A stretch of 46,332 bases of DNA from an uncultured Eubacteriales bacterium (lineage in GTDB: Bacteria; Bacillota; Clostridia; Peptostreptococcales; Anaerovoracaceae): contig CACYHR010000024.1 in the NCBI GenBank assembly GCA_902774265.1, positions 1,921 through 48,252 on the forward strand. Reading direction: 5' to 3'. Positions 1-46,332 of the stretch are shown here, one piece after another; the first letter of the stretch is position 1, and every line of letters starts with the position of its first letter. The position numbers and the translations under genes were made by a program. Below the pieces are notes generated by a model. The model was not told the origin of the DNA. It did no database searches and saw nothing but the letters and a program-made list of their open reading frames with translations.

Positions 1-95
1 TCGGAAGCATTGATCTCCGGAGGCTGAGCTCCTCCGATAAGTACGGCGTCGCTCGCTCCAATCAAGCGAGCTTGTTGGAGCTTTGCTCCTGGTTG
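1..95 (-). repeat. Dispersed hairpin-rich element, copy A (cut by window start)
   Basis: Positions 43-95 are identical over 53 bases, in reverse complement, to 11656-11708 and to the start of the copy at 41610. Positions 1-42 are a diverged version of the next part of the element, keeping a stem that contains AGCTCC. The element carries short hairpins such as GGAGC-AAA-GCTCC. It ends a few bases before a truncated permease gene, so it probably inserted there. The left end lies outside the window. Kinship to IS200/IS605-derived non-autonomous elements is inference. Confidence 0.8.
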
Positions 96-102
96 AATTA
101 AA

Positions 103-531
103 ATGACAGCGCAGCTCGATCACTCGATGGGCGTATACATGCTGTACTTCCAGTATCTTTGCTTAATGTTGTCGGCTGTGCTCATCTTCCTGCTGACCAA
201 GGTGATTCTTGAACGCAGTGAAAAATCGATATCGATGGTAAAGATACTCGGTTACAGCAACAGAGAAATAGCCTCTCTGTATATTGTCACCACGACTGCA
301 GTAGTAATATTGTCCGAGATAGTGACCGCATTCGCCGCAAAAAAAGCGATGGTAGTCATATGGAACGGTATGATGAGCAGGATGGAGGGATATTTCCCAT
401 TTGTAATAACAAAGGCCGGAATGCTCAGGATGCTGGCTCTGGTATTCGCCGGTTATCTCATTGTAATGCTGATAGATTTCAGGAGGATAAAACGCATCTC
501 CATGGATGAAGCACTGAAAAATATAGAATGA
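103..531 (+). pseudogene. C-terminal remnant of FtsX/MacB-type ABC transporter permease
   Basis: The 142 residues match the last FtsX domain of long ABC permeases: a first membrane helix (about 11-35), the typical cytoplasmic stretch SMVKILGYSNREIASLY (about 44-60), then two more helices and the closing motif MDEALKN. Such permeases normally have several hundred residues and four or more helices upstream. The frame is closed by a TGA at 94-96 inside the repeat element, so the rest of the gene was cut off or lies further left out of frame. No ATPase partner is visible. Whether the fragment is still made is unknown; ATG 103 has no clear ribosome site. Confidence 0.7.
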
Positions 532-587
532 TAGTTACAATTTATGGCACTGCTGTTTACTGAATTTTAACGAATGATATGTTGCTA

Positions 588-615
588 TTGCATCTTTTTT
601 TCAAAGTGGTACAAT
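588..615 (+). promoter_or_regulatory. Promoter of the ATP synthase operon
   Basis: TTGCAT (588-593) and TACAAT (610-615) are separated by 16 bases, a plausible sigma-A promoter. It lies about 170 bases upstream of atpB and after the permease remnant. No terminator is seen before atpB. Confidence 0.5.
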
Positions 616-642
616 AAAACAGCCAAGACGGAAACAAATTAA

Positions 643-684
643 CTGCCGCCTCGACCAGCCCGCAGGGTTAAGCGAGAGCGGCAG
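643..684 (+). promoter_or_regulatory. Hairpin in the atp operon leader
   Basis: CTGCCGC-CTCG (643-653) pairs with CGAG-A-GCGGCAG (673-684), giving an 11-bp stem with one bulged base in the untranslated leader. There is no U-run after it, so it is not a standard terminator. It may protect or pace the mRNA; no known riboswitch class is recognised. Confidence 0.35.
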
Positions 685-782
685 CAACCATATGCGCTGA
701 TAAGAGACTCTGTGGATAAGAGATTCTTCTGAGCCTCAGCTATGCACATACGGATAATTGAATATTAAGGAGATAATAAGAT

Positions 783-1673
783 ATGTCAAAACAGGAAAGG
801 CGTAAAGCGATAATAGTATTCGCAGTAATAGCCGCCGTGTTCCTGGCAGCATCTATACTGACCGGAGGAGGATCCGGCAAAGAGGAGACGGTACAGGAGG
901 TCATGAGGGACGCTGTCCTGCATGATCTTAACAGGGTAAACCTGTTCGGTCTTGAGGTGAATCCGGGACTGCTGTCCGGAGTGATAGTCTCGACGGGGCT
1001 GATCATCTTTGCCCTCATATGCCGCATCTTCGTGATACCAAAGTTCAAGATGGTGCCGGGAAGGTTCCAGCTGGTACTCGAGACGGTGGTGGGACTTTTC
1101 AGCAACATGGCAAAGGGCAATTCTAAGATCAACGGATTTCTCGGTGCATATATATTTGCGGCCGGCACGTATATTTTTACCGGAACTCTGTTTGAGCTCC
1201 TGGGAGTCCAGGCTGTAACGGTGTCCGGACATTCCATTTCACTTCCGGCGCCTCTTTCGGATATAAACGGAGCAATAATGATGGGCTGCCTTTCATATCT
1301 CGTGATAATGTCGGGAGGAATAGCCGGGAACGGAGTAAAGGGAATAGGCAAGACTCTCAAAGAATACTCGCTGCCTATATCACTCAGCTTCAGGTTGTTC
1401 GGAGCTTTGCTCTCCGGTGCGCTGGTGACAGAGCTTGTCTACTATTACTCATCGCTCAGCTACGTGCTGCCGGTGCTTGTAGGAGTCCTGTTCACACTGC
1501 TTCACGCACTGATACAGGCTTACGTTCTGACAATGCTGACATCGCTCTTCTACGGTCAGGTATCGGACAACACGCCTAAGCCGCCAAAGGAAAAGCGCAA
1601 AAAACATAAAAAGCAGCAGACTGAAACTGCAGAGAAGACAATCGATACAGCGGACGCGCAGACAGCTGCGTGA
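783..1673 (+). CDS. atpB: F-type ATP synthase subunit a
   Basis: Membrane subunit that forms the ion half-channels against the c-ring. The protein has 296 residues with hydrophobic helices throughout. The essential arginine is seen in ISLSFRLFGALLSG (about residue 206); the usual Asn after LFG is Ala here. The last helix keeps the family pattern HALIQAYVLTMLTSLFY. There is an extra hydrophobic segment at the very N-terminus (about 9-27) and a long basic hydrophilic C-terminal tail, both longer than in compact homologues. Start ATG 783 is set by AAGGAG at 767-772. It is the first gene of a seven-gene operon; no atpI is seen upstream. The identification is firm from helix pattern and gene order. 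Confidence 0.95.
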   Translation: MSKQERRKAIIVFAVIAAVFLAASILTGGGSGKEETVQEVMRDAVLHDLNRVNLFGLEVNPGLLSGVIVSTGLIIFALICRIFVIPKFKMVPGRFQLVLETVVGLFSNMAKGNSKINGFLGAYIFAAGTYIFTGTLFELLGVQAVTVSGHSISLPAPLSDINGAIMMGCLSYLVIMSGGIAGNGVKGIGKTLKEYSLPISLSFRLFGALLSGALVTELVYYYSSLSYVLPVLVGVLFTLLHALIQAYVLTMLTSLFYGQVSDNTPKPPKEKRKKHKKQQTETAEKTIDTADAQTAA

Positions 1674-1700
1674 TCAATGAATAAAACGGAGGAACACAAA

Positions 1701-2081
1701 ATGACAAGATCAAGGAAACTGGCAAGGCTTGCACTGGTACTCGGCGTAATCATAGTTCTGATGGGAACTATTGCTGCTATAGGCGTATTCGCTGACAGCG
1801 GCGCTGCAGGAACAGCGGCACAGACGACACAGGTGCAGACAGAGACAGGTGACAGCACTACAGGTCTCAAGGCCATCGCTTCGGGTATAGCTATCGGACT
1901 CGCTGCATGCGGCGGCGGCATAGGCATGGGTATATCCGGCGGAAAAGCGGCCGAAGGTATTTCACGTCAGCCTGAAGCCGAGGGCAAGATACGAACGAGC
2001 TTTATGCTTGGAATTGTATTTATAGAAACTGCCATCATCTATGCTTTGCTGGTAGTAATACTGATAATATTCGTATTGTAG
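1701..2081 (+). CDS. atpE: F-type ATP synthase subunit c (proteolipid) with N-terminal extension
   Basis: Ring-forming proteolipid. The hairpin core is clear: a glycine-rich first helix, the polar loop RQPE, and a second helix with the ion-binding Glu in FIETAIIY. ATG 1701 is preferred over the in-frame ATG at 1677 because GGAGGA (1688-1693) sits 7 bases before it, giving 126 residues. Common c subunits have 70-90 residues; here about 50 extra N-terminal residues hold a hydrophobic segment and an Ala/Thr/Gln-rich stretch, like a cleavable signal or an extra helix. Against Na+-binding c subunits the first-helix Gln is Met and the Ser-Thr after Glu is Thr-Ala, which argues for proton coupling (inference). 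Confidence 0.93.
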   Translation: MTRSRKLARLALVLGVIIVLMGTIAAIGVFADSGAAGTAAQTTQVQTETGDSTTGLKAIASGIAIGLAACGGGIGMGISGGKAAEGISRQPEAEGKIRTSFMLGIVFIETAIIYALLVVILIIFVL

Positions 2082-2111
2082 GGAAATCACAGTTAATACA
2101 GGGAGACAAAA

Positions 2112-2609
2112 ATGACAGGGGTTCCATTAAACATAGATCTGCAGCAGATAATGCTGCACCTGTTCAACTTTACCATACTGTTCGGTGCCCTCTATATACT
2201 GCTCTACAAACCGGTAAAGAATTTTATGGAAGGGCGTGAGCAGTATTACGCTGATATGGACAGCAAGGCAGAAGATGCTCTCAGATCGGCAGAGGACAGC
2301 CGCAAGGTCTACGATGACAAGCTGAAGGCGTTTGACGAGGAAGTTCGCAGTGAGAAAGCAAAGCTTCGTAAAGACCTCGACGCCGAGAGAGACCGCAGAG
2401 TCGCCGAAGCAAAGGCTGATGCGGAAAAGATACTGAGCGATGCGCGCACAGAGGCGGGCAGGCAAAAGGATGAGATCATTTCATCTGCTCAGAAAGAGAT
2501 AACCGGCATGGTCACAGATGCCATGGAGAAACTGACGCTGGAGCAGTCCGCTTCGGATGCCTTCGATCAGTTCCTTGACGCCGCTGAGACTGAGGATAAG
2601 CAGCAATAG
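2112..2609 (+). CDS. atpF: F-type ATP synthase subunit b
   Basis: Peripheral stalk subunit of 165 residues: one N-terminal membrane helix (about 13-31) followed by a long charged, alanine-rich helix typical of the dimeric b stalk, with repeated E/K/A/D heptads such as AEAKADAEKILSDARTEA. The start is supported by GGGAGA at 2100-2105. It lies 30 bases after atpE and 21 bases before the fused alpha gene. In other bacteria the C-terminal end of b binds the delta subunit; here its natural partner would be the delta-like domain on alpha. Nothing is fused to b itself. Confidence 0.93.
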   Translation: MTGVPLNIDLQQIMLHLFNFTILFGALYILLYKPVKNFMEGREQYYADMDSKAEDALRSAEDSRKVYDDKLKAFDEEVRSEKAKLRKDLDAERDRRVAEAKADAEKILSDARTEAGRQKDEIISSAQKEITGMVTDAMEKLTLEQSASDAFDQFLDAAETEDKQQ

Positions 2610-2630
2610 CTGTAATAGAGGTTATATAGC

Positions 2631-4376
2631 ATGGATAAAGCAGAAAAAATCCTTGAAGCAAAGCTGTATTCGGCTGCAGAGCCGAACAGTCAGCAGCGCG
2701 CAAGGTTCGATAAATTCTTAGAGAATAAATACGGCAAAAAGATACCGCTGGAATGGATAAGCAGCGATGCTTTTCCGGGCGGATTCAGACTTGAAGTCGG
2801 CAGCGATATATACGACTGGTCCGTGGGCGGCAGATTCCGCCAGCTCAGAGAGACTCTCGTAAAGGTTCCGACTGCTAACGGAAATATAATCCCTCTGCTC
2901 AAAGATACTATCAGGACATGGACGCCTGAGGCTATGGCTGAGCAGGTGGGGTCGGTCAAAACCGTCGGAGACGGAATAGCTACAGTAAGCGGACTTGATT
3001 ATGCCACTTACGGTGAGATACTTCTCTTCACCGGCGGCGTGCGCGGCATGGTTCAGGACCTGCGCGAAAACGAGATAGGCTGCATTCTGTTCAACGATGA
3101 CGAAAGCGTAGTAGAGGGCTCAAGCGTAAAGAGGACGGGCAAAACAGCAGGCGTGCCTGTAGGAGAAGGATTCCTCGGCAGAGTCGTCGATGCTCTCGGA
3201 GTTCCGGTTGACGGTCTCGGAGAGATAGAAGCTGCAGGATACATGCCTGTAGAGACACCGGCTCCGTCAATAATAGACCGTCAGCCTGTAGACACTCCGC
3301 TCGAGACGGGTATCTTTTCTATTGACTCGATGTTCCCTATAGGAAGGGGACAGAGAGAGCTGATCATAGGTGACAGGCAGACAGGCAAGACCGCGATTGC
3401 CGTCGACGCCATGATCAACCAGAATGACAAAAACTGCATATGCATTTATGTAGCGATAGGACAGAAGACTTCATCTGTTGTGCAGATACAGCAGACTCTC
3501 AAAAAGCACGGAGCGATGGATCATTCCATCATCGTGACCGCCTCGGCCAGCGATCCGGCACCGCTTCAGTATATTGCACCATATGCAGGCTGCGCTATGG
3601 CCGAGTATTTCATGAATAAGGGAAAGGATGTCCTTATCGTTTATGACGATCTGTCAAAGCATGCGGTCGCATACCGTGCGCTTTCGCTCCTGCTCGACAG
3701 ATCCCCGGGACGTGAGGCGTATCCGGGCGACGTATTCTATCTGCATTCGAGACTTCTTGAGAGGGCAGCAAGGCTTTCGGACAGCATAGGAGGCGGATCG
3801 ATAACAGCACTTCCTATAGTCGAGACACAGGCGGGTGATGTTTCCGCATATATACCGACAAATATCATTTCTATTACAGACGGACAGATATTCCTCGAGG
3901 CGGACCAGTTCTTCGCCGGACAGAGACCTGCGGTCAATGTAGGTCTGTCGGTTTCCCGTGTCGGCGGAGATGCCCAGACAAAGGCAATGAAAAAAGCTAC
4001 GGGAACTCTGAGGATAGATCTGGCGCAGTACCGTGAAATGGAGGTATTCACTCAGTTCTCATCGGATCTCGATGAACAGACGAGGGAACAGCTGGATTAC
4101 GGACAGGGCCTTATGAGAATGCTGAGACAGCCGCAGTACCGTCCGAAGAGCCAGCATGAGCAGGTAATAACGCTCGTAATGGCTCTGGCTCATACCATGG
4201 TCGGACTGGATGTCGATGATATATCGGCATTTATTGAAGAACTGATAGGAATGTTCGAGACTGAACATTCAGATATTTGCAGCAGAATCGACAGCACGGG
4301 AATGCTTGACGATGATCTCAGAAAGGAGATCACGGATATTTCAGCTGCGTTCAGGGAGAAATGGACAAAGAAATAG
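2631..4376 (+). CDS. atpA: ATP synthase alpha subunit with an N-terminal delta-like domain (delta-alpha fusion)
   Basis: 581 residues against about 500 for normal alpha. Residues about 84-581 are a standard alpha subunit: the GDGIATVSGL barrel region, Walker A GDRQTGKT (247-254), and the QTGD/SYIPTN-type catalytic-interface region. Residues about 5-78 look like the C-terminal domain of the delta subunit (AtpH): the KYGKKIPLEW strand, then a GGFRLEVGSDIYDWSVGGR segment matching the family's IGG..I.GD..DGSV pattern, then a final helix QLRETL. No separate atpH exists between atpF and this gene, where it is normally found, and the N-terminal helical domain of delta, which usually grips alpha, is absent. 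Start ATG 2631 follows GAGG. A covalent fusion would make that missing domain unnecessary (inference). Confidence 0.93.
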   Translation: MDKAEKILEAKLYSAAEPNSQQRARFDKFLENKYGKKIPLEWISSDAFPGGFRLEVGSDIYDWSVGGRFRQLRETLVKVPTANGNIIPLLKDTIRTWTPEAMAEQVGSVKTVGDGIATVSGLDYATYGEILLFTGGVRGMVQDLRENEIGCILFNDDESVVEGSSVKRTGKTAGVPVGEGFLGRVVDALGVPVDGLGEIEAAGYMPVETPAPSIIDRQPVDTPLETGIFSIDSMFPIGRGQRELIIGDRQTGKTAIAVDAMINQNDKNCICIYVAIGQKTSSVVQIQQTLKKHGAMDHSIIVTASASDPAPLQYIAPYAGCAMAEYFMNKGKDVLIVYDDLSKHAVAYRALSLLLDRSPGREAYPGDVFYLHSRLLERAARLSDSIGGGSITALPIVETQAGDVSAYIPTNIISITDGQIFLEADQFFAGQRPAVNVGLSVSRVGGDAQTKAMKKATGTLRIDLAQYREMEVFTQFSSDLDEQTREQLDYGQGLMRMLRQPQYRPKSQHEQVITLVMALAHTMVGLDVDDISAFIEELIGMFETEHSDICSRIDSTGMLDDDLRKEITDISAAFREKWTKK

Positions 4377-4379
4377 CTC

Positions 4380-5282
4380 ATGGCAAGCACCAAAGAGATC
4401 AAAAACAGAATAAAAGGCGTTCATGACACACAGAAGATCACCAACGCCATGTATATGATATCTTCGACCAAGATGCGCAAAGCCAGGCGATATGCCGAGC
4501 AGACAAAACCGTATTTTGATCTGATGAGGCGCGAGATGCGCAGGATGTTCGCCGTGAACCGCGATCTGAAGAGCCGGTACTATGATGCGGATATCGATGA
4601 ATCGTTGCACGGCGGACGAAATGCCATACTTGTCATAACAGGAGACAAAGGCCTGGCCGGATCCTACAATCAGAATGTCATAAAAGCTGCTCTTGCTCTT
4701 GCGGATAAAAGCGACGAATACAAATTCTATATAGTCGGGGATTACGGATGGCGTTTCTTCAGGTCGCGCGGATACAATGTCGAGGAGAATTTCAAACATT
4801 CAATGATATTGCCGACCCTCGACATGGCCCGCAATATAGCCGTAGAAATGCTCAATGCATTCGACCGTCTCGAATTCGACAGGATATATGTCGTATATAC
4901 CGATTTTACAGGCGGAATGGACGCAGGAGATGCCGTGCATGACAGACTTCTGCCCTTCGACATAGATGACTTTGTTCCTGAGGGAGATGAACACGCCAGC
5001 AGCGCCTCGGCTGTTTTCGAATATGAACCGGATGTAGAGACAGTACTCGCTAATGTAGTGGGACCGTATCTCATCGGATATACTTATTCCGCACTGGTAA
5101 ACAGCTATTGCTCGGAACAGAATGCCAGAATGATGGCTATGGATGCGGCTAACGACAATGCCAACGATCTGCTGGCATCACTTGAACTCGAATACAATCA
5201 TCTGAGGCAGAATGCGATCACTCAGGAAATCACTGAGATATCATCCGGTGCCCGCAGTCTCAAAAAGAAAAAACATCAATAA
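4380..5282 (+). CDS. atpG: F-type ATP synthase gamma subunit
   Basis: Central rotor subunit, 300 residues, normal length. The N-terminal helix ASTKEIKNRIKGVHDTQKIT and the following M-rich stretch MYMISSTKMRKA are diagnostic, as is the GDKGLAGSYNQN motif in the Rossmann-like domain and the C-terminal coiled-coil helix ending in the NAITQEITEI region. The gene begins 3 bases after the alpha stop, so translation is probably coupled. No odd features. Confidence 0.95.
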   Translation: MASTKEIKNRIKGVHDTQKITNAMYMISSTKMRKARRYAEQTKPYFDLMRREMRRMFAVNRDLKSRYYDADIDESLHGGRNAILVITGDKGLAGSYNQNVIKAALALADKSDEYKFYIVGDYGWRFFRSRGYNVEENFKHSMILPTLDMARNIAVEMLNAFDRLEFDRIYVVYTDFTGGMDAGDAVHDRLLPFDIDDFVPEGDEHASSASAVFEYEPDVETVLANVVGPYLIGYTYSALVNSYCSEQNARMMAMDAANDNANDLLASLELEYNHLRQNAITQEITEISSGARSLKKKKHQ

Positions 5283-5339
5283 TTATTCAGAACGGCTCAC
5301 AGTGCCTGCAGGAATAATGATTTTCACAAGAAAAATTAA

Positions 5340-6737
<1,398 letters not shown>

Positions 6738-6752
6738 CAGAAGGGTTCAGGC

Positions 6753-7193
6753 ATGGCAGATAATACTTTCAGATTACAGATAATGGCAAGCGACCATGTG
6801 GTGTATGACGGCGATGCTCTGTCGGCTGTGATACCGACTACGGAGGGTCAGGTCGGAATAATGGCACACCATTCCAACATCATAATGGCAGTCGTTCCCG
6901 GAATTCTTGAATATGTGCCGGCTGATGAAGACGGCAGAGCTCTTGAAAGGCACTATGCTGTAGTTGCAAACGGCCTGATCAAGGTTGAGAACAACGAATT
7001 GATGGTGCTGGTAGATACAGCTGAAGACCCTGAAGCCGTTGATGAGGCAAGAGCTGAGAGAGCCGAGGCCAGAGCCAGAGAGGAATTGAAACACAGCGAT
7101 ACGATGAGAGAGCATGCTATGGCAGAGGCTGAACTGTCGAGAGCTCTCAGCCGTATCAAGGCAACCAGAACCAGACGCAATCATAAAATATGA
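6753..7193 (+). CDS. atpC: F-type ATP synthase epsilon subunit
   Basis: 146 residues. The N-terminal beta-sandwich is recognisable (DHVVYDGDALSAVIPTTEGQVGIMAHHSN), followed by an alanine/glutamate-rich helical hairpin (about 95-140) that acts as the regulatory arm in the family. It is the last gene of the operon, 15 bases after atpD, and a strong intrinsic terminator follows at 7291-7323. The C-terminal tail is basic. Confidence 0.93.
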   Translation: MADNTFRLQIMASDHVVYDGDALSAVIPTTEGQVGIMAHHSNIIMAVVPGILEYVPADEDGRALERHYAVVANGLIKVENNELMVLVDTAEDPEAVDEARAERAEARAREELKHSDTMREHAMAEAELSRALSRIKATRTRRNHKI

Positions 7194-7290
7194 CGGCTGT
7201 CAAAATATATTTACGCTTTCAGATACTGTTCGGATACTTCTTGTATACTGTATGTATGCGGCCGGTGCCAGAATGAACTCAAAAAAAGTG

Positions 7291-7323
7291 ATCCGCTTCA
7301 GGCTTATGCTGAAGCGGATTTTT
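7291..7323 (+). terminator. Intrinsic terminator after the atp operon (bidirectional)
   Basis: ATCCGCTTCA (7291-7300) pairs with TGAAGCGGAT (7310-7319) and is followed by five T. A run of A on the other side (7281-7287) lets it also serve the convergent gene at 7413-8087. Confidence 0.85.
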
Positions 7324-7412
7324 ACTCAATCAGAAATACTATGATCTGATCTATGCAAGTTTATTTATACAGTGCCGTACAGTACCGGTTCATAATACTG
7401 ATTCTCCGTATC

Positions 7413-8087
7413 TTAGTTGCTGCTGGTTGGCATGTACTGAGCCAGATTCAATGCCAGTGCATTGATCGGCATTGTCTGCAGCCATACCTTTCCCGGACCT
7501 GTAACAACTGTATTGAACAGACCTTCTCCGCCGAGCACTACATTGGTCAGTCCCTTGACTGTCTGAATATCCATCGAGCATGTAGCTTCCATAGCTGCTA
7601 CATAGCCGCTGTCAACGATCAGCTTTTCGCCTGCAGCCAGCTCGCGCTCCTGTGCAGAGCCGTCGATCTCGAGCCATACAAAACCGGAACCTGAGTATTT
7701 CTGCATGATGAAGCCTTCACCGCCGAAGAAGCCTGCGGACAGCTTTTTCTGCAGGAATATATCCATATTTACACCCTCTGTGGATGCAAGGAAAGAAGTC
7801 TTCTGAGCAACTATAGGAGTCTCAGAGGTATTGAACATGATAATGTCTCCGGGACTGTGTTTAGCCAGTGTGAGCTCACCGTCTCTGTCTGCAACATAGC
7901 GATTGAGAGCAATCGATTCACCTACGATGGCTTTTTTGAATATTCCGCCGATGCCGCCCGTCTTGGTCTCCATTCTGATACCGTCAGTCATCCACGCCAT
8001 TGCACCGCTCTGGCACTGTACAGATTCTCCCTTATCCATGTGCAGAGTAAGGACAGTAAACGGCTGATTTTTAATTTCATACTTCAT
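7413..8087 (-). CDS. AIM24 / TIGR00266 family protein
   Basis: The 224 residues from the preferred start match the AIM24-like beta-rich family: MKYEIKNQPFTVLTLHMDKGESVQCQSGAM opening region, the internal glycine-rich GGIGGIFKKAIVGES segment, GGEGFIMQKYSGSG and the closing GPGKVWLQTMPI motif. ATG at 8087 is chosen because AAGGAGATC lies just before it; the longer frame to 8147 has no ribosome site. The family is widespread and cytosolic, of unsettled function, sometimes linked to membrane or stress responses. It stands alone, convergent with the atp operon. Confidence 0.88.
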   Translation of the reverse strand: MKYEIKNQPFTVLTLHMDKGESVQCQSGAMAWMTDGIRMETKTGGIGGIFKKAIVGESIALNRYVADRDGELTLAKHSPGDIIMFNTSETPIVAQKTSFLASTEGVNMDIFLQKKLSAGFFGGEGFIMQKYSGSGFVWLEIDGSAQERELAAGEKLIVDSGYVAAMEATCSMDIQTVKGLTNVVLGGEGLFNTVVTGPGKVWLQTMPINALALNLAQYMPTSSN

Positions 8088-8315
8088 TTCGGATCTCCTT
8101 TCTGAATATGAATATGACCTGTGCAGAAAATTCTGCTGTATACACATTTATTATACAGCAACTATCCTTAATTGGGACAAAAATTATTCGCATTATTTCG
8201 CACTCCGCCGGTGCGGCAGAGTAGTTCTGTTGACCATTTGTCTTTAAATCAACGGCAATAGATGATATACTAACTCAGATATGAATATCATAAAGATGAA
8301 CGGAGAGAACATACT

Positions 8316-8771
8316 ATGAAGAGAGTTATAACATACGGAACATACGATTTGCTGCATTACGGTCACATCAATCTGCTCAAGAGAGCGAAGGCGCTCGGTG
8401 ATTACCTCATCGTTGCTATTTCGACCGATGAGTTCAACTGGAATGAGAAAAGCAAGAAGTGCTATTTCACATACGAGCAGCGCAAGGCTCTTGTAGAATC
8501 CATCAGATATGTCGATCTGGTCATTCCGGAGGAGGGATGGGATCAGAAGCGCAGCGATATGCATGAATATCATATCGATACCTTCGTAATAGGCGATGAC
8601 TGGGAGGGCAAGTTCGATTTCCTCAAAGATGAGGGCGTTGAGGTTGTTTATCTGCCGAGGACACCGGAAATCAGCAGCAGCCAGATCAAGAAGGATCTTT
8701 ATGATGCGAATGCAGTTGACGGTGAATCCAAGACCTCGCATGATGAAATAAATACCGACCCGGGTAAGTGA
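8316..8771 (+). CDS. tagD: Glycerol-3-phosphate cytidylyltransferase
   Basis: Makes CDP-glycerol from CTP and glycerol 3-phosphate, a precursor for teichoic acid-type polymers. The 151 residues show the nucleotidyltransferase motif HYGH in YDLLHYGHINLLKRA near residue 14 and the second signature RTPEISSSQIK near residue 116 (family form RTxGISTT). About 25 charged residues extend the C-terminus beyond the usual ~130. ATG 8316 follows GGAGAG. No wall polymer genes are next to it; it is followed at once by a mechanosensitive channel gene. Confidence 0.9.
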   Translation: MKRVITYGTYDLLHYGHINLLKRAKALGDYLIVAISTDEFNWNEKSKKCYFTYEQRKALVESIRYVDLVIPEEGWDQKRSDMHEYHIDTFVIGDDWEGKFDFLKDEGVEVVYLPRTPEISSSQIKKDLYDANAVDGESKTSHDEINTDPGK

Positions 8772-8822
8772 TTACGGCAGGACAGATTATTTTGACGAGT
8801 GATTTTGGGAGATCAGCTTATT

Positions 8823-9656
8823 ATGGACGAATTACAGACACAGATACAATTGGGAAACTGGGATAAAATAGCCGACAAGCTGATGGATTTCCTGGTGTCT
8901 GTCGGAGGACGGCTTATTCTGGCCCTCCTTATATATCTCATCGGAAGGCTGCTGATAAGATGGACACTGAAGCTGTACGATAAGACGGAGTCTGTCAGCA
9001 GGCTGGACGAGACGGCGAGAAGATATATACGCAACTGTCTGTGCGTAGTATTATACACGACGCTGATAGTTTCCATTGTGGCCGAAATAGGTGTTCCTAT
9101 GAGCTCGGTCATAACCGTGATCGCGTCCTGCGGTGTTACTGTCGGACTGGGACTGCAGGGAGCATTTACAAATTTTGCCGGCGGTCTGATGCTGCTCATA
9201 TTCCGTCCGTTTGCGGTAAATGACTATATTGTCGCAGGCGGTCATGAGGGCTATGTCAGGAGTATATCACTGCTTTATACCGTTATCAGGACCTGGGATA
9301 ACAGGATCATTTCAATACCTAACGGCAGTCTTATGAATTCGCCTGTTGTCAATTCAACATGCGAAAAGCTGCGCAGGGTGGATATTTCCTTTAATATCTC
9401 CGGAGAAGAGCCGGTCAAAAAGGTAAAGGCGGAGATCATGAAGGTCATAATCAATACTGACCTTGCTCTTGCGAAGCCGTCTCCTGAGGTGCAGCCGGCG
9501 GAAGCAGTTCCGGGCGGACTTCGCTATGCTGTAAGAGTCTGGGCGGAGACAGAACACTACTGGGATGTATTCAATGAACTTATGGACGAGATACCTATGG
9601 CTCTGAACGCTGCCGGTATCAGGATGGCCGCTGCACCTGTCAGCGTCAATTATTAA
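8823..9656 (+). CDS. mscS: Small-conductance mechanosensitive channel (MscS family)
   Basis: Three N-terminal membrane helices, the third being the glycine/alanine-rich pore helix VTVGLGLQGAFTNFAGGLMLL, then the cytoplasmic beta/alpha vestibule with RPFAVNDYI and the loop IRTWDNRIISIPNG, all typical of MscS. ATG 8823 with GGGAGA (8807-8812) is preferred over GTG 8799, giving 277 residues, a normal size. It releases solutes during hypo-osmotic shock. It overlaps nothing; the next gene starts 12 bases downstream and may be co-transcribed. Confidence 0.92.
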   Translation: MDELQTQIQLGNWDKIADKLMDFLVSVGGRLILALLIYLIGRLLIRWTLKLYDKTESVSRLDETARRYIRNCLCVVLYTTLIVSIVAEIGVPMSSVITVIASCGVTVGLGLQGAFTNFAGGLMLLIFRPFAVNDYIVAGGHEGYVRSISLLYTVIRTWDNRIISIPNGSLMNSPVVNSTCEKLRRVDISFNISGEEPVKKVKAEIMKVIINTDLALAKPSPEVQPAEAVPGGLRYAVRVWAETEHYWDVFNELMDEIPMALNAAGIRMAAAPVSVNY

Positions 9657-9667
9657 GCAGGACCGGG

Positions 9668-10108
9668 ATGATAAACAAAAAACTGTATTCTGTTTTGCAA
9701 TGGACATGGGGACTGCCGCAGACTATGATAGGAGCGGCAGTTTTTGTCATTCATAAAAAAGATAAACACTTTGATTACGGAGGAGCGACCGCGACCGCAT
9801 GGAAACGAAAGGACGGCGTTTCGCTCGGAAAATTCATTTTTGTTCCGAAGGAAAGTGTTTCGGAACAAGGCGTTTCCGGGCAGAAAGACGGATTTCTGCT
9901 CGAGCATGAATACGGGCATACCATACAGTCGATTGTTCTCGGACCGGCATATCTGTTTCTTGTCGGCCTGCCTTCGATCCTGTGGAGTCGTCTGCCGTAC
10001 TTCAGCAGGATGAGGAAAAAAACCGGCAGATCATATTATTCGGCAGTTTTCGAACGAACGGCAAGTGAGCTCGGCAGAAAACATGCACAAAACGCAGCCA
10101 TGCGATAA
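9668..10108 (+). CDS. Small membrane protein with HEYGH zinc-protease-like motif
   Basis: 146 residues. The pattern LLEHEYGHTIQS (about 78-89) is a HExxH-type zinc site inside a short protein with two hydrophobic stretches (about 14-28 and 90-108). The ends RMRKKTGRSYYSAVFERTASELG fit a family of uncharacterised Clostridia proteins with the same HEYGHTIQS core. The third metal ligand cannot be named with confidence. The function is unknown; co-orientation right after mscS suggests one transcript. Confidence 0.7.
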   Translation: MINKKLYSVLQWTWGLPQTMIGAAVFVIHKKDKHFDYGGATATAWKRKDGVSLGKFIFVPKESVSEQGVSGQKDGFLLEHEYGHTIQSIVLGPAYLFLVGLPSILWSRLPYFSRMRKKTGRSYYSAVFERTASELGRKHAQNAAMR

Positions 10109-10200
10109 GCGACGACTTGCCTGAGAAGCTCAAAATATGGTATTCTCATAAGCGTGTTGACAGGGGGAGAGTTTTGCTAATTATTTGAGGTGAAGCTAAT

Positions 10201-11580
10201 ATGGATATGAATTATGATGTAATAATAATCGGAGCCGGCCCGGGCGGGATATACGCGGCATATGAGCTGGCAAAGGCTGATCGCGGTCTGAAGGTGGCCG
10301 TGTTTGAAGCGGGAAAAGAACTTAAAGACAGGAAATGTCCTATAGACGGAGATAAAATCAAGAGTTGTATAAACTGCAAGAACTGCTCGATTATGAGCGG
10401 TTTCGGGGGAGCAGGAGCATTCTCAGACGGCAAGTACAATATTACAAATGATTTCGGCGGAACTCTTCATGAGCATATCGGCAGGGAAAAAGCCATAGAG
10501 CTGATGAATTACGTTGATGAGATCAATCTGATGCACGGAGGAGAGGGAACGAAGCTCTACTCCACTGCCAATACGAGCCTGCGCAAAAAGTGCATGCAGA
10601 ACAAGCTGCTTCTGCTCGATGCATCGGTCCGCCATCTCGGAACGGATATAAACTATGTAGTTCTTGAGAATCTTTACAGCGAGCTTAAGGATAAAGTCGA
10701 TTTCAGATTTCTTACACCTGTGAGACATATTGAAACTGCAGAGAACGGATACAGGATCATAACGGATGAAGGCAGCTATACCTGCGGCAGCTGCATTGTT
10801 TCGGTAGGACGCAGCGGCAGCAAATGGATGGAAGAGGTATGCAGCGAGCTTGATATCCCGACAGAATCAAATCGTGTTGATATCGGCGTCCGCGTAGAGC
10901 TTCCGGCTGTATTGTTCTCGCATCTTACGGATGAATTATATGAGAGCAAGATAGTCTACAGAACCGAAAAATTCGAAGATAAGGTAAGGACCTTCTGCAT
11001 GAATCCGCGGGGCAGCGTGGTAAATGAGAACACCAACGGTATAGTCACGGTAAACGGACACAGCTACGAGGATCCTGCAAAACAGACCAACTATACAAAT
11101 TTCGCTCTGCTTGTATCCAAACATTTTTCAATACCTTTCAAGGACAGCAACGGATACGGTGAAAGCATCGCAAGACTTTCCAATATGCTCGGCGGCGGTG
11201 TAATAGTCCAGAGGTTCGGAGATCTGATAAGAGGACGCAGGACAAATCACAAGAGACTCAGCGACAGCTTTGTAACGCCGACACTTAAGGCTGAGCCGGG
11301 AGATCTTTCCCTCGTACTGCCTAAACGTATACTGGACGGCATTATAGAAATGATATATGCCCTCGACAAGATCGCACCCGGAACAGCAAACGATGACACG
11401 CTGCTTTACGGTGTTGAGGTCAAATTCTACAATATGGAGGTCAGCATTGACGACCACCTGGAGACACAGCATAAGGGACTGTATATCATCGGAGACGGCA
11501 GCGGAGTGACACATTCGCTTTCACACGCATCAGCAAGCGGCGTATTTGTCGCCAGGGAAATACTCGATAAAGCAGTCTGA
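10201..11580 (+). CDS. FAD-dependent dehydrogenase (COG2509-like)
   Basis: 459 residues. An N-terminal FAD-binding Rossmann fold is shown by VIIIGAGPGGIYAAYELAK (about 7-25) and a C-terminal FAD contact by GLYIIGDGSGVTHSLSHASASG (about 427-448). A cysteine-rich stretch CPIDGDKIKSCINCKNCS (about 57-74) and GFGGAGAFSDGKYN follow, as in uncharacterised FAD-dependent dehydrogenases related to geranylgeranyl reductase/thiazole-type oxidoreductases. The substrate is unknown. The ribosome site GAGGTG is at 10187-10192. TTGACA (10157) with ATTATT (10180) at 17 bases could be a promoter but would leave almost no leader. Confidence 0.85.
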   Translation: MDMNYDVIIIGAGPGGIYAAYELAKADRGLKVAVFEAGKELKDRKCPIDGDKIKSCINCKNCSIMSGFGGAGAFSDGKYNITNDFGGTLHEHIGREKAIELMNYVDEINLMHGGEGTKLYSTANTSLRKKCMQNKLLLLDASVRHLGTDINYVVLENLYSELKDKVDFRFLTPVRHIETAENGYRIITDEGSYTCGSCIVSVGRSGSKWMEEVCSELDIPTESNRVDIGVRVELPAVLFSHLTDELYESKIVYRTEKFEDKVRTFCMNPRGSVVNENTNGIVTVNGHSYEDPAKQTNYTNFALLVSKHFSIPFKDSNGYGESIARLSNMLGGGVIVQRFGDLIRGRRTNHKRLSDSFVTPTLKAEPGDLSLVLPKRILDGIIEMIYALDKIAPGTANDDTLLYGVEVKFYNMEVSIDDHLETQHKGLYIIGDGSGVTHSLSHASASGVFVAREILDKAV

Positions 11581-11597
11581 ATATAACGAGCATCAAA

Positions 11598-11655
11598 AAG
11601 GAGCCCGATCCTACAGCATCATTATCATAATGAACTGATCGAAGGCTCCTTTTTT
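11598..11655 (+). terminator. Intrinsic terminator after the FAD dehydrogenase gene
   Basis: AAGGAGCC (11598-11605) pairs with GGCTCCTT (11644-11651), followed by a T run to 11655. A repeat element begins at the next base, so it may have inserted into or beside the U-tract. Confidence 0.75.
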
Positions 11656-11770
11656 CAACCAGGAGCAAAGCTCCAACAAGCTCGCTTGATTGGAGCGAGC
11701 GACGCCGTCAACAGACACCGGGAGCTTCAGCTCCTGAGAGCATCAGTGGGGACATCCGGTGTCTGTTATA
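11656..11770 (+). repeat. Dispersed hairpin-rich element, copy B (115 bp)
   Basis: Starts with the 53 bases shared with copies A and C (11656-11708). Then a 12-bp inverted repeat, AACAGACACCGG and CCGGTGTCTGTT, brackets GGAGCT-TC-AGCTCC and the string GCATCAGTGGGG. Compared with copy C it lacks about 73 bases just after that string. It lies between two convergent genes. No ORF is inside. Confidence 0.85.
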
Positions 11771-11779
11771 TGGATCAAA

Positions 11780-12583
11780 TCAGGCGGCTGATGGTATCAC
11801 TGTCGACTTGACCTTATTGAAAAGTTTTTTGGTCCGGTATGAGAGTAAACCTATAACTGATCCTCCTATAACCACTTTTACAAAGGCTGCAGCCAGCGGA
11901 TAATTGTGCCAGTACAGCGGTGCAACCGCATCTATCGAACTAAGCCCGAGAGCCGTAACCATCAGTATCATTACATTGCGCTTGCAGAGTATCTTACGTA
12001 TCGGAAGATCAGGGAAGAGTAGTTTTGCGGTGGCTGTAAAGAGACCTGTAAGAATTGCAAATCCTGCAGCAAATGACGCAATGAACGCCCCTACAGGGGT
12101 TGCAAATAATATATTCCACAGGAATGTGATCAATGTCATCAGCGCTGTCCCCAATGCCCACAGAGGAACTGCGAACAGTATGCGTACATGCTGAGGCATG
12201 GACAGTACAGCCTGTCTGAAGCGTGCCACGATGCCTGGCTTTGATTTCTCCTCTTCCGCCTCGTCGTCATCGTCAACTTCTGCACTGACAAAGTCATCCA
12301 CGTCCATGACTATCGGAGCTGATTTGTATGCGTCCGCTGCTGCCTGATCATCCATGATATCAGCAGGACCGGAAAAGGCCAGCCCCGTAAGAAGAGACAG
12401 CGCCACGACCGCTCCTGCAGCACCTTTCAGAGCATTTTTTTTGATAATCTTAGCCGGGTCGTATGTCCCCTCGAGATAAGCATCTGCACGCGTGTTGATG
12501 CCGTCGGTAATGCGGCGTCCAGCATTGAGTATGAAATCTCCGCTGTTTTCGTTTTTCAGATTCTTATTACTTTTATCAGCCAT
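11780..12583 (-). CDS. Hypothetical integral membrane protein with acidic loop
   Basis: 267 residues from ATG 12583, chosen for the GGGAGGT site at 12591-12597 over the longer frame. Order: a polar N-terminus, a hydrophobic segment (about 51-70), an acidic loop with VDDDDEAEEEKSKP (about 103-116), then several membrane helices, and a basic C-terminus (KKLFNKVKS). It is not recognised as any named family. It lies 43 bases after the M16 peptidase gene on the same strand, so it is probably in the same operon and may be a membrane partner or substrate. Transcription likely ends near the inverted repeats of copy B. Confidence 0.7.
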   Translation of the reverse strand: MADKSNKNLKNENSGDFILNAGRRITDGINTRADAYLEGTYDPAKIIKKNALKGAAGAVVALSLLTGLAFSGPADIMDDQAAADAYKSAPIVMDVDDFVSAEVDDDDEAEEEKSKPGIVARFRQAVLSMPQHVRILFAVPLWALGTALMTLITFLWNILFATPVGAFIASFAAGFAILTGLFTATAKLLFPDLPIRKILCKRNVMILMVTALGLSSIDAVAPLYWHNYPLAAAFVKVVIGGSVIGLLSYRTKKLFNKVKSTVIPSAA

Positions 12584-12626
12584 ATCCCTTACCTCCCTTG
12601 TTTTCGGTCGATGTAAAAGTGTGACA

Positions 12627-15548
12627 TCATATATCTGCAATCTCCAGATCCGGGCAGCTTTCAAGTGCTGAGTCCGGCCCTGTGACGCATACACAGCCGT
12701 CTGATGCGAGTTTTTCAAAAGCACTGCACCATGACAGCAGATCTTCCGGCGTAGTCCCGAGTATTTCTCTGCGTACTCTCAGGCGGGATTCATCGCTGAA
12801 GCCCGAAATGACGAATTCATCTGCCATGCTGCCCTTTGATGCAGGAGAAACGAGAGGTTCTATCGATGCTATGGTGGAGATGATGAATCCATCCAGTTCG
12901 GTATCTTCTGAACCGGCCAGAGCCTGCAGGAAAGCGGAGTTGTTTTTGTATACATCAAGCGAGGCGGCAGGGCTCGGATCTCTGTATGAATAGCAGAACA
13001 TGTTGCCGGCCCTGCTGACAGAAGCTGAGGTACCGTATGCTCCGCCCTTAACTCGTACTTCATTCCATAAATGAGCGAAGGTGATGATATTTGCAGCTAC
13101 GGAAAGGCTTCCGGCCGGCTTTAAATCCATCTGCGCCAGATCATATGCCTGTACAGAATGCGATACCGATGAAGGAATCCGTATGCCTAATCTGCGCGGC
13201 AGCGGCGATGTGTAAGAAACAGGACGAGACCTCTGTTCACCAGGTTCAAACAGGCTGATCAGCCTTTCCGTATCAACAGGCGATGATGCAGTTACGCTTA
13301 TTATCGAGTCTGCTTTTACAATTGTGCGTCTGATCAGATCCTTCACAAAATCGATGTAGGAATCGATCCTTTCATCGAAGTTTTTATTCATGTCATGCAT
13401 ATAACGGATGAAAGTGCAGCCGTTGATCGCTTCGGCTGCAGCATCCCTTGATGAATAATGAGATCTTGCGGCATAGATCGCAAGTTTGTGTCCGGAGGAT
13501 ACAGCATATCGTTTGCCTTCCTCATCTACCTGAGTAACCAGCTCCCGCATAAGAGACTTGTCGTCGAATCTGGTACGAGTCATGATCTCAACTATAAGAT
13601 CTTCAGCATGTGTTAAATTCTCTCTGAGGACAGCGGCTCTTGCTCTCAGCACCGGAGTGCAGGACTCATTGTCGCCGTCTTTGGCATGGATACCCATACC
13701 GAAATGAAGCGATCCCACATATGTCCGGATCCTGTTTTGAAGCTCTGTCACGCCGTAGTTTTCTGTCGGAAGGTTCTTGTAAAATTCCGTCAGCAGCGCT
13801 GCAGCAGACAGTTCTTCATATGACAGATCGGTCATAGGGAAATACGCATTGATATACACTATGCCATTTGTCGGTATGGAGTGATAAAGAATTCTGACGC
13901 CGTCCAGCTCGCTTTCAATGGTCGGGATCAGATCCGGTTCTTTGTTTATATCATTAATATCCAGCTGAGGAATGCTTGCAAGGGCTTCCTCGCTGTCAGG
14001 CGTCATCTGCCATTCGGCGAGATCCTTGTTGAGCCTGTCAAGAGATGCCCGTTCATCGTCAGTCATAGAACTGATGATATCTGCGATCCTTGCAGCTTCG
14101 TCAGCTTCCTGCTCAGCCTCAAGTGAGGCCGAAGGAATAAGAGTGAGCCTGGAAAATCCGGATGCGTCAGCCAGATATTCAGCCGCGAATCTTTCAATCT
14201 CTCCGGCTGCAATCATATCACGGAGCTCGGATATAGCTTCGTTTGTCTTAAGGAAGAGTGCAGGGTCACCGCCGTAAAGCCATGAACTGAATACTGCGTT
14301 TGCTCTGTACAATCCCTGCGGTTCAGGATACTGTCTGAATCTGAAATCAAGCTGATTGACAGAAGCATTGAGGTCGTCTTCAGGGAAACCTTTGTCAGCA
14401 ACTGCTTTAACTGTATCGCTGACAATGCTTATCAGCCTGTCTCCTGCTTTCTTTATCGCAGTTTTATATTCAGGATCATCCGAAGACAGACCGGCACTGC
14501 CATCCGGAGATACTCCTCTGAATATCATAACCAGATAAGGCTGTGCAATTCCGTCTGAAACATATATTTCCATATCTTCGGCCAGGCCGGAGGACAGGAC
14601 CGCTCTTTTGAGCGGCGACTCGTTCGAGTCGGCAAGCTGCTCTGTCAGAACACTGAGAGCGAGCAGCTTGCTCCTGTCCTCCCAGGTCCCGATTATCCTT
14701 CCGAATACAAGCACTGCCTTTTCGTCTTCGCCGGCAGCAGAAAAATTCTGTGTTTGTTCACTGACCACCGGAATCTGCATATCAAGTCCGGGTACATCAT
14801 CCAGTCTGTCATATTTATCCAGATAGGAACCGATCATCTCCAGAGTCTTTTCAAGAGGGATATCACCGTCCAGATAGAAATACGAATTGGAAGGGTGATA
14901 GAATTTCCTGTATCTCGCTATGAAATCCTCATATGTTAGATCTGGTATTGCATCGGGATCGCCGCCCGAGTTGTATCCGTAGCAGCTGTCAGGGAAGAGT
15001 ATCTTGCTCATAGTACGTTCTGCTATTTGATCAACATCGGACATTGCGCCCTTCATTTCATTGAAAACAACGCCCTTATATACCGGTTCATCTCCACAGG
15101 TATCTATATGCCAGCCTTCCTGATAGAATATGTTGGGATTCTTCAGTATGCTAGGACAGAAAACAGCGTCAAGATAAACCTCCATCAGATTGAGATAATC
15201 CTGCTCCATGCGGCTCGATATAGGATAAAGAGTCTTATCCGAGTAAGTCATTGCATTCAGGAAAGTATTCATTGAAGTCTTGATAAGTTCAACAAACGGT
15301 TCCTTGACCGGGAATTTCTCTGAACCGCAGAGAACCGAATGCTCGATTATATGAAAGACCCCTGTATTGTCCTCTGGCAGAGTTTTAAACCCGACTGAAA
15401 AGAGCTTGTTTTCCTCGCTGCTCTTCGCCCAGACCAGACCTGCACCCGTGCGGTCATGAGTCATCTCTATCAGCTGACCCTCAAATTCTTCTATATCCCT
15501 TATTGAAGTAACGGTAAATCCGTACATTCTGTCATTGATTTTAAGCAC
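12627..15548 (-). CDS. M16C zinc metallopeptidase (presequence-protease type)
   Basis: 973 residues, the length of single-chain M16C peptidases with four homologous domains. The inverted zinc motif HIIEH (HxxEH) is near residue 66, with the distal Glu likely in the VFNEMKGAMSD segment about 80 residues later. The linker helices and the second half (KGGAYGTSASVSRAG) fit the clamshell enzymes that degrade peptides in a closed chamber. There is no signal peptide, so it is cytosolic. It starts with GTG at 15548 after GAGG. A following membrane-protein gene is likely co-transcribed. Confidence 0.92.
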   Translation of the reverse strand: MLKINDRMYGFTVTSIRDIEEFEGQLIEMTHDRTGAGLVWAKSSEENKLFSVGFKTLPEDNTGVFHIIEHSVLCGSEKFPVKEPFVELIKTSMNTFLNAMTYSDKTLYPISSRMEQDYLNLMEVYLDAVFCPSILKNPNIFYQEGWHIDTCGDEPVYKGVVFNEMKGAMSDVDQIAERTMSKILFPDSCYGYNSGGDPDAIPDLTYEDFIARYRKFYHPSNSYFYLDGDIPLEKTLEMIGSYLDKYDRLDDVPGLDMQIPVVSEQTQNFSAAGEDEKAVLVFGRIIGTWEDRSKLLALSVLTEQLADSNESPLKRAVLSSGLAEDMEIYVSDGIAQPYLVMIFRGVSPDGSAGLSSDDPEYKTAIKKAGDRLISIVSDTVKAVADKGFPEDDLNASVNQLDFRFRQYPEPQGLYRANAVFSSWLYGGDPALFLKTNEAISELRDMIAAGEIERFAAEYLADASGFSRLTLIPSASLEAEQEADEAARIADIISSMTDDERASLDRLNKDLAEWQMTPDSEEALASIPQLDINDINKEPDLIPTIESELDGVRILYHSIPTNGIVYINAYFPMTDLSYEELSAAALLTEFYKNLPTENYGVTELQNRIRTYVGSLHFGMGIHAKDGDNESCTPVLRARAAVLRENLTHAEDLIVEIMTRTRFDDKSLMRELVTQVDEEGKRYAVSSGHKLAIYAARSHYSSRDAAAEAINGCTFIRYMHDMNKNFDERIDSYIDFVKDLIRRTIVKADSIISVTASSPVDTERLISLFEPGEQRSRPVSYTSPLPRRLGIRIPSSVSHSVQAYDLAQMDLKPAGSLSVAANIITFAHLWNEVRVKGGAYGTSASVSRAGNMFCYSYRDPSPAASLDVYKNNSAFLQALAGSEDTELDGFIISTIASIEPLVSPASKGSMADEFVISGFSDESRLRVRREILGTTPEDLLSWCSAFEKLASDGCVCVTGPDSALESCPDLEIADI

Positions 15549-15588
15549 TGCAAAATACCTCTTTTTTCAATCTGTAGTATCGATATGC

Positions 15589-15699
15589 TGAGACATTTCA
15601 TCTGAGGCGCCTTGCCGTCGGGTATCAATTGTCTCATCCTTAAGTAAAAGCCGTATATAAGATTTAAACCATTATAACATCCTTACAATTCAGTTAACA
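15589..15699 (-). promoter_or_regulatory. Promoter and leader hairpin of the M16 peptidase gene; rest of 15549-16000 is gene-free
   Basis: On the minus strand TATAAT (15676-15671) lies 17 bases from a weak TGTTAA (15699-15694). The leader holds an inverted repeat TGAGACA/TGTCTCA (15589-15595 with 15630-15636). From 15700 to 16000 I see no supported gene; the small frames there lack ribosome sites until the HerA-like gene at 16001. Confidence 0.5.
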
Positions 15700-16000
15700 G
15701 ACAGAGTCATAAATAAAATAGTGAAATACTCTGAAATACTCTGCTTATTCATCATGAGCTGCGTTCAGTACACTGCTGCTCCGCCGAATGCTGATGCGCA
15801 GATGTATTTCGCGCTCCAATGCATTATGGAACTGGCCGGGGTTGAATTGCAACGTATGTGCCGGCGGTATGCAAAACTTCTGCAAAATAACTTGAGATGC
15901 CGGTACTGCAGGTAATAAAATCATAGGTGATAACAGCTGATATGAATATAATGCACAGGTTTCCGGCAGACATGTATCGAACACAGGAAGGAGAAGGGGT

Positions 16001-17788
16001 ATGACAGATAACGGAATGATATATTTTGCAAGAAGCGGGAATGATGCAGAGTCCCTCGGTGAAAAAATATGCATGCGTCCCGACAGGGCAAACAGGCATG
16101 GCTTTATATGCGGAGCTACCGGAACCGGTAAGTCTGTGACACTCAAGGTTCTGGCGGAAAGCTTTTCTCAGATAGGTGTGCCGGTATTCATGTCTGATGT
16201 CAAGGGAGACATGGCCGGTATTGCCGCTGCCGGTGCAGATAATGAAAATATACAGAAAAGACTGGATCGCTTCGAAATCCGTGACAGCTTTCAGTTCAGG
16301 GAATGTCCCGTTTCCATATTCGACATATATGCGCAGAAAGGCACACCGCTTCGCACCACTGTATCAGAGATGGGACCTCAGCTTTTTTCGCAGGTACTTG
16401 ATCTGAATGACACTCAGACCGAGCTTATGCAGGTCATATTCAAGATCGCAGACGATCTCGGCCTGATACTGACAGATACAAAGGACATGAAGGCAATGCT
16501 GCAGTATGCGGCAGATCATTCGGCGGAATTCAAAATGGATTACGGCAATATCCCTCAGCAGTCCGCTTCCGCTATAATACGCGCTATTGTTGCTCTTGAA
16601 GCAGAAGGAGCAGACTGTTTCTTTGGCGAACCGGCAATAGACATAAGAGATTTCTTCCTGACTGCTCCGGACGGAAGAGGTGTTGTCAGCATTCTCGATG
16701 CCGAAACGCTCATAAACAAACCAAGGCTTTATTCTGCTTTTATGCTGTATCTGCTTTCGGAACTCTTTGAGGTGCTGCCTGAAGCAGGTGATCCTGAAAA
16801 ACCGAAGATCGTATTCTTTTTCGATGAAGCTCATCTGATGTTCAAAAATGCATCAAAGAGTCTGCTCGAAAAGATCGAACAGGTCGTAAAGCTGATCAGA
16901 TCAAAAGGCGTATCAATTTTCTTTGTGACACAGAGTCCGGGAGATATTCCGAATGCTGTTATGTCGCAGCTGGGAAATAAGATAGAACACGGACTTCATG
17001 CTTATACGCCGGCGGAACAGAGGGTCGTGAAGGCCGCTGCCGATGCCTTCAGAGTAAACCCTGAGTTCGATACAGAGGAACTGCTGCTCAATCTCGGTAC
17101 AGGAGAAGCCGTCGTTTCTCTGCTGGATGAAAAGGGTGCGCCGTCCATGGCACAGCACGCATTTATACTGCCTCCGGAAAGCCGCATGGGTCCTCTCAGC
17201 GATGAGGAACGTTCCGCGCTGGTGCAGGCATCCTTCCTCAACAGCAAGTACGAAACAATGGTAGATAATGTTTCTGCTTACGAGGTGATTACAGGGCGTG
17301 CTTCGCAGCCTCAGACGGCCGGAGCAGATGCCGGAGGCGGTTATACATACAGTTCGGATTTCAATTCGCCGGTAATGTCTGAGGAAAGCGCGGCTGCAGG
17401 CACAGAAATAGCTGCGGACGAATCCCCGGGAGACATCAGTTTTGACATAGAGATAGAGAATTCCGCCGCAGAGAATGTTCAGCCGGCAAGATCGCCGCAG
17501 CGCGGAAATACTCAGAGCGGAAATACTCCGAAAAAATCGGCATCAAAGAAATCATCTGCGAATCAGGATGACGACGAGGATACCGGTTCGTCATTAGGAG
17601 ATATGGCGGATAATCTGCTTGGAAAATCAGGGACACGGCAGGTCGTAAGGTCTACGGGCGGAAGCATCGGCCGTGAAGTCGGCAAAGCGATAGGTGAGGC
17701 TGTTCTCGGCAAGAAGGGCAGGACAATAGGCGGTAATATCGGATCAAGTTTAGGCCGCAATCTCTTCGGCACACTGCTGAAGAAATAA
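16001..17788 (+). CDS. HerA-like ATPase / DUF853 helicase
   Basis: 595 residues. Walker A GATGTGKS (about 38-45), Walker B IVFFFDEAHLMF (about 270-281) and an SKGVSIFFVTQSPGDIP sensor segment mark the FtsK/HerA ATPase superfamily; the arrangement matches the DUF853 group. The last ~160 residues are low-complexity and acidic/serine-rich, ending in a glycine-rich repeat region (GREVGKAIGEAVLGKKGRTIGG cut into short motifs). It starts at ATG 16001 after GGAAGGAGAAGG. The cellular role is not established; no nuclease gene is adjacent, so a HerA-NurA repair pair is not evident. Confidence 0.88.
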   Translation: MTDNGMIYFARSGNDAESLGEKICMRPDRANRHGFICGATGTGKSVTLKVLAESFSQIGVPVFMSDVKGDMAGIAAAGADNENIQKRLDRFEIRDSFQFRECPVSIFDIYAQKGTPLRTTVSEMGPQLFSQVLDLNDTQTELMQVIFKIADDLGLILTDTKDMKAMLQYAADHSAEFKMDYGNIPQQSASAIIRAIVALEAEGADCFFGEPAIDIRDFFLTAPDGRGVVSILDAETLINKPRLYSAFMLYLLSELFEVLPEAGDPEKPKIVFFFDEAHLMFKNASKSLLEKIEQVVKLIRSKGVSIFFVTQSPGDIPNAVMSQLGNKIEHGLHAYTPAEQRVVKAAADAFRVNPEFDTEELLLNLGTGEAVVSLLDEKGAPSMAQHAFILPPESRMGPLSDEERSALVQASFLNSKYETMVDNVSAYEVITGRASQPQTAGADAGGGYTYSSDFNSPVMSEESAAAGTEIAADESPGDISFDIEIENSAAENVQPARSPQRGNTQSGNTPKKSASKKSSANQDDDEDTGSSLGDMADNLLGKSGTRQVVRSTGGSIGREVGKAIGEAVLGKKGRTIGGNIGSSLGRNLFGTLLKK

Positions 17789-17821
17789 CAGAATGAAATT
17801 ATTATACGAAGGAGAGATAAA

Positions 17822-18310
17822 ATGTCACTGACAAAAGAAGATGTAATAAAGCTGCTGGATGACAAGAAGATCAAATACGAAATAGCAGAACATAAACCGG
17901 TTTTCACAATAGACGAGATGCTTGAATGCGGTTTGCCGCATCCGGAGCAGATCGCAAAGAATCTGTTCATCAGGGATGATAAGAAGCGCAAATACTATCT
18001 GATTACATGTCTTGAGGATAAAAAAATAAACCTCAAGGAATTTCGCAGGGAGCACGACACTCGTCCGCTGACTTTTGCATCCGAAGAGGATCTGATGGCC
18101 AAAATGGGACTGTACCGCGGTGCGGTAACTCCGTTCGGAATACTCAATAACGAGGAGAAAGACGTAGTCGTTTTCATCGACAAAGACTATGAAAACAAAC
18201 TGATGGGAATACATCCGTGCGACAATACGGCGACCGTCTTCGTAAATACACGCGACGTCGTCAAGCTGATCAAAGCCAACGGCAATGAAGTACATTTCAT
18301 CAAAATGTAA
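17822..18310 (+). CDS. proX: Prolyl-tRNA deacylase (ProX / YbaK family)
   Basis: 162 residues, a free-standing trans-editing enzyme that hydrolyses mischarged Ala- or Cys-tRNA(Pro). The family pattern is visible: the early EIAEHKPVFTIDEM, then AKNLFIRDDKKRKYYLITC, the catalytic-pocket lysine in KKINLKEFR, GAVTPFGI and a late GIHPCDNTATVFV. A GGAGAG site precedes ATG 17822 by a few bases. It is 33 bases after the HerA-like gene and probably in one transcript with it. A terminator follows. Confidence 0.92.
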   Translation: MSLTKEDVIKLLDDKKIKYEIAEHKPVFTIDEMLECGLPHPEQIAKNLFIRDDKKRKYYLITCLEDKKINLKEFRREHDTRPLTFASEEDLMAKMGLYRGAVTPFGILNNEEKDVVVFIDKDYENKLMGIHPCDNTATVFVNTRDVVKLIKANGNEVHFIKM

Positions 18311-18368
18311 GTTTGCAGTATCGCTTATAACATCTAAGTCAAGCCTGGGCGCTAAAAATTAAAAAAAC

Positions 18369-18410
18369 AGTGCAGATCCGGACAATAAGTATGGATCTGC
18401 ACTTTGTTTT
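18369..18410 (+). terminator. Intrinsic terminator after proX
   Basis: AGTGCAGATCC (18369-18379) pairs with GGATCTGCACT (18393-18403), followed by TTGTTTT. A run of A upstream (18361-18367) could allow use in the opposite direction by cysK. Confidence 0.85.
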
Positions 18411-18430
18411 CTGCAGCAGTCAGTTGAAAA

Positions 18431-18515
18431 TATAACAGACACCGGATGTCCCCCGCCTCTTAGGCGGCGGGTATCGATCTCCGACCGACGTGCTCATGAG
18501 CTGAAGATCGAGGCG
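18431..18515 (-). repeat. Dispersed hairpin-rich element, copy D (diverged, partial)
   Basis: In reverse orientation it begins with TATAACAGACACCGGATGTC and the stem CCGCCTCTTAGGCGG, both as in copy C, then diverges (TATCGATCTCCGACCGAC) and ends near the GAGCTGAAG part of the element. It stops 6 bases before the cysK stop codon. It lacks the 53-base head present in the other copies. Confidence 0.75.
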
Positions 18516-18520
18516 TGCAT

Positions 18521-19453
18521 TTATGCGAACAACGCTGTCGATAGATATCTGTCTCCCGAATCAGGAAGGATAACAACTATATTCTTACCTTCGTTCTCCG
18601 GTCTTGCAGCAAGTATGGATGCAGCCTTGAGAGCAGCACCTGCCGAAATGCCTACAAGTATTCCTTCGGCAGCAGCAAATTTCCTGCCTTCTTTGAATGC
18701 ATCGTCATTTTCAATGGCGATTACTTCGTCATATACTGAGGTATCGAGGGTGTCAGGGACGAAGCCTGCTCCTATACCCTGTATCTTGTGTGAACCTGCC
18801 TCGCCTTTGGAGAGAACAGGACTCGTAGCAGGCTCGACTGCCACAACTTTGATGTCAGGATTTTTTTCCTTGAGATATTTTCCTGTTCCGCTGAGTGTGC
18901 CGCCTGTTCCTACGCCGGAAACCAGAATATCTACCTTGCCGTCTGTCTGTTCCCAGATTTCCGGACCTGTTGTATCGTAATGAGCAGCAGGATTCGATGG
19001 ATTGATAAACTGACCCAGTATAACCGATCCTTCGATCTCTTTGTTGAGCTCTTCGGCTTTTGCGATAGCACCCTTCATTCCCTTTGCACCTTCTGTAAGT
19101 ACAAGCTCTGCACCATATGCCTTAAGCATAGTCCTGCGTTCAACACTCATGGTATCAGGAAGTGTCAGTATCGCTCTGTAACCTCTTGCAGTCGCAACCG
19201 CTGCAAGACCTATACCCGTGTTGCCGCTTGTCGGTTCTATAATAGTAGCGCCTTCTTTGATGATGCCGGCTTTTTCCGCATCTTCTATCATTCTCAAAGC
19301 GATCCTGTCCTTTACAGATCCGGCCGGATTGAGATACTCTAGCTTGGCGAGAATAGCTGCACCTGTAATGCCGCTGACCTCACTGTATCTGTTCAGTCTG
19401 AGAATAGGTGTTTCGCCGATAAGTTCTGTCATACTGTTCTTGATATTTGCCAT
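18521..19453 (-). CDS. cysK: Cysteine synthase (O-acetylserine sulfhydrylase)
   Basis: 310 residues, normal length. It is a PLP enzyme joining sulfide to O-acetylserine to make cysteine. The PLP lysine is in PAGSVKDR (about residue 40), the substrate loop is TSGNTG, the phosphate-binding loop GTGGTLSGTG and the C-terminal PDSGDRY are all present. ATG 19453 is chosen because GGAGGT lies at 19461-19466; the 14-codon longer frame has no ribosome site. Upstream on the same strand are a simple-sequence leader and, further up, a cysteine-rich leader ORF with terminator and promoter, pointing to control by cysteine supply. Confidence 0.96.
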   Translation of the reverse strand: MANIKNSMTELIGETPILRLNRYSEVSGITGAAILAKLEYLNPAGSVKDRIALRMIEDAEKAGIIKEGATIIEPTSGNTGIGLAAVATARGYRAILTLPDTMSVERRTMLKAYGAELVLTEGAKGMKGAIAKAEELNKEIEGSVILGQFINPSNPAAHYDTTGPEIWEQTDGKVDILVSGVGTGGTLSGTGKYLKEKNPDIKVVAVEPATSPVLSKGEAGSHKIQGIGAGFVPDTLDTSVYDEVIAIENDDAFKEGRKFAAAEGILVGISAGAALKAASILAARPENEGKNIVVILPDSGDRYLSTALFA

Positions 19454-19510
19454 CGTATTTACCTCCATATCTAATACCCGTTGAATGAATTTCAAAAAGA
19501 ATATCTGTTC

Positions 19511-19573
19511 GCTGTTGTTACTGGTATTGTAATTGTAATTGTTATTGTTATTGGTATTGTTATTATAATGATT
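19511..19573 (-). repeat. Hexanucleotide-like simple repeat in the cysK leader
   Basis: On the transcript strand the leader is a run of AATAAC/AATTAC/AATACC units, about ten in a row, with almost no G. It would be single stranded. Repeat number could change by slippage. It sits about 60 bases upstream of the cysK ribosome site. Confidence 0.7.
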
Positions 19574-19782
19574 CTGTTGTGATTGTGTCTGCTATAGCAT
19601 TTTGATAAGCACGAGTGTAATAATATTACAAGAATTATAATATTATTATATTATCTTTGCCGATTTTGCAGGTTTTCCCATATCGCTTTGCGCTGATACA
19701 GCGGCTTGTTAACGAATAACAATTATGCGAAAATAGCACATGCTTTATGTAAAATAGTCCGCAACGCAATACGTAATGCAAT

Positions 19783-19816
19783 AAAAAATGAGAGGACTAC
19801 CTGCGGTGCCTCTCAT
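19783..19816 (-). terminator. Intrinsic terminator behind the cysteine leader ORF (attenuator candidate)
   Basis: On the transcript, ATGAGAGG (19816-19809) pairs with CCTCTCAT (19795-19788), then six U (19788-19783). The 5' half includes GAGGCACC (19812-19805), which is exactly complementary to GGTGCCTC inside the leader ORF (19861-19854). Forming that pair would break the terminator. This is the architecture of a leader-peptide attenuator. Confidence 0.75.
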
Positions 19817-19839
19817 ATCAAGGGAAGTGTTCTCAATTA

Positions 19840-19944
19840 TCATTGGATGTCCGGAGGCACCTGATCAGCAGCATGTAAACAGACATCCGGGAACACTCCC
19901 TTCATACAGATGCAGCAACACATGTCCGATACATAGATCCTCAT
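19840..19944 (-). CDS. Cysteine-rich leader peptide (34 residues), candidate cysteine attenuator
   Basis: ATG 19944 with a very good site GGAGGA (19956-19951), 6 bases away. The peptide has three consecutive Cys codons at 9-11, another at 13 and another at 22 (MCCCIC core), ending at TGA 19840-19842. Within the ORF GGATGTC (19888-19882) can pair with GACATCC (19851-19845), enclosing GGTGCCTC, which can alternatively pair with the terminator arm downstream. A strong promoter and a palindrome lie upstream, a terminator downstream, and cysK is the next gene on this strand, about 330 bases on. A regulatory role in cysteine sensing is inference; a functional metal-binding mini-protein is the alternative. 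The short length keeps it out of most gene lists. Confidence 0.75.
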   Translation of the reverse strand: MRIYVSDMCCCICMKGVFPDVCLHAADQVPPDIQ

Positions 19945-20006
19945 CAGGACTCCTCCTTTCTGGTATACTGACCCGGCCTTTATGTTTATTTATTCATCAA
20001 GGCTTA

Positions 20007-20055
20007 ATTCCTATCAACTAAGTAGGAATATACACCCTGGTGTGAAACTTGTCAA
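20007..20055 (-). promoter_or_regulatory. Strong promoter with overlapping palindromic operator for the cysteine leader
   Basis: On the minus strand TTGACA (20055-20050), 17 bases, then TATATT (20032-20027). Overlapping the -10 box and the expected start is the palindrome ATTCCTA-N9-TAGGAAT (20029-20007). From memory, arms containing TAGGAAT resemble the sites of CymR, the Rrf2-family cysteine regulator of Bacillota; this was not checked by search. Confidence 0.75.
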
Positions 20056-20332
20056 TAGGATGATGCATTTTTTTACCTCGAGGCATTTTAGCGCATTTTA
20101 GCGGCAGTGCGCCACCATACTGAGTATGCATGAAGGGCCGATCCAGAGCCGGAAGCATACGGCCGGAGTGCACTGAACGCAGGCGCCTGATGATACACGG
20201 AGTACTCCGCAAAAACAGGCCGTCAAAATTGGTTATTAAGAAGGGTTAAGAATACTTTAGATTCACAGTGAAAAAATGTATTATTTTATTATACAGACCG
20301 GTATTGCACGGATACTATACAGGACAAAGATT
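20056..20332. other. Gene-free stretch with hairpins upstream of the GH127 gene
   Basis: I see no supported gene. It holds a direct repeat of CATTTTAGCG (about 20084-20103), an inverted pair CAGTGC/GCACTG (20105-20110 with 20169-20174) and the palindrome GGAGTACTCC. It may be a structured element, but no known RNA class is recognised. Confidence 0.4.
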
Positions 20333-22219
20333 ATGGATACGACAATGATAAACGAAACAACAGAGGCTGCAACAGATATCACAGCTGAGGCCGCAAAAAT
20401 AAGGGTCGTAAAGAAATCCAGGACTCTCAGGTATCCGGCATTATCGGAGATCAGGCTGCTTCCGGGTACGCCGTTTTATGACAGACAGCAGGATATGAAT
20501 GAATTTCTGCTCGGACAGGATGATGACAGCATGCTGTATAATTTCCGGACTGCAGCAGGCCTTCCGACTCTGGGTGCAAAAGCTCTGAAGGGATGGGATG
20601 CAGAAGACAGTAAGCTGAGAGGGCATACTACAGGCCACTATATGTCCGGACTGGCTCTCGCATATGCCGTGACAGGAGACGCAAGATTTAAAGACAAGCT
20701 GGATTACATAATAAAAGGGCTCGCGGAATGCCAGGCAGCTTTTTCGGGAAAAGAAGGCTTCAGACCGGGTTTTCTCAGTGCCTACAGTGAGGAGCAATTC
20801 GATCTGCTCGAGCAGGGAACCCCTTATCCGGAGATATGGGCACCGTATTACACTCTGGACAAGATCATGTCCGGACTACTGGATGCATATGATCTGACGG
20901 ATAATGAACAGGCGCTTGAGATACTTATACCTCTCGGGGACTGGGTATATAACAGACTTTCCCGTCTCAGCAGTGAAGCGAGGAATACGATGTGGGATAC
21001 ATACATCGCGGGAGAATACGGCTGCATGATAGTGACTATGGTCAGGCTTTACAGGATAAGCGGCAAAGAGGAGCATCTGAAGGCTGCGAAATTGTTCAGC
21101 AATCCGGTCCTGTTTGAGCAGATGGCCGAAGGACTGGACGAGCTTGATAATATGCACGCCAACCAGCACATTCCGCAGATAATGGGGGTAGTTGAGCTAT
21201 ACGAAGAGACCGGTGACTGCAGATATTATGAGATGGCCTGCAATTTTGAAGAAATAGTTACGGCCCATCATTGCTATGCCATAGGCGGGACAGGGGAGCA
21301 GGAAAGATTTCGTGCTCCGGACAGGGAATGCAGACTTCTGACAGAAAACACTGCAGAGAGCTGTGCAAGCTACAATATGCTCAGACTCACTTCCGGTTTG
21401 TACAGATACAATACAGACCCGCATCTTATGTCCTATTATGAAAATACCCTATTTAATCATATTCTGGCATCCTTCAGCCACAAGCCGGACGGAGGAACAA
21501 GCTACTTTATGCCTCTCGAACCGGGCAGCTTCAGGCATTATGACAGAGAAGATGAGAATTCCTGCTGTCACGGAACAGGGTTTGAGACCAGATATCGCTA
21601 TATGCAGCAGATCTTCTCCTATCATTCGGAACCGGATGCAGAGCATGAGATACTGCGTATCGAGCTTCCGATATCCGCAATCCTGGGCGGAGATGAAAAA
21701 CTGACATTGAGATTTGATGTCGATGGTACTTTTACCATCACGGCGGATGCAGACATGAAAAGGCGCATTGCCGTGCGCGTTCCGGCCTGGACAAAAGCAG
21801 ATGAGATCGATTACGATGGCAGACCGGATGCCGAATTCAAAGACGGATATATGACTCTGACAGATACGCTTACCGCCGGTGAGAGCGTAAAAATGACTGT
21901 GCCCGTGCAGGTCAGAATCAATGCCGTTTCGTCGAATCCGCATTATTGTTATCTGTCATACGGTCCGTATATACTGGCTGCAATGTCTGATCGCAAGGAT
22001 CTAATGCCGGTCCCTGATCCGGCTTCCATGACACCGATCCTTATATCACATGCTGTGCCGAATAAGGGGTCCGCCGGGTCAAATAAAAGATTATATCCTG
22101 TATCAGGAGCCGATAATAAGGGAATATTCAGTGCCGGAGAAATTATGTTCATGCCGTTCTATATGGCGGATGAGCAGCCGTGCCATGTGTATCTGTATAG
22201 CAAATCTGCAAGACGCTAG
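20333..22219 (+). CDS. Glycoside hydrolase family 127 (beta-L-arabinofuranosidase type)
   Basis: 628 residues from ATG 20333 (an in-frame ATG at 20276 exists; neither has a strong ribosome site). The (alpha/alpha)6-barrel region shows TGHYMSGLALAYAV and HANQHIPQIMG. The zinc-cysteine active site of GH127 is visible: ESC (as in Glu338/Cys340 of the studied enzyme) in TAESCASYNM, and the Cys pair in ENSCCHGTG, where the first Cys is the nucleophile in the family. No signal peptide is seen, so it acts on imported oligosaccharides. No transporter lies beside it. GH127 members differ in sugar preference, so the exact substrate is open. Confidence 0.88.
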   Translation: MDTTMINETTEAATDITAEAAKIRVVKKSRTLRYPALSEIRLLPGTPFYDRQQDMNEFLLGQDDDSMLYNFRTAAGLPTLGAKALKGWDAEDSKLRGHTTGHYMSGLALAYAVTGDARFKDKLDYIIKGLAECQAAFSGKEGFRPGFLSAYSEEQFDLLEQGTPYPEIWAPYYTLDKIMSGLLDAYDLTDNEQALEILIPLGDWVYNRLSRLSSEARNTMWDTYIAGEYGCMIVTMVRLYRISGKEEHLKAAKLFSNPVLFEQMAEGLDELDNMHANQHIPQIMGVVELYEETGDCRYYEMACNFEEIVTAHHCYAIGGTGEQERFRAPDRECRLLTENTAESCASYNMLRLTSGLYRYNTDPHLMSYYENTLFNHILASFSHKPDGGTSYFMPLEPGSFRHYDREDENSCCHGTGFETRYRYMQQIFSYHSEPDAEHEILRIELPISAILGGDEKLTLRFDVDGTFTITADADMKRRIAVRVPAWTKADEIDYDGRPDAEFKDGYMTLTDTLTAGESVKMTVPVQVRINAVSSNPHYCYLSYGPYILAAMSDRKDLMPVPDPASMTPILISHAVPNKGSAGSNKRLYPVSGADNKGIFSAGEIMFMPFYMADEQPCHVYLYSKSARR

Positions 22220-22373
22220 CACGGAAAACGGCGCAGAATCGCACTGTATCAGAGTTGGGACGCGTTGCATAGAGATCAGGTTTGCGCTGCACCGGAGACG
22301 CTGTACCGGAGTCAGACCGCGCTGCGGTATCGTCCTTTTCGTAGAATCAGCTTTGTGATACAATAAGCAAGTC

Positions 22374-22928
22374 ATGGCAAAAACATTATTTATAGACGGA
22401 CTTGCGATAGAACTGACGCGCAAGAAGATCAAAAGAGTGAATATGCGGGTAAAATCCCCGGATGGACGAATCTGTATCAGCGCACCATATGGCGTACCCG
22501 AGAAAGATATCATTTCTTTCGTGAGGGAGAAACGTTCGTGGATCGACAAAAGTATAAGCAAGGTCAGGACGCGATCGGAAAATAATCCGGCTGCAGCTCC
22601 TGTATCGGCAGCAGAAAAAGAAAGGCTTCGGAGAAATCTCAGACGGCGCATAGCCGTCAGACTGCCGCTGATGGAGCAAAAGACCGGGCTGAGAAGCAAC
22701 GGCTGGACGGTAAGAGATTCGCACACGCGCTGGGGCAGCTGCAATACAAAAACGCATCATATCAATTTCAGCCTGATGCTGGCGGCAAGATCCGACGAGG
22801 AGCTTGATTATGTGATACTGCATGAACTCGTCCACACCATCGTTCCGAATCACGGACCGGATTTCTACGCTGTGATGGACAGATTCATGCCGGGCTGGAA
22901 GGACATCCGCAGAAAAATGAACAGATAG
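22374..22928 (+). CDS. YgjP-type (DUF45) metallopeptidase-like protein
   Basis: 184 residues. The zinc motif HELVH (within VILHELVHTIVPNHGPDF, about 140-157) and the preceding TRWGSCNTKTHHINFSLML block are the hallmark of the YgjP/DUF45 family related to SprT and M48 proteases. The N-terminus, rich in Lys/Arg (ELTRKKIKRVNMRVK), is also typical. The biological role is not settled; a house-cleaning protease is a common guess. The C-terminal codons (Met-Asn-Arg-stop) overlap the first unit of a tandem repeat. Confidence 0.85.
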   Translation: MAKTLFIDGLAIELTRKKIKRVNMRVKSPDGRICISAPYGVPEKDIISFVREKRSWIDKSISKVRTRSENNPAAAPVSAAEKERLRRNLRRRIAVRLPLMEQKTGLRSNGWTVRDSHTRWGSCNTKTHHINFSLMLAARSDEELDYVILHELVHTIVPNHGPDFYAVMDRFMPGWKDIRRKMNR

Positions 22929-23009
22929 AATGCCGGCATCCCGAAGCATGAACAGACAGAGTGGCGGTATCCCAAAATATGGACAAACAGGAAGCCGGCA
23001 TCATCAAGA
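22917..23009 (+). repeat. Three 31-bp imperfect tandem repeats at the 3' end of the YgjP gene
   Basis: Units start at 22917, 22948 and 22979, each opening with ATGAACAGA or a near form and containing GCCGGCATC or GGCGGTATC. The first unit overlaps the last codons of the gene, so the array may have grown from the gene end. Confidence 0.7.
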
Positions 23010-23097
23010 GCTTGCAATAGCTGCTGCGTAAAAATTCAGCTGCGCAAAGTACAGCTACGCATCATAATTCAAATCAGACTTATCGGAGGAAGAAAAA

Positions 23098-23577
23098 ATG
23101 AAAAAATTCACTATCGAGATGGAAGACGGCGGTGTAATGAAGGGCGAACTCTACGAAGATATCGCGCCAAAGACAGTTGAAAATTTCGAAAAACTGGCAA
23201 ACTCGGGATTCTATGACGGACTTATTTTCCACAGAGTTATTCCGGGCTTCATGATACAGGGAGGATGCCCGGACGGTACGGGAATGGGCGGCCCGGGATA
23301 CAGCATCCGCGGCGAATTTACATCCAACGGATTCAAAAATGATCTGAAGCACGAAAGAGGAGTTCTCTCCATGGCAAGAGCTATGGATCCGAATTCGGCC
23401 GGATCACAGTTCTTCATCATGACCACGACTTCACCTCATCTGGACGGTCAGTATGCATCCTTCGGCAGAGTAACCGAGGGAATGGAAGTCGCTGACAGCA
23501 TAGTCAACAGCAAGCGCAATATGAGAGATAAGCCGCTTGTCGATCAGAAGATGAAGAGCATCAGAGTAGAAGGATAA
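23098..23577 (+). CDS. Cyclophilin-type peptidyl-prolyl cis-trans isomerase
   Basis: 159 residues, cytosolic. Catalyses proline isomerisation in folding. The catalytic FHRVIPGFMIQGG (Arg in FHRV) and MARAMDPNSAGSQFFI segments are intact, and the fold is a compact single domain without signal peptide. A GGAGGAAG site precedes ATG 23098. It is 42 bases upstream of the potassium channel gene and may be co-transcribed with it. Confidence 0.95.
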   Translation: MKKFTIEMEDGGVMKGELYEDIAPKTVENFEKLANSGFYDGLIFHRVIPGFMIQGGCPDGTGMGGPGYSIRGEFTSNGFKNDLKHERGVLSMARAMDPNSAGSQFFIMTTTSPHLDGQYASFGRVTEGMEVADSIVNSKRNMRDKPLVDQKMKSIRVEG

Positions 23578-23619
23578 TCCTTTGCAAAGGAAATAAGAAT
23601 AGCAGAGGAGATAAGGATA

Positions 23620-24837
23620 ATGGAGAGTAACAGTAACGCCTGGAAAAAACTGCAGAAAAAGCTGTTTGATATGGTGTCGATAGGCGTAACGGGCAACCGG
23701 CTTAATCAGGGCTATGACATAGTCAGTACCCTTATGCTGATTGCCAATATAGTGAACAGCTTTGCGTCTACTTTTGAGAACCTGCAGGAACAGTATCACA
23801 CATTGTTTTACTGGGTCGAGGCGATTACTGTTCTTTTCTTTGCCATAGACTATATACTGCGTGTACTTACGGCGGAATTGCTGTATCCGGGTGAAGACCG
23901 TCCTGCGGCTGTACGAAGATATATGACATCGGGATACGGGATAATAGACCTGCTTTCCTTCCTGCCGTATTATCTGCCGGCGTTCTTTCCGGCCGGCGCG
24001 TCAGTATTCAGGATGTTCCGCGTTATCAGGATATTCCGTCTGTTCAGGATCAATGCATATTATGACTCGCTGAATGTCATCACAAATGTAATCAAAGGCA
24101 AGAAGACTCAGCTGCTTGCGTCGATATTTATAATCGTAATGCTTATCCTGGCATCAAGTCTGTGCATGTACAGTGTTGAGCACGCGGCGCAGCCGGATGT
24201 ATTCAAAAATGGCTTTTCAGGAATTTGGTGGGCGACATCGACCCTGCTTACGGTAGGTTACGGAGATATATATCCGGTCACGGTAATGGGGCAGCTGCTT
24301 GGAATAGTGATCACCTTCCTCGGAGTAGGGATGGTAGCTATCCCGACCGGTATCTTATCTGCGGGATTCGTTGAAGAGTATCAGAAGGCCAAGACCCTTG
24401 CCGATGTAGAGGCGCAGAATGGGATACATTTCATTGAAGTGGTCATGAGAGCGAATGACAGCTGGGTCGGCAGGAGAATAAACGAACTGGGAATGCCGCA
24501 CGGAAGCCTGATCGCTATCATAACAAGAGGCAGTGAAACTATAATACCGTACGGTGAAGTAAAGATCCTTGAGGGAGACAAACTGATAATCTGTGCCGAT
24601 TCAGCCGGCGAAGGCATGTTTGAGAACCTTACGGAAATAGTGCTTCACGAACACCATCCGTGGAACGGGCAGATGATAAAGGAACTCGACATATCAAGGC
24701 AGACATTCATAGTGCTCATCGTAAGGGGCGGCAAGTGGGATCTGCCGACAGGCAATTATATGCTCGAAGAAGGAGACCGTCTCCTTATCTACAGCAAGGA
24801 AAGGATCGACAGATACAAATACGAACCGAGATTCTGA
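23620..24837 (+). CDS. Voltage-gated-type potassium channel with two RCK-C (TrkA-C) domains
   Basis: 405 residues. Six-helix channel: a voltage-sensor S4 with regular arginines in FRMFRVIRIFRLFRI (130-144) and the selectivity filter TVGYGD (211-216). Behind the pore are two TrkA-C-like domains, GIHFIEVV...LEGDKLIIC (about 266-327) and a second one ending LEEGDRLLIYS (about 347-395). No Rossmann RCK-N domain is present between pore and TrkA-C, which is unusual compared with bacterial KtrA/MthK-type gating rings. It is convergent with the trk operon, so efflux and uptake of K+ are encoded side by side. Confidence 0.92.
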   Translation: MESNSNAWKKLQKKLFDMVSIGVTGNRLNQGYDIVSTLMLIANIVNSFASTFENLQEQYHTLFYWVEAITVLFFAIDYILRVLTAELLYPGEDRPAAVRRYMTSGYGIIDLLSFLPYYLPAFFPAGASVFRMFRVIRIFRLFRINAYYDSLNVITNVIKGKKTQLLASIFIIVMLILASSLCMYSVEHAAQPDVFKNGFSGIWWATSTLLTVGYGDIYPVTVMGQLLGIVITFLGVGMVAIPTGILSAGFVEEYQKAKTLADVEAQNGIHFIEVVMRANDSWVGRRINELGMPHGSLIAIITRGSETIIPYGEVKILEGDKLIICADSAGEGMFENLTEIVLHEHHPWNGQMIKELDISRQTFIVLIVRGGKWDLPTGNYMLEEGDRLLIYSKERIDRYKYEPRF

Positions 24838-24890
24838 GCGGGTTGTCCCCTCGCTGCGATGTTCCGCACCGGCGGGCGCGTCGGCATCAG

Positions 24891-26366
24891 TTATACGCTT
24901 GCGTCGGATTTCCAGAAATTTCTGAAGAACATCATCAGCAGAGGATAGATCTCAAGTCTGCCGGCTATCATCAGAATGCACATCGTCAGTTTGGACAGCG
25001 GCGTGAAATTCTCTGCAAGTCCCGGCATATCGAGCTGGCCGATAGAAGTACCGGTGTTGGTGATCATAGCCTGGGAGTAGTTCAGAGCATCGATGACCTC
25101 CATGCTGTCAAATGAAAGCAGCAGAGCACCAAGTAAATAAGTAATCATGAAGAGCGCAACGAAAAGATTCGCACGGATCACGTAGTCGCTCTTCATTGGT
25201 TTTTTGCTGAATGTGAGTGAACGTACGCTGTGCGGATGGATCTGCCTGTATACGGTAAAAGCGATAGTCTTGGCTAAAATAATTATGCGGGCACCCTTGA
25301 TCCCGCCTCCTGTCGACAGAGCGCATGAACCGATGAACATCTGAAGCAGAATAAAAAATATGCATATGGACGGCCAGTTTCCGCAGTCGGTGATGATATA
25401 GCCTGAAGTCGAAATGAACGATATAACCTGCATAACGGCATTTCCGAACACCGCAAAAATATTTTTTTCCGGATCGCCCAATATGATAAATACTGTAATA
25501 ATGATGCATGATATCAGTACGCGCCAGAAATAAAACTGCAGCTCGCTGTTTTTGATAATATCCCTGTATTTTTTTCTGATGCAGAGCAGGAATACTGAGC
25601 AGTTGATCGATCCGAGAAAAGCAAATACTGTGATTATTATCTTGACCGGAATCGAAAAGGCGATGGCTACACCGTTATCTATGTGCTGCAGTCCCGAAGT
25701 GCTTGTATTTGAAAGAGCGGTAAGAACCGACATAAACGGCCCCATACCCGCTATGACCAGCAAAACGAACTGTACCAGTGTTAAAGCACCATATATCGCT
25801 ACCAGCTTGCGGTAATCCGTCCGGAACGGAGAATCGTTCTTCAGGAAAGTCGGTCCCGGAAATTCAGTGGAAGCAAGGTTCCAGCCTATGAATTTACGCG
25901 ACGAAAGTATCGCAAGTGTGACCATTATTATGCCCATACCGCCGAGCCAGTTGCATATGGATCTGAGCAGCTGAAGAGACATCGGCAGAGTGGATGTATC
26001 ATAGACCCCTATACCTGTAGTCGTCCAGCTCGCTGTCGATTCAAGCACGGCATCGATTACAGAGTATCCCGGTATTCCGAAATAGAAAGGAACAACGGTG
26101 ATTGCGATAAGGAGCAGCCAGGTAAACAGGGTAGTCATATAGCAAATCCTCGGCCTTACCTGATGTATGCTGCTTCGGATCATCCTGCGTCCTATGAATC
26201 CGCCTATCAGTGAAGCAAGGCATACAAGAGCGAGAGGGAAATAATCCATATCCTCATGCATGACCGCAGCCACTGTAATGCACGGAAGAAGACAGATACC
26301 GTAGATCTCAAAAGCGGCGCTTATAATATTCAGTATGAATTTTTTGTTGTTGTTCAGTCTGATCAT
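24891..26366 (-). CDS. trkH: TrkH/KtrB-type potassium uptake channel subunit (second copy)
   Basis: 491 residues with repeated membrane-pore-membrane units. Four filter loops are visible: SWTTTGIGVYD, LSNTSTSGLQH, FISTSGYIITD and ITNTGTSIGQL. These form the K+/Na+ path in TrkH/KtrB. It is last of a three-gene operon, starting 5 bases beyond the stop of the other trkH gene. It shares the overall arrangement with that gene, but its filter loops differ clearly, so the pair may have different ion preference or partners (inference). Confidence 0.93.
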   Translation of the reverse strand: MIRLNNNKKFILNIISAAFEIYGICLLPCITVAAVMHEDMDYFPLALVCLASLIGGFIGRRMIRSSIHQVRPRICYMTTLFTWLLLIAITVVPFYFGIPGYSVIDAVLESTASWTTTGIGVYDTSTLPMSLQLLRSICNWLGGMGIIMVTLAILSSRKFIGWNLASTEFPGPTFLKNDSPFRTDYRKLVAIYGALTLVQFVLLVIAGMGPFMSVLTALSNTSTSGLQHIDNGVAIAFSIPVKIIITVFAFLGSINCSVFLLCIRKKYRDIIKNSELQFYFWRVLISCIIITVFIILGDPEKNIFAVFGNAVMQVISFISTSGYIITDCGNWPSICIFFILLQMFIGSCALSTGGGIKGARIIILAKTIAFTVYRQIHPHSVRSLTFSKKPMKSDYVIRANLFVALFMITYLLGALLLSFDSMEVIDALNYSQAMITNTGTSIGQLDMPGLAENFTPLSKLTMCILMIAGRLEIYPLLMMFFRNFWKSDASV

Positions 26367-26371
26367 TATTA

Positions 26372-27841
26372 CTACACTTCATCAGGATGCCGGAAAAAGC
26401 GGGAGAACAGTATAAAGAATGTACTGAGCTCGAGTCTGCCGGCTATCATGACCATTGAGAGTATAAACTGGTTGAATCCGTTATAAAAACTGAAATTGCA
26501 GGTCGGTCCGACCAGATCAAGGCCCGGTCCGACATTGCTGATGCATGTCAGCACTGCTGTAAAATTGGTGATAAGGTTGCCCTGACCGGTGACCGATATG
26601 AGGAAGGTCCCGCTTATCAGGGTAATAAGATACATGCTGACAAAACCTATGATAAATATAACCGTATCAGGAAGCAGCTTGCGTCCGTCAAGGGCAACGT
26701 CATTTACTATTGTATCGTGAAGCTTGATCCTGATCTCGCGCTTGATCATCTTGAGCAGGACCAGTACGCGGACCATCTTGATACCGCCTGCCGTGGATGA
26801 ACTCGATGCACCTGTGATCATGACCAGAAGCAGTACCATCTGACAGAATGCAGGCCATATATCGTAATCCGCGGTAGCATATCCGGTAGTCGAAATGATC
26901 GTAGTGACCTGAAAAGCCGAATCCCTGAACGCTTCTCTGAAATTATTATAGGTACCCTGATGCATGAGGCTTGCGGTTATGGCAACAGTCGCAATCACTA
27001 CGATCGATGCATATAATCTGAATTCTTCATTTTTGAGAGCTTTGAGCGGATGCCCGTAAGCAGCAACAAAAAAGAGTTCAAAATTGGTTCCGGCAATGAA
27101 CATGAACAGTGTGATGACCCACGATATATAATTGCTGTGAAAATGAGCGATGCTGTCATTATATGTGGAGAATCCGCCCGTAGCCATAGTTGTGAAAGCA
27201 TGATTTGATGCATCATAAATGCTCATTCCGCCTGCCAAAAGCAGCAGCATCAGCGTTCCGGTAAAGATCAGATATAATACATACAGCCTCTGAGCTGTTC
27301 CGGTAAATCTTGATGTAAGCTTTGTTACGGTAGGTCCCGGCGTCTCTGCGCTTGCTATATTGCGCGCTTTTATACCGAATCTCGGCATAAGAGCCACAAA
27401 AAGAACTATTATACCCATGCCGCCGAGCCATTGCGTCAGTGAGCGCCACATCAGGATGGAGCGGGGCAGGATCTCTATATCATTTATTACCGTAGAGCCT
27501 GTAGTAGTAAAGCCCGAGCATGTCTCGAAAAAAGCGCCGAAGAAATTCGGAATGCTGCCTGTCAGAATGTATGGTATGCAGCCTACAGCAGATGCCAGCA
27601 GCCAGGATATAGTAACGATGAAATAGCTGTCGCGCGGTTTCAGGCTGATATCGTCGATATTGGCTTTGTAGAAAAACCGTATGGCAGCGCCGGGCAACAC
27701 ACAGAGTATGATTGTAAGACAAAAAGCCCTGACAGACGAATTCTCGCCATAAATCAGAGCAACAATAAGGGGGAGTACCATGAATGCTCCCAGCAGCATC
27801 ATAAATTGTCCGAAGAAATTAATAATACGGCGTGCGGCCAT
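26372..27841 (-). CDS. trkH: TrkH/KtrB-type potassium uptake channel subunit (first copy)
   Basis: 489 residues, same four-unit plan. Its filter loops read SGFTTTGSTVIND, FTTMATGGFSTYN, IISTTGYATADYD and CISNVGPGLDL. It starts 5 bases after the trkA stop, in a tight operon trkA-trkH-trkH. In related systems TrkA binds nucleotide and gates TrkH; one TrkA would here serve two channels, or the two could form a heterodimer, since these proteins work as dimers (inference). Confidence 0.93.
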   Translation of the reverse strand: MAARRIINFFGQFMMLLGAFMVLPLIVALIYGENSSVRAFCLTIILCVLPGAAIRFFYKANIDDISLKPRDSYFIVTISWLLASAVGCIPYILTGSIPNFFGAFFETCSGFTTTGSTVINDIEILPRSILMWRSLTQWLGGMGIIVLFVALMPRFGIKARNIASAETPGPTVTKLTSRFTGTAQRLYVLYLIFTGTLMLLLLAGGMSIYDASNHAFTTMATGGFSTYNDSIAHFHSNYISWVITLFMFIAGTNFELFFVAAYGHPLKALKNEEFRLYASIVVIATVAITASLMHQGTYNNFREAFRDSAFQVTTIISTTGYATADYDIWPAFCQMVLLLVMITGASSSSTAGGIKMVRVLVLLKMIKREIRIKLHDTIVNDVALDGRKLLPDTVIFIIGFVSMYLITLISGTFLISVTGQGNLITNFTAVLTCISNVGPGLDLVGPTCNFSFYNGFNQFILSMVMIAGRLELSTFFILFSRFFRHPDEV

Positions 27842-27846
27842 TTTTT

Positions 27847-29214
27847 CTATCGCCTGATGCTGATTCGAGCAGCAGGTCTTAAAAGCTTTTCAACGTATCC
27901 GATATCCGAGACCAGACAAACGATTATGACACGGTCTCCGTCCTTGATAACTGTATTACCGTCAGGGATGATAGTCTCAAGGCCTCTTCTTATAGCAGCG
28001 ATGATTATATGATCAGGCAGATCAAGCTCCCTGAGAGGGATATTGATCATGGTCATCCTGTCTGAAGCATAAATCTCTATTAACTCAGCCTGACCCTGAA
28101 GCAGTACTGATGAAAGTACACGCTTCGATCCCCTTATGGCTCTCAGGATCGCGCTTGCTGAGATATCCAGCGGATTGAGAACGATATCTATACCGAGCTT
28201 GGAGATAAGATCCTTGTAGCTCTCGTGGCTGACCTTGGAAATGACATCCTCGACACCATGGTTCTTTGCAGTCAGAGCCAGCAGCAGGTTCTCCTCATCG
28301 TATCCGGTGCAGGTTACGAATGCATCCATGTTGTCCAGATCCTCTTCCTCAAGAAGATCGATATTAGCTCCGTCTCCGTTGAGCACCATGACATTTCTCA
28401 GTTTGTTGGTGAGATAATGGCAGCGCTGGCGGTCACGCTCGACGATCTTGACATGAGAACCGTATTCGGACAGCCTTCTTGCCAGATAGTATCCGGTCTT
28501 TCCGCCGCCGATGATCATGACCCTGCGGGCGTCCGTGTGACGTGATTTGGAGTGGACTTTTTTTGCAAGCCTGAATACTTCCTGCTTTTCACCTATCAGA
28601 TAAACAAGGTCGTTCTGTTCAATGATATCCGGACCGTGAGGAATAAGCATCTTGCCGTTTCGGGACAAGCCGATCACCAGGAATTCCGGCATGATCGAAC
28701 GGAAATCGATAAGACTCTTTCCGATGATCTGAGGGAGCTTTGTAGCTTCAAACTCGATAAGAGCTATGCGGTCAAATGTATAAATGCCGTTGCTCAATGT
28801 GTATTTTTCAATGAGGTAGCGGTAGATCTCGCCTGTAATAAGAAGGTCCGGGTTAACGAGCATATCGATATTGTAATGCTCGCGTATGAATTCGAGCTGG
28901 TTCATATGCTCGGGATCCCTGACTCTCGCAGCCGCATATTTGCAGCCGAGTATCTTGGCAAATGATGCCGCCAGAATATTGGTGTCATCAGATGTGGTCG
29001 CACTGAAGAGAAAATCGACATTTGCGACATCGATCTCACGCAGCAGTTCTACGGTCTTCGCATCGCCTGTCACAGTCATGACATCATACTGCTGAGCAAT
29101 ACGGTTCAGTTTCTCATCATCTGAATCTACCAGTGTTATATCGTAGTCACCGTCCAGCAGAGCCTCAACAAGTCTGAGGCCGAGCTTACCGGCACCGAGA
29201 ATAGCGATCCTCAT
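27847..29214 (-). CDS. trkA: Trk potassium transport regulator, NAD-binding
   Basis: 455 residues: two tandem RCK units, each a Rossmann domain plus a TrkA-C domain. The two nucleotide loops are AILGAGKLGLRL (residues 3-14) and MIIGGGKTGYYLA (about 232-244). TrkA-C regions end near FRLAKK and KDGDRVIIV. Cytosolic ring-forming regulator of TrkH. ATG 29214 follows GGAGGAT. It is the first gene of the operon, behind a well-formed promoter. Confidence 0.95.
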   Translation of the reverse strand: MRIAILGAGKLGLRLVEALLDGDYDITLVDSDDEKLNRIAQQYDVMTVTGDAKTVELLREIDVANVDFLFSATTSDDTNILAASFAKILGCKYAAARVRDPEHMNQLEFIREHYNIDMLVNPDLLITGEIYRYLIEKYTLSNGIYTFDRIALIEFEATKLPQIIGKSLIDFRSIMPEFLVIGLSRNGKMLIPHGPDIIEQNDLVYLIGEKQEVFRLAKKVHSKSRHTDARRVMIIGGGKTGYYLARRLSEYGSHVKIVERDRQRCHYLTNKLRNVMVLNGDGANIDLLEEEDLDNMDAFVTCTGYDEENLLLALTAKNHGVEDVISKVSHESYKDLISKLGIDIVLNPLDISASAILRAIRGSKRVLSSVLLQGQAELIEIYASDRMTMINIPLRELDLPDHIIIAAIRRGLETIIPDGNTVIKDGDRVIIVCLVSDIGYVEKLLRPAARISIRR

Positions 29215-29257
29215 AGATCATCCTCCAAAAAAATTTCCCCAGATAATACAACAAGCT

Positions 29258-29286
29258 ATTATAGCCCTGTTAATGGCTGATTGCAA
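29258..29286 (-). promoter_or_regulatory. Promoter of the trkA-trkH-trkH operon
   Basis: On the minus strand TTGCAA (29286-29281), 17 bases, then TATAAT (29263-29258), a good sigma-A promoter about 45 bases upstream of trkA. Confidence 0.75.
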
Positions 29287-29368
29287 TGATTTAGGCAATA
29301 AAAACAGCTGCTTCCTACAGCGGCTGCCTTGAAATGAGGAATACTCACATACGATGCGTCTCTGTGTA

Positions 29369-30052
29369 TCACTCTTGGCTGTCCGGCCACACAAATTCGG
29401 CGCTGCCGGCCTCCCCGCCGTCAATAAGAAGATTTTGCCCGGTCATGAACCTGTTTGTGACCGCGACGAAATAGATCCATTCCGCGATCTCGACAGGTTC
29501 TGCCCAGCGCTTGAGCGGCGTCAGCTCCATTATCCTGTTCCACATCTTTTCATCATCCATAACACAGCGGTTAAGCTCTGTCCGCACTCCGCCCGGATCT
29601 ATGCTGTTGCAGATCGCACGCGGCGCCAGCCTGAGCGCAACATTCTTTGTATATGCCAGGATGCCGCCTTTACTGGCAGCATAGTATGGAAATTCAGAAC
29701 CTGTATGCCCGCTGGCGGATCCTATCATCACAACGGACCGGATACTGTCATTCTGTATCGCAAATCTTTCGGTCACATTGACAGTACCTTTAAGATTTAT
29801 TTCTATGTCGCGCTCCGGATCGCTTAAATTCTGTGTTCCGGCGCAGTTAATGAGAACTTCGGGAACAACATCCGCGGGAAATGTAGATGTATCCGTCACA
29901 TCCGAAATGTGATGAATGTATCCTTCTCTGTCTGCAAGAGATGCAGGTACTGCGGAAATGTCCATGCCGTGCACCTCATGGCCTCTGTCCAGAAAGTATT
30001 CTGCTGTAACGCTGCCGATCCCGCCGGCAGCTCCTGTAATTAGAATTTTCAT
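29369..30052 (-). CDS. Short-chain dehydrogenase/reductase
   Basis: 227 residues. The NAD(P) loop TGAAGGIG (6-13), the NCAGT segment (about 69-73), the catalytic Ser in MIGSASG and the YxxxK pair in YYAASKGG (about 123-130) are all in place, and GVRTELN follows as expected for classic SDRs. The substrate is not predictable. It lies 27 bases after the VUT transporter gene on the same strand and is likely co-transcribed. No clear ribosome site precedes ATG 30052. Confidence 0.88.
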   Translation of the reverse strand: MKILITGAAGGIGSVTAEYFLDRGHEVHGMDISAVPASLADREGYIHHISDVTDTSTFPADVVPEVLINCAGTQNLSDPERDIEINLKGTVNVTERFAIQNDSIRSVVMIGSASGHTGSEFPYYAASKGGILAYTKNVALRLAPRAICNSIDPGGVRTELNRCVMDDEKMWNRIMELTPLKRWAEPVEIAEWIYFVAVTNRFMTGQNLLIDGGEAGSAEFVWPDSQE

Positions 30053-30079
30053 TTTTGATCAATTTCTGATTATCGGTGC

Positions 30080-30805
30080 TTATTGATGCGCAAACTGCAG
30101 ATATTGCGAGCCGACATTTTCGCTTTCCCATCTTTCACTGACCCTGTAGCCGATAGGGCTGAACAGCACCTCGCAGAGAAGTTCTGCGATGGCTCCCGTA
30201 ATCGAGCAGATGAGCACCTGTGCAGCAGTCCATCCGAAGAAATGGTAGGATACTATCAGCGCGAAGGTCAGATTGTCCACAAACTGGGCGATGCCGGTCG
30301 AGATGAAAGAACGGGCGGCAAATGCTTTGTAGCCTTTTGTCCTGAGTCTTTTAGCTACGGCCTGATTTATAAACGAATTGGTAATCGCAGCAGCGACCAT
30401 TGCAGTACTGCTTCCGAATACGACAAACCAGCTGCCGCCGAACGTAGCATTGAGAGCATCATTTACTTCCGTCATTCCTGTGGAATAGTACTCGCCCCAC
30501 ATTCCCGGAGCAAAAGAGATCAGCTTGAATATTATACAGACCGCGAGATTGATGACCATGGCCAGTATCGATATCTTGGCGGCCGGCTTAGGTCCGAACC
30601 TCTTGCAAATCATATCCATGCAGAGGAAACTGACCCAGCTGAGGAGGAATCCGCAGTCAAGCGCAAAATACCTGACCGATATGAATTCCTTATTGGCAAG
30701 AAGGTTCATCAGTATTACACTGATAACGAAAAACGTGACAACAAGGCTCGGGACATTCCGCAGCAAAATGCGGTAGTCTTCGAGCTCCCTTTTAATAAGA
30801 CTCAT
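30080..30805 (-). CDS. VUT family transporter (YhhQ-like, queuosine-precursor type)
   Basis: 241 residues with about six membrane helices. The pattern of a polar N-terminus, CDMICKRFGPK after the third helix, and the late FVDNLTFALIVSYHFFGW block fits PF02592 (vitamin uptake/YhhQ), whose studied members import queuosine precursors. AAAGGAGT precedes ATG 30805. Its transcript has an approximately 200-base structured leader and a strong promoter. Queuosine salvage is the likely but unproven role, since no tRNA-modifying gene is next to it. Confidence 0.82.
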   Translation of the reverse strand: MSLIKRELEDYRILLRNVPSLVVTFFVISVILMNLLANKEFISVRYFALDCGFLLSWVSFLCMDMICKRFGPKPAAKISILAMVINLAVCIIFKLISFAPGMWGEYYSTGMTEVNDALNATFGGSWFVVFGSSTAMVAAAITNSFINQAVAKRLRTKGYKAFAARSFISTGIAQFVDNLTFALIVSYHFFGWTAAQVLICSITGAIAELLCEVLFSPIGYRVSERWESENVGSQYLQFAHQ

Positions 30806-31016
30806 TTGATTGTACTCCTTTGGTTTTGATCTTTAGCGAGCAGGATATCGGACCCGAACTGCTCGTGCCTGTATTTGGCATAATATTCCGGGAGGACATT
30901 CCCCCGGAATATTAGGTAAATAGTGTGACAGTGAATAATTGTCCCGTAACACTTCATGCATGCGACGGGGTGTATAGCGGACTGCGGTCCGCCTGCTGAT
31001 GCCGCATGCGCAACAG
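30806..31016 (-). ncRNA. Structured 5' leader of the VUT transporter gene (unassigned)
   Basis: Three separate foldings are seen in about 200 bases: a closing stem GCATGCG/CGCATGC (31003-31009 with 30958-30964) holding a hairpin GCGGAC-CGCA-GTCCGC (30977-30992); a perfect 12-bp hairpin TAATATTCCGGG/CCCGGAATATTA (30881-30914); and CGAGCAG/CTGCTCG (30837-30843 with 30859-30865) close to the ribosome site. No U-run follows the 12-bp hairpin. It does not match the preQ1 riboswitch patterns I remember, so it is only a candidate regulatory RNA. Confidence 0.5.
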
Positions 31017-31045
31017 ATTCTACCACATCACCGCCTGGCAGTCAA
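31017..31045 (-). promoter_or_regulatory. Promoter of the VUT transporter transcript
   Basis: On the minus strand TTGACT (31045-31040), 17 bases, then TAGAAT (31022-31017). It places the start about 205 bases upstream of the coding region. Confidence 0.75.
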
Positions 31046-31197
31046 AATATTATTAGCAGAATTCAAAAGCTTATCCGCGGTGTTAATAGTTATAAGACTT
31101 TGGTTGCAGCTCAGTAAACCAGTAACAATTCTCAGAGCGGCCTGCATCATAGTATATAGCGAAATAGTGCATAAAGCGAAATAGTCTGCCTGTCGTT

Positions 31198-31947
31198 TTA
31201 TTTGTAATCCCTGTGATGAAGGTCAACCACCTTGCCTATTATCCTGACCGGCAGATCTCTGATGGATATATTGCTGAAAAAAGCAGGACCCGGATTCCTG
31301 GTCGGAGAATTGAGTATTATGCCTTCATTTATATGTAAAAGTATGGCGCAGACAGCAGCATCCTGACCGATGCATGCGATCACACTGTCTCCTTCCGACG
31401 CATCATCCTGTCTGTGAACGATAACAATGTCTCCGCTGTATAATTCGGGAGCCATATTATTATCCGGAACTGTAAAGGCAAAAAATTCATTCGGATGCTC
31501 ATATCTGTCCGGGAGAACAATATAGTCATATTTATCCGGATCGTAATCAGGATCCGGTTGACAGATAAATGAATCATTGCGTATCTCTTCGGATTTATAG
31601 ACACGAATATATCTTTTCCTGTCACTCCTGATTCCGGACAGCTTGCCATAGGATATGCCGTCTGTTTGTATGTGCTCAGAATCAGAATATGAATCAGTAT
31701 CTGAATCAGTATCTGAATCTGAATCAGGTCGGTTACCTGCTGCATATCCAAAAAGAATACTGATATCTTTTCCGGTTGCCTCTGACATTTTCTTAAGCGA
31801 ATCGGTACTTGGAGTGCATTCTCCGTTTCTCCATTTTGAAAGAAGCCCGCTTGAAATGCCGGTGAAACGTGAGAATTCTCTGTCCGATTTAATACCGAGT
31901 TCCCGTTTGCATGCGTCTATCCAATCTGTGATGACCAAATAATTCAC
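31198..31947 (-). CDS. XRE-type regulator with degenerate S24 (LexA/CI-like) domain
   Basis: 249 residues. The N-terminal helix-turn-helix is seen in REFSRFTGISSGLLSKWRNGECTPS (about 23-47, cut here by position). A linker rich in Asp/Ser/Thr (75-91) is encoded by near-12-bp DNA repeats. The C-terminal part has the S24 fold pattern VPDNNMAPELYSGDIVIV, but the catalytic Ser is Asn164 and the expected Lys is Cys200, so self-cleavage is not possible. The frame begins with GTG 31947; TTG 31938 fits the GAGGTG site better. Candidate operators lie just upstream. It may sense a signal other than RecA. Confidence 0.82.
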   Translation of the reverse strand: MNYLVITDWIDACKRELGIKSDREFSRFTGISSGLLSKWRNGECTPSTDSLKKMSEATGKDISILFGYAAGNRPDSDSDTDSDTDSYSDSEHIQTDGISYGKLSGIRSDRKRYIRVYKSEEIRNDSFICQPDPDYDPDKYDYIVLPDRYEHPNEFFAFTVPDNNMAPELYSGDIVIVHRQDDASEGDSVIACIGQDAAVCAILLHINEGIILNSPTRNPGPAFFSNISIRDLPVRIIGKVVDLHHRDYK

Positions 31948-31971
31948 CTCTTCTAATTGTATACAGCATTA

Positions 31972-32039
31972 TGATGAATGAATTCATCAACTTCAGTTGA
32001 CTAAACGCAGTTTTGTATATAAAATCATCAAATAGATGA
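31972..32039 (-). promoter_or_regulatory. Palindromic operator candidates upstream of the XRE gene
   Basis: TGATGAATG-AATTCATCA (31972-31989) is palindromic in 8 of 9 pairs, and TCATC-AAATA-GATGA (32025-32039) is a second, related palindrome. Both share the TCATC half and lie within 100 bases of the start, as expected for autoregulation (inference). Confidence 0.5.
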
Positions 32040-32204
32040 ACGGATTCAGCGTATACACCCCTGAAGTCGTTGTTTTCATTGTCATAATTAAGTGTCGCAG
32101 CTCAATTCTGACATAAACATCGTGCTTTTTCAACATTACGCTGAATTTGTTCATTTTTTTGTTGCTTTTCTGATCGTGCAAATCAGCAAGCGGCAGGCGT
32201 ACGG

Positions 32205-32385
32205 GGTACGAAACTTCCGTCCGAAACGTGAAAAATCGCAAAAAAGGACGGAAGTCGGCATGCATACGGGGTACGAAACTTCCGTCCGAAACGTGAAAAA
32301 ACGCAAAAAAGGCGTAAGTCAGCAGGCCGATAAGGTACGAAACTTCCGCCCCAAACGCCGCTAACCGGCCTCCGGGACGGAAGTC
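32205..32385 (+). repeat. Three 64-65-bp tandem repeats, each a 10-bp hairpin
   Basis: Units start with GGTACGAAACTTCCG at 32205, 32270 and 32334. In unit 1 ACTTCCGTCC (32213-32222) pairs with GGACGGAAGT (32246-32255). Unit 3 keeps the stem although its loop differs, and unit 2 has lost the closing arm (GGCGTAAGTC). Frames that cross the array have no support as genes. Confidence 0.85.
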
Positions 32386-32396
32386 TGCAGCTGAAT

Positions 32397-32430
32397 AAAA
32401 AAAGAGGGACAGACATTAAGCCATCCCTCA
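32397..32430 (-). terminator. Intrinsic terminator of the PTS EIIC gene
   Basis: On the minus strand GAGGGA (32429-32424) pairs with TCCCTC (32409-32404), followed by seven T. It lies about 65 bases after the stop. Confidence 0.8.
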
Positions 32431-32492
32431 GATCCCATATACATCTTAGTCCTGTATTTCTACAAAATTTCTATAGTATTCCTACAATATTC

Positions 32493-33590
32493 CTACAATG
32501 TGAGGTCTCCGTCTTTGACCCAGCCGAGTTTGCGGCAGCCCATATTGATCAGCGGAGCAAGTATTGCAGGCAGAATGAAGCTGATCAGGATCAGACCAAG
32601 CCAGTCCATGCCTGTTATTGCTGCCTTTGCGCCGGATGTAACATCTGCAACCCAGCCGGAATATACGCCGATCTGTCCGACGAGGCCGCATGTTCCCATG
32701 CCGCTTGAAACAGGCGCGCCGTTCATCTGAAGATGGAAAAGGCATGTCGCTATAGGACCTGTAATTGCAGATGTCAGTGTCGGAGCTATCCATATGCGCG
32801 GATTTTTTACGATATTTCCCATCTGCAGCATCGAAGTTCCGATGCCCTGGGATATAAGGCCTCCCCATTTGTTTTCTTTGAATGACATTACCGCGAAACC
32901 GATCATCTGAGCACTGCAGCCGGCGACAGCAGCGCCTCCGGCAAGTCCTGTCAGACCGAGTGCTGCACAGATAGCCGCGGAGGAGATAGGCAGAGTAAGA
33001 GCCATTCCTACGATCACGGATACCAGAATTCCCATCATAAACGGTCTGAGCTCAGTTGCCCACATGATCAGAGTGCCGACTTTCATCGCGGCTGCTCCGA
33101 GTCCCGGAGCCCACCATGCCGCAAGTCCGACACCGATGCCGATAGTTACAAGAGGAGTGACCAGAATATCGACCTTTGTTTCTCCCTGAACGGCCTTGCC
33201 GAATTCCGCAGCGATTATGGAAATGATCAGAACTGCGAGAGGTCCGCCTGCACCTCCGAGCCCGTTTGCGGCAAAGCCTACGGTAGCAAGTGAGAAGAGA
33301 ACTAGAGGAGGACATTTCAGAGCATATCCTATCGCAATGGCCATCGCCGGTCCGGTCATTGCAACTGCAAGTCCGCCTACAGTATATGAAGTGGTATCAT
33401 TTACAATCCATACAGGCTCAGTGAGAAAACCGATGTGAAACTGTGTTCCCAGCGTGTTGATTATCGTTCCGATAAGCAGAGAACAGAACAGACCCTGCGC
33501 CATTGCACTGAGAGCATCGATGCCGTATCTTTTGGCGCTTATCTCGATATTTTTGCGTTCAAGAAATGATTTGATAGAACCCTTTGTCAT
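32493..33590 (-). CDS. PTS EIIC-type membrane permease (PF13303-like)
   Basis: 365 residues, about ten membrane helices with short glycine/alanine-rich loops. It matches the stand-alone EIIC_2 family (motifs KRYGIDALSAMAQGLFCSLLIGT near residue 20-42, GGLAVAM, and MNGAPVSSGMGTCGLVGQ). No EIIA or EIIB domain or gene is beside it, so the phosphate relay partner must be elsewhere, or the protein is not a true PTS member. Ribosome site AAGGAAGG precedes ATG 33590. It is divergent from mltG, sharing a 100-base control region. Confidence 0.85.
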   Translation of the reverse strand: MTKGSIKSFLERKNIEISAKRYGIDALSAMAQGLFCSLLIGTIINTLGTQFHIGFLTEPVWIVNDTTSYTVGGLAVAMTGPAMAIAIGYALKCPPLVLFSLATVGFAANGLGGAGGPLAVLIISIIAAEFGKAVQGETKVDILVTPLVTIGIGVGLAAWWAPGLGAAAMKVGTLIMWATELRPFMMGILVSVIVGMALTLPISSAAICAALGLTGLAGGAAVAGCSAQMIGFAVMSFKENKWGGLISQGIGTSMLQMGNIVKNPRIWIAPTLTSAITGPIATCLFHLQMNGAPVSSGMGTCGLVGQIGVYSGWVADVTSGAKAAITGMDWLGLILISFILPAILAPLINMGCRKLGWVKDGDLTL

Positions 33591-33642
33591 TTTGGTGTCC
33601 TTCCTTTATAATAAACATAAGAGGCGTTTTACCGCCGTGAGT

Positions 33643-33674
33643 CGCAGATACGAACACTATTGTCCATATCTGCG
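33643..33674. promoter_or_regulatory. Inverted repeat in the divergent PTS/mltG control region
   Basis: CGCAGATA (33643-33650) and TATCTGCG (33667-33674) form a perfect 8-bp inverted repeat with a 16-base spacer, between two divergent genes. It could be a regulator site. Confidence 0.4.
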
Positions 33675-33754
33675 GTAGATTATACCACAACAACATGCTG
33701 TTTCAATCAGCGCAATTCTGTCACACTGAAAAAGTATACGAAAAGAGGTCATTT

Positions 33755-34858
33755 ATGCGAAGCGATAAATATCAGGATACTGATTACTCCGCAACATACC
33801 ACAGGAAGAAAAAGAAAAAAACCGGCAAGGTACTTCTTGTCATAATCATTATTCTGCTGGTTCTGGTACTGAGCGGCGGTTATTATACGATGGGTATAAG
33901 GGCAGTTGAACCGGGCAGCACCGAAGATGTTGCCGTTACTATTCCTAACGGTACGGGCGCGTCTATGATAGTCGAGCTTCTCGATGAAGCAGGACTCGTC
34001 AAAAACAAGACCTGTGCCAAGATCAACACCAAGATTGCAAGATACAACAACCTTCAGGCAAATACGTATATATTCAATAAGGGAATGTCGTTCCCGCAGA
34101 TCATGAATGTCATCAACACCGGAGACTTCGATTACATTTCCAAAGAGTCGGTAGAGGTTGCTGACGGTGCGAGACTTCAGCAGGTCGCAGCGGCCGTTTC
34201 CGAGCATCTGCCTTATTCAGCTGATGAATTTCTCGATAAATGGTCTGATAAGGACTATCTGAATCAGCTCATTGAAAAATACTGGTTCCTCACAGATGAT
34301 ATACTGAACGAGGATGTCATGTTCCCTCTGGAAGGTTATCTGTATGCGGACACATACTATCTGACCGATAATATGACTATCGAGGGCTTCACGGAAATGT
34401 GTCTCGACAGAATGGACGGGGTGCTGACGGAGAGAAAGGATCAGATCGATGCATCAGGATTCAGCGTACATCAGTTCCTCACCCTTACATCCATAATCAC
34501 AAAGGAAGCGAGGGCAGATGACCAGGCCAAGGTTGCGGGAGTGTTCATAAACAGACTTAATGACGGAACCTCGCTGGGCAGCGATGTAACAGTCTGCTAT
34601 ATTTTCCAGGAAGACAGAGTAGATCTCAAGCAGAGCCAGCTCGACAGCGATAATCCGTACAATACACGTAAATTCGCAGGACTGCCGCCGGGGCCGATTT
34701 GTCAGGTCATAGACGGTGCAATGGATGCACTGCTCAACTATGAAAAATCGGATAACATGTTCTTCTTCGCGGATGAGAACGGAGTGGTACACTATTATAA
34801 AGATTCCGATTCCTTCTATCAGGGAATAGAAGATGAGGGACTGCTGCACGACGAATAG
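33755..34858 (+). CDS. mltG: Endolytic transglycosylase MltG (YceG-like)
   Basis: 367 residues from ATG 33755, which has AGAGGT before it (the longer frame does not). One membrane helix (about 28-48) after a basic KKKKK segment, a LysM-like part, then the YceG domain. FPLEGYLYADTY, the catalytic Glu in SIITKEARA and YNTRKFAGLPPGPIC are the family hallmarks. It cuts nascent glycan strands at the membrane. It is followed by a terminator. Confidence 0.93.
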   Translation: MRSDKYQDTDYSATYHRKKKKKTGKVLLVIIIILLVLVLSGGYYTMGIRAVEPGSTEDVAVTIPNGTGASMIVELLDEAGLVKNKTCAKINTKIARYNNLQANTYIFNKGMSFPQIMNVINTGDFDYISKESVEVADGARLQQVAAAVSEHLPYSADEFLDKWSDKDYLNQLIEKYWFLTDDILNEDVMFPLEGYLYADTYYLTDNMTIEGFTEMCLDRMDGVLTERKDQIDASGFSVHQFLTLTSIITKEARADDQAKVAGVFINRLNDGTSLGSDVTVCYIFQEDRVDLKQSQLDSDNPYNTRKFAGLPPGPICQVIDGAMDALLNYEKSDNMFFFADENGVVHYYKDSDSFYQGIEDEGLLHDE

Positions 34859-34891
34859 CATTGCAGCATAACAAACTAAATTGTAACACCT

Positions 34892-34929
34892 GTCACGGCT
34901 GTGACCCGTCAGGGTCATGCCGTGATTTT
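34892..34929 (+). terminator. Intrinsic terminator after mltG
   Basis: TCACGGC (34892-34898) pairs with GCCGTGA (34919-34925), with an inner TGACCC/GGGTCA stem, followed by TTTT. It ends 11 bases before the next gene. Confidence 0.75.
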
Positions 34930-34940
34930 GAATAAGGATT

Positions 34941-35435
34941 ATGAAAAAAACAACTCTTTGTTACATAGAGAATGACGGATGCTGGCTGATGATGTACCGT
35001 GACCGCAAGCCCGGAGATATGAACGAGGGCAAGTGGCTCGGTGCTGGAGGCAAGATCGAGCCGGGTGAAACAGCTGATGAATGCAATGCAAGAGAGGTCC
35101 TTGAAGAAACGGGCCTGAAACTCAGAAGCGCACACTTCTACGGCATAATCCGTTTCCGAGCCGACAAATATGAGGATGAGGACATGTATCTGTATTCGTC
35201 AGACGATTTTGAACCTGCCGATGAAGAGGCCTGCCGGATATACAGAGAGACAGGAAGATACGATCCGCCGGCATGCAGTGAAGGCCGTCTCGAGTGGATA
35301 CCAAAAAACAAAGTGCCGGATCTTCCATTGTGGGAAGGCGACAGGGCTTTCATAGCAAGGATACTCGAGGGCTGCAAAAAAATATCGATGACATTGTCAT
35401 ATTCGGGGGACAGCTGTACAGTCATAGAGGAATGA
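34941..35435 (+). CDS. NUDIX hydrolase (MutT-like)
   Basis: 164 residues. The Nudix box is complete: GAGGKIEPGETADECN followed by REVLEETGL (about 35-60), i.e. Gx5Ex7REUxEE. It hydrolyses a nucleoside diphosphate linked to X; the target cannot be told, but an 8-oxo-dGTP-type sanitiser is possible. ATG 34941 follows AAGGAT. Its stop overlaps the next start as ATGA (35432-35435), so the next gene is translationally coupled. Confidence 0.88.
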   Translation: MKKTTLCYIENDGCWLMMYRDRKPGDMNEGKWLGAGGKIEPGETADECNAREVLEETGLKLRSAHFYGIIRFRADKYEDEDMYLYSSDDFEPADEEACRIYRETGRYDPPACSEGRLEWIPKNKVPDLPLWEGDRAFIARILEGCKKISMTLSYSGDSCTVIEE

Positions 35436-36109
35436 GCAAACAGGAAACGACAAAGGAAAAAACAGTAAATAATAAAGCTGAGAGCAAGCGCAGTGACCGT
35501 GTAACAAGAGTGAACGGTATCGATGACGACGCCTGGAAGACCAGAGTCTATGAAAACGATCTGGCCCGTATGAACCGCAAGCATACATGGATAGGCGAGG
35601 AGGATGATGCCGAAAAGCTCAGAAATGCCTCTGTTGGAATCAATACGGATGCGACCGGACGGGAGACAAGAGTGTTTGAAGGCCCTCAATTCGGCAGGCA
35701 GTATGTAAAGCCTGAGATAGAGCCGCCTCTCAGCGAACAGAAGCGCGAATCCGAAAAGAAGGAAGCAAATGCAGACAGCGGAGGGGAAAGCCGTCGCAGG
35801 ACCAGGTCTATGCGAAAGATACGGATAGGCGATCGTAAACGCTTCAGACGACTTCTGATAATTCTGGCCGTTATTGCGCTGGCCATAGCGATCGAAGCAG
35901 GCTACTTTATTATGGAGGCGCGTGTCGGCAAGCTGCCTGAAGAAATAAAAGCGGTGAACAAGCAGACCGAGGACATCAAAGCAGATAATGCAAAACTGCA
36001 GAAAGAAAACGATAAATTTGGAGACGGCGAAAGCAAAAAGGAACTCAAGGAATCATGGGAGAGACTGAGAGACAAGGTAAAAGAGGCAGTTGGGGAAATT
36101 TCATCCTGA
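35432..36109 (+). CDS. Single-pass membrane protein with coiled coil
   Basis: 225 residues from ATG 35432, which overlaps the NUDIX stop; the longer frame starting at 35294 lies inside the NUDIX gene and is not used. A long charged N-terminal cytoplasmic part rich in Lys, Glu and Arg, a basic RKIRIGDRKRFRR anchor, one membrane helix (about 139-158), then a coiled coil (about 166-215) outside. It is similar in plan to DivIC/FtsB-like proteins, but sequence does not prove this. It overlaps the next gene by 55 bases, which has the same helix-plus-coiled-coil plan. Confidence 0.75.
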   Translation: MSKQETTKEKTVNNKAESKRSDRVTRVNGIDDDAWKTRVYENDLARMNRKHTWIGEEDDAEKLRNASVGINTDATGRETRVFEGPQFGRQYVKPEIEPPLSEQKRESEKKEANADSGGESRRRTRSMRKIRIGDRKRFRRLLIILAVIALAIAIEAGYFIMEARVGKLPEEIKAVNKQTEDIKADNAKLQKENDKFGDGESKKELKESWERLRDKVKEAVGEISS

Positions 36110-37014
36110 TATTAATCGGCATAGTTATGCTGGCCGTCATATCTGTCGGCATTGTTGTCGTGCCAAAGTACGGAAAACTATTCAAAGAATACCGTAAATA
36201 CTCTTCTGAGTTGAAGGAATCCAGATCTGAACTTGCAGAGGCTGAGAAGGAAAATAAAAAGCTCCTTGCTGACAGAGATGCTCTGCAGGCGCTTGACGGA
36301 GATGTTCAGAGCATGCAGGCCGAGACCTTCAAATACGCTGCGGAACTTGAGGCAGCCGTCAAAAATGGAAGCAGCAGCAAGAAGATCTGTTACATAACCC
36401 TTGATGACGGTCCGTATTACCGGGGTAAAAAGTTTCTCGATATATTTAATAAATACGATGTAAAGGCAACATTCTTCCTGACGACAGCAAACGGGGACAC
36501 TCTTCCGGACAAGGGAGATGAGACGGCATCATCAATGTATAATGAATATCTGAAATACGGTCATACAATAGGTAATCACACATACTCACATAATTACAGC
36601 GCAGGCGGCGTTTATTCGAGCGCGGATTCCTTTATGAAATCAATCAGGAAGCAGGATAAATTCACCGAAAAAGCGACTGGCGGATATAAGCCGGTAATTG
36701 TGCGTTTTCCGGGAGGATCGGGAACAGCCGGTTCTGTACTGGGAGATATAACGGAAGATCTTAAAAAAGAGGGAGACGGCTGGATAGACTGGACTGTGGA
36801 TTCGAGCGACAGCTGGGGAACAGACAATACGAGTCCTAAGATAATAATGAAACAGATCAAAGAAGCTGCAAAAGAACAGAAGATAATGGTAATACTCTTC
36901 CATGAATGGAGTGAGAACAGCGAAAAAGCCATGCCTCAGGTGATAGAATATCTTGATAAGCAAGGGTACATATTCCTGCCGCTCTTCTATGACAGCGTGA
37001 TGGTGGAGAAATAG
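36055..37014 (+). CDS. Membrane-anchored polysaccharide deacetylase (NodB domain)
   Basis: 319 residues. One membrane helix (about 14-36), a coiled coil (about 40-85), then a NodB domain with the metal Asp in ITLDDGP, the HTIGNHTYSH histidines, RFPGGS and FHEW in the last motif. It likely removes acetyl groups from cell-wall glycan outside the cell. AAGGAA lies before ATG 36055, inside the upstream gene, supporting this start and a 55-base overlap. The shared coiled-coil plan suggests the two membrane proteins may pair (inference). A terminator follows. Confidence 0.88.
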   Translation: MGETERQGKRGSWGNFILILIGIVMLAVISVGIVVVPKYGKLFKEYRKYSSELKESRSELAEAEKENKKLLADRDALQALDGDVQSMQAETFKYAAELEAAVKNGSSSKKICYITLDDGPYYRGKKFLDIFNKYDVKATFFLTTANGDTLPDKGDETASSMYNEYLKYGHTIGNHTYSHNYSAGGVYSSADSFMKSIRKQDKFTEKATGGYKPVIVRFPGGSGTAGSVLGDITEDLKKEGDGWIDWTVDSSDSWGTDNTSPKIIMKQIKEAAKEQKIMVILFHEWSENSEKAMPQVIEYLDKQGYIFLPLFYDSVMVEK

Positions 37015-37050
37015 CTGTATTCAACCATAGTCTGATATATCGAAAAGATA

Positions 37051-37096
37051 GCACCGGGTCCGCTGCGGTTAGTGCAGGATCCGGTGTCTGTTATAT
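37051..37096 (+). terminator. Terminator hairpin after the deacetylase gene, ending in the repeat-family tail
   Basis: GCACCGGGTCC (37051-37061) pairs with GGATCCGGTGT (37077-37087) with one G-U. The 3' part, ATCCGGTGTCTGTTATAT (37079-37096), is identical to the tail of repeat copies B and, nearly, C. Either a repeat remnant became the terminator, or the repeat captured one. Confidence 0.65.
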
Positions 37097-37162
37097 GTCT
37101 CCGCCTGTTTACTGAATTGCAACAACAGATTCAGATGGTTAGAATTATTTAACCGGGAAATA

Positions 37163-37191
37163 TTGAAAGTATACCGGATTTAGAGTATAGT
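37163..37191 (+). promoter_or_regulatory. Promoter of the copper operon
   Basis: TTGAAA (37163-37168), 17 bases, TATAGT (37186-37191). It leaves about 125 bases of leader before the HMA gene. Confidence 0.7.
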
Positions 37192-37253
37192 TCCTTTGAT
37201 AATTGTATTCATTTAAAAGATAAACAGATTATTACATGTCTTTCGAAGATTCG

Positions 37254-37306
37254 CGAATTCTCAAAATCGAATTCACAAGTCGAATTGACAAGTATTATTG
37301 ACAAAT
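37254..37306 (+). repeat. Four 13-14-bp direct repeats in the copper operon leader
   Basis: CGAATTCTCAAAAT, CGAATTCACAAGT, CGAATTGACAAGT and ATTATTGACAAAT follow one another, ending just before the GGAG ribosome site of the HMA gene. They could be regulator or antisense sites; they do not look like CsoR or CopY operators. Confidence 0.65.
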
Positions 37307-37322
37307 CGAAAGGAGAAATAAT

Positions 37323-37538
37323 ATGAAATTTTCAGTAAGCGGTATGGGATGCGCTGCATGTCAGGCGAGAGTAGAAAAAGCAGTTCAGGGAGTTGAGGGC
37401 GTTACAGATGTAGCTGTAAGCCTGCTGACAAATTCCATGAATGTTGAGGGCACTGCTTCTGCCGATGCCATCATCAAGGCTGTAGAGGATGCCGGTTACG
37501 GCGCTGCCTGCGAGGAAGAAGCTTCTCCCAGTAAATAG
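37323..37538 (+). CDS. copZ: Copper chaperone-like HMA domain (CopZ-like), out of frame with the CopA gene
   Basis: 71 residues: one complete heavy-metal-associated domain with the metal site MGCAACQARVE (about residues 8-18, CxxC) and the end signature DAGYGA. AAAGGAG precedes ATG 37323. It has its own stop TAG at 37536-37538. The following frame, in +1, continues seamlessly with the linker and body of a CopA ATPase. So it could be an independent CopZ, or the first part of a frameshifted CopA. Confidence 0.85.
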   Translation: MKFSVSGMGCAACQARVEKAVQGVEGVTDVAVSLLTNSMNVEGTASADAIIKAVEDAGYGAACEEEASPSK

Positions 37539-39621
37539 AAATTATCTTGAAAAAGTCAAGCGTCAGGAGGATGCGCTGCAGGATAAGGAAACACCAAAGC
37601 TCAAAAAAAGACTGATGTCTTCTGTTTTGCTGCTCCTGCTACTGATGTATTTCTCGATGGGTCACATGATGTGGGGCTGGCCTGTCGGGCCTGAGGAAAG
37701 CGTTACTGCTGCAGGAATAGGCATTATCGAAATGCTGCTCGCGGCAGTCATAATGTATATAAACAGAGCCTTCTTTACGAGCGGATTCAAAAGCTTTATG
37801 CACGGTGCTCCGAACATGGATACTCTTGTAGCTATGGGTTCGGGCGTGTCTTTCCTGTGGAGCGTTTATGTGCTGGCGGGAATAATCACCGGAGCGAACG
37901 GTGCAGTATCGGCTTCACCGCATGATCCTGCAAACATGGCGTCCCTTCACAATCTGTATTTCGAGTCTGCAGCAATGATCGTGACTCTCATTACTGTAGG
38001 AAAAATGCTCGAAGCCCGGTCGAAAGGTAAGACAACGGATGCCCTCAAGGCTCTTATCAGCCTCGTACCCGAAACGGCACAGGTCGAGAGGGGCGGCGAG
38101 GAACTGACTGTCGGAATCGACTATATTCGCGAAGGTGAGATCGTAGTCGTGCGTCCGGGTGAAAGGATACCTGTGGATGCTGTCATTGTCGAGGGATCGG
38201 CAGCGGTAGACGAATCAGCGCTTACAGGCGAAAGCATGCCGGTCGACAAGGAAGTCGGAGACAGCGTTTCTGCCGCGACTATAAACAAATCCGGATTTAT
38301 ACGCGCGAAGGCAACGAGAGTCGGCGAAGACACGACTCTTGCGCAGATAATCGAGCTGGTATCGGATGCGGCTGCAACAAAGGCACCGATAGCAAGGACT
38401 GCGGACCGCATTGCGGGGATTTTCGTACCGGCCGTACTGATAATAGCCGCGCTCGTATTTGCTGCATGGATGCTGCTCGGAAACGGAGTTGCCTATGCTC
38501 TTGAGAGAGCAATAGCCGTGCTCGTCATCAGCTGTCCGTGCGCTCTGGGGCTTGCGACGCCTGTGGCAATAATGGTCGGCAGCGGAGTCGGCGCCCGTAA
38601 CGGCATATTGTTCAAGACTGCAGCAGCACTCGAAGAGACCGGCCGTATCGAGATCATGGCACTCGATAAGACGGGAACCATCACCGGGGGAGACCCGAAG
38701 GTAACAGATGTATTTGCCTGCCGCGGAGTCAGCCGTGAAGAGCTGCTGGATATCGCAGCTGCTGTCGAGGCGAGATCGGAGCATCCGCTGGCGAAAGCGA
38801 TCAGCTCATATATAAACAGCACAACCCTCAGGATAAGCGATTTTGAGGAAGTGCCGGGCGGCGGTGTCAAGGCAGTCACCTGGGATGGCAGCAGAGCCGT
38901 CAAACTGGCAGGCGGCAACGCCGAATTCATGATGAAAAATTCTGTGCCTGAGGATGAGGTCATCAGGCTGATGAAGGAAACAAGTGAATACGCCCATGCC
39001 GGGAAGACATCGGTGTATTTTGAGAAAGGCGGCAAACTGCTCGGGGTCATAGCTCTGGCGGATTCCGTAAGAAGCGACAGCAAAGAGGCTATCGCAAAGC
39101 TAAGGGAAATGGGCATAAGGACCGTCATGCTTACCGGTGACCGTAAAGCTGCCGCAGAATCGATAGCCGCTGAGGTCGGTGTCGATGAGGTGGTTGCGGA
39201 AGTCCTGCCTGACGGCAAAGAGGAAGTAATACGCGGATTGATGGAGCAGGGCAAAACTGCAATGGTCGGAGACGGTATCAATGATGCGCCGGCCCTTACG
39301 CGTGCAGATGTCGGTATAGCGATCGGGGCAGGAACCGATGTAGCTATCGACGCAGCCGATGTCGTGCTCACAGGAAGCAGCATAAATGATGCAGTAAAAG
39401 CGGTCAGACTGGGACGAAAGACTCTCAGAAATATTCATGAGAATTTGTTCTGGGCGTTCATCTACAATGTTCTCCTCATACCGCTCGCAGCCGGGTTATA
39501 CACTCCGCTATTCGGCGGATGGACACTGAGCCCGATGATAGCCGCTGCAGCGATGAGCCTGTCATCATTCTGCGTCTGCACCAATGCCCTCAGACTCAAT
39601 CTCGTCAATCTGGATAAGTAA
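37489..39621 (+). CDS. copA: Copper-translocating P-type ATPase (lacking its own HMA domain)
   Basis: The frame gives up to 710 residues; the first ~20 overlap the HMA gene. Motifs: TGES in LTGESMPVD, the CPC metal site ISCPCALGLATP, the phosphorylated Asp in LDKTGTIT, SEHPLAK and GDGINDAPAL. No good start exists: the ATG at 37489 has its purine run directly touching it and lies in the HMA coding part. The next ATG is at 37615. A +1 shift at TCT CCC A (37524-37530; CCC to CCA) before the TAG would join the two frames into one normal CopA with N-terminal HMA domain. E. coli copA is known to make a chaperone and a pump by programmed -1 frameshifting; the present case would be the mirror. A point mutation or sequence error is the alternative. 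Confidence 0.9.
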   Translation: MPVTALPARKKLLPVNRNYLEKVKRQEDALQDKETPKLKKRLMSSVLLLLLLMYFSMGHMMWGWPVGPEESVTAAGIGIIEMLLAAVIMYINRAFFTSGFKSFMHGAPNMDTLVAMGSGVSFLWSVYVLAGIITGANGAVSASPHDPANMASLHNLYFESAAMIVTLITVGKMLEARSKGKTTDALKALISLVPETAQVERGGEELTVGIDYIREGEIVVVRPGERIPVDAVIVEGSAAVDESALTGESMPVDKEVGDSVSAATINKSGFIRAKATRVGEDTTLAQIIELVSDAAATKAPIARTADRIAGIFVPAVLIIAALVFAAWMLLGNGVAYALERAIAVLVISCPCALGLATPVAIMVGSGVGARNGILFKTAAALEETGRIEIMALDKTGTITGGDPKVTDVFACRGVSREELLDIAAAVEARSEHPLAKAISSYINSTTLRISDFEEVPGGGVKAVTWDGSRAVKLAGGNAEFMMKNSVPEDEVIRLMKETSEYAHAGKTSVYFEKGGKLLGVIALADSVRSDSKEAIAKLREMGIRTVMLTGDRKAAAESIAAEVGVDEVVAEVLPDGKEEVIRGLMEQGKTAMVGDGINDAPALTRADVGIAIGAGTDVAIDAADVVLTGSSINDAVKAVRLGRKTLRNIHENLFWAFIYNVLLIPLAAGLYTPLFGGWTLSPMIAAAAMSLSSFCVCTNALRLNLVNLDK

Positions 39622-39668
39622 TTGATGGGACAAGCGAAGGAAATAGTAAGGGAATAATAAGGAATGTT

Positions 39669-39699
39669 TGCAGCAGGCTGATGAATTTCGCCTGCTGCA
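39669..39699 (+). terminator. Terminator-like hairpin after copA
   Basis: TGCAGCAGGC (39669-39678) pairs perfectly with GCCTGCTGCA (39690-39699). The following T content (TCTATCT) is weak, so termination may be partial. Confidence 0.6.
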
Positions 39700-39810
39700 T
39701 CTATCTGCGGTCTGTAACCGTCGTCTGTAAATGATGTCATTTTTGCAAAATAAGCGCCGTCAAAATAGCGATACAAAACAGATTGGTACAAAAAAGATAA
39801 TAAATTGTGA

Positions 39811-39840
39811 TTGAATTCTGTATCACAGCTGTGGTACAAT
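39811..39840 (+). promoter_or_regulatory. Promoter of the tRNA-Ser gene
   Basis: TTGAAT (39811-39816), 18 bases, TACAAT (39835-39840), 12 bases before the tRNA. Confidence 0.6.
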
Positions 39841-39852
39841 AAACACCGCTGT

Positions 39853-39944
39853 GGAGAGGTACCCAAGTGGCTGAAGGGTCTGGCTTCGAATACCAGTAGG
39901 TCGGTAGTACCGGCGCGGGGGTTCAAATCCCCCTCTCTCCGCCA
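39853..39944 (+). tRNA. tRNA-Ser (CGA), CCA encoded
   Basis: Acceptor arm GGAGAGG (39853-39859) with TCTCTCC (39934-39940), discriminator G, encoded CCA. The anticodon loop reads TTCGAAT, giving CGA, reading UCG (Ser). A long variable arm (about 39896-39913) and the T arm GGGGG-TTCAAAT-CCCCC are as expected for class II tRNA-Ser. One anticodon-stem pair is C-A. The 3' end is the likely attachment site of the integrative element that follows. Confidence 0.93.
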
Positions 39945-39947
39945 TCG

Positions 39948-39980
39948 AACCGTTGGAATTCCAACGGTTTTTCTTTTTTT
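39948..39980 (+). terminator. Intrinsic terminator after tRNA-Ser
   Basis: A perfect 22-base palindrome, AACCGTTGGAA and its complement (39948-39969), followed by a run of T. Confidence 0.85.
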
Positions 39981-40095
39981 CTCTTCTAAAAAGTGTTACA
40001 AACTTGTTACAGCTTGAAATTTCAATGGGTTGCGGGTTTTCCGCGGGCAATTGCGGAGTCTGCAGATGTGGAGCCGGATTTTTACTTGGTTATTT

Positions 40096-41418
40096 TTACT
40101 TTGATCGTTTCTGTGATCGTTTTCCCGATTGTTGCTGATCCGATGACGGAAGTGCTGCAGCCATTTTTTCGAATGATTCGAGCTGATTTTTATTTGCGTA
40201 GACGTAAGAGTTTGACAGTACTGTCTCTGTATTACCGACAATAGCACAGATTGTAGCAGGACTCAGATAAGGCTCTAATGCCGTACAGACAGTTTTCCTT
40301 GCCTTATGTATGCTGCGGACGGGGATACCTATCTCTATGCAGTATTGTGAGAACAATTTCTGTAACTGTTTGTAGGTTTTTTTTGGCTCGTTATTGATTG
40401 CCAGTATATACCCGTCAGTGTCCATTCCGAGTTCCTGTCTGAGCTGAAGTGAAGCTTCGATTGCTCTGGCGGCTTCCGGAAGGAGAGGGATATAGCGGTC
40501 CTCAATGGCACTTTTGGTGTGTTCAGTGATTTCACCAGTGTCGGGGTTGACCATTCTGCCTACATGCAGGGTGCTGCCATTTACATCCTCGTATTTGAGA
40601 GCGGCGATCTCACCTACTCTGAGACCTTCGGTCAGAGCGAGTATGACCCCAAGAGGGACGAATAATTGAACTCTGCAGCTCCTCTTCTGAAATTTAGTCC
40701 ACGCATGTTTGATCAGGGCGATGCGCTCCTCTTCTGTAAAGGTCTGCGTTTCTGCAGGCTTTTTCTTTTCGGGAGTGAGTACGCGGCGTTTGTCTATTCT
40801 CACATCCAGGAAACGGTTTTTTTCTATTAATTCAAGATCTACTGCATAATCGAGCATTTGACGTATGATCAGTGAGAAGTTGCCGTATTTGTGTTTTCCC
40901 ATATTGTGAGTTCGTATCAGTCCGTGCACCCATTCATCAAGCTCCAGTTTTGTGATCTTGCTGATAGGTTCATCGACTATTGGAGCATTTTCGTAATACT
41001 TGTTCCAGTCTTTTTTGACTCGTAATATTGTGCTCCCGGTGACATGCAGGGCTTTGTGTTCCAGCCACTGAGGATACAATGCGCGAAGTGTCATTTCTTC
41101 TGCTGCATGCAGGTCGATAATGTAATCTTCCAGCTCTTTGAGGCTCTTTTTTGCTATGAGTTTTTTCTTGCCTGTGGGAGAGTCTTTATCAGGCAGGCGG
41201 ACCATGTAGCGGCCGTCTTTTGCCTGATAGATCTTGTAGTGTGAGAGTATCTCCTTTCTCTTCTTTTTGTTCAGATAATCCATAAATTCTTTTTGCACAT
41301 CATCCACGGTGTGTACGTTAATATTATATTGGTCAACAAGAAAAGACAAGCAGTTATCCATGAAATTATCATGAATGTTTTCTTCATATTCTTTTTGAAT
41401 ATTTTTACGATTGCTCAT
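40096..41418 (-). CDS. int: Tyrosine recombinase / integrase of an integrative element
   Basis: 440 residues, phage/ICE size. A basic N-terminal part with an AP2-like arm-binding region (about 60-92), a core-binding helical domain (about 108-215), and a catalytic domain with the Arg in TEGLRVGEIAALKYED, the HKARKT box and the nucleophile Tyr near the end in SNSYVYANK. The stop is 151 bases from the tRNA-Ser 3' end and the gene points to it, the usual arrangement for elements inserted into tRNA genes. It has no strong ribosome site at ATG 41418. A hairpin and a repeated module lie upstream. Confidence 0.92.
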   Translation of the reverse strand: MSNRKNIQKEYEENIHDNFMDNCLSFLVDQYNINVHTVDDVQKEFMDYLNKKKRKEILSHYKIYQAKDGRYMVRLPDKDSPTGKKKLIAKKSLKELEDYIIDLHAAEEMTLRALYPQWLEHKALHVTGSTILRVKKDWNKYYENAPIVDEPISKITKLELDEWVHGLIRTHNMGKHKYGNFSLIIRQMLDYAVDLELIEKNRFLDVRIDKRRVLTPEKKKPAETQTFTEEERIALIKHAWTKFQKRSCRVQLFVPLGVILALTEGLRVGEIAALKYEDVNGSTLHVGRMVNPDTGEITEHTKSAIEDRYIPLLPEAARAIEASLQLRQELGMDTDGYILAINNEPKKTYKQLQKLFSQYCIEIGIPVRSIHKARKTVCTALEPYLSPATICAIVGNTETVLSNSYVYANKNQLESFEKMAAALPSSDQQQSGKRSQKRSK

Positions 41419-41490
41419 GGTAATTGCCTGTCCTCATCAAATGGATTATCTGAAGCGGGGATGCTTTTTTTCATCTCCGCGTGTATAGGT

Positions 41491-41541
41491 TTGAGTTGAT
41501 TCAGTTGATTGTCAACAGTTGATAGAGTTTATTCAGTTGAT
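41491..41541 (+). repeat. GTTGATTCA module, copy 1 (upstream of the integrase)
   Basis: GAGTTGATTCAGTTGA (41493-41508), then GTCAACAGTTGAT and a second ATTCAGTTGATTCAGTT. The same order of motifs occurs at 44183-44234 upstream of the NACHT gene, on the same strand. A gap of about 75 bases separates it from the integrase start. Confidence 0.8.
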
Positions 41542-41555
41542 TCAGTTAATAGTTT

Positions 41556-41600
41556 TGCCGGATGCGGCGGGTGGATCGTTTTTTTGGGGTGTCGGCCGGG
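41556..41600 (+). repeat. Truncated copy of the downstream terminator region (45 bp)
   Basis: Identical to 42949-42994 except for one missing A. The full copy downstream is a hairpin terminator; here the 5' arm is lost. The two copies are direct repeats flanking the secreted-protein gene and repeat copy C. Confidence 0.85.
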
Positions 41601-41609
41601 GAACGTGTG

Positions 41610-41796
41610 CAACCAGGAGCAAAGCTCCAACAAGCTCGCTTGATTGGAGCGAGCGACGCCGTCAACAGACACCGGGAGCTTCAGCTCCTGAGAGCATCAG
41701 TGGGGGATAGCATCAGTGGGGGATTGTTACCCACCACTGATGGTCGAAAATGGAACTCGCCGCCTAAGAGGCGGGGGACATCCGGTGTCTGTTATA
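41610..41796 (+). repeat. Dispersed hairpin-rich element, copy C (187 bp, longest)
   Basis: Same 53-base head as copies A and B, same bracketing AACAGACACCGG/CCGGTGTCTGTT. It contains about 73 bases absent from copy B, starting at a duplicated GCATCAGTGGGG string, including ACCCACCACTGATGG and the stem CCGCCTAAGAGGCGG also seen in copy D. It lies inside the island, between integrase and secreted-protein genes. Confidence 0.85.
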
Positions 41797-41955
41797 ATAG
41801 TGATACCGCACGGGGCGACAAATGGAGCAGAAATTGAAGAGATCAAGAGCGGCATGATCGGTGGCAGATGAAAAACATCCATATGAGGCATGGGATGTGA
41901 TAAAATAATTAGCAGGTGATGGGCTGTGAAATAGAGAAAGTGGAGGGTCAGTGAG

Positions 41956-42873
41956 ATGAGAGCATATACGTTAAAAAGAGTGATTTTGATAATCGTACTG
42001 AGTATTCTGATCTGTTTGTGCTATGTCATGATTACGGGCTGCGTCTATGCGAATCAGGATAATCAGAACAGGTTTTCAAAGACTTATCTTCTGAGTGGAA
42101 AAGGTGCGGAGGATATGGAAAGTGTTGCAGTTAGTCAAATTGATAAAGAGCTTTCGTACAACTTAGGATATACTGTCTTAAATTTAAACTACTGCTCTTG
42201 TTTTATTATTGACCCGTTTATTGAGTTTATTACAGATTGTGCAGAGCTTGCAGGACAGGAAGAAGCGTTTAAGAATGCTTGTCACGCTGTGACTAAAGAA
42301 TTATTTATTAAGTCTCTTCAATATTATGATGGCGCTGTGGAAGTGACAGCACCGGAAATGGGAGATATTGTTGTTGGCTGGCGCAAAGGTGATGAAGATA
42401 GTTGGGTTTTCGGCATTGCGAGTAGGGACAGTACGTTCATAACTGTACCTGAAATGTATTCTGGTAGTACACCTTTTACTACTTATATTGATGAGAAATT
42501 TATCTCAGAATATGAAAGTAGAAATTATATAATGAGTTACTACCGGCCTAAGTATCAGGACAGGCCATCGGCTTGCGGTCCGATGGAGATCAAGGGAAAG
42601 ACGGTTACTGTAAGCAGGTCTAAGCTTAAGAAGAAATCACAGTCATTCAGTATCTCTAAGGCTCTTTCGATCAGCGGCTGTAAGGATGGTCTGACATTCA
42701 AGAAGATCAGGGGCAGCAAAAATATAATTATAAACAAGAAGAACGGCTGGGTGACGGTAAGAAAGGGTCTGAAGAAGAAGACTTACAAGGTTACAGTTGA
42801 AGTCAGTGCCAAAGGTGCAGACGGAACTGAACCTCTGACAGCTAAGGCGACGTTCAAGGTACGGGTCAGATAA
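41956..42873 (+). CDS. Secreted protein with CHAP/NlpC-like remnant and C-terminal Ig-like surface domain
   Basis: 305 residues. An N-terminal signal-type helix (about 8-29) with a Cys soon after. The C-terminal part (about 212-305), rich in Lys and Thr (GKTVTVSRSKLKKKSQ... ISGCKDG... KGLKKKTYKVTV), is the Ig-like domain common in Clostridia surface proteins. In the middle (about 115-195) GDIVVGW followed by WVFGIAS resembles the GDIV...HVGIV pattern of CHAP or NlpC/P60 enzymes, but His is lost, so it is probably inactive or not an enzyme. The middle part is AT-rich compared with the last third, suggesting a domain graft. GGAGGG precedes ATG 41956. It is framed by repeats. Confidence 0.72.
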   Translation: MRAYTLKRVILIIVLSILICLCYVMITGCVYANQDNQNRFSKTYLLSGKGAEDMESVAVSQIDKELSYNLGYTVLNLNYCSCFIIDPFIEFITDCAELAGQEEAFKNACHAVTKELFIKSLQYYDGAVEVTAPEMGDIVVGWRKGDEDSWVFGIASRDSTFITVPEMYSGSTPFTTYIDEKFISEYESRNYIMSYYRPKYQDRPSACGPMEIKGKTVTVSRSKLKKKSQSFSISKALSISGCKDGLTFKKIRGSKNIIINKKNGWVTVRKGLKKKTYKVTVEVSAKGADGTEPLTAKATFKVRVR

Positions 42874-42931
42874 GAAGCTGCAGATCCGTCTGAGATCAGG
42901 CCGGGGTATTCAGAATATGAGGATGTAAAGT

Positions 42932-42978
42932 AAAAAAAACGATCCATCTGCCGGATGCGGCGGGTGGATCGTTTTTTT
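42932..42978. terminator. Bidirectional intrinsic terminator between the secreted-protein and HTH genes
   Basis: ACGATCCA (42939-42946) pairs with TGGATCGT (42965-42972), with an inner GCCG/CGGC stem; A-run on the left and T-run on the right let it serve both strands. Confidence 0.85.
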
Positions 42979-42988
42979 AGGGGTGTCG

Positions 42989-43038
42989 GCCGGGAGTGAC
43001 GGAGCTGTTAAGCGGTGAAGTGTTTCGTCATTCCCGGC
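42989..43038. other. Long hairpin next to the terminator
   Basis: GCCGGGAGTGACG (42989-43001) pairs with CGTCATTCCCGGC (43026-43038), 13 bp with one G-T. The rest of 43042-43197 is gene-free as far as I can see. Confidence 0.6.
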
Positions 43039-43197
43039 TTTGTTGAGTAATAGGATATTCTGAAGCTTTTGTGCTTGCTGTCTGATGACAGTGAAGGTGG
43101 CTTTTGAATTGTTTCGGATATCCTGATGTTATTCTATTGTTTGTGTATGGTGTTTTACTGATTGTTTATTGTGTTTTGATTGATGGCATGTTGTGGT

Positions 43198-43947
43198 TTA
43201 GCGGTAGCTGATGGTGGCGGTGTATTCGTCGAAGATGGGGCGGAGGGTCCTGAGCCAGCCGTAGAGGGTACGGTATGGGATGTCGAGGATGCGGGAGGCT
43301 TCGGTGAGGGTGTATTCGTGGCCGAGGAGTTCGACGAGCCGGGCGCAGCGGCTGCAGCGGGGGTGGTGGATCCTGATGTAGTCGATGAAGCCGTAGAGCA
43401 TGGAGATGTAGTGATCGGCCGTGTCATACGGGTATGGTGATACCGGCTCGAATGGTTCTTCTCTGCCCTGTGTATCTGTGACTGTGAGCATTGAGAAAAG
43501 GACATGGGATCTGCGTGCTCTGTAGGATATATGGTGCGGGCAGCAGCTGCAGCAGTTAGATATAGTACGGGTGGTGTGCTCGTGATTGTTGTGTCTGTAA
43601 TCGAGGTGTTCGGGATCTGTGTATTCATGATCTGTGTATTCGGGGTTGGGGATGCTGAGGGGGCAGAATCTGGATCTGCCGTTATGGCCGCAGATGATGC
43701 AGCGGCTCTCCTGTCTGCGGCGGTGTTCTTCTTTCCACTGGTCTCTCTGGATGGAGTCGTATCTGCGGTCGTCGGTCTCGAGTCTGATGGCAGGGACTAT
43801 CCTGCCGGCTATGTGCATGTGTGCGAGTGATGTTCCGGCTCGTTCTGATTTTTGAACAGAATTATATATTTTTATCCCTTCATCATCTGTTTCAAAAAGG
43901 ATATAATTCTTATTGCTGCGGCTTGTTTCGGAAATGTTTGATGACAT
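43198..43947 (-). CDS. HTH protein (sigma region 4-like) with cysteine-rich N-terminal part
   Basis: 249 residues. The C-terminal end, LLGHEYTLTEASRILDIPYRTLYGWLRTL (given here in part as TLTEASRILDIPYRTLYGW, about 213-231), is a helix-turn-helix like sigma-70 region 4. The middle has clustered Cys (CIICGH near 83-88, CCSCC near 131-135, and CSRCARL) that may bind zinc. No region 2 is seen, so it is not a full sigma factor. GGAGG precedes ATG 43947. It is divergent from the NACHT gene and could regulate it. The function is not established. Confidence 0.7.
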   Translation of the reverse strand: MSSNISETSRSNKNYILFETDDEGIKIYNSVQKSERAGTSLAHMHIAGRIVPAIRLETDDRRYDSIQRDQWKEEHRRRQESRCIICGHNGRSRFCPLSIPNPEYTDHEYTDPEHLDYRHNNHEHTTRTISNCCSCCPHHISYRARRSHVLFSMLTVTDTQGREEPFEPVSPYPYDTADHYISMLYGFIDYIRIHHPRCSRCARLVELLGHEYTLTEASRILDIPYRTLYGWLRTLRPIFDEYTATISYR

Positions 43948-44113
43948 GATGATCCTCCTGCACTGTCTTGTGATAGCTGCGAGGATCTGTCCGGGACCGG
44001 CTTTTTTAGCGGCGTATTTTTGTAAATAGGCGCACTAAAATAAACAGGTGATTAGATCCGGGAATCTGTGTTGATTCAGGGGTGTTTCAGCGTCCCCGGA
44101 TGTGATCCTCCTG

Positions 44114-44129
44114 CTTAAGCGCGCTTAAG
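44114..44129. promoter_or_regulatory. Perfect 16-bp palindrome between HTH and NACHT genes
   Basis: CTTAAGCGCGCTTAAG, no mismatch, about 165 bases from one start and 140 from the other. The shape suits a dimeric regulator site. The rest of this divergent region has an approximate inverted repeat around TTTTAGCGGCG/GGCGCACTAAAA (about 44008-44040). Confidence 0.55.
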
Positions 44130-44182
44130 AATCTTCAGCATTAGGTATTAAGTGTTTAAGTATTTTGTTTTGGTAATGCGAT

Positions 44183-44234
44183 GATTGAGTTGATTCAGTT
44201 GACAGTCAACAGTTGATTGAGTTGATTCAGTTGA
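44183..44234 (+). repeat. GTTGATTCA module, copy 2 (upstream of the NACHT gene)
   Basis: GATTGAGTTGATTCAGTTGA occurs at 44183-44202 and again at 44215-44234, separated by CAGTCAACAGTT. GTTGA-CAG-TCAAC can form a small hairpin. TTGACA at 44199 could be a -35 box. It ends 35 bases before the NACHT start. Confidence 0.8.
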
Positions 44235-44269
44235 TGGCAGTTTATTTTTACTAACAAAGGAATAATGGT

Positions 44270-46332
44270 ATGGAGAATGTAACACCCCTTCGCTTTTGCG
44301 GAGGGATATTTTTTGCCTTGATTCTGAAGGCAAGGAAGGTGCCGGTGAGACGCCAGGAGGATTGTTTCAGAGATCTGCTGGTGATCTATGATCACGGTGC
44401 TAAGGGGTTACATGGGACTACACTGAGGACTTATGCTTCGAAGTTCAGGAACTGCGATAAGAGCCTGGATACGGAGTACATCAGATTCGGGGATGGTGCG
44501 GCGCTGGCTGCGTTCGACGAGAGGATCCGGAAGGATCATGATGCTGTGCTCGCTGAGATGAGGCGTTTCATCGATGAGACTGTTGACGCGGAGGCGAACG
44601 GCAAGTGGCTGGTACGCGCTGTGCTTGAGATGATAGAGTCTGATGAGAGCATCGGGGATGATACAGAGTTTTACATAATGCCGGGGAATGTACCGGTCTG
44701 CAAGTCGTGCCTTGGGGAGCTTGGGAGCGTTGAGCTGGATCGGTTCCTGCTGGGGGTATGGCGGTATGTGTGCACGCACTGCGCGGATAACGGCGCGGGT
44801 GCGGAGACTTATCTTGCTATTACTGAGGATGCCGGCAGGAGCAGGGGCAGGATCGTCAGGAGCAGCATCGGGCTGTCCGGGCATGAGGATATAGATGTCA
44901 TTTATGCTGGCGGTGAGCGCAGGGGCGGTGCGGATCCGGCGGCTAATGGAGCGTATGCCGGTGTGCGTGGTCTGAATGATATGCATGGCGCGCAGGGTCT
45001 GCAGAGCGGCAGCGCGGGCGGTGCTGAGCGAAGCGATATTTCTGCAGAGCGTTTTGCAAATTATCTGAACCGGGCGGCTGCGAAGTACAGCGAGCGGAAG
45101 ACATTTCTGTACGAGACGAGGCGGCCGTTCTATGATTTCTTCGTGTGCAGCGATATCCTGAGGCGGAAGAAGATGCCGGCGCATCGCATGCGAAAGCATG
45201 GATTGGCGGACAGGCCGATCACTGATGCGAGTATTGAGAAGATCGCACGTTATAACAGGTTCGTGATCCTGGCCGGTTCGGGAGGACTGGGGAAGTCGAT
45301 GATGATGAATCATCTGATGCTGGAGTGCATCAAAACGAGCAGGATGACGGGAAGGGTTCCGGTGCTTGCGAATATACGGGATTTTGATCCGGAGCGGGGA
45401 GATCTGGTGGATTTCCTCTATGATGAGTTCAGCCGTCACGATCCCGGGCTGGAGATCGGGGATATGACAGGTCTGCTGGCGTCGGGCAGGCTGGCGGTGC
45501 TGCTGGACGGACTGGATGAGGTGGATGGAAGATGCAGGGATATCTTCGTGAATGAGGTGAATCATCTCGTGGACAGTTATCCGGAATGCGTTTATATCCT
45601 GGCATCGCGGCCTATAATGAGTCTGCAGTCTCTGGAACGGTTCTCTGTGTATGATCTGATGCTGATGAGGAAGGAGCAGGCTGTGAGCATGGTGAGCAGG
45701 ATCGACAGCAATGTCATTGCTGCGGATATCAGGGAGTCTTTTGCGAAGGCGATCATGGAGAACCGGTTCAGGCTGAGAGAGAATGAGAAGGCTGATTATC
45801 TGGGGAATCCGCTGCTGCTGACTATCATGCTGCTGACGTATTCGGATACGAAGAATATACCGGAGCAGGGGTACAAGTTCTACGAGAATGCCTATGCTGC
45901 TCTGGCGAGGAGGCATGATGAGACGAAGAATCTGAAGAGAGGTTTTGCGACGGGTCTGGAGACGGACCGTTTCAAGTATTATCTGAGCGAGCTGTGCGCG
46001 ATGACGTATGAGAAGTGCATGTATGAGTTCTCTCATGAGGAGATGGAGACTCTCGTCAGGGAGGTCATAAGGCTGAATGAGCTGGATGTGGAGATGCAGG
46101 ATTTCGTTGACGATGTTACGGGGAAGCTGTTCGTGATACGCGAGGAGGGGGACCATTACGAGTTCGTGCATCGTTCTGTTCAGGAGTATTTTACTGCGTA
46201 TTATATGTCGAAGCAGCTGGAGCGGAAGAGTGGGGCTGTGATGGATATACTGATGGATGATTTCGTCACGGATAGCGAGAGCGCGGTGCTGCCTATGCTG
46301 CATGCGATGGATACGAGGAAGACGGAGATGCG
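44270..46332 (+). CDS. NACHT-domain STAND NTPase, probable anti-phage immune protein (3' end outside window)
   Basis: Open for 687 codons to the window end, with no stop. ATG 44270 follows AAAGGA (44256-44261). Residues about 1-190 form an N-terminal domain seen in Clostridia homologues (LRFCGGIFFALILKARK at 8-24; FLLGVWRYV near 159-167), whose activity is unknown. The NACHT ATPase follows: Walker A GSGGLGKSMMM (about 335-345), Walker B LAVLLDGLDEVDG (about 408-420), ILASRP sensor (about 443-448), YLGNPLLLTIML, and the winged-helix motif EFVHRSVQEYFTAYYM (about 627-642). The C-terminal sensor lies beyond the window. Bacterial NACHT proteins are known defence genes against phages; the role here is by family and island context. 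Confidence 0.93.
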   Translation, partial: MENVTPLRFCGGIFFALILKARKVPVRRQEDCFRDLLVIYDHGAKGLHGTTLRTYASKFRNCDKSLDTEYIRFGDGAALAAFDERIRKDHDAVLAEMRRFIDETVDAEANGKWLVRAVLEMIESDESIGDDTEFYIMPGNVPVCKSCLGELGSVELDRFLLGVWRYVCTHCADNGAGAETYLAITEDAGRSRGRIVRSSIGLSGHEDIDVIYAGGERRGGADPAANGAYAGVRGLNDMHGAQGLQSGSAGGAERSDISAERFANYLNRAAAKYSERKTFLYETRRPFYDFFVCSDILRRKKMPAHRMRKHGLADRPITDASIEKIARYNRFVILAGSGGLGKSMMMNHLMLECIKTSRMTGRVPVLANIRDFDPERGDLVDFLYDEFSRHDPGLEIGDMTGLLASGRLAVLLDGLDEVDGRCRDIFVNEVNHLVDSYPECVYILASRPIMSLQSLERFSVYDLMLMRKEQAVSMVSRIDSNVIAADIRESFAKAIMENRFRLRENEKADYLGNPLLLTIMLLTYSDTKNIPEQGYKFYENAYAALARRHDETKNLKRGFATGLETDRFKYYLSELCAMTYEKCMYEFSHEEMETLVREVIRLNELDVEMQDFVDDVTGKLFVIREEGDHYEFVHRSVQEYFTAYYMSKQLERKSGAVMDILMDDFVTDSESAVLPMLHAMDTRKTEM
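44286..44314 (+). promoter_or_regulatory. Terminator-like hairpin at the very start of the NACHT gene
   Basis: CCCTTCGC (44286-44293), loop TTTT, GCGGAGGG (44298-44305), one G-U pair, then ATATTTTTT. It begins 16 bases after the start codon. It codes for the conserved TPLRFCGGIFF segment, so it may be a by-product of coding, or an attenuator that needs translation to be passed. Confidence 0.5.

Follow-up and report, generated by a model that had tools for sequence, protein, structure and literature searches.

A cysteine-codon leader upstream of cysK in an uncultured Eubacteriales bacterium: a probable ribosome-mediated transcription attenuator

Organization of the cysK leader

The window, meaning the whole 46,332-nucleotide stretch of DNA that was analyzed, belongs to an uncultured Eubacteriales bacterium whose assembly comprises 3.26 Mb in 110 contigs and is 91% complete. 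It carries a cysK gene whose nearest named relative in the 80-locus set described below is found in a Mogibacterium sp. MAG (88%), which makes a Mogibacterium-like bacterium of the gut the most likely host. Matches resembling cysK were obtained in 98 of 99 genomes. A short leader precedes the gene. The parts of this region, in the order of transcription, are as follows:

20027..20055, minus strand: sigma-70-type promoter, TTGACA (20055-20050) and TATATT (20032-20027) with a 17-nt spacer, 11 of 12 matches
20007..20029, no strand assigned: palindromic operator ATTCCTACTTAGTTGATAGGAAT over the -10 box and start region, from a palindrome search
19952..19959, minus strand: Shine-Dalgarno sequence AAAGGAGG, 7 nt 5' of the leader ATG (19944), from the sequence
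19840..19944, minus strand: leader ORF of 34 codons, MRIYVSDMCCCICMKGVFPDVCLHAADQVPPDIQ, with Cys codons 9, 10, 11, 13 and 22, from the ORF list and the fixed rule given below
19906..19920, minus strand: Cys run TGT TGC TGC ATC TGT, which is Cys9, 10, 11 and 13, from the sequence
19891..19902, minus strand: segment A AAGGGAGTGTTC, a predicted protector whose partner is D, from folding
19880..19889, minus strand: segment B CGGATGTCTG, whose predicted partner is CGGACATCC, from folding
19879..19881, minus strand: Cys22, the fifth Cys codon, from the sequence
19854..19861, minus strand: candidate antiterminator segment GGTGCCTC, complementary to the terminator 5' arm, from the duplex test (p=0.006) and the stall model
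19845..19853, minus strand: CGGACATCC, predicted partner of segment B (protector hairpin B:C), from folding
19820..19832, minus strand: segment D GAACACTTCCCTT, predicted partner of A, from folding
19788..19816, minus strand: predicted intrinsic terminator hairpin, -13.0 kcal/mol, with its 5' arm GAGAGGCACC at 19805-19814, from folding
19779..19789, minus strand: T-rich tail of the terminator, from the sequence
18521..19453, minus strand: cysK (O-acetylserine sulfhydrylase), 310 aa, ATG at 19453, the presumed regulated gene, from the ORF and its homologues

The sequence-only reading had described a 34-codon ORF with five Cys codons, three of them in a row, a very good ribosome site, a strong promoter with a TAGGAAT palindrome, and an intrinsic terminator, followed by cysK as the next gene. 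Each of these parts was located again, with the ORF at 19944-19840 on the minus strand, AAAGGAGG in front of its ATG, and ATTCCTACTTAGTTGATAGGAAT overlapping the -10 box. The terminator was missed by the simple terminator scan and was recovered by folding as a hairpin at 19816-19788 with a T-rich tail. The complementarity that had been claimed between part of the ORF and the terminator's 5' arm is exact, and pairs GGTGCCTC (19861-19854) with GAGGCACC inside the arm (19814-19805). The region from 19905 to 19772 has a folding energy with z=-3.6, and 0 of 200 shuffles were equally stable, while the entire 249-nt leader reaches only z=-1.5, with 15 of 200 shuffles equally stable. Judged by sequence, the elements of a ribosome-mediated attenuator, namely a leader ORF with a ribosome site, Cys codons, a terminator, and an antiterminator that excludes it, are all present.

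The gap between the terminator and cysK (19454-19787) is 334 nt long here, compared to 21-167 nt in relatives with a clear terminator and only 85 nt in L004, the closest leader-bearing relative. The gap is A+T-rich and contains AACAAT-like repeats and two promoter-like sites (19663-19634 and 19591-19562), which could provide a bypass of the attenuator in this genome. A multi-copy insertion as the origin of the 250 extra bases before cysK was rejected because the host's own genome has no second copy; short partial matches only were found, in 6 other genomes of the 47 in the genus set. A second short ORF (19745-19843, minus strand) overlaps the leader stop codon (ATGA) and extends through the terminator, and is probably meaningless because L004 has several stops there. 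Finally, a CTCCCT core lies 3' of the leader stop in the other leaders of the window's type (L004 and L006-L010), and the window has CTTCCCTT. This core, which resembles an anti-Shine-Dalgarno sequence, is kept even where its supposed partner, segment A, is weak (L006 and L008), and it may have another role.

Distribution and conservation of the Cys leaders

Up to 600 nt upstream of each of 150 cysK loci (sets of 30, 80 and 40) were searched with a fixed rule that called for an ORF of 8-60 aa with a start codon, an SD score no lower than 3, and three or more Cys in a stretch of 6 residues. The rule was satisfied at 42 of the 150 loci, which are not independent (L034/L009 and L033/L005 are identical genomes in two collections, L006, L007, L010 and some further pairs are near copies, and L149-L152 are distant cysK-like paralogues). 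Since the reverse strand gave 0 of 150 and dinucleotide shuffles gave a mean of 0.8 of 150, the Cys ORFs before cysK are not the product of chance. With a stricter SD score, 28 of 150 loci remained, compared to 0 on the reverse strand and 0.4 in shuffles. One further leader, that of L008, was added by eye.

The genus set consists of 47 genomes, of which 42 were covered at cysK and five are not included; a leader was found in 26 of the 42 genomes with a fetched cysK upstream region, with L132 excluded as doubtful because, although it satisfies the rule, nothing in its context supports it. Outside the genus, the 80-locus set contributed 13 leader loci (L034 excluded), and L144 came from the same family. 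Carriers include [Clostridium] aerotolerans DSM 5434 (L078), Lacrimispora amygdalina (L104), and L. algidixylanolytica (L107). When the rule was weakened to 2 Cys, the 107 leader-less loci yielded 3 matches, whereas shuffles gave 1.2 and the reverse strand none. One of the three, L114, clearly belongs to group B (described below) despite having two Cys, and the other two matches are a single peptide at two near-identical loci that looks unrelated. A search of the 47 genomes with the leader peptide, which is short and a poor probe, returned only two strong matches (E below 1e-10), both of them known leaders.

The leaders appear to be specific to cysK as far as we looked. Among the cysE loci of the genus, 2 of 30 had a leader, and both are known leaders of neighbouring cysK genes; among the cysS loci, 4 of 30 had matches, all of 10 aa, three of them TTG-started, and these are unconvincing. 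No Cys leader was found upstream of the host's own cysE-like gene. Cys leaders on cysE or cysS were rejected on the basis of these 30 + 30 genus loci and the own cysE-like gene. A cysE-family match adjoins cysK at G045:C22, G027:C27, G010:C12, and G046:C41, and for this reason the leaders of G045 and G027 probably control a cysK-cysE operon.

The operator was analyzed in the same collection. A looser pair of half-sites, CCTA...TAGGAA, is present in 42 of 150 cysK upstream regions, divided into 19 of the 42 with a leader and 23 of the 108 others, compared to 0.6 of 150 in shuffles. The host's own genome encodes three Rrf2 genes, one of which precedes genes that we take to be iscS-like and iscU-like, and TAGGAAT-type palindromes are assumed here to belong to Rrf2 proteins. 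The palindrome is therefore treated as probably the site of an Rrf2-type (CymR/IscR-like) repressor. If such a repressor alone controlled cysK and the leader and terminator contributed little, then the enrichment of the palindrome with or without a leader would be expected, as would its presence in the close relative L005/L033 (88%), which has no leader (the operator was seen in L005). However, such control would give no reason for the Cys ORFs and terminators or for the conservation of their complementarity, and repressor and attenuator layers can coexist. We regard control by the repressor alone as very unlikely, and cysK is probably under two layers, a repressor and an attenuator.

The strict palindrome occurs at 2 places in the host's own genome, and the second of these sits on the promoter of an RNA of about 150 nt that has its own terminator:

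L153:1330-1530 (G000:C5:80652-80852), minus strand: candidate small RNA, from folding and similarity

The host's own copy has a strong fold (z=-8.6, 0 of 200 shuffles), and the RNA was matched in 35 of the 47 genus genomes. The looser operator is present in 26 of 26 copies, and CCATAATACTTTCATCCCTCTT is identical in 26 of 26, a constancy that is partly selected because the copies (the own copy, 5 loci, and 20 regions) were found by similarity, many of them via CCATAATACTTTCATCCCTCTT itself. This stretch is predicted to be unpaired in the own copy, and the sequences of the flanking hairpin and terminator vary. An automatic consensus fold of the 26 copies was weak (-3.0 kcal/mol), and no match to Rfam was obtained at E 0.5. 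A target search with the conserved stretch gave 39 sites with at most 2 mismatches compared to 16 for the control, and at 0 mismatches it gave the small RNA's own gene only; CCATAATACTTTCATCCCTCTT could pair with ribosome-site and start regions. In 15 genomes (G002, G003, G004, G006, G008, G011, G013, G015, G017, G023, G024, G026, G033, G038, and G042), the small RNA is encoded on the cysK strand about 1.5-1.7 kb upstream of that gene, and in G044 the upstream distance is about 0.4 kb. Its features suggest a trans-acting small RNA that shares its regulator with cysK.

The leader peptides fall into several groups. Group A, the window's type (L003, L004, and L006-L010), has a Cys run or CxC followed by Met and, except in L009, a further Cys at codon 13-18 and another at codon 22. 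Group B consists of 18 leaders and the two-Cys L114, with the peptide CCCLMQSSRARCxxGVLS; group C consists of L022 and L024 (CCNCCC and CCICC); and others are of a Lachnospiraceae type, for example NNKCCCQAVCMESDTVLL. The groups share little beyond the Cys run, and the peptides range from 15 to 37 residues when L024 is counted from the nearer of its start codons. A scan of 6 leader peptides against Pfam and NCBIfam revealed no family, the sole NCBIfam line having E=0.59.

For the duplex test, in which the best pairing of the terminator 5' arm with the segment that follows the Cys run was compared with 500 shuffles, a terminator was assigned to 35 of 43 leaders (the 42 found by rule and L008); the terminator strings of L003, L030, L031, and L078 were picked by eye because the scan had missed or mis-set them. 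The window's duplex has p=0.006. In total, 24 of the 35 leaders reached p of 0.01 or less. Of these, 16 belong to group B and 8 to group A, with L009 counted a second time as L034, so that the duplex is significant in all group A leaders and in all tested group B leaders (16 of 18). The other 11 had p values from 0.014 to 0.78 and include L022, L024, L144, and all eight Lachnospiraceae-type leaders tested. In L116 and L126, which are outside the 35, a terminator-like hairpin is visible.

No convincing terminator could be assigned to five leaders of the Lachnospiraceae type (L041, L045, L065, L067, and L088), which stop 75-94 nt short of cysK and are possible translational attenuators. These five would fit a translational or Rho-type mechanism, in which ribosome stalling exposes the ribosome site of cysK or keeps Rho from acting, as has been proposed for the cys leaders of actinobacteria. 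The window, by contrast, has a strong intrinsic terminator, with the cysK ribosome site more than 300 nt downstream, and there is only a slim chance that such a mechanism operates there.

The pattern of conservation in groups A and B points to the RNA rather than to the peptide. The GGTGCCTC:GAGGCACC pairing is found in L003, L004, and L009. In L006, L007, and L010 it takes the intermediate form GGTGCTTC:GAGGCACC with a G-U pair, and L008 has the compensatory change GGGTGCTT:AAGCACCC, with both terminator arms altered to match. In L009, GGTGCCTC-N-GGACATCC is kept as in L003 and L004 and is read in phase 1 instead of phase 2, and an unchanged RNA segment therefore encodes a different peptide there. 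The group B antiterminator codons AGC TCC CGG are invariant down to their third positions in 16 of 18 leaders, and the codon that follows them varies (GCT, GCG, GCA, or ACG). Because the pairing survives in unrelated sequences, through a compensatory change, and through one frame shift, it is the RNA rather than the peptide that is conserved. The conservation test had been set beforehand, and the complementarity came through it, being kept while the peptide, the nucleotides, and the frame in L009 change; a conserved peptide would be expected to give the opposite pattern. A functional microprotein rich in Cys, one that binds metals or thiols for instance, and located before cysK by coincidence, would account for an ORF with a good ribosome site and for the well-conserved group B peptides, but the lack of shared sequence and length among the groups, the lack of a family match, the coincidence of the conserved group B codons with the pairing segment, and the frame change in L009 make this reading very unlikely and argue against a functional peptide as the main cause of conservation.

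Modelled switching and the proposed mechanism

Ribosome stalling was modelled in group B and in the window and other group A leaders; for the group A position scans the terminator strings were chosen by eye, in part for uniformity. The clearest switching was obtained in group B, where 14 of the 18 leaders were scored. In 11 of the 14, the predicted terminator probability was 0.00-0.04 with the ribosome stalled on the Cys run and 0.98-1.00 with the ribosome at the stop codon. The cases that were not clean are L124 (0.55-0.68 when stalled) and L128 (0.96-0.99); in L134, the terminator probability was 0.99 at the first Cys and 0.04 at the last. When no ribosome was included, the predicted terminator probability in group B spanned 0.01 to 1.00.

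For the window, all ribosome positions were scanned on a transcript ending before the terminator 3' arm. The antiterminator probability was 0.00 at codons 1-11, 0.01 at codon 12, 0.92 at Cys13, 0.96-1.00 at codons 14-24 (1.00 at Cys22), 0.71 at codon 25, and 0.00 from codon 26 to the stop. Only Cys13 and Cys22 are thus within the computed antitermination zone, and Cys9-11 are upstream of it, where a stall is predicted to leave the terminator active. Opening the antiterminator segment would cost 9.1 kcal/mol at Cys9, 5.2 at Cys10, and 3.3 at Cys11, and nothing at Cys13 or Cys22, since upstream stalls leave A:D and B:C paired and the antiterminator segment hidden. These values are for a 13-nt footprint, and the zone depends on its size: at 10 nt Cys13 drops out, Cys11 joins at 19 nt and Cys10 at 22 nt, and Cys9 does not join even then. 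The Cys codons of L007, L008, and L009 are offset like those of the window; support is weakest for L009, where Cys27 alone (0.62) falls within the zone. For L004, the values are just 0.32 at Cys13 and 1.00 at Cys22. The proposal in the sequence-only reading that a stall on the Cys codons leads to antitermination is therefore supported by the modelling most clearly in group B, and in the window for Cys13 and Cys22, but not for Cys9-11.

In the trp system, the switch is decided during transcription. The same would have to hold for group A because the finished terminator wins at equilibrium. Its equilibrium probability in the window was 0.95 at Cys13 and 0.76 at Cys22, and it was at least 0.97 at the Cys codons of the other four group A leaders scanned. 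In the equilibrium scan of the window, the terminator loses only at codons 1-2, 16-21, and 24. A group A switch would therefore be kinetic. Sections of PMC1183508 have already dealt with leaders whose control region promotes the antiterminator over only part of its length, and with the first and last codon at which stalling favours antitermination.

Taken together, our data indicate that the leader is very probably a ribosome-mediated transcription attenuator of the trp/his type through which cysK is controlled by the charging of tRNA-Cys. Behind RNA polymerase, a ribosome would begin to translate the leader ORF. With ample Cys-tRNA, the ribosome would reach the stop codon and cover GGTGCCTC, the terminator GAGAGGCACC...GTCCTCTC-U would form, and transcription would end before cysK. 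With scarce Cys-tRNA, the ribosome would be held in the Cys-coding part, and at Cys13 or Cys22 it would cover segment A (and B) and block the protector hairpins A:D and B:C. In this case GGTGCCTC could occupy the 5' arm of the terminator, which would then not form, and the polymerase would proceed into cysK. The most likely role of Cys9-11 is a delay by which the ribosome is timed against the polymerase, and the TAGGAAT operator over the promoter probably adds control by a repressor.

The history of the leaders was considered with a quick FastTree run on 145 cysK proteins (145 rows, 58 open branches), on which parsimony requires no fewer than 14 changes of the leader label, gains and losses counted together, compared to a mean of 34.7 when shuffled; 5 of the changes are forced by starred branches. 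There are at least three unrelated terminator types, GAGGCACC, GCCCGGGAGC, and ACGGGTATC, the last of which is without a significant antiterminator. Because the antiterminator sequences are unrelated, repeated origin or thorough rebuilding appears to be favoured. It is possible, and is put forward only tentatively, that the Cys attenuators of Clostridia arose or were rebuilt several times, replacing other cysK controls, and that the window's type also gives a peaked response. Such a response would result from two sensing zones, Cys9-11 outside and Cys13 and Cys22 inside the antitermination zone, with readthrough at moderate shortage and termination again at extreme starvation. Leaders with unrelated sequences are in any case natural variants for studying how such switches arise.

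Comparison with known control systems

The Rfam search at the cysK leader found neither a T-box (RF00230) nor any other match, and a T-box or other Rfam element there was rejected on this absence of a covariance-model match. Two T-box matches below the gathering score (L247 and L248) were found in the host's own genome, where they precede genes that we take to be thrS-like and trpB-like; the host appears to use T-boxes elsewhere and not at cysK. No T-box at gathering score was found in 20 leader-less cysK loci hand-picked from the 108. The sequence-only reading had held T-boxes to be the usual solution in Clostridia. For cysK this is true in part: as stated in portions of PMC2940859, cysteine T-boxes are present at cysK in some Clostridium species and not in others, several clostridia are without one, and their cysteine metabolism may be controlled in other ways. 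For these clostridia, an attenuator based on Cys codons offers a concrete and testable candidate. The cysKE T-box of Clostridium perfringens, as described in the same portions, is similar to the proposed attenuator in its gene, its signal (tRNA-Cys charging), and its premature termination, and differs in that it binds the tRNA directly and has no ORF, whereas the window leader has an ORF and no T-box (PMC2940859).

Among the matches listed in a search that covered open-licence PubMed Central, none describes a Cys leader peptide from Bacillota. Within that scope, the cysteine variant of ribosome-mediated attenuation is new for this phylum, and it would add cysteine to the amino acids that act through leader-peptide attenuation in Bacillota. 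Polycysteine leader ORFs of mycobacteria are reportedly the subject of Canestrari 2020. The mycobacterial leaderless ORFs have no ribosome site, in contrast to the window ORF with its strong SD. Runs of Cys codons upstream of cys genes are shared with the actinobacterial and mycobacterial polycysteine ORFs, in whose leaders, unlike that of the window, no conserved terminator hairpin was found, according to parts of PMC1262725; in excerpts of PMC13236596, the polycysteine leaders of M. smegmatis are assigned to translation attenuation. The uORFC-8-2 element of Rhodobacterales cysS likewise combines a uORF that contains tandem Cys codons with a downstream intrinsic terminator. It differs in its host (Alphaproteobacteria), its gene (cysteinyl-tRNA synthetase), and its two Cys codons (PMC8632094, in part), and the window leader departs from this description in both gene and host, since it precedes cysK in Clostridia, a class of Bacillota.

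The replacement of a T-box by a leader peptide is known from the hisS-family leader peptides of Firmicutes, according to parts of PMC2965389, in the main text of which cysK occurs 0 times; those leaders concern histidine in Bacillus, and the window leader concerns cysteine in Clostridia. The S. aureus ilv leader is a ribosome-mediated attenuator, as stated in a portion of PMC5794164. The window leader is similar to this leader and to the trp, his, and leu attenuators of E. coli in having an SD-led ORF rich in codons for the end product, alternative protector, antiterminator, and terminator structures, and a terminator before the biosynthetic gene. It is unlike them in its amino acid, cysteine, in its Clostridia host, and in the placement of its densest regulatory codons before the antitermination zone.
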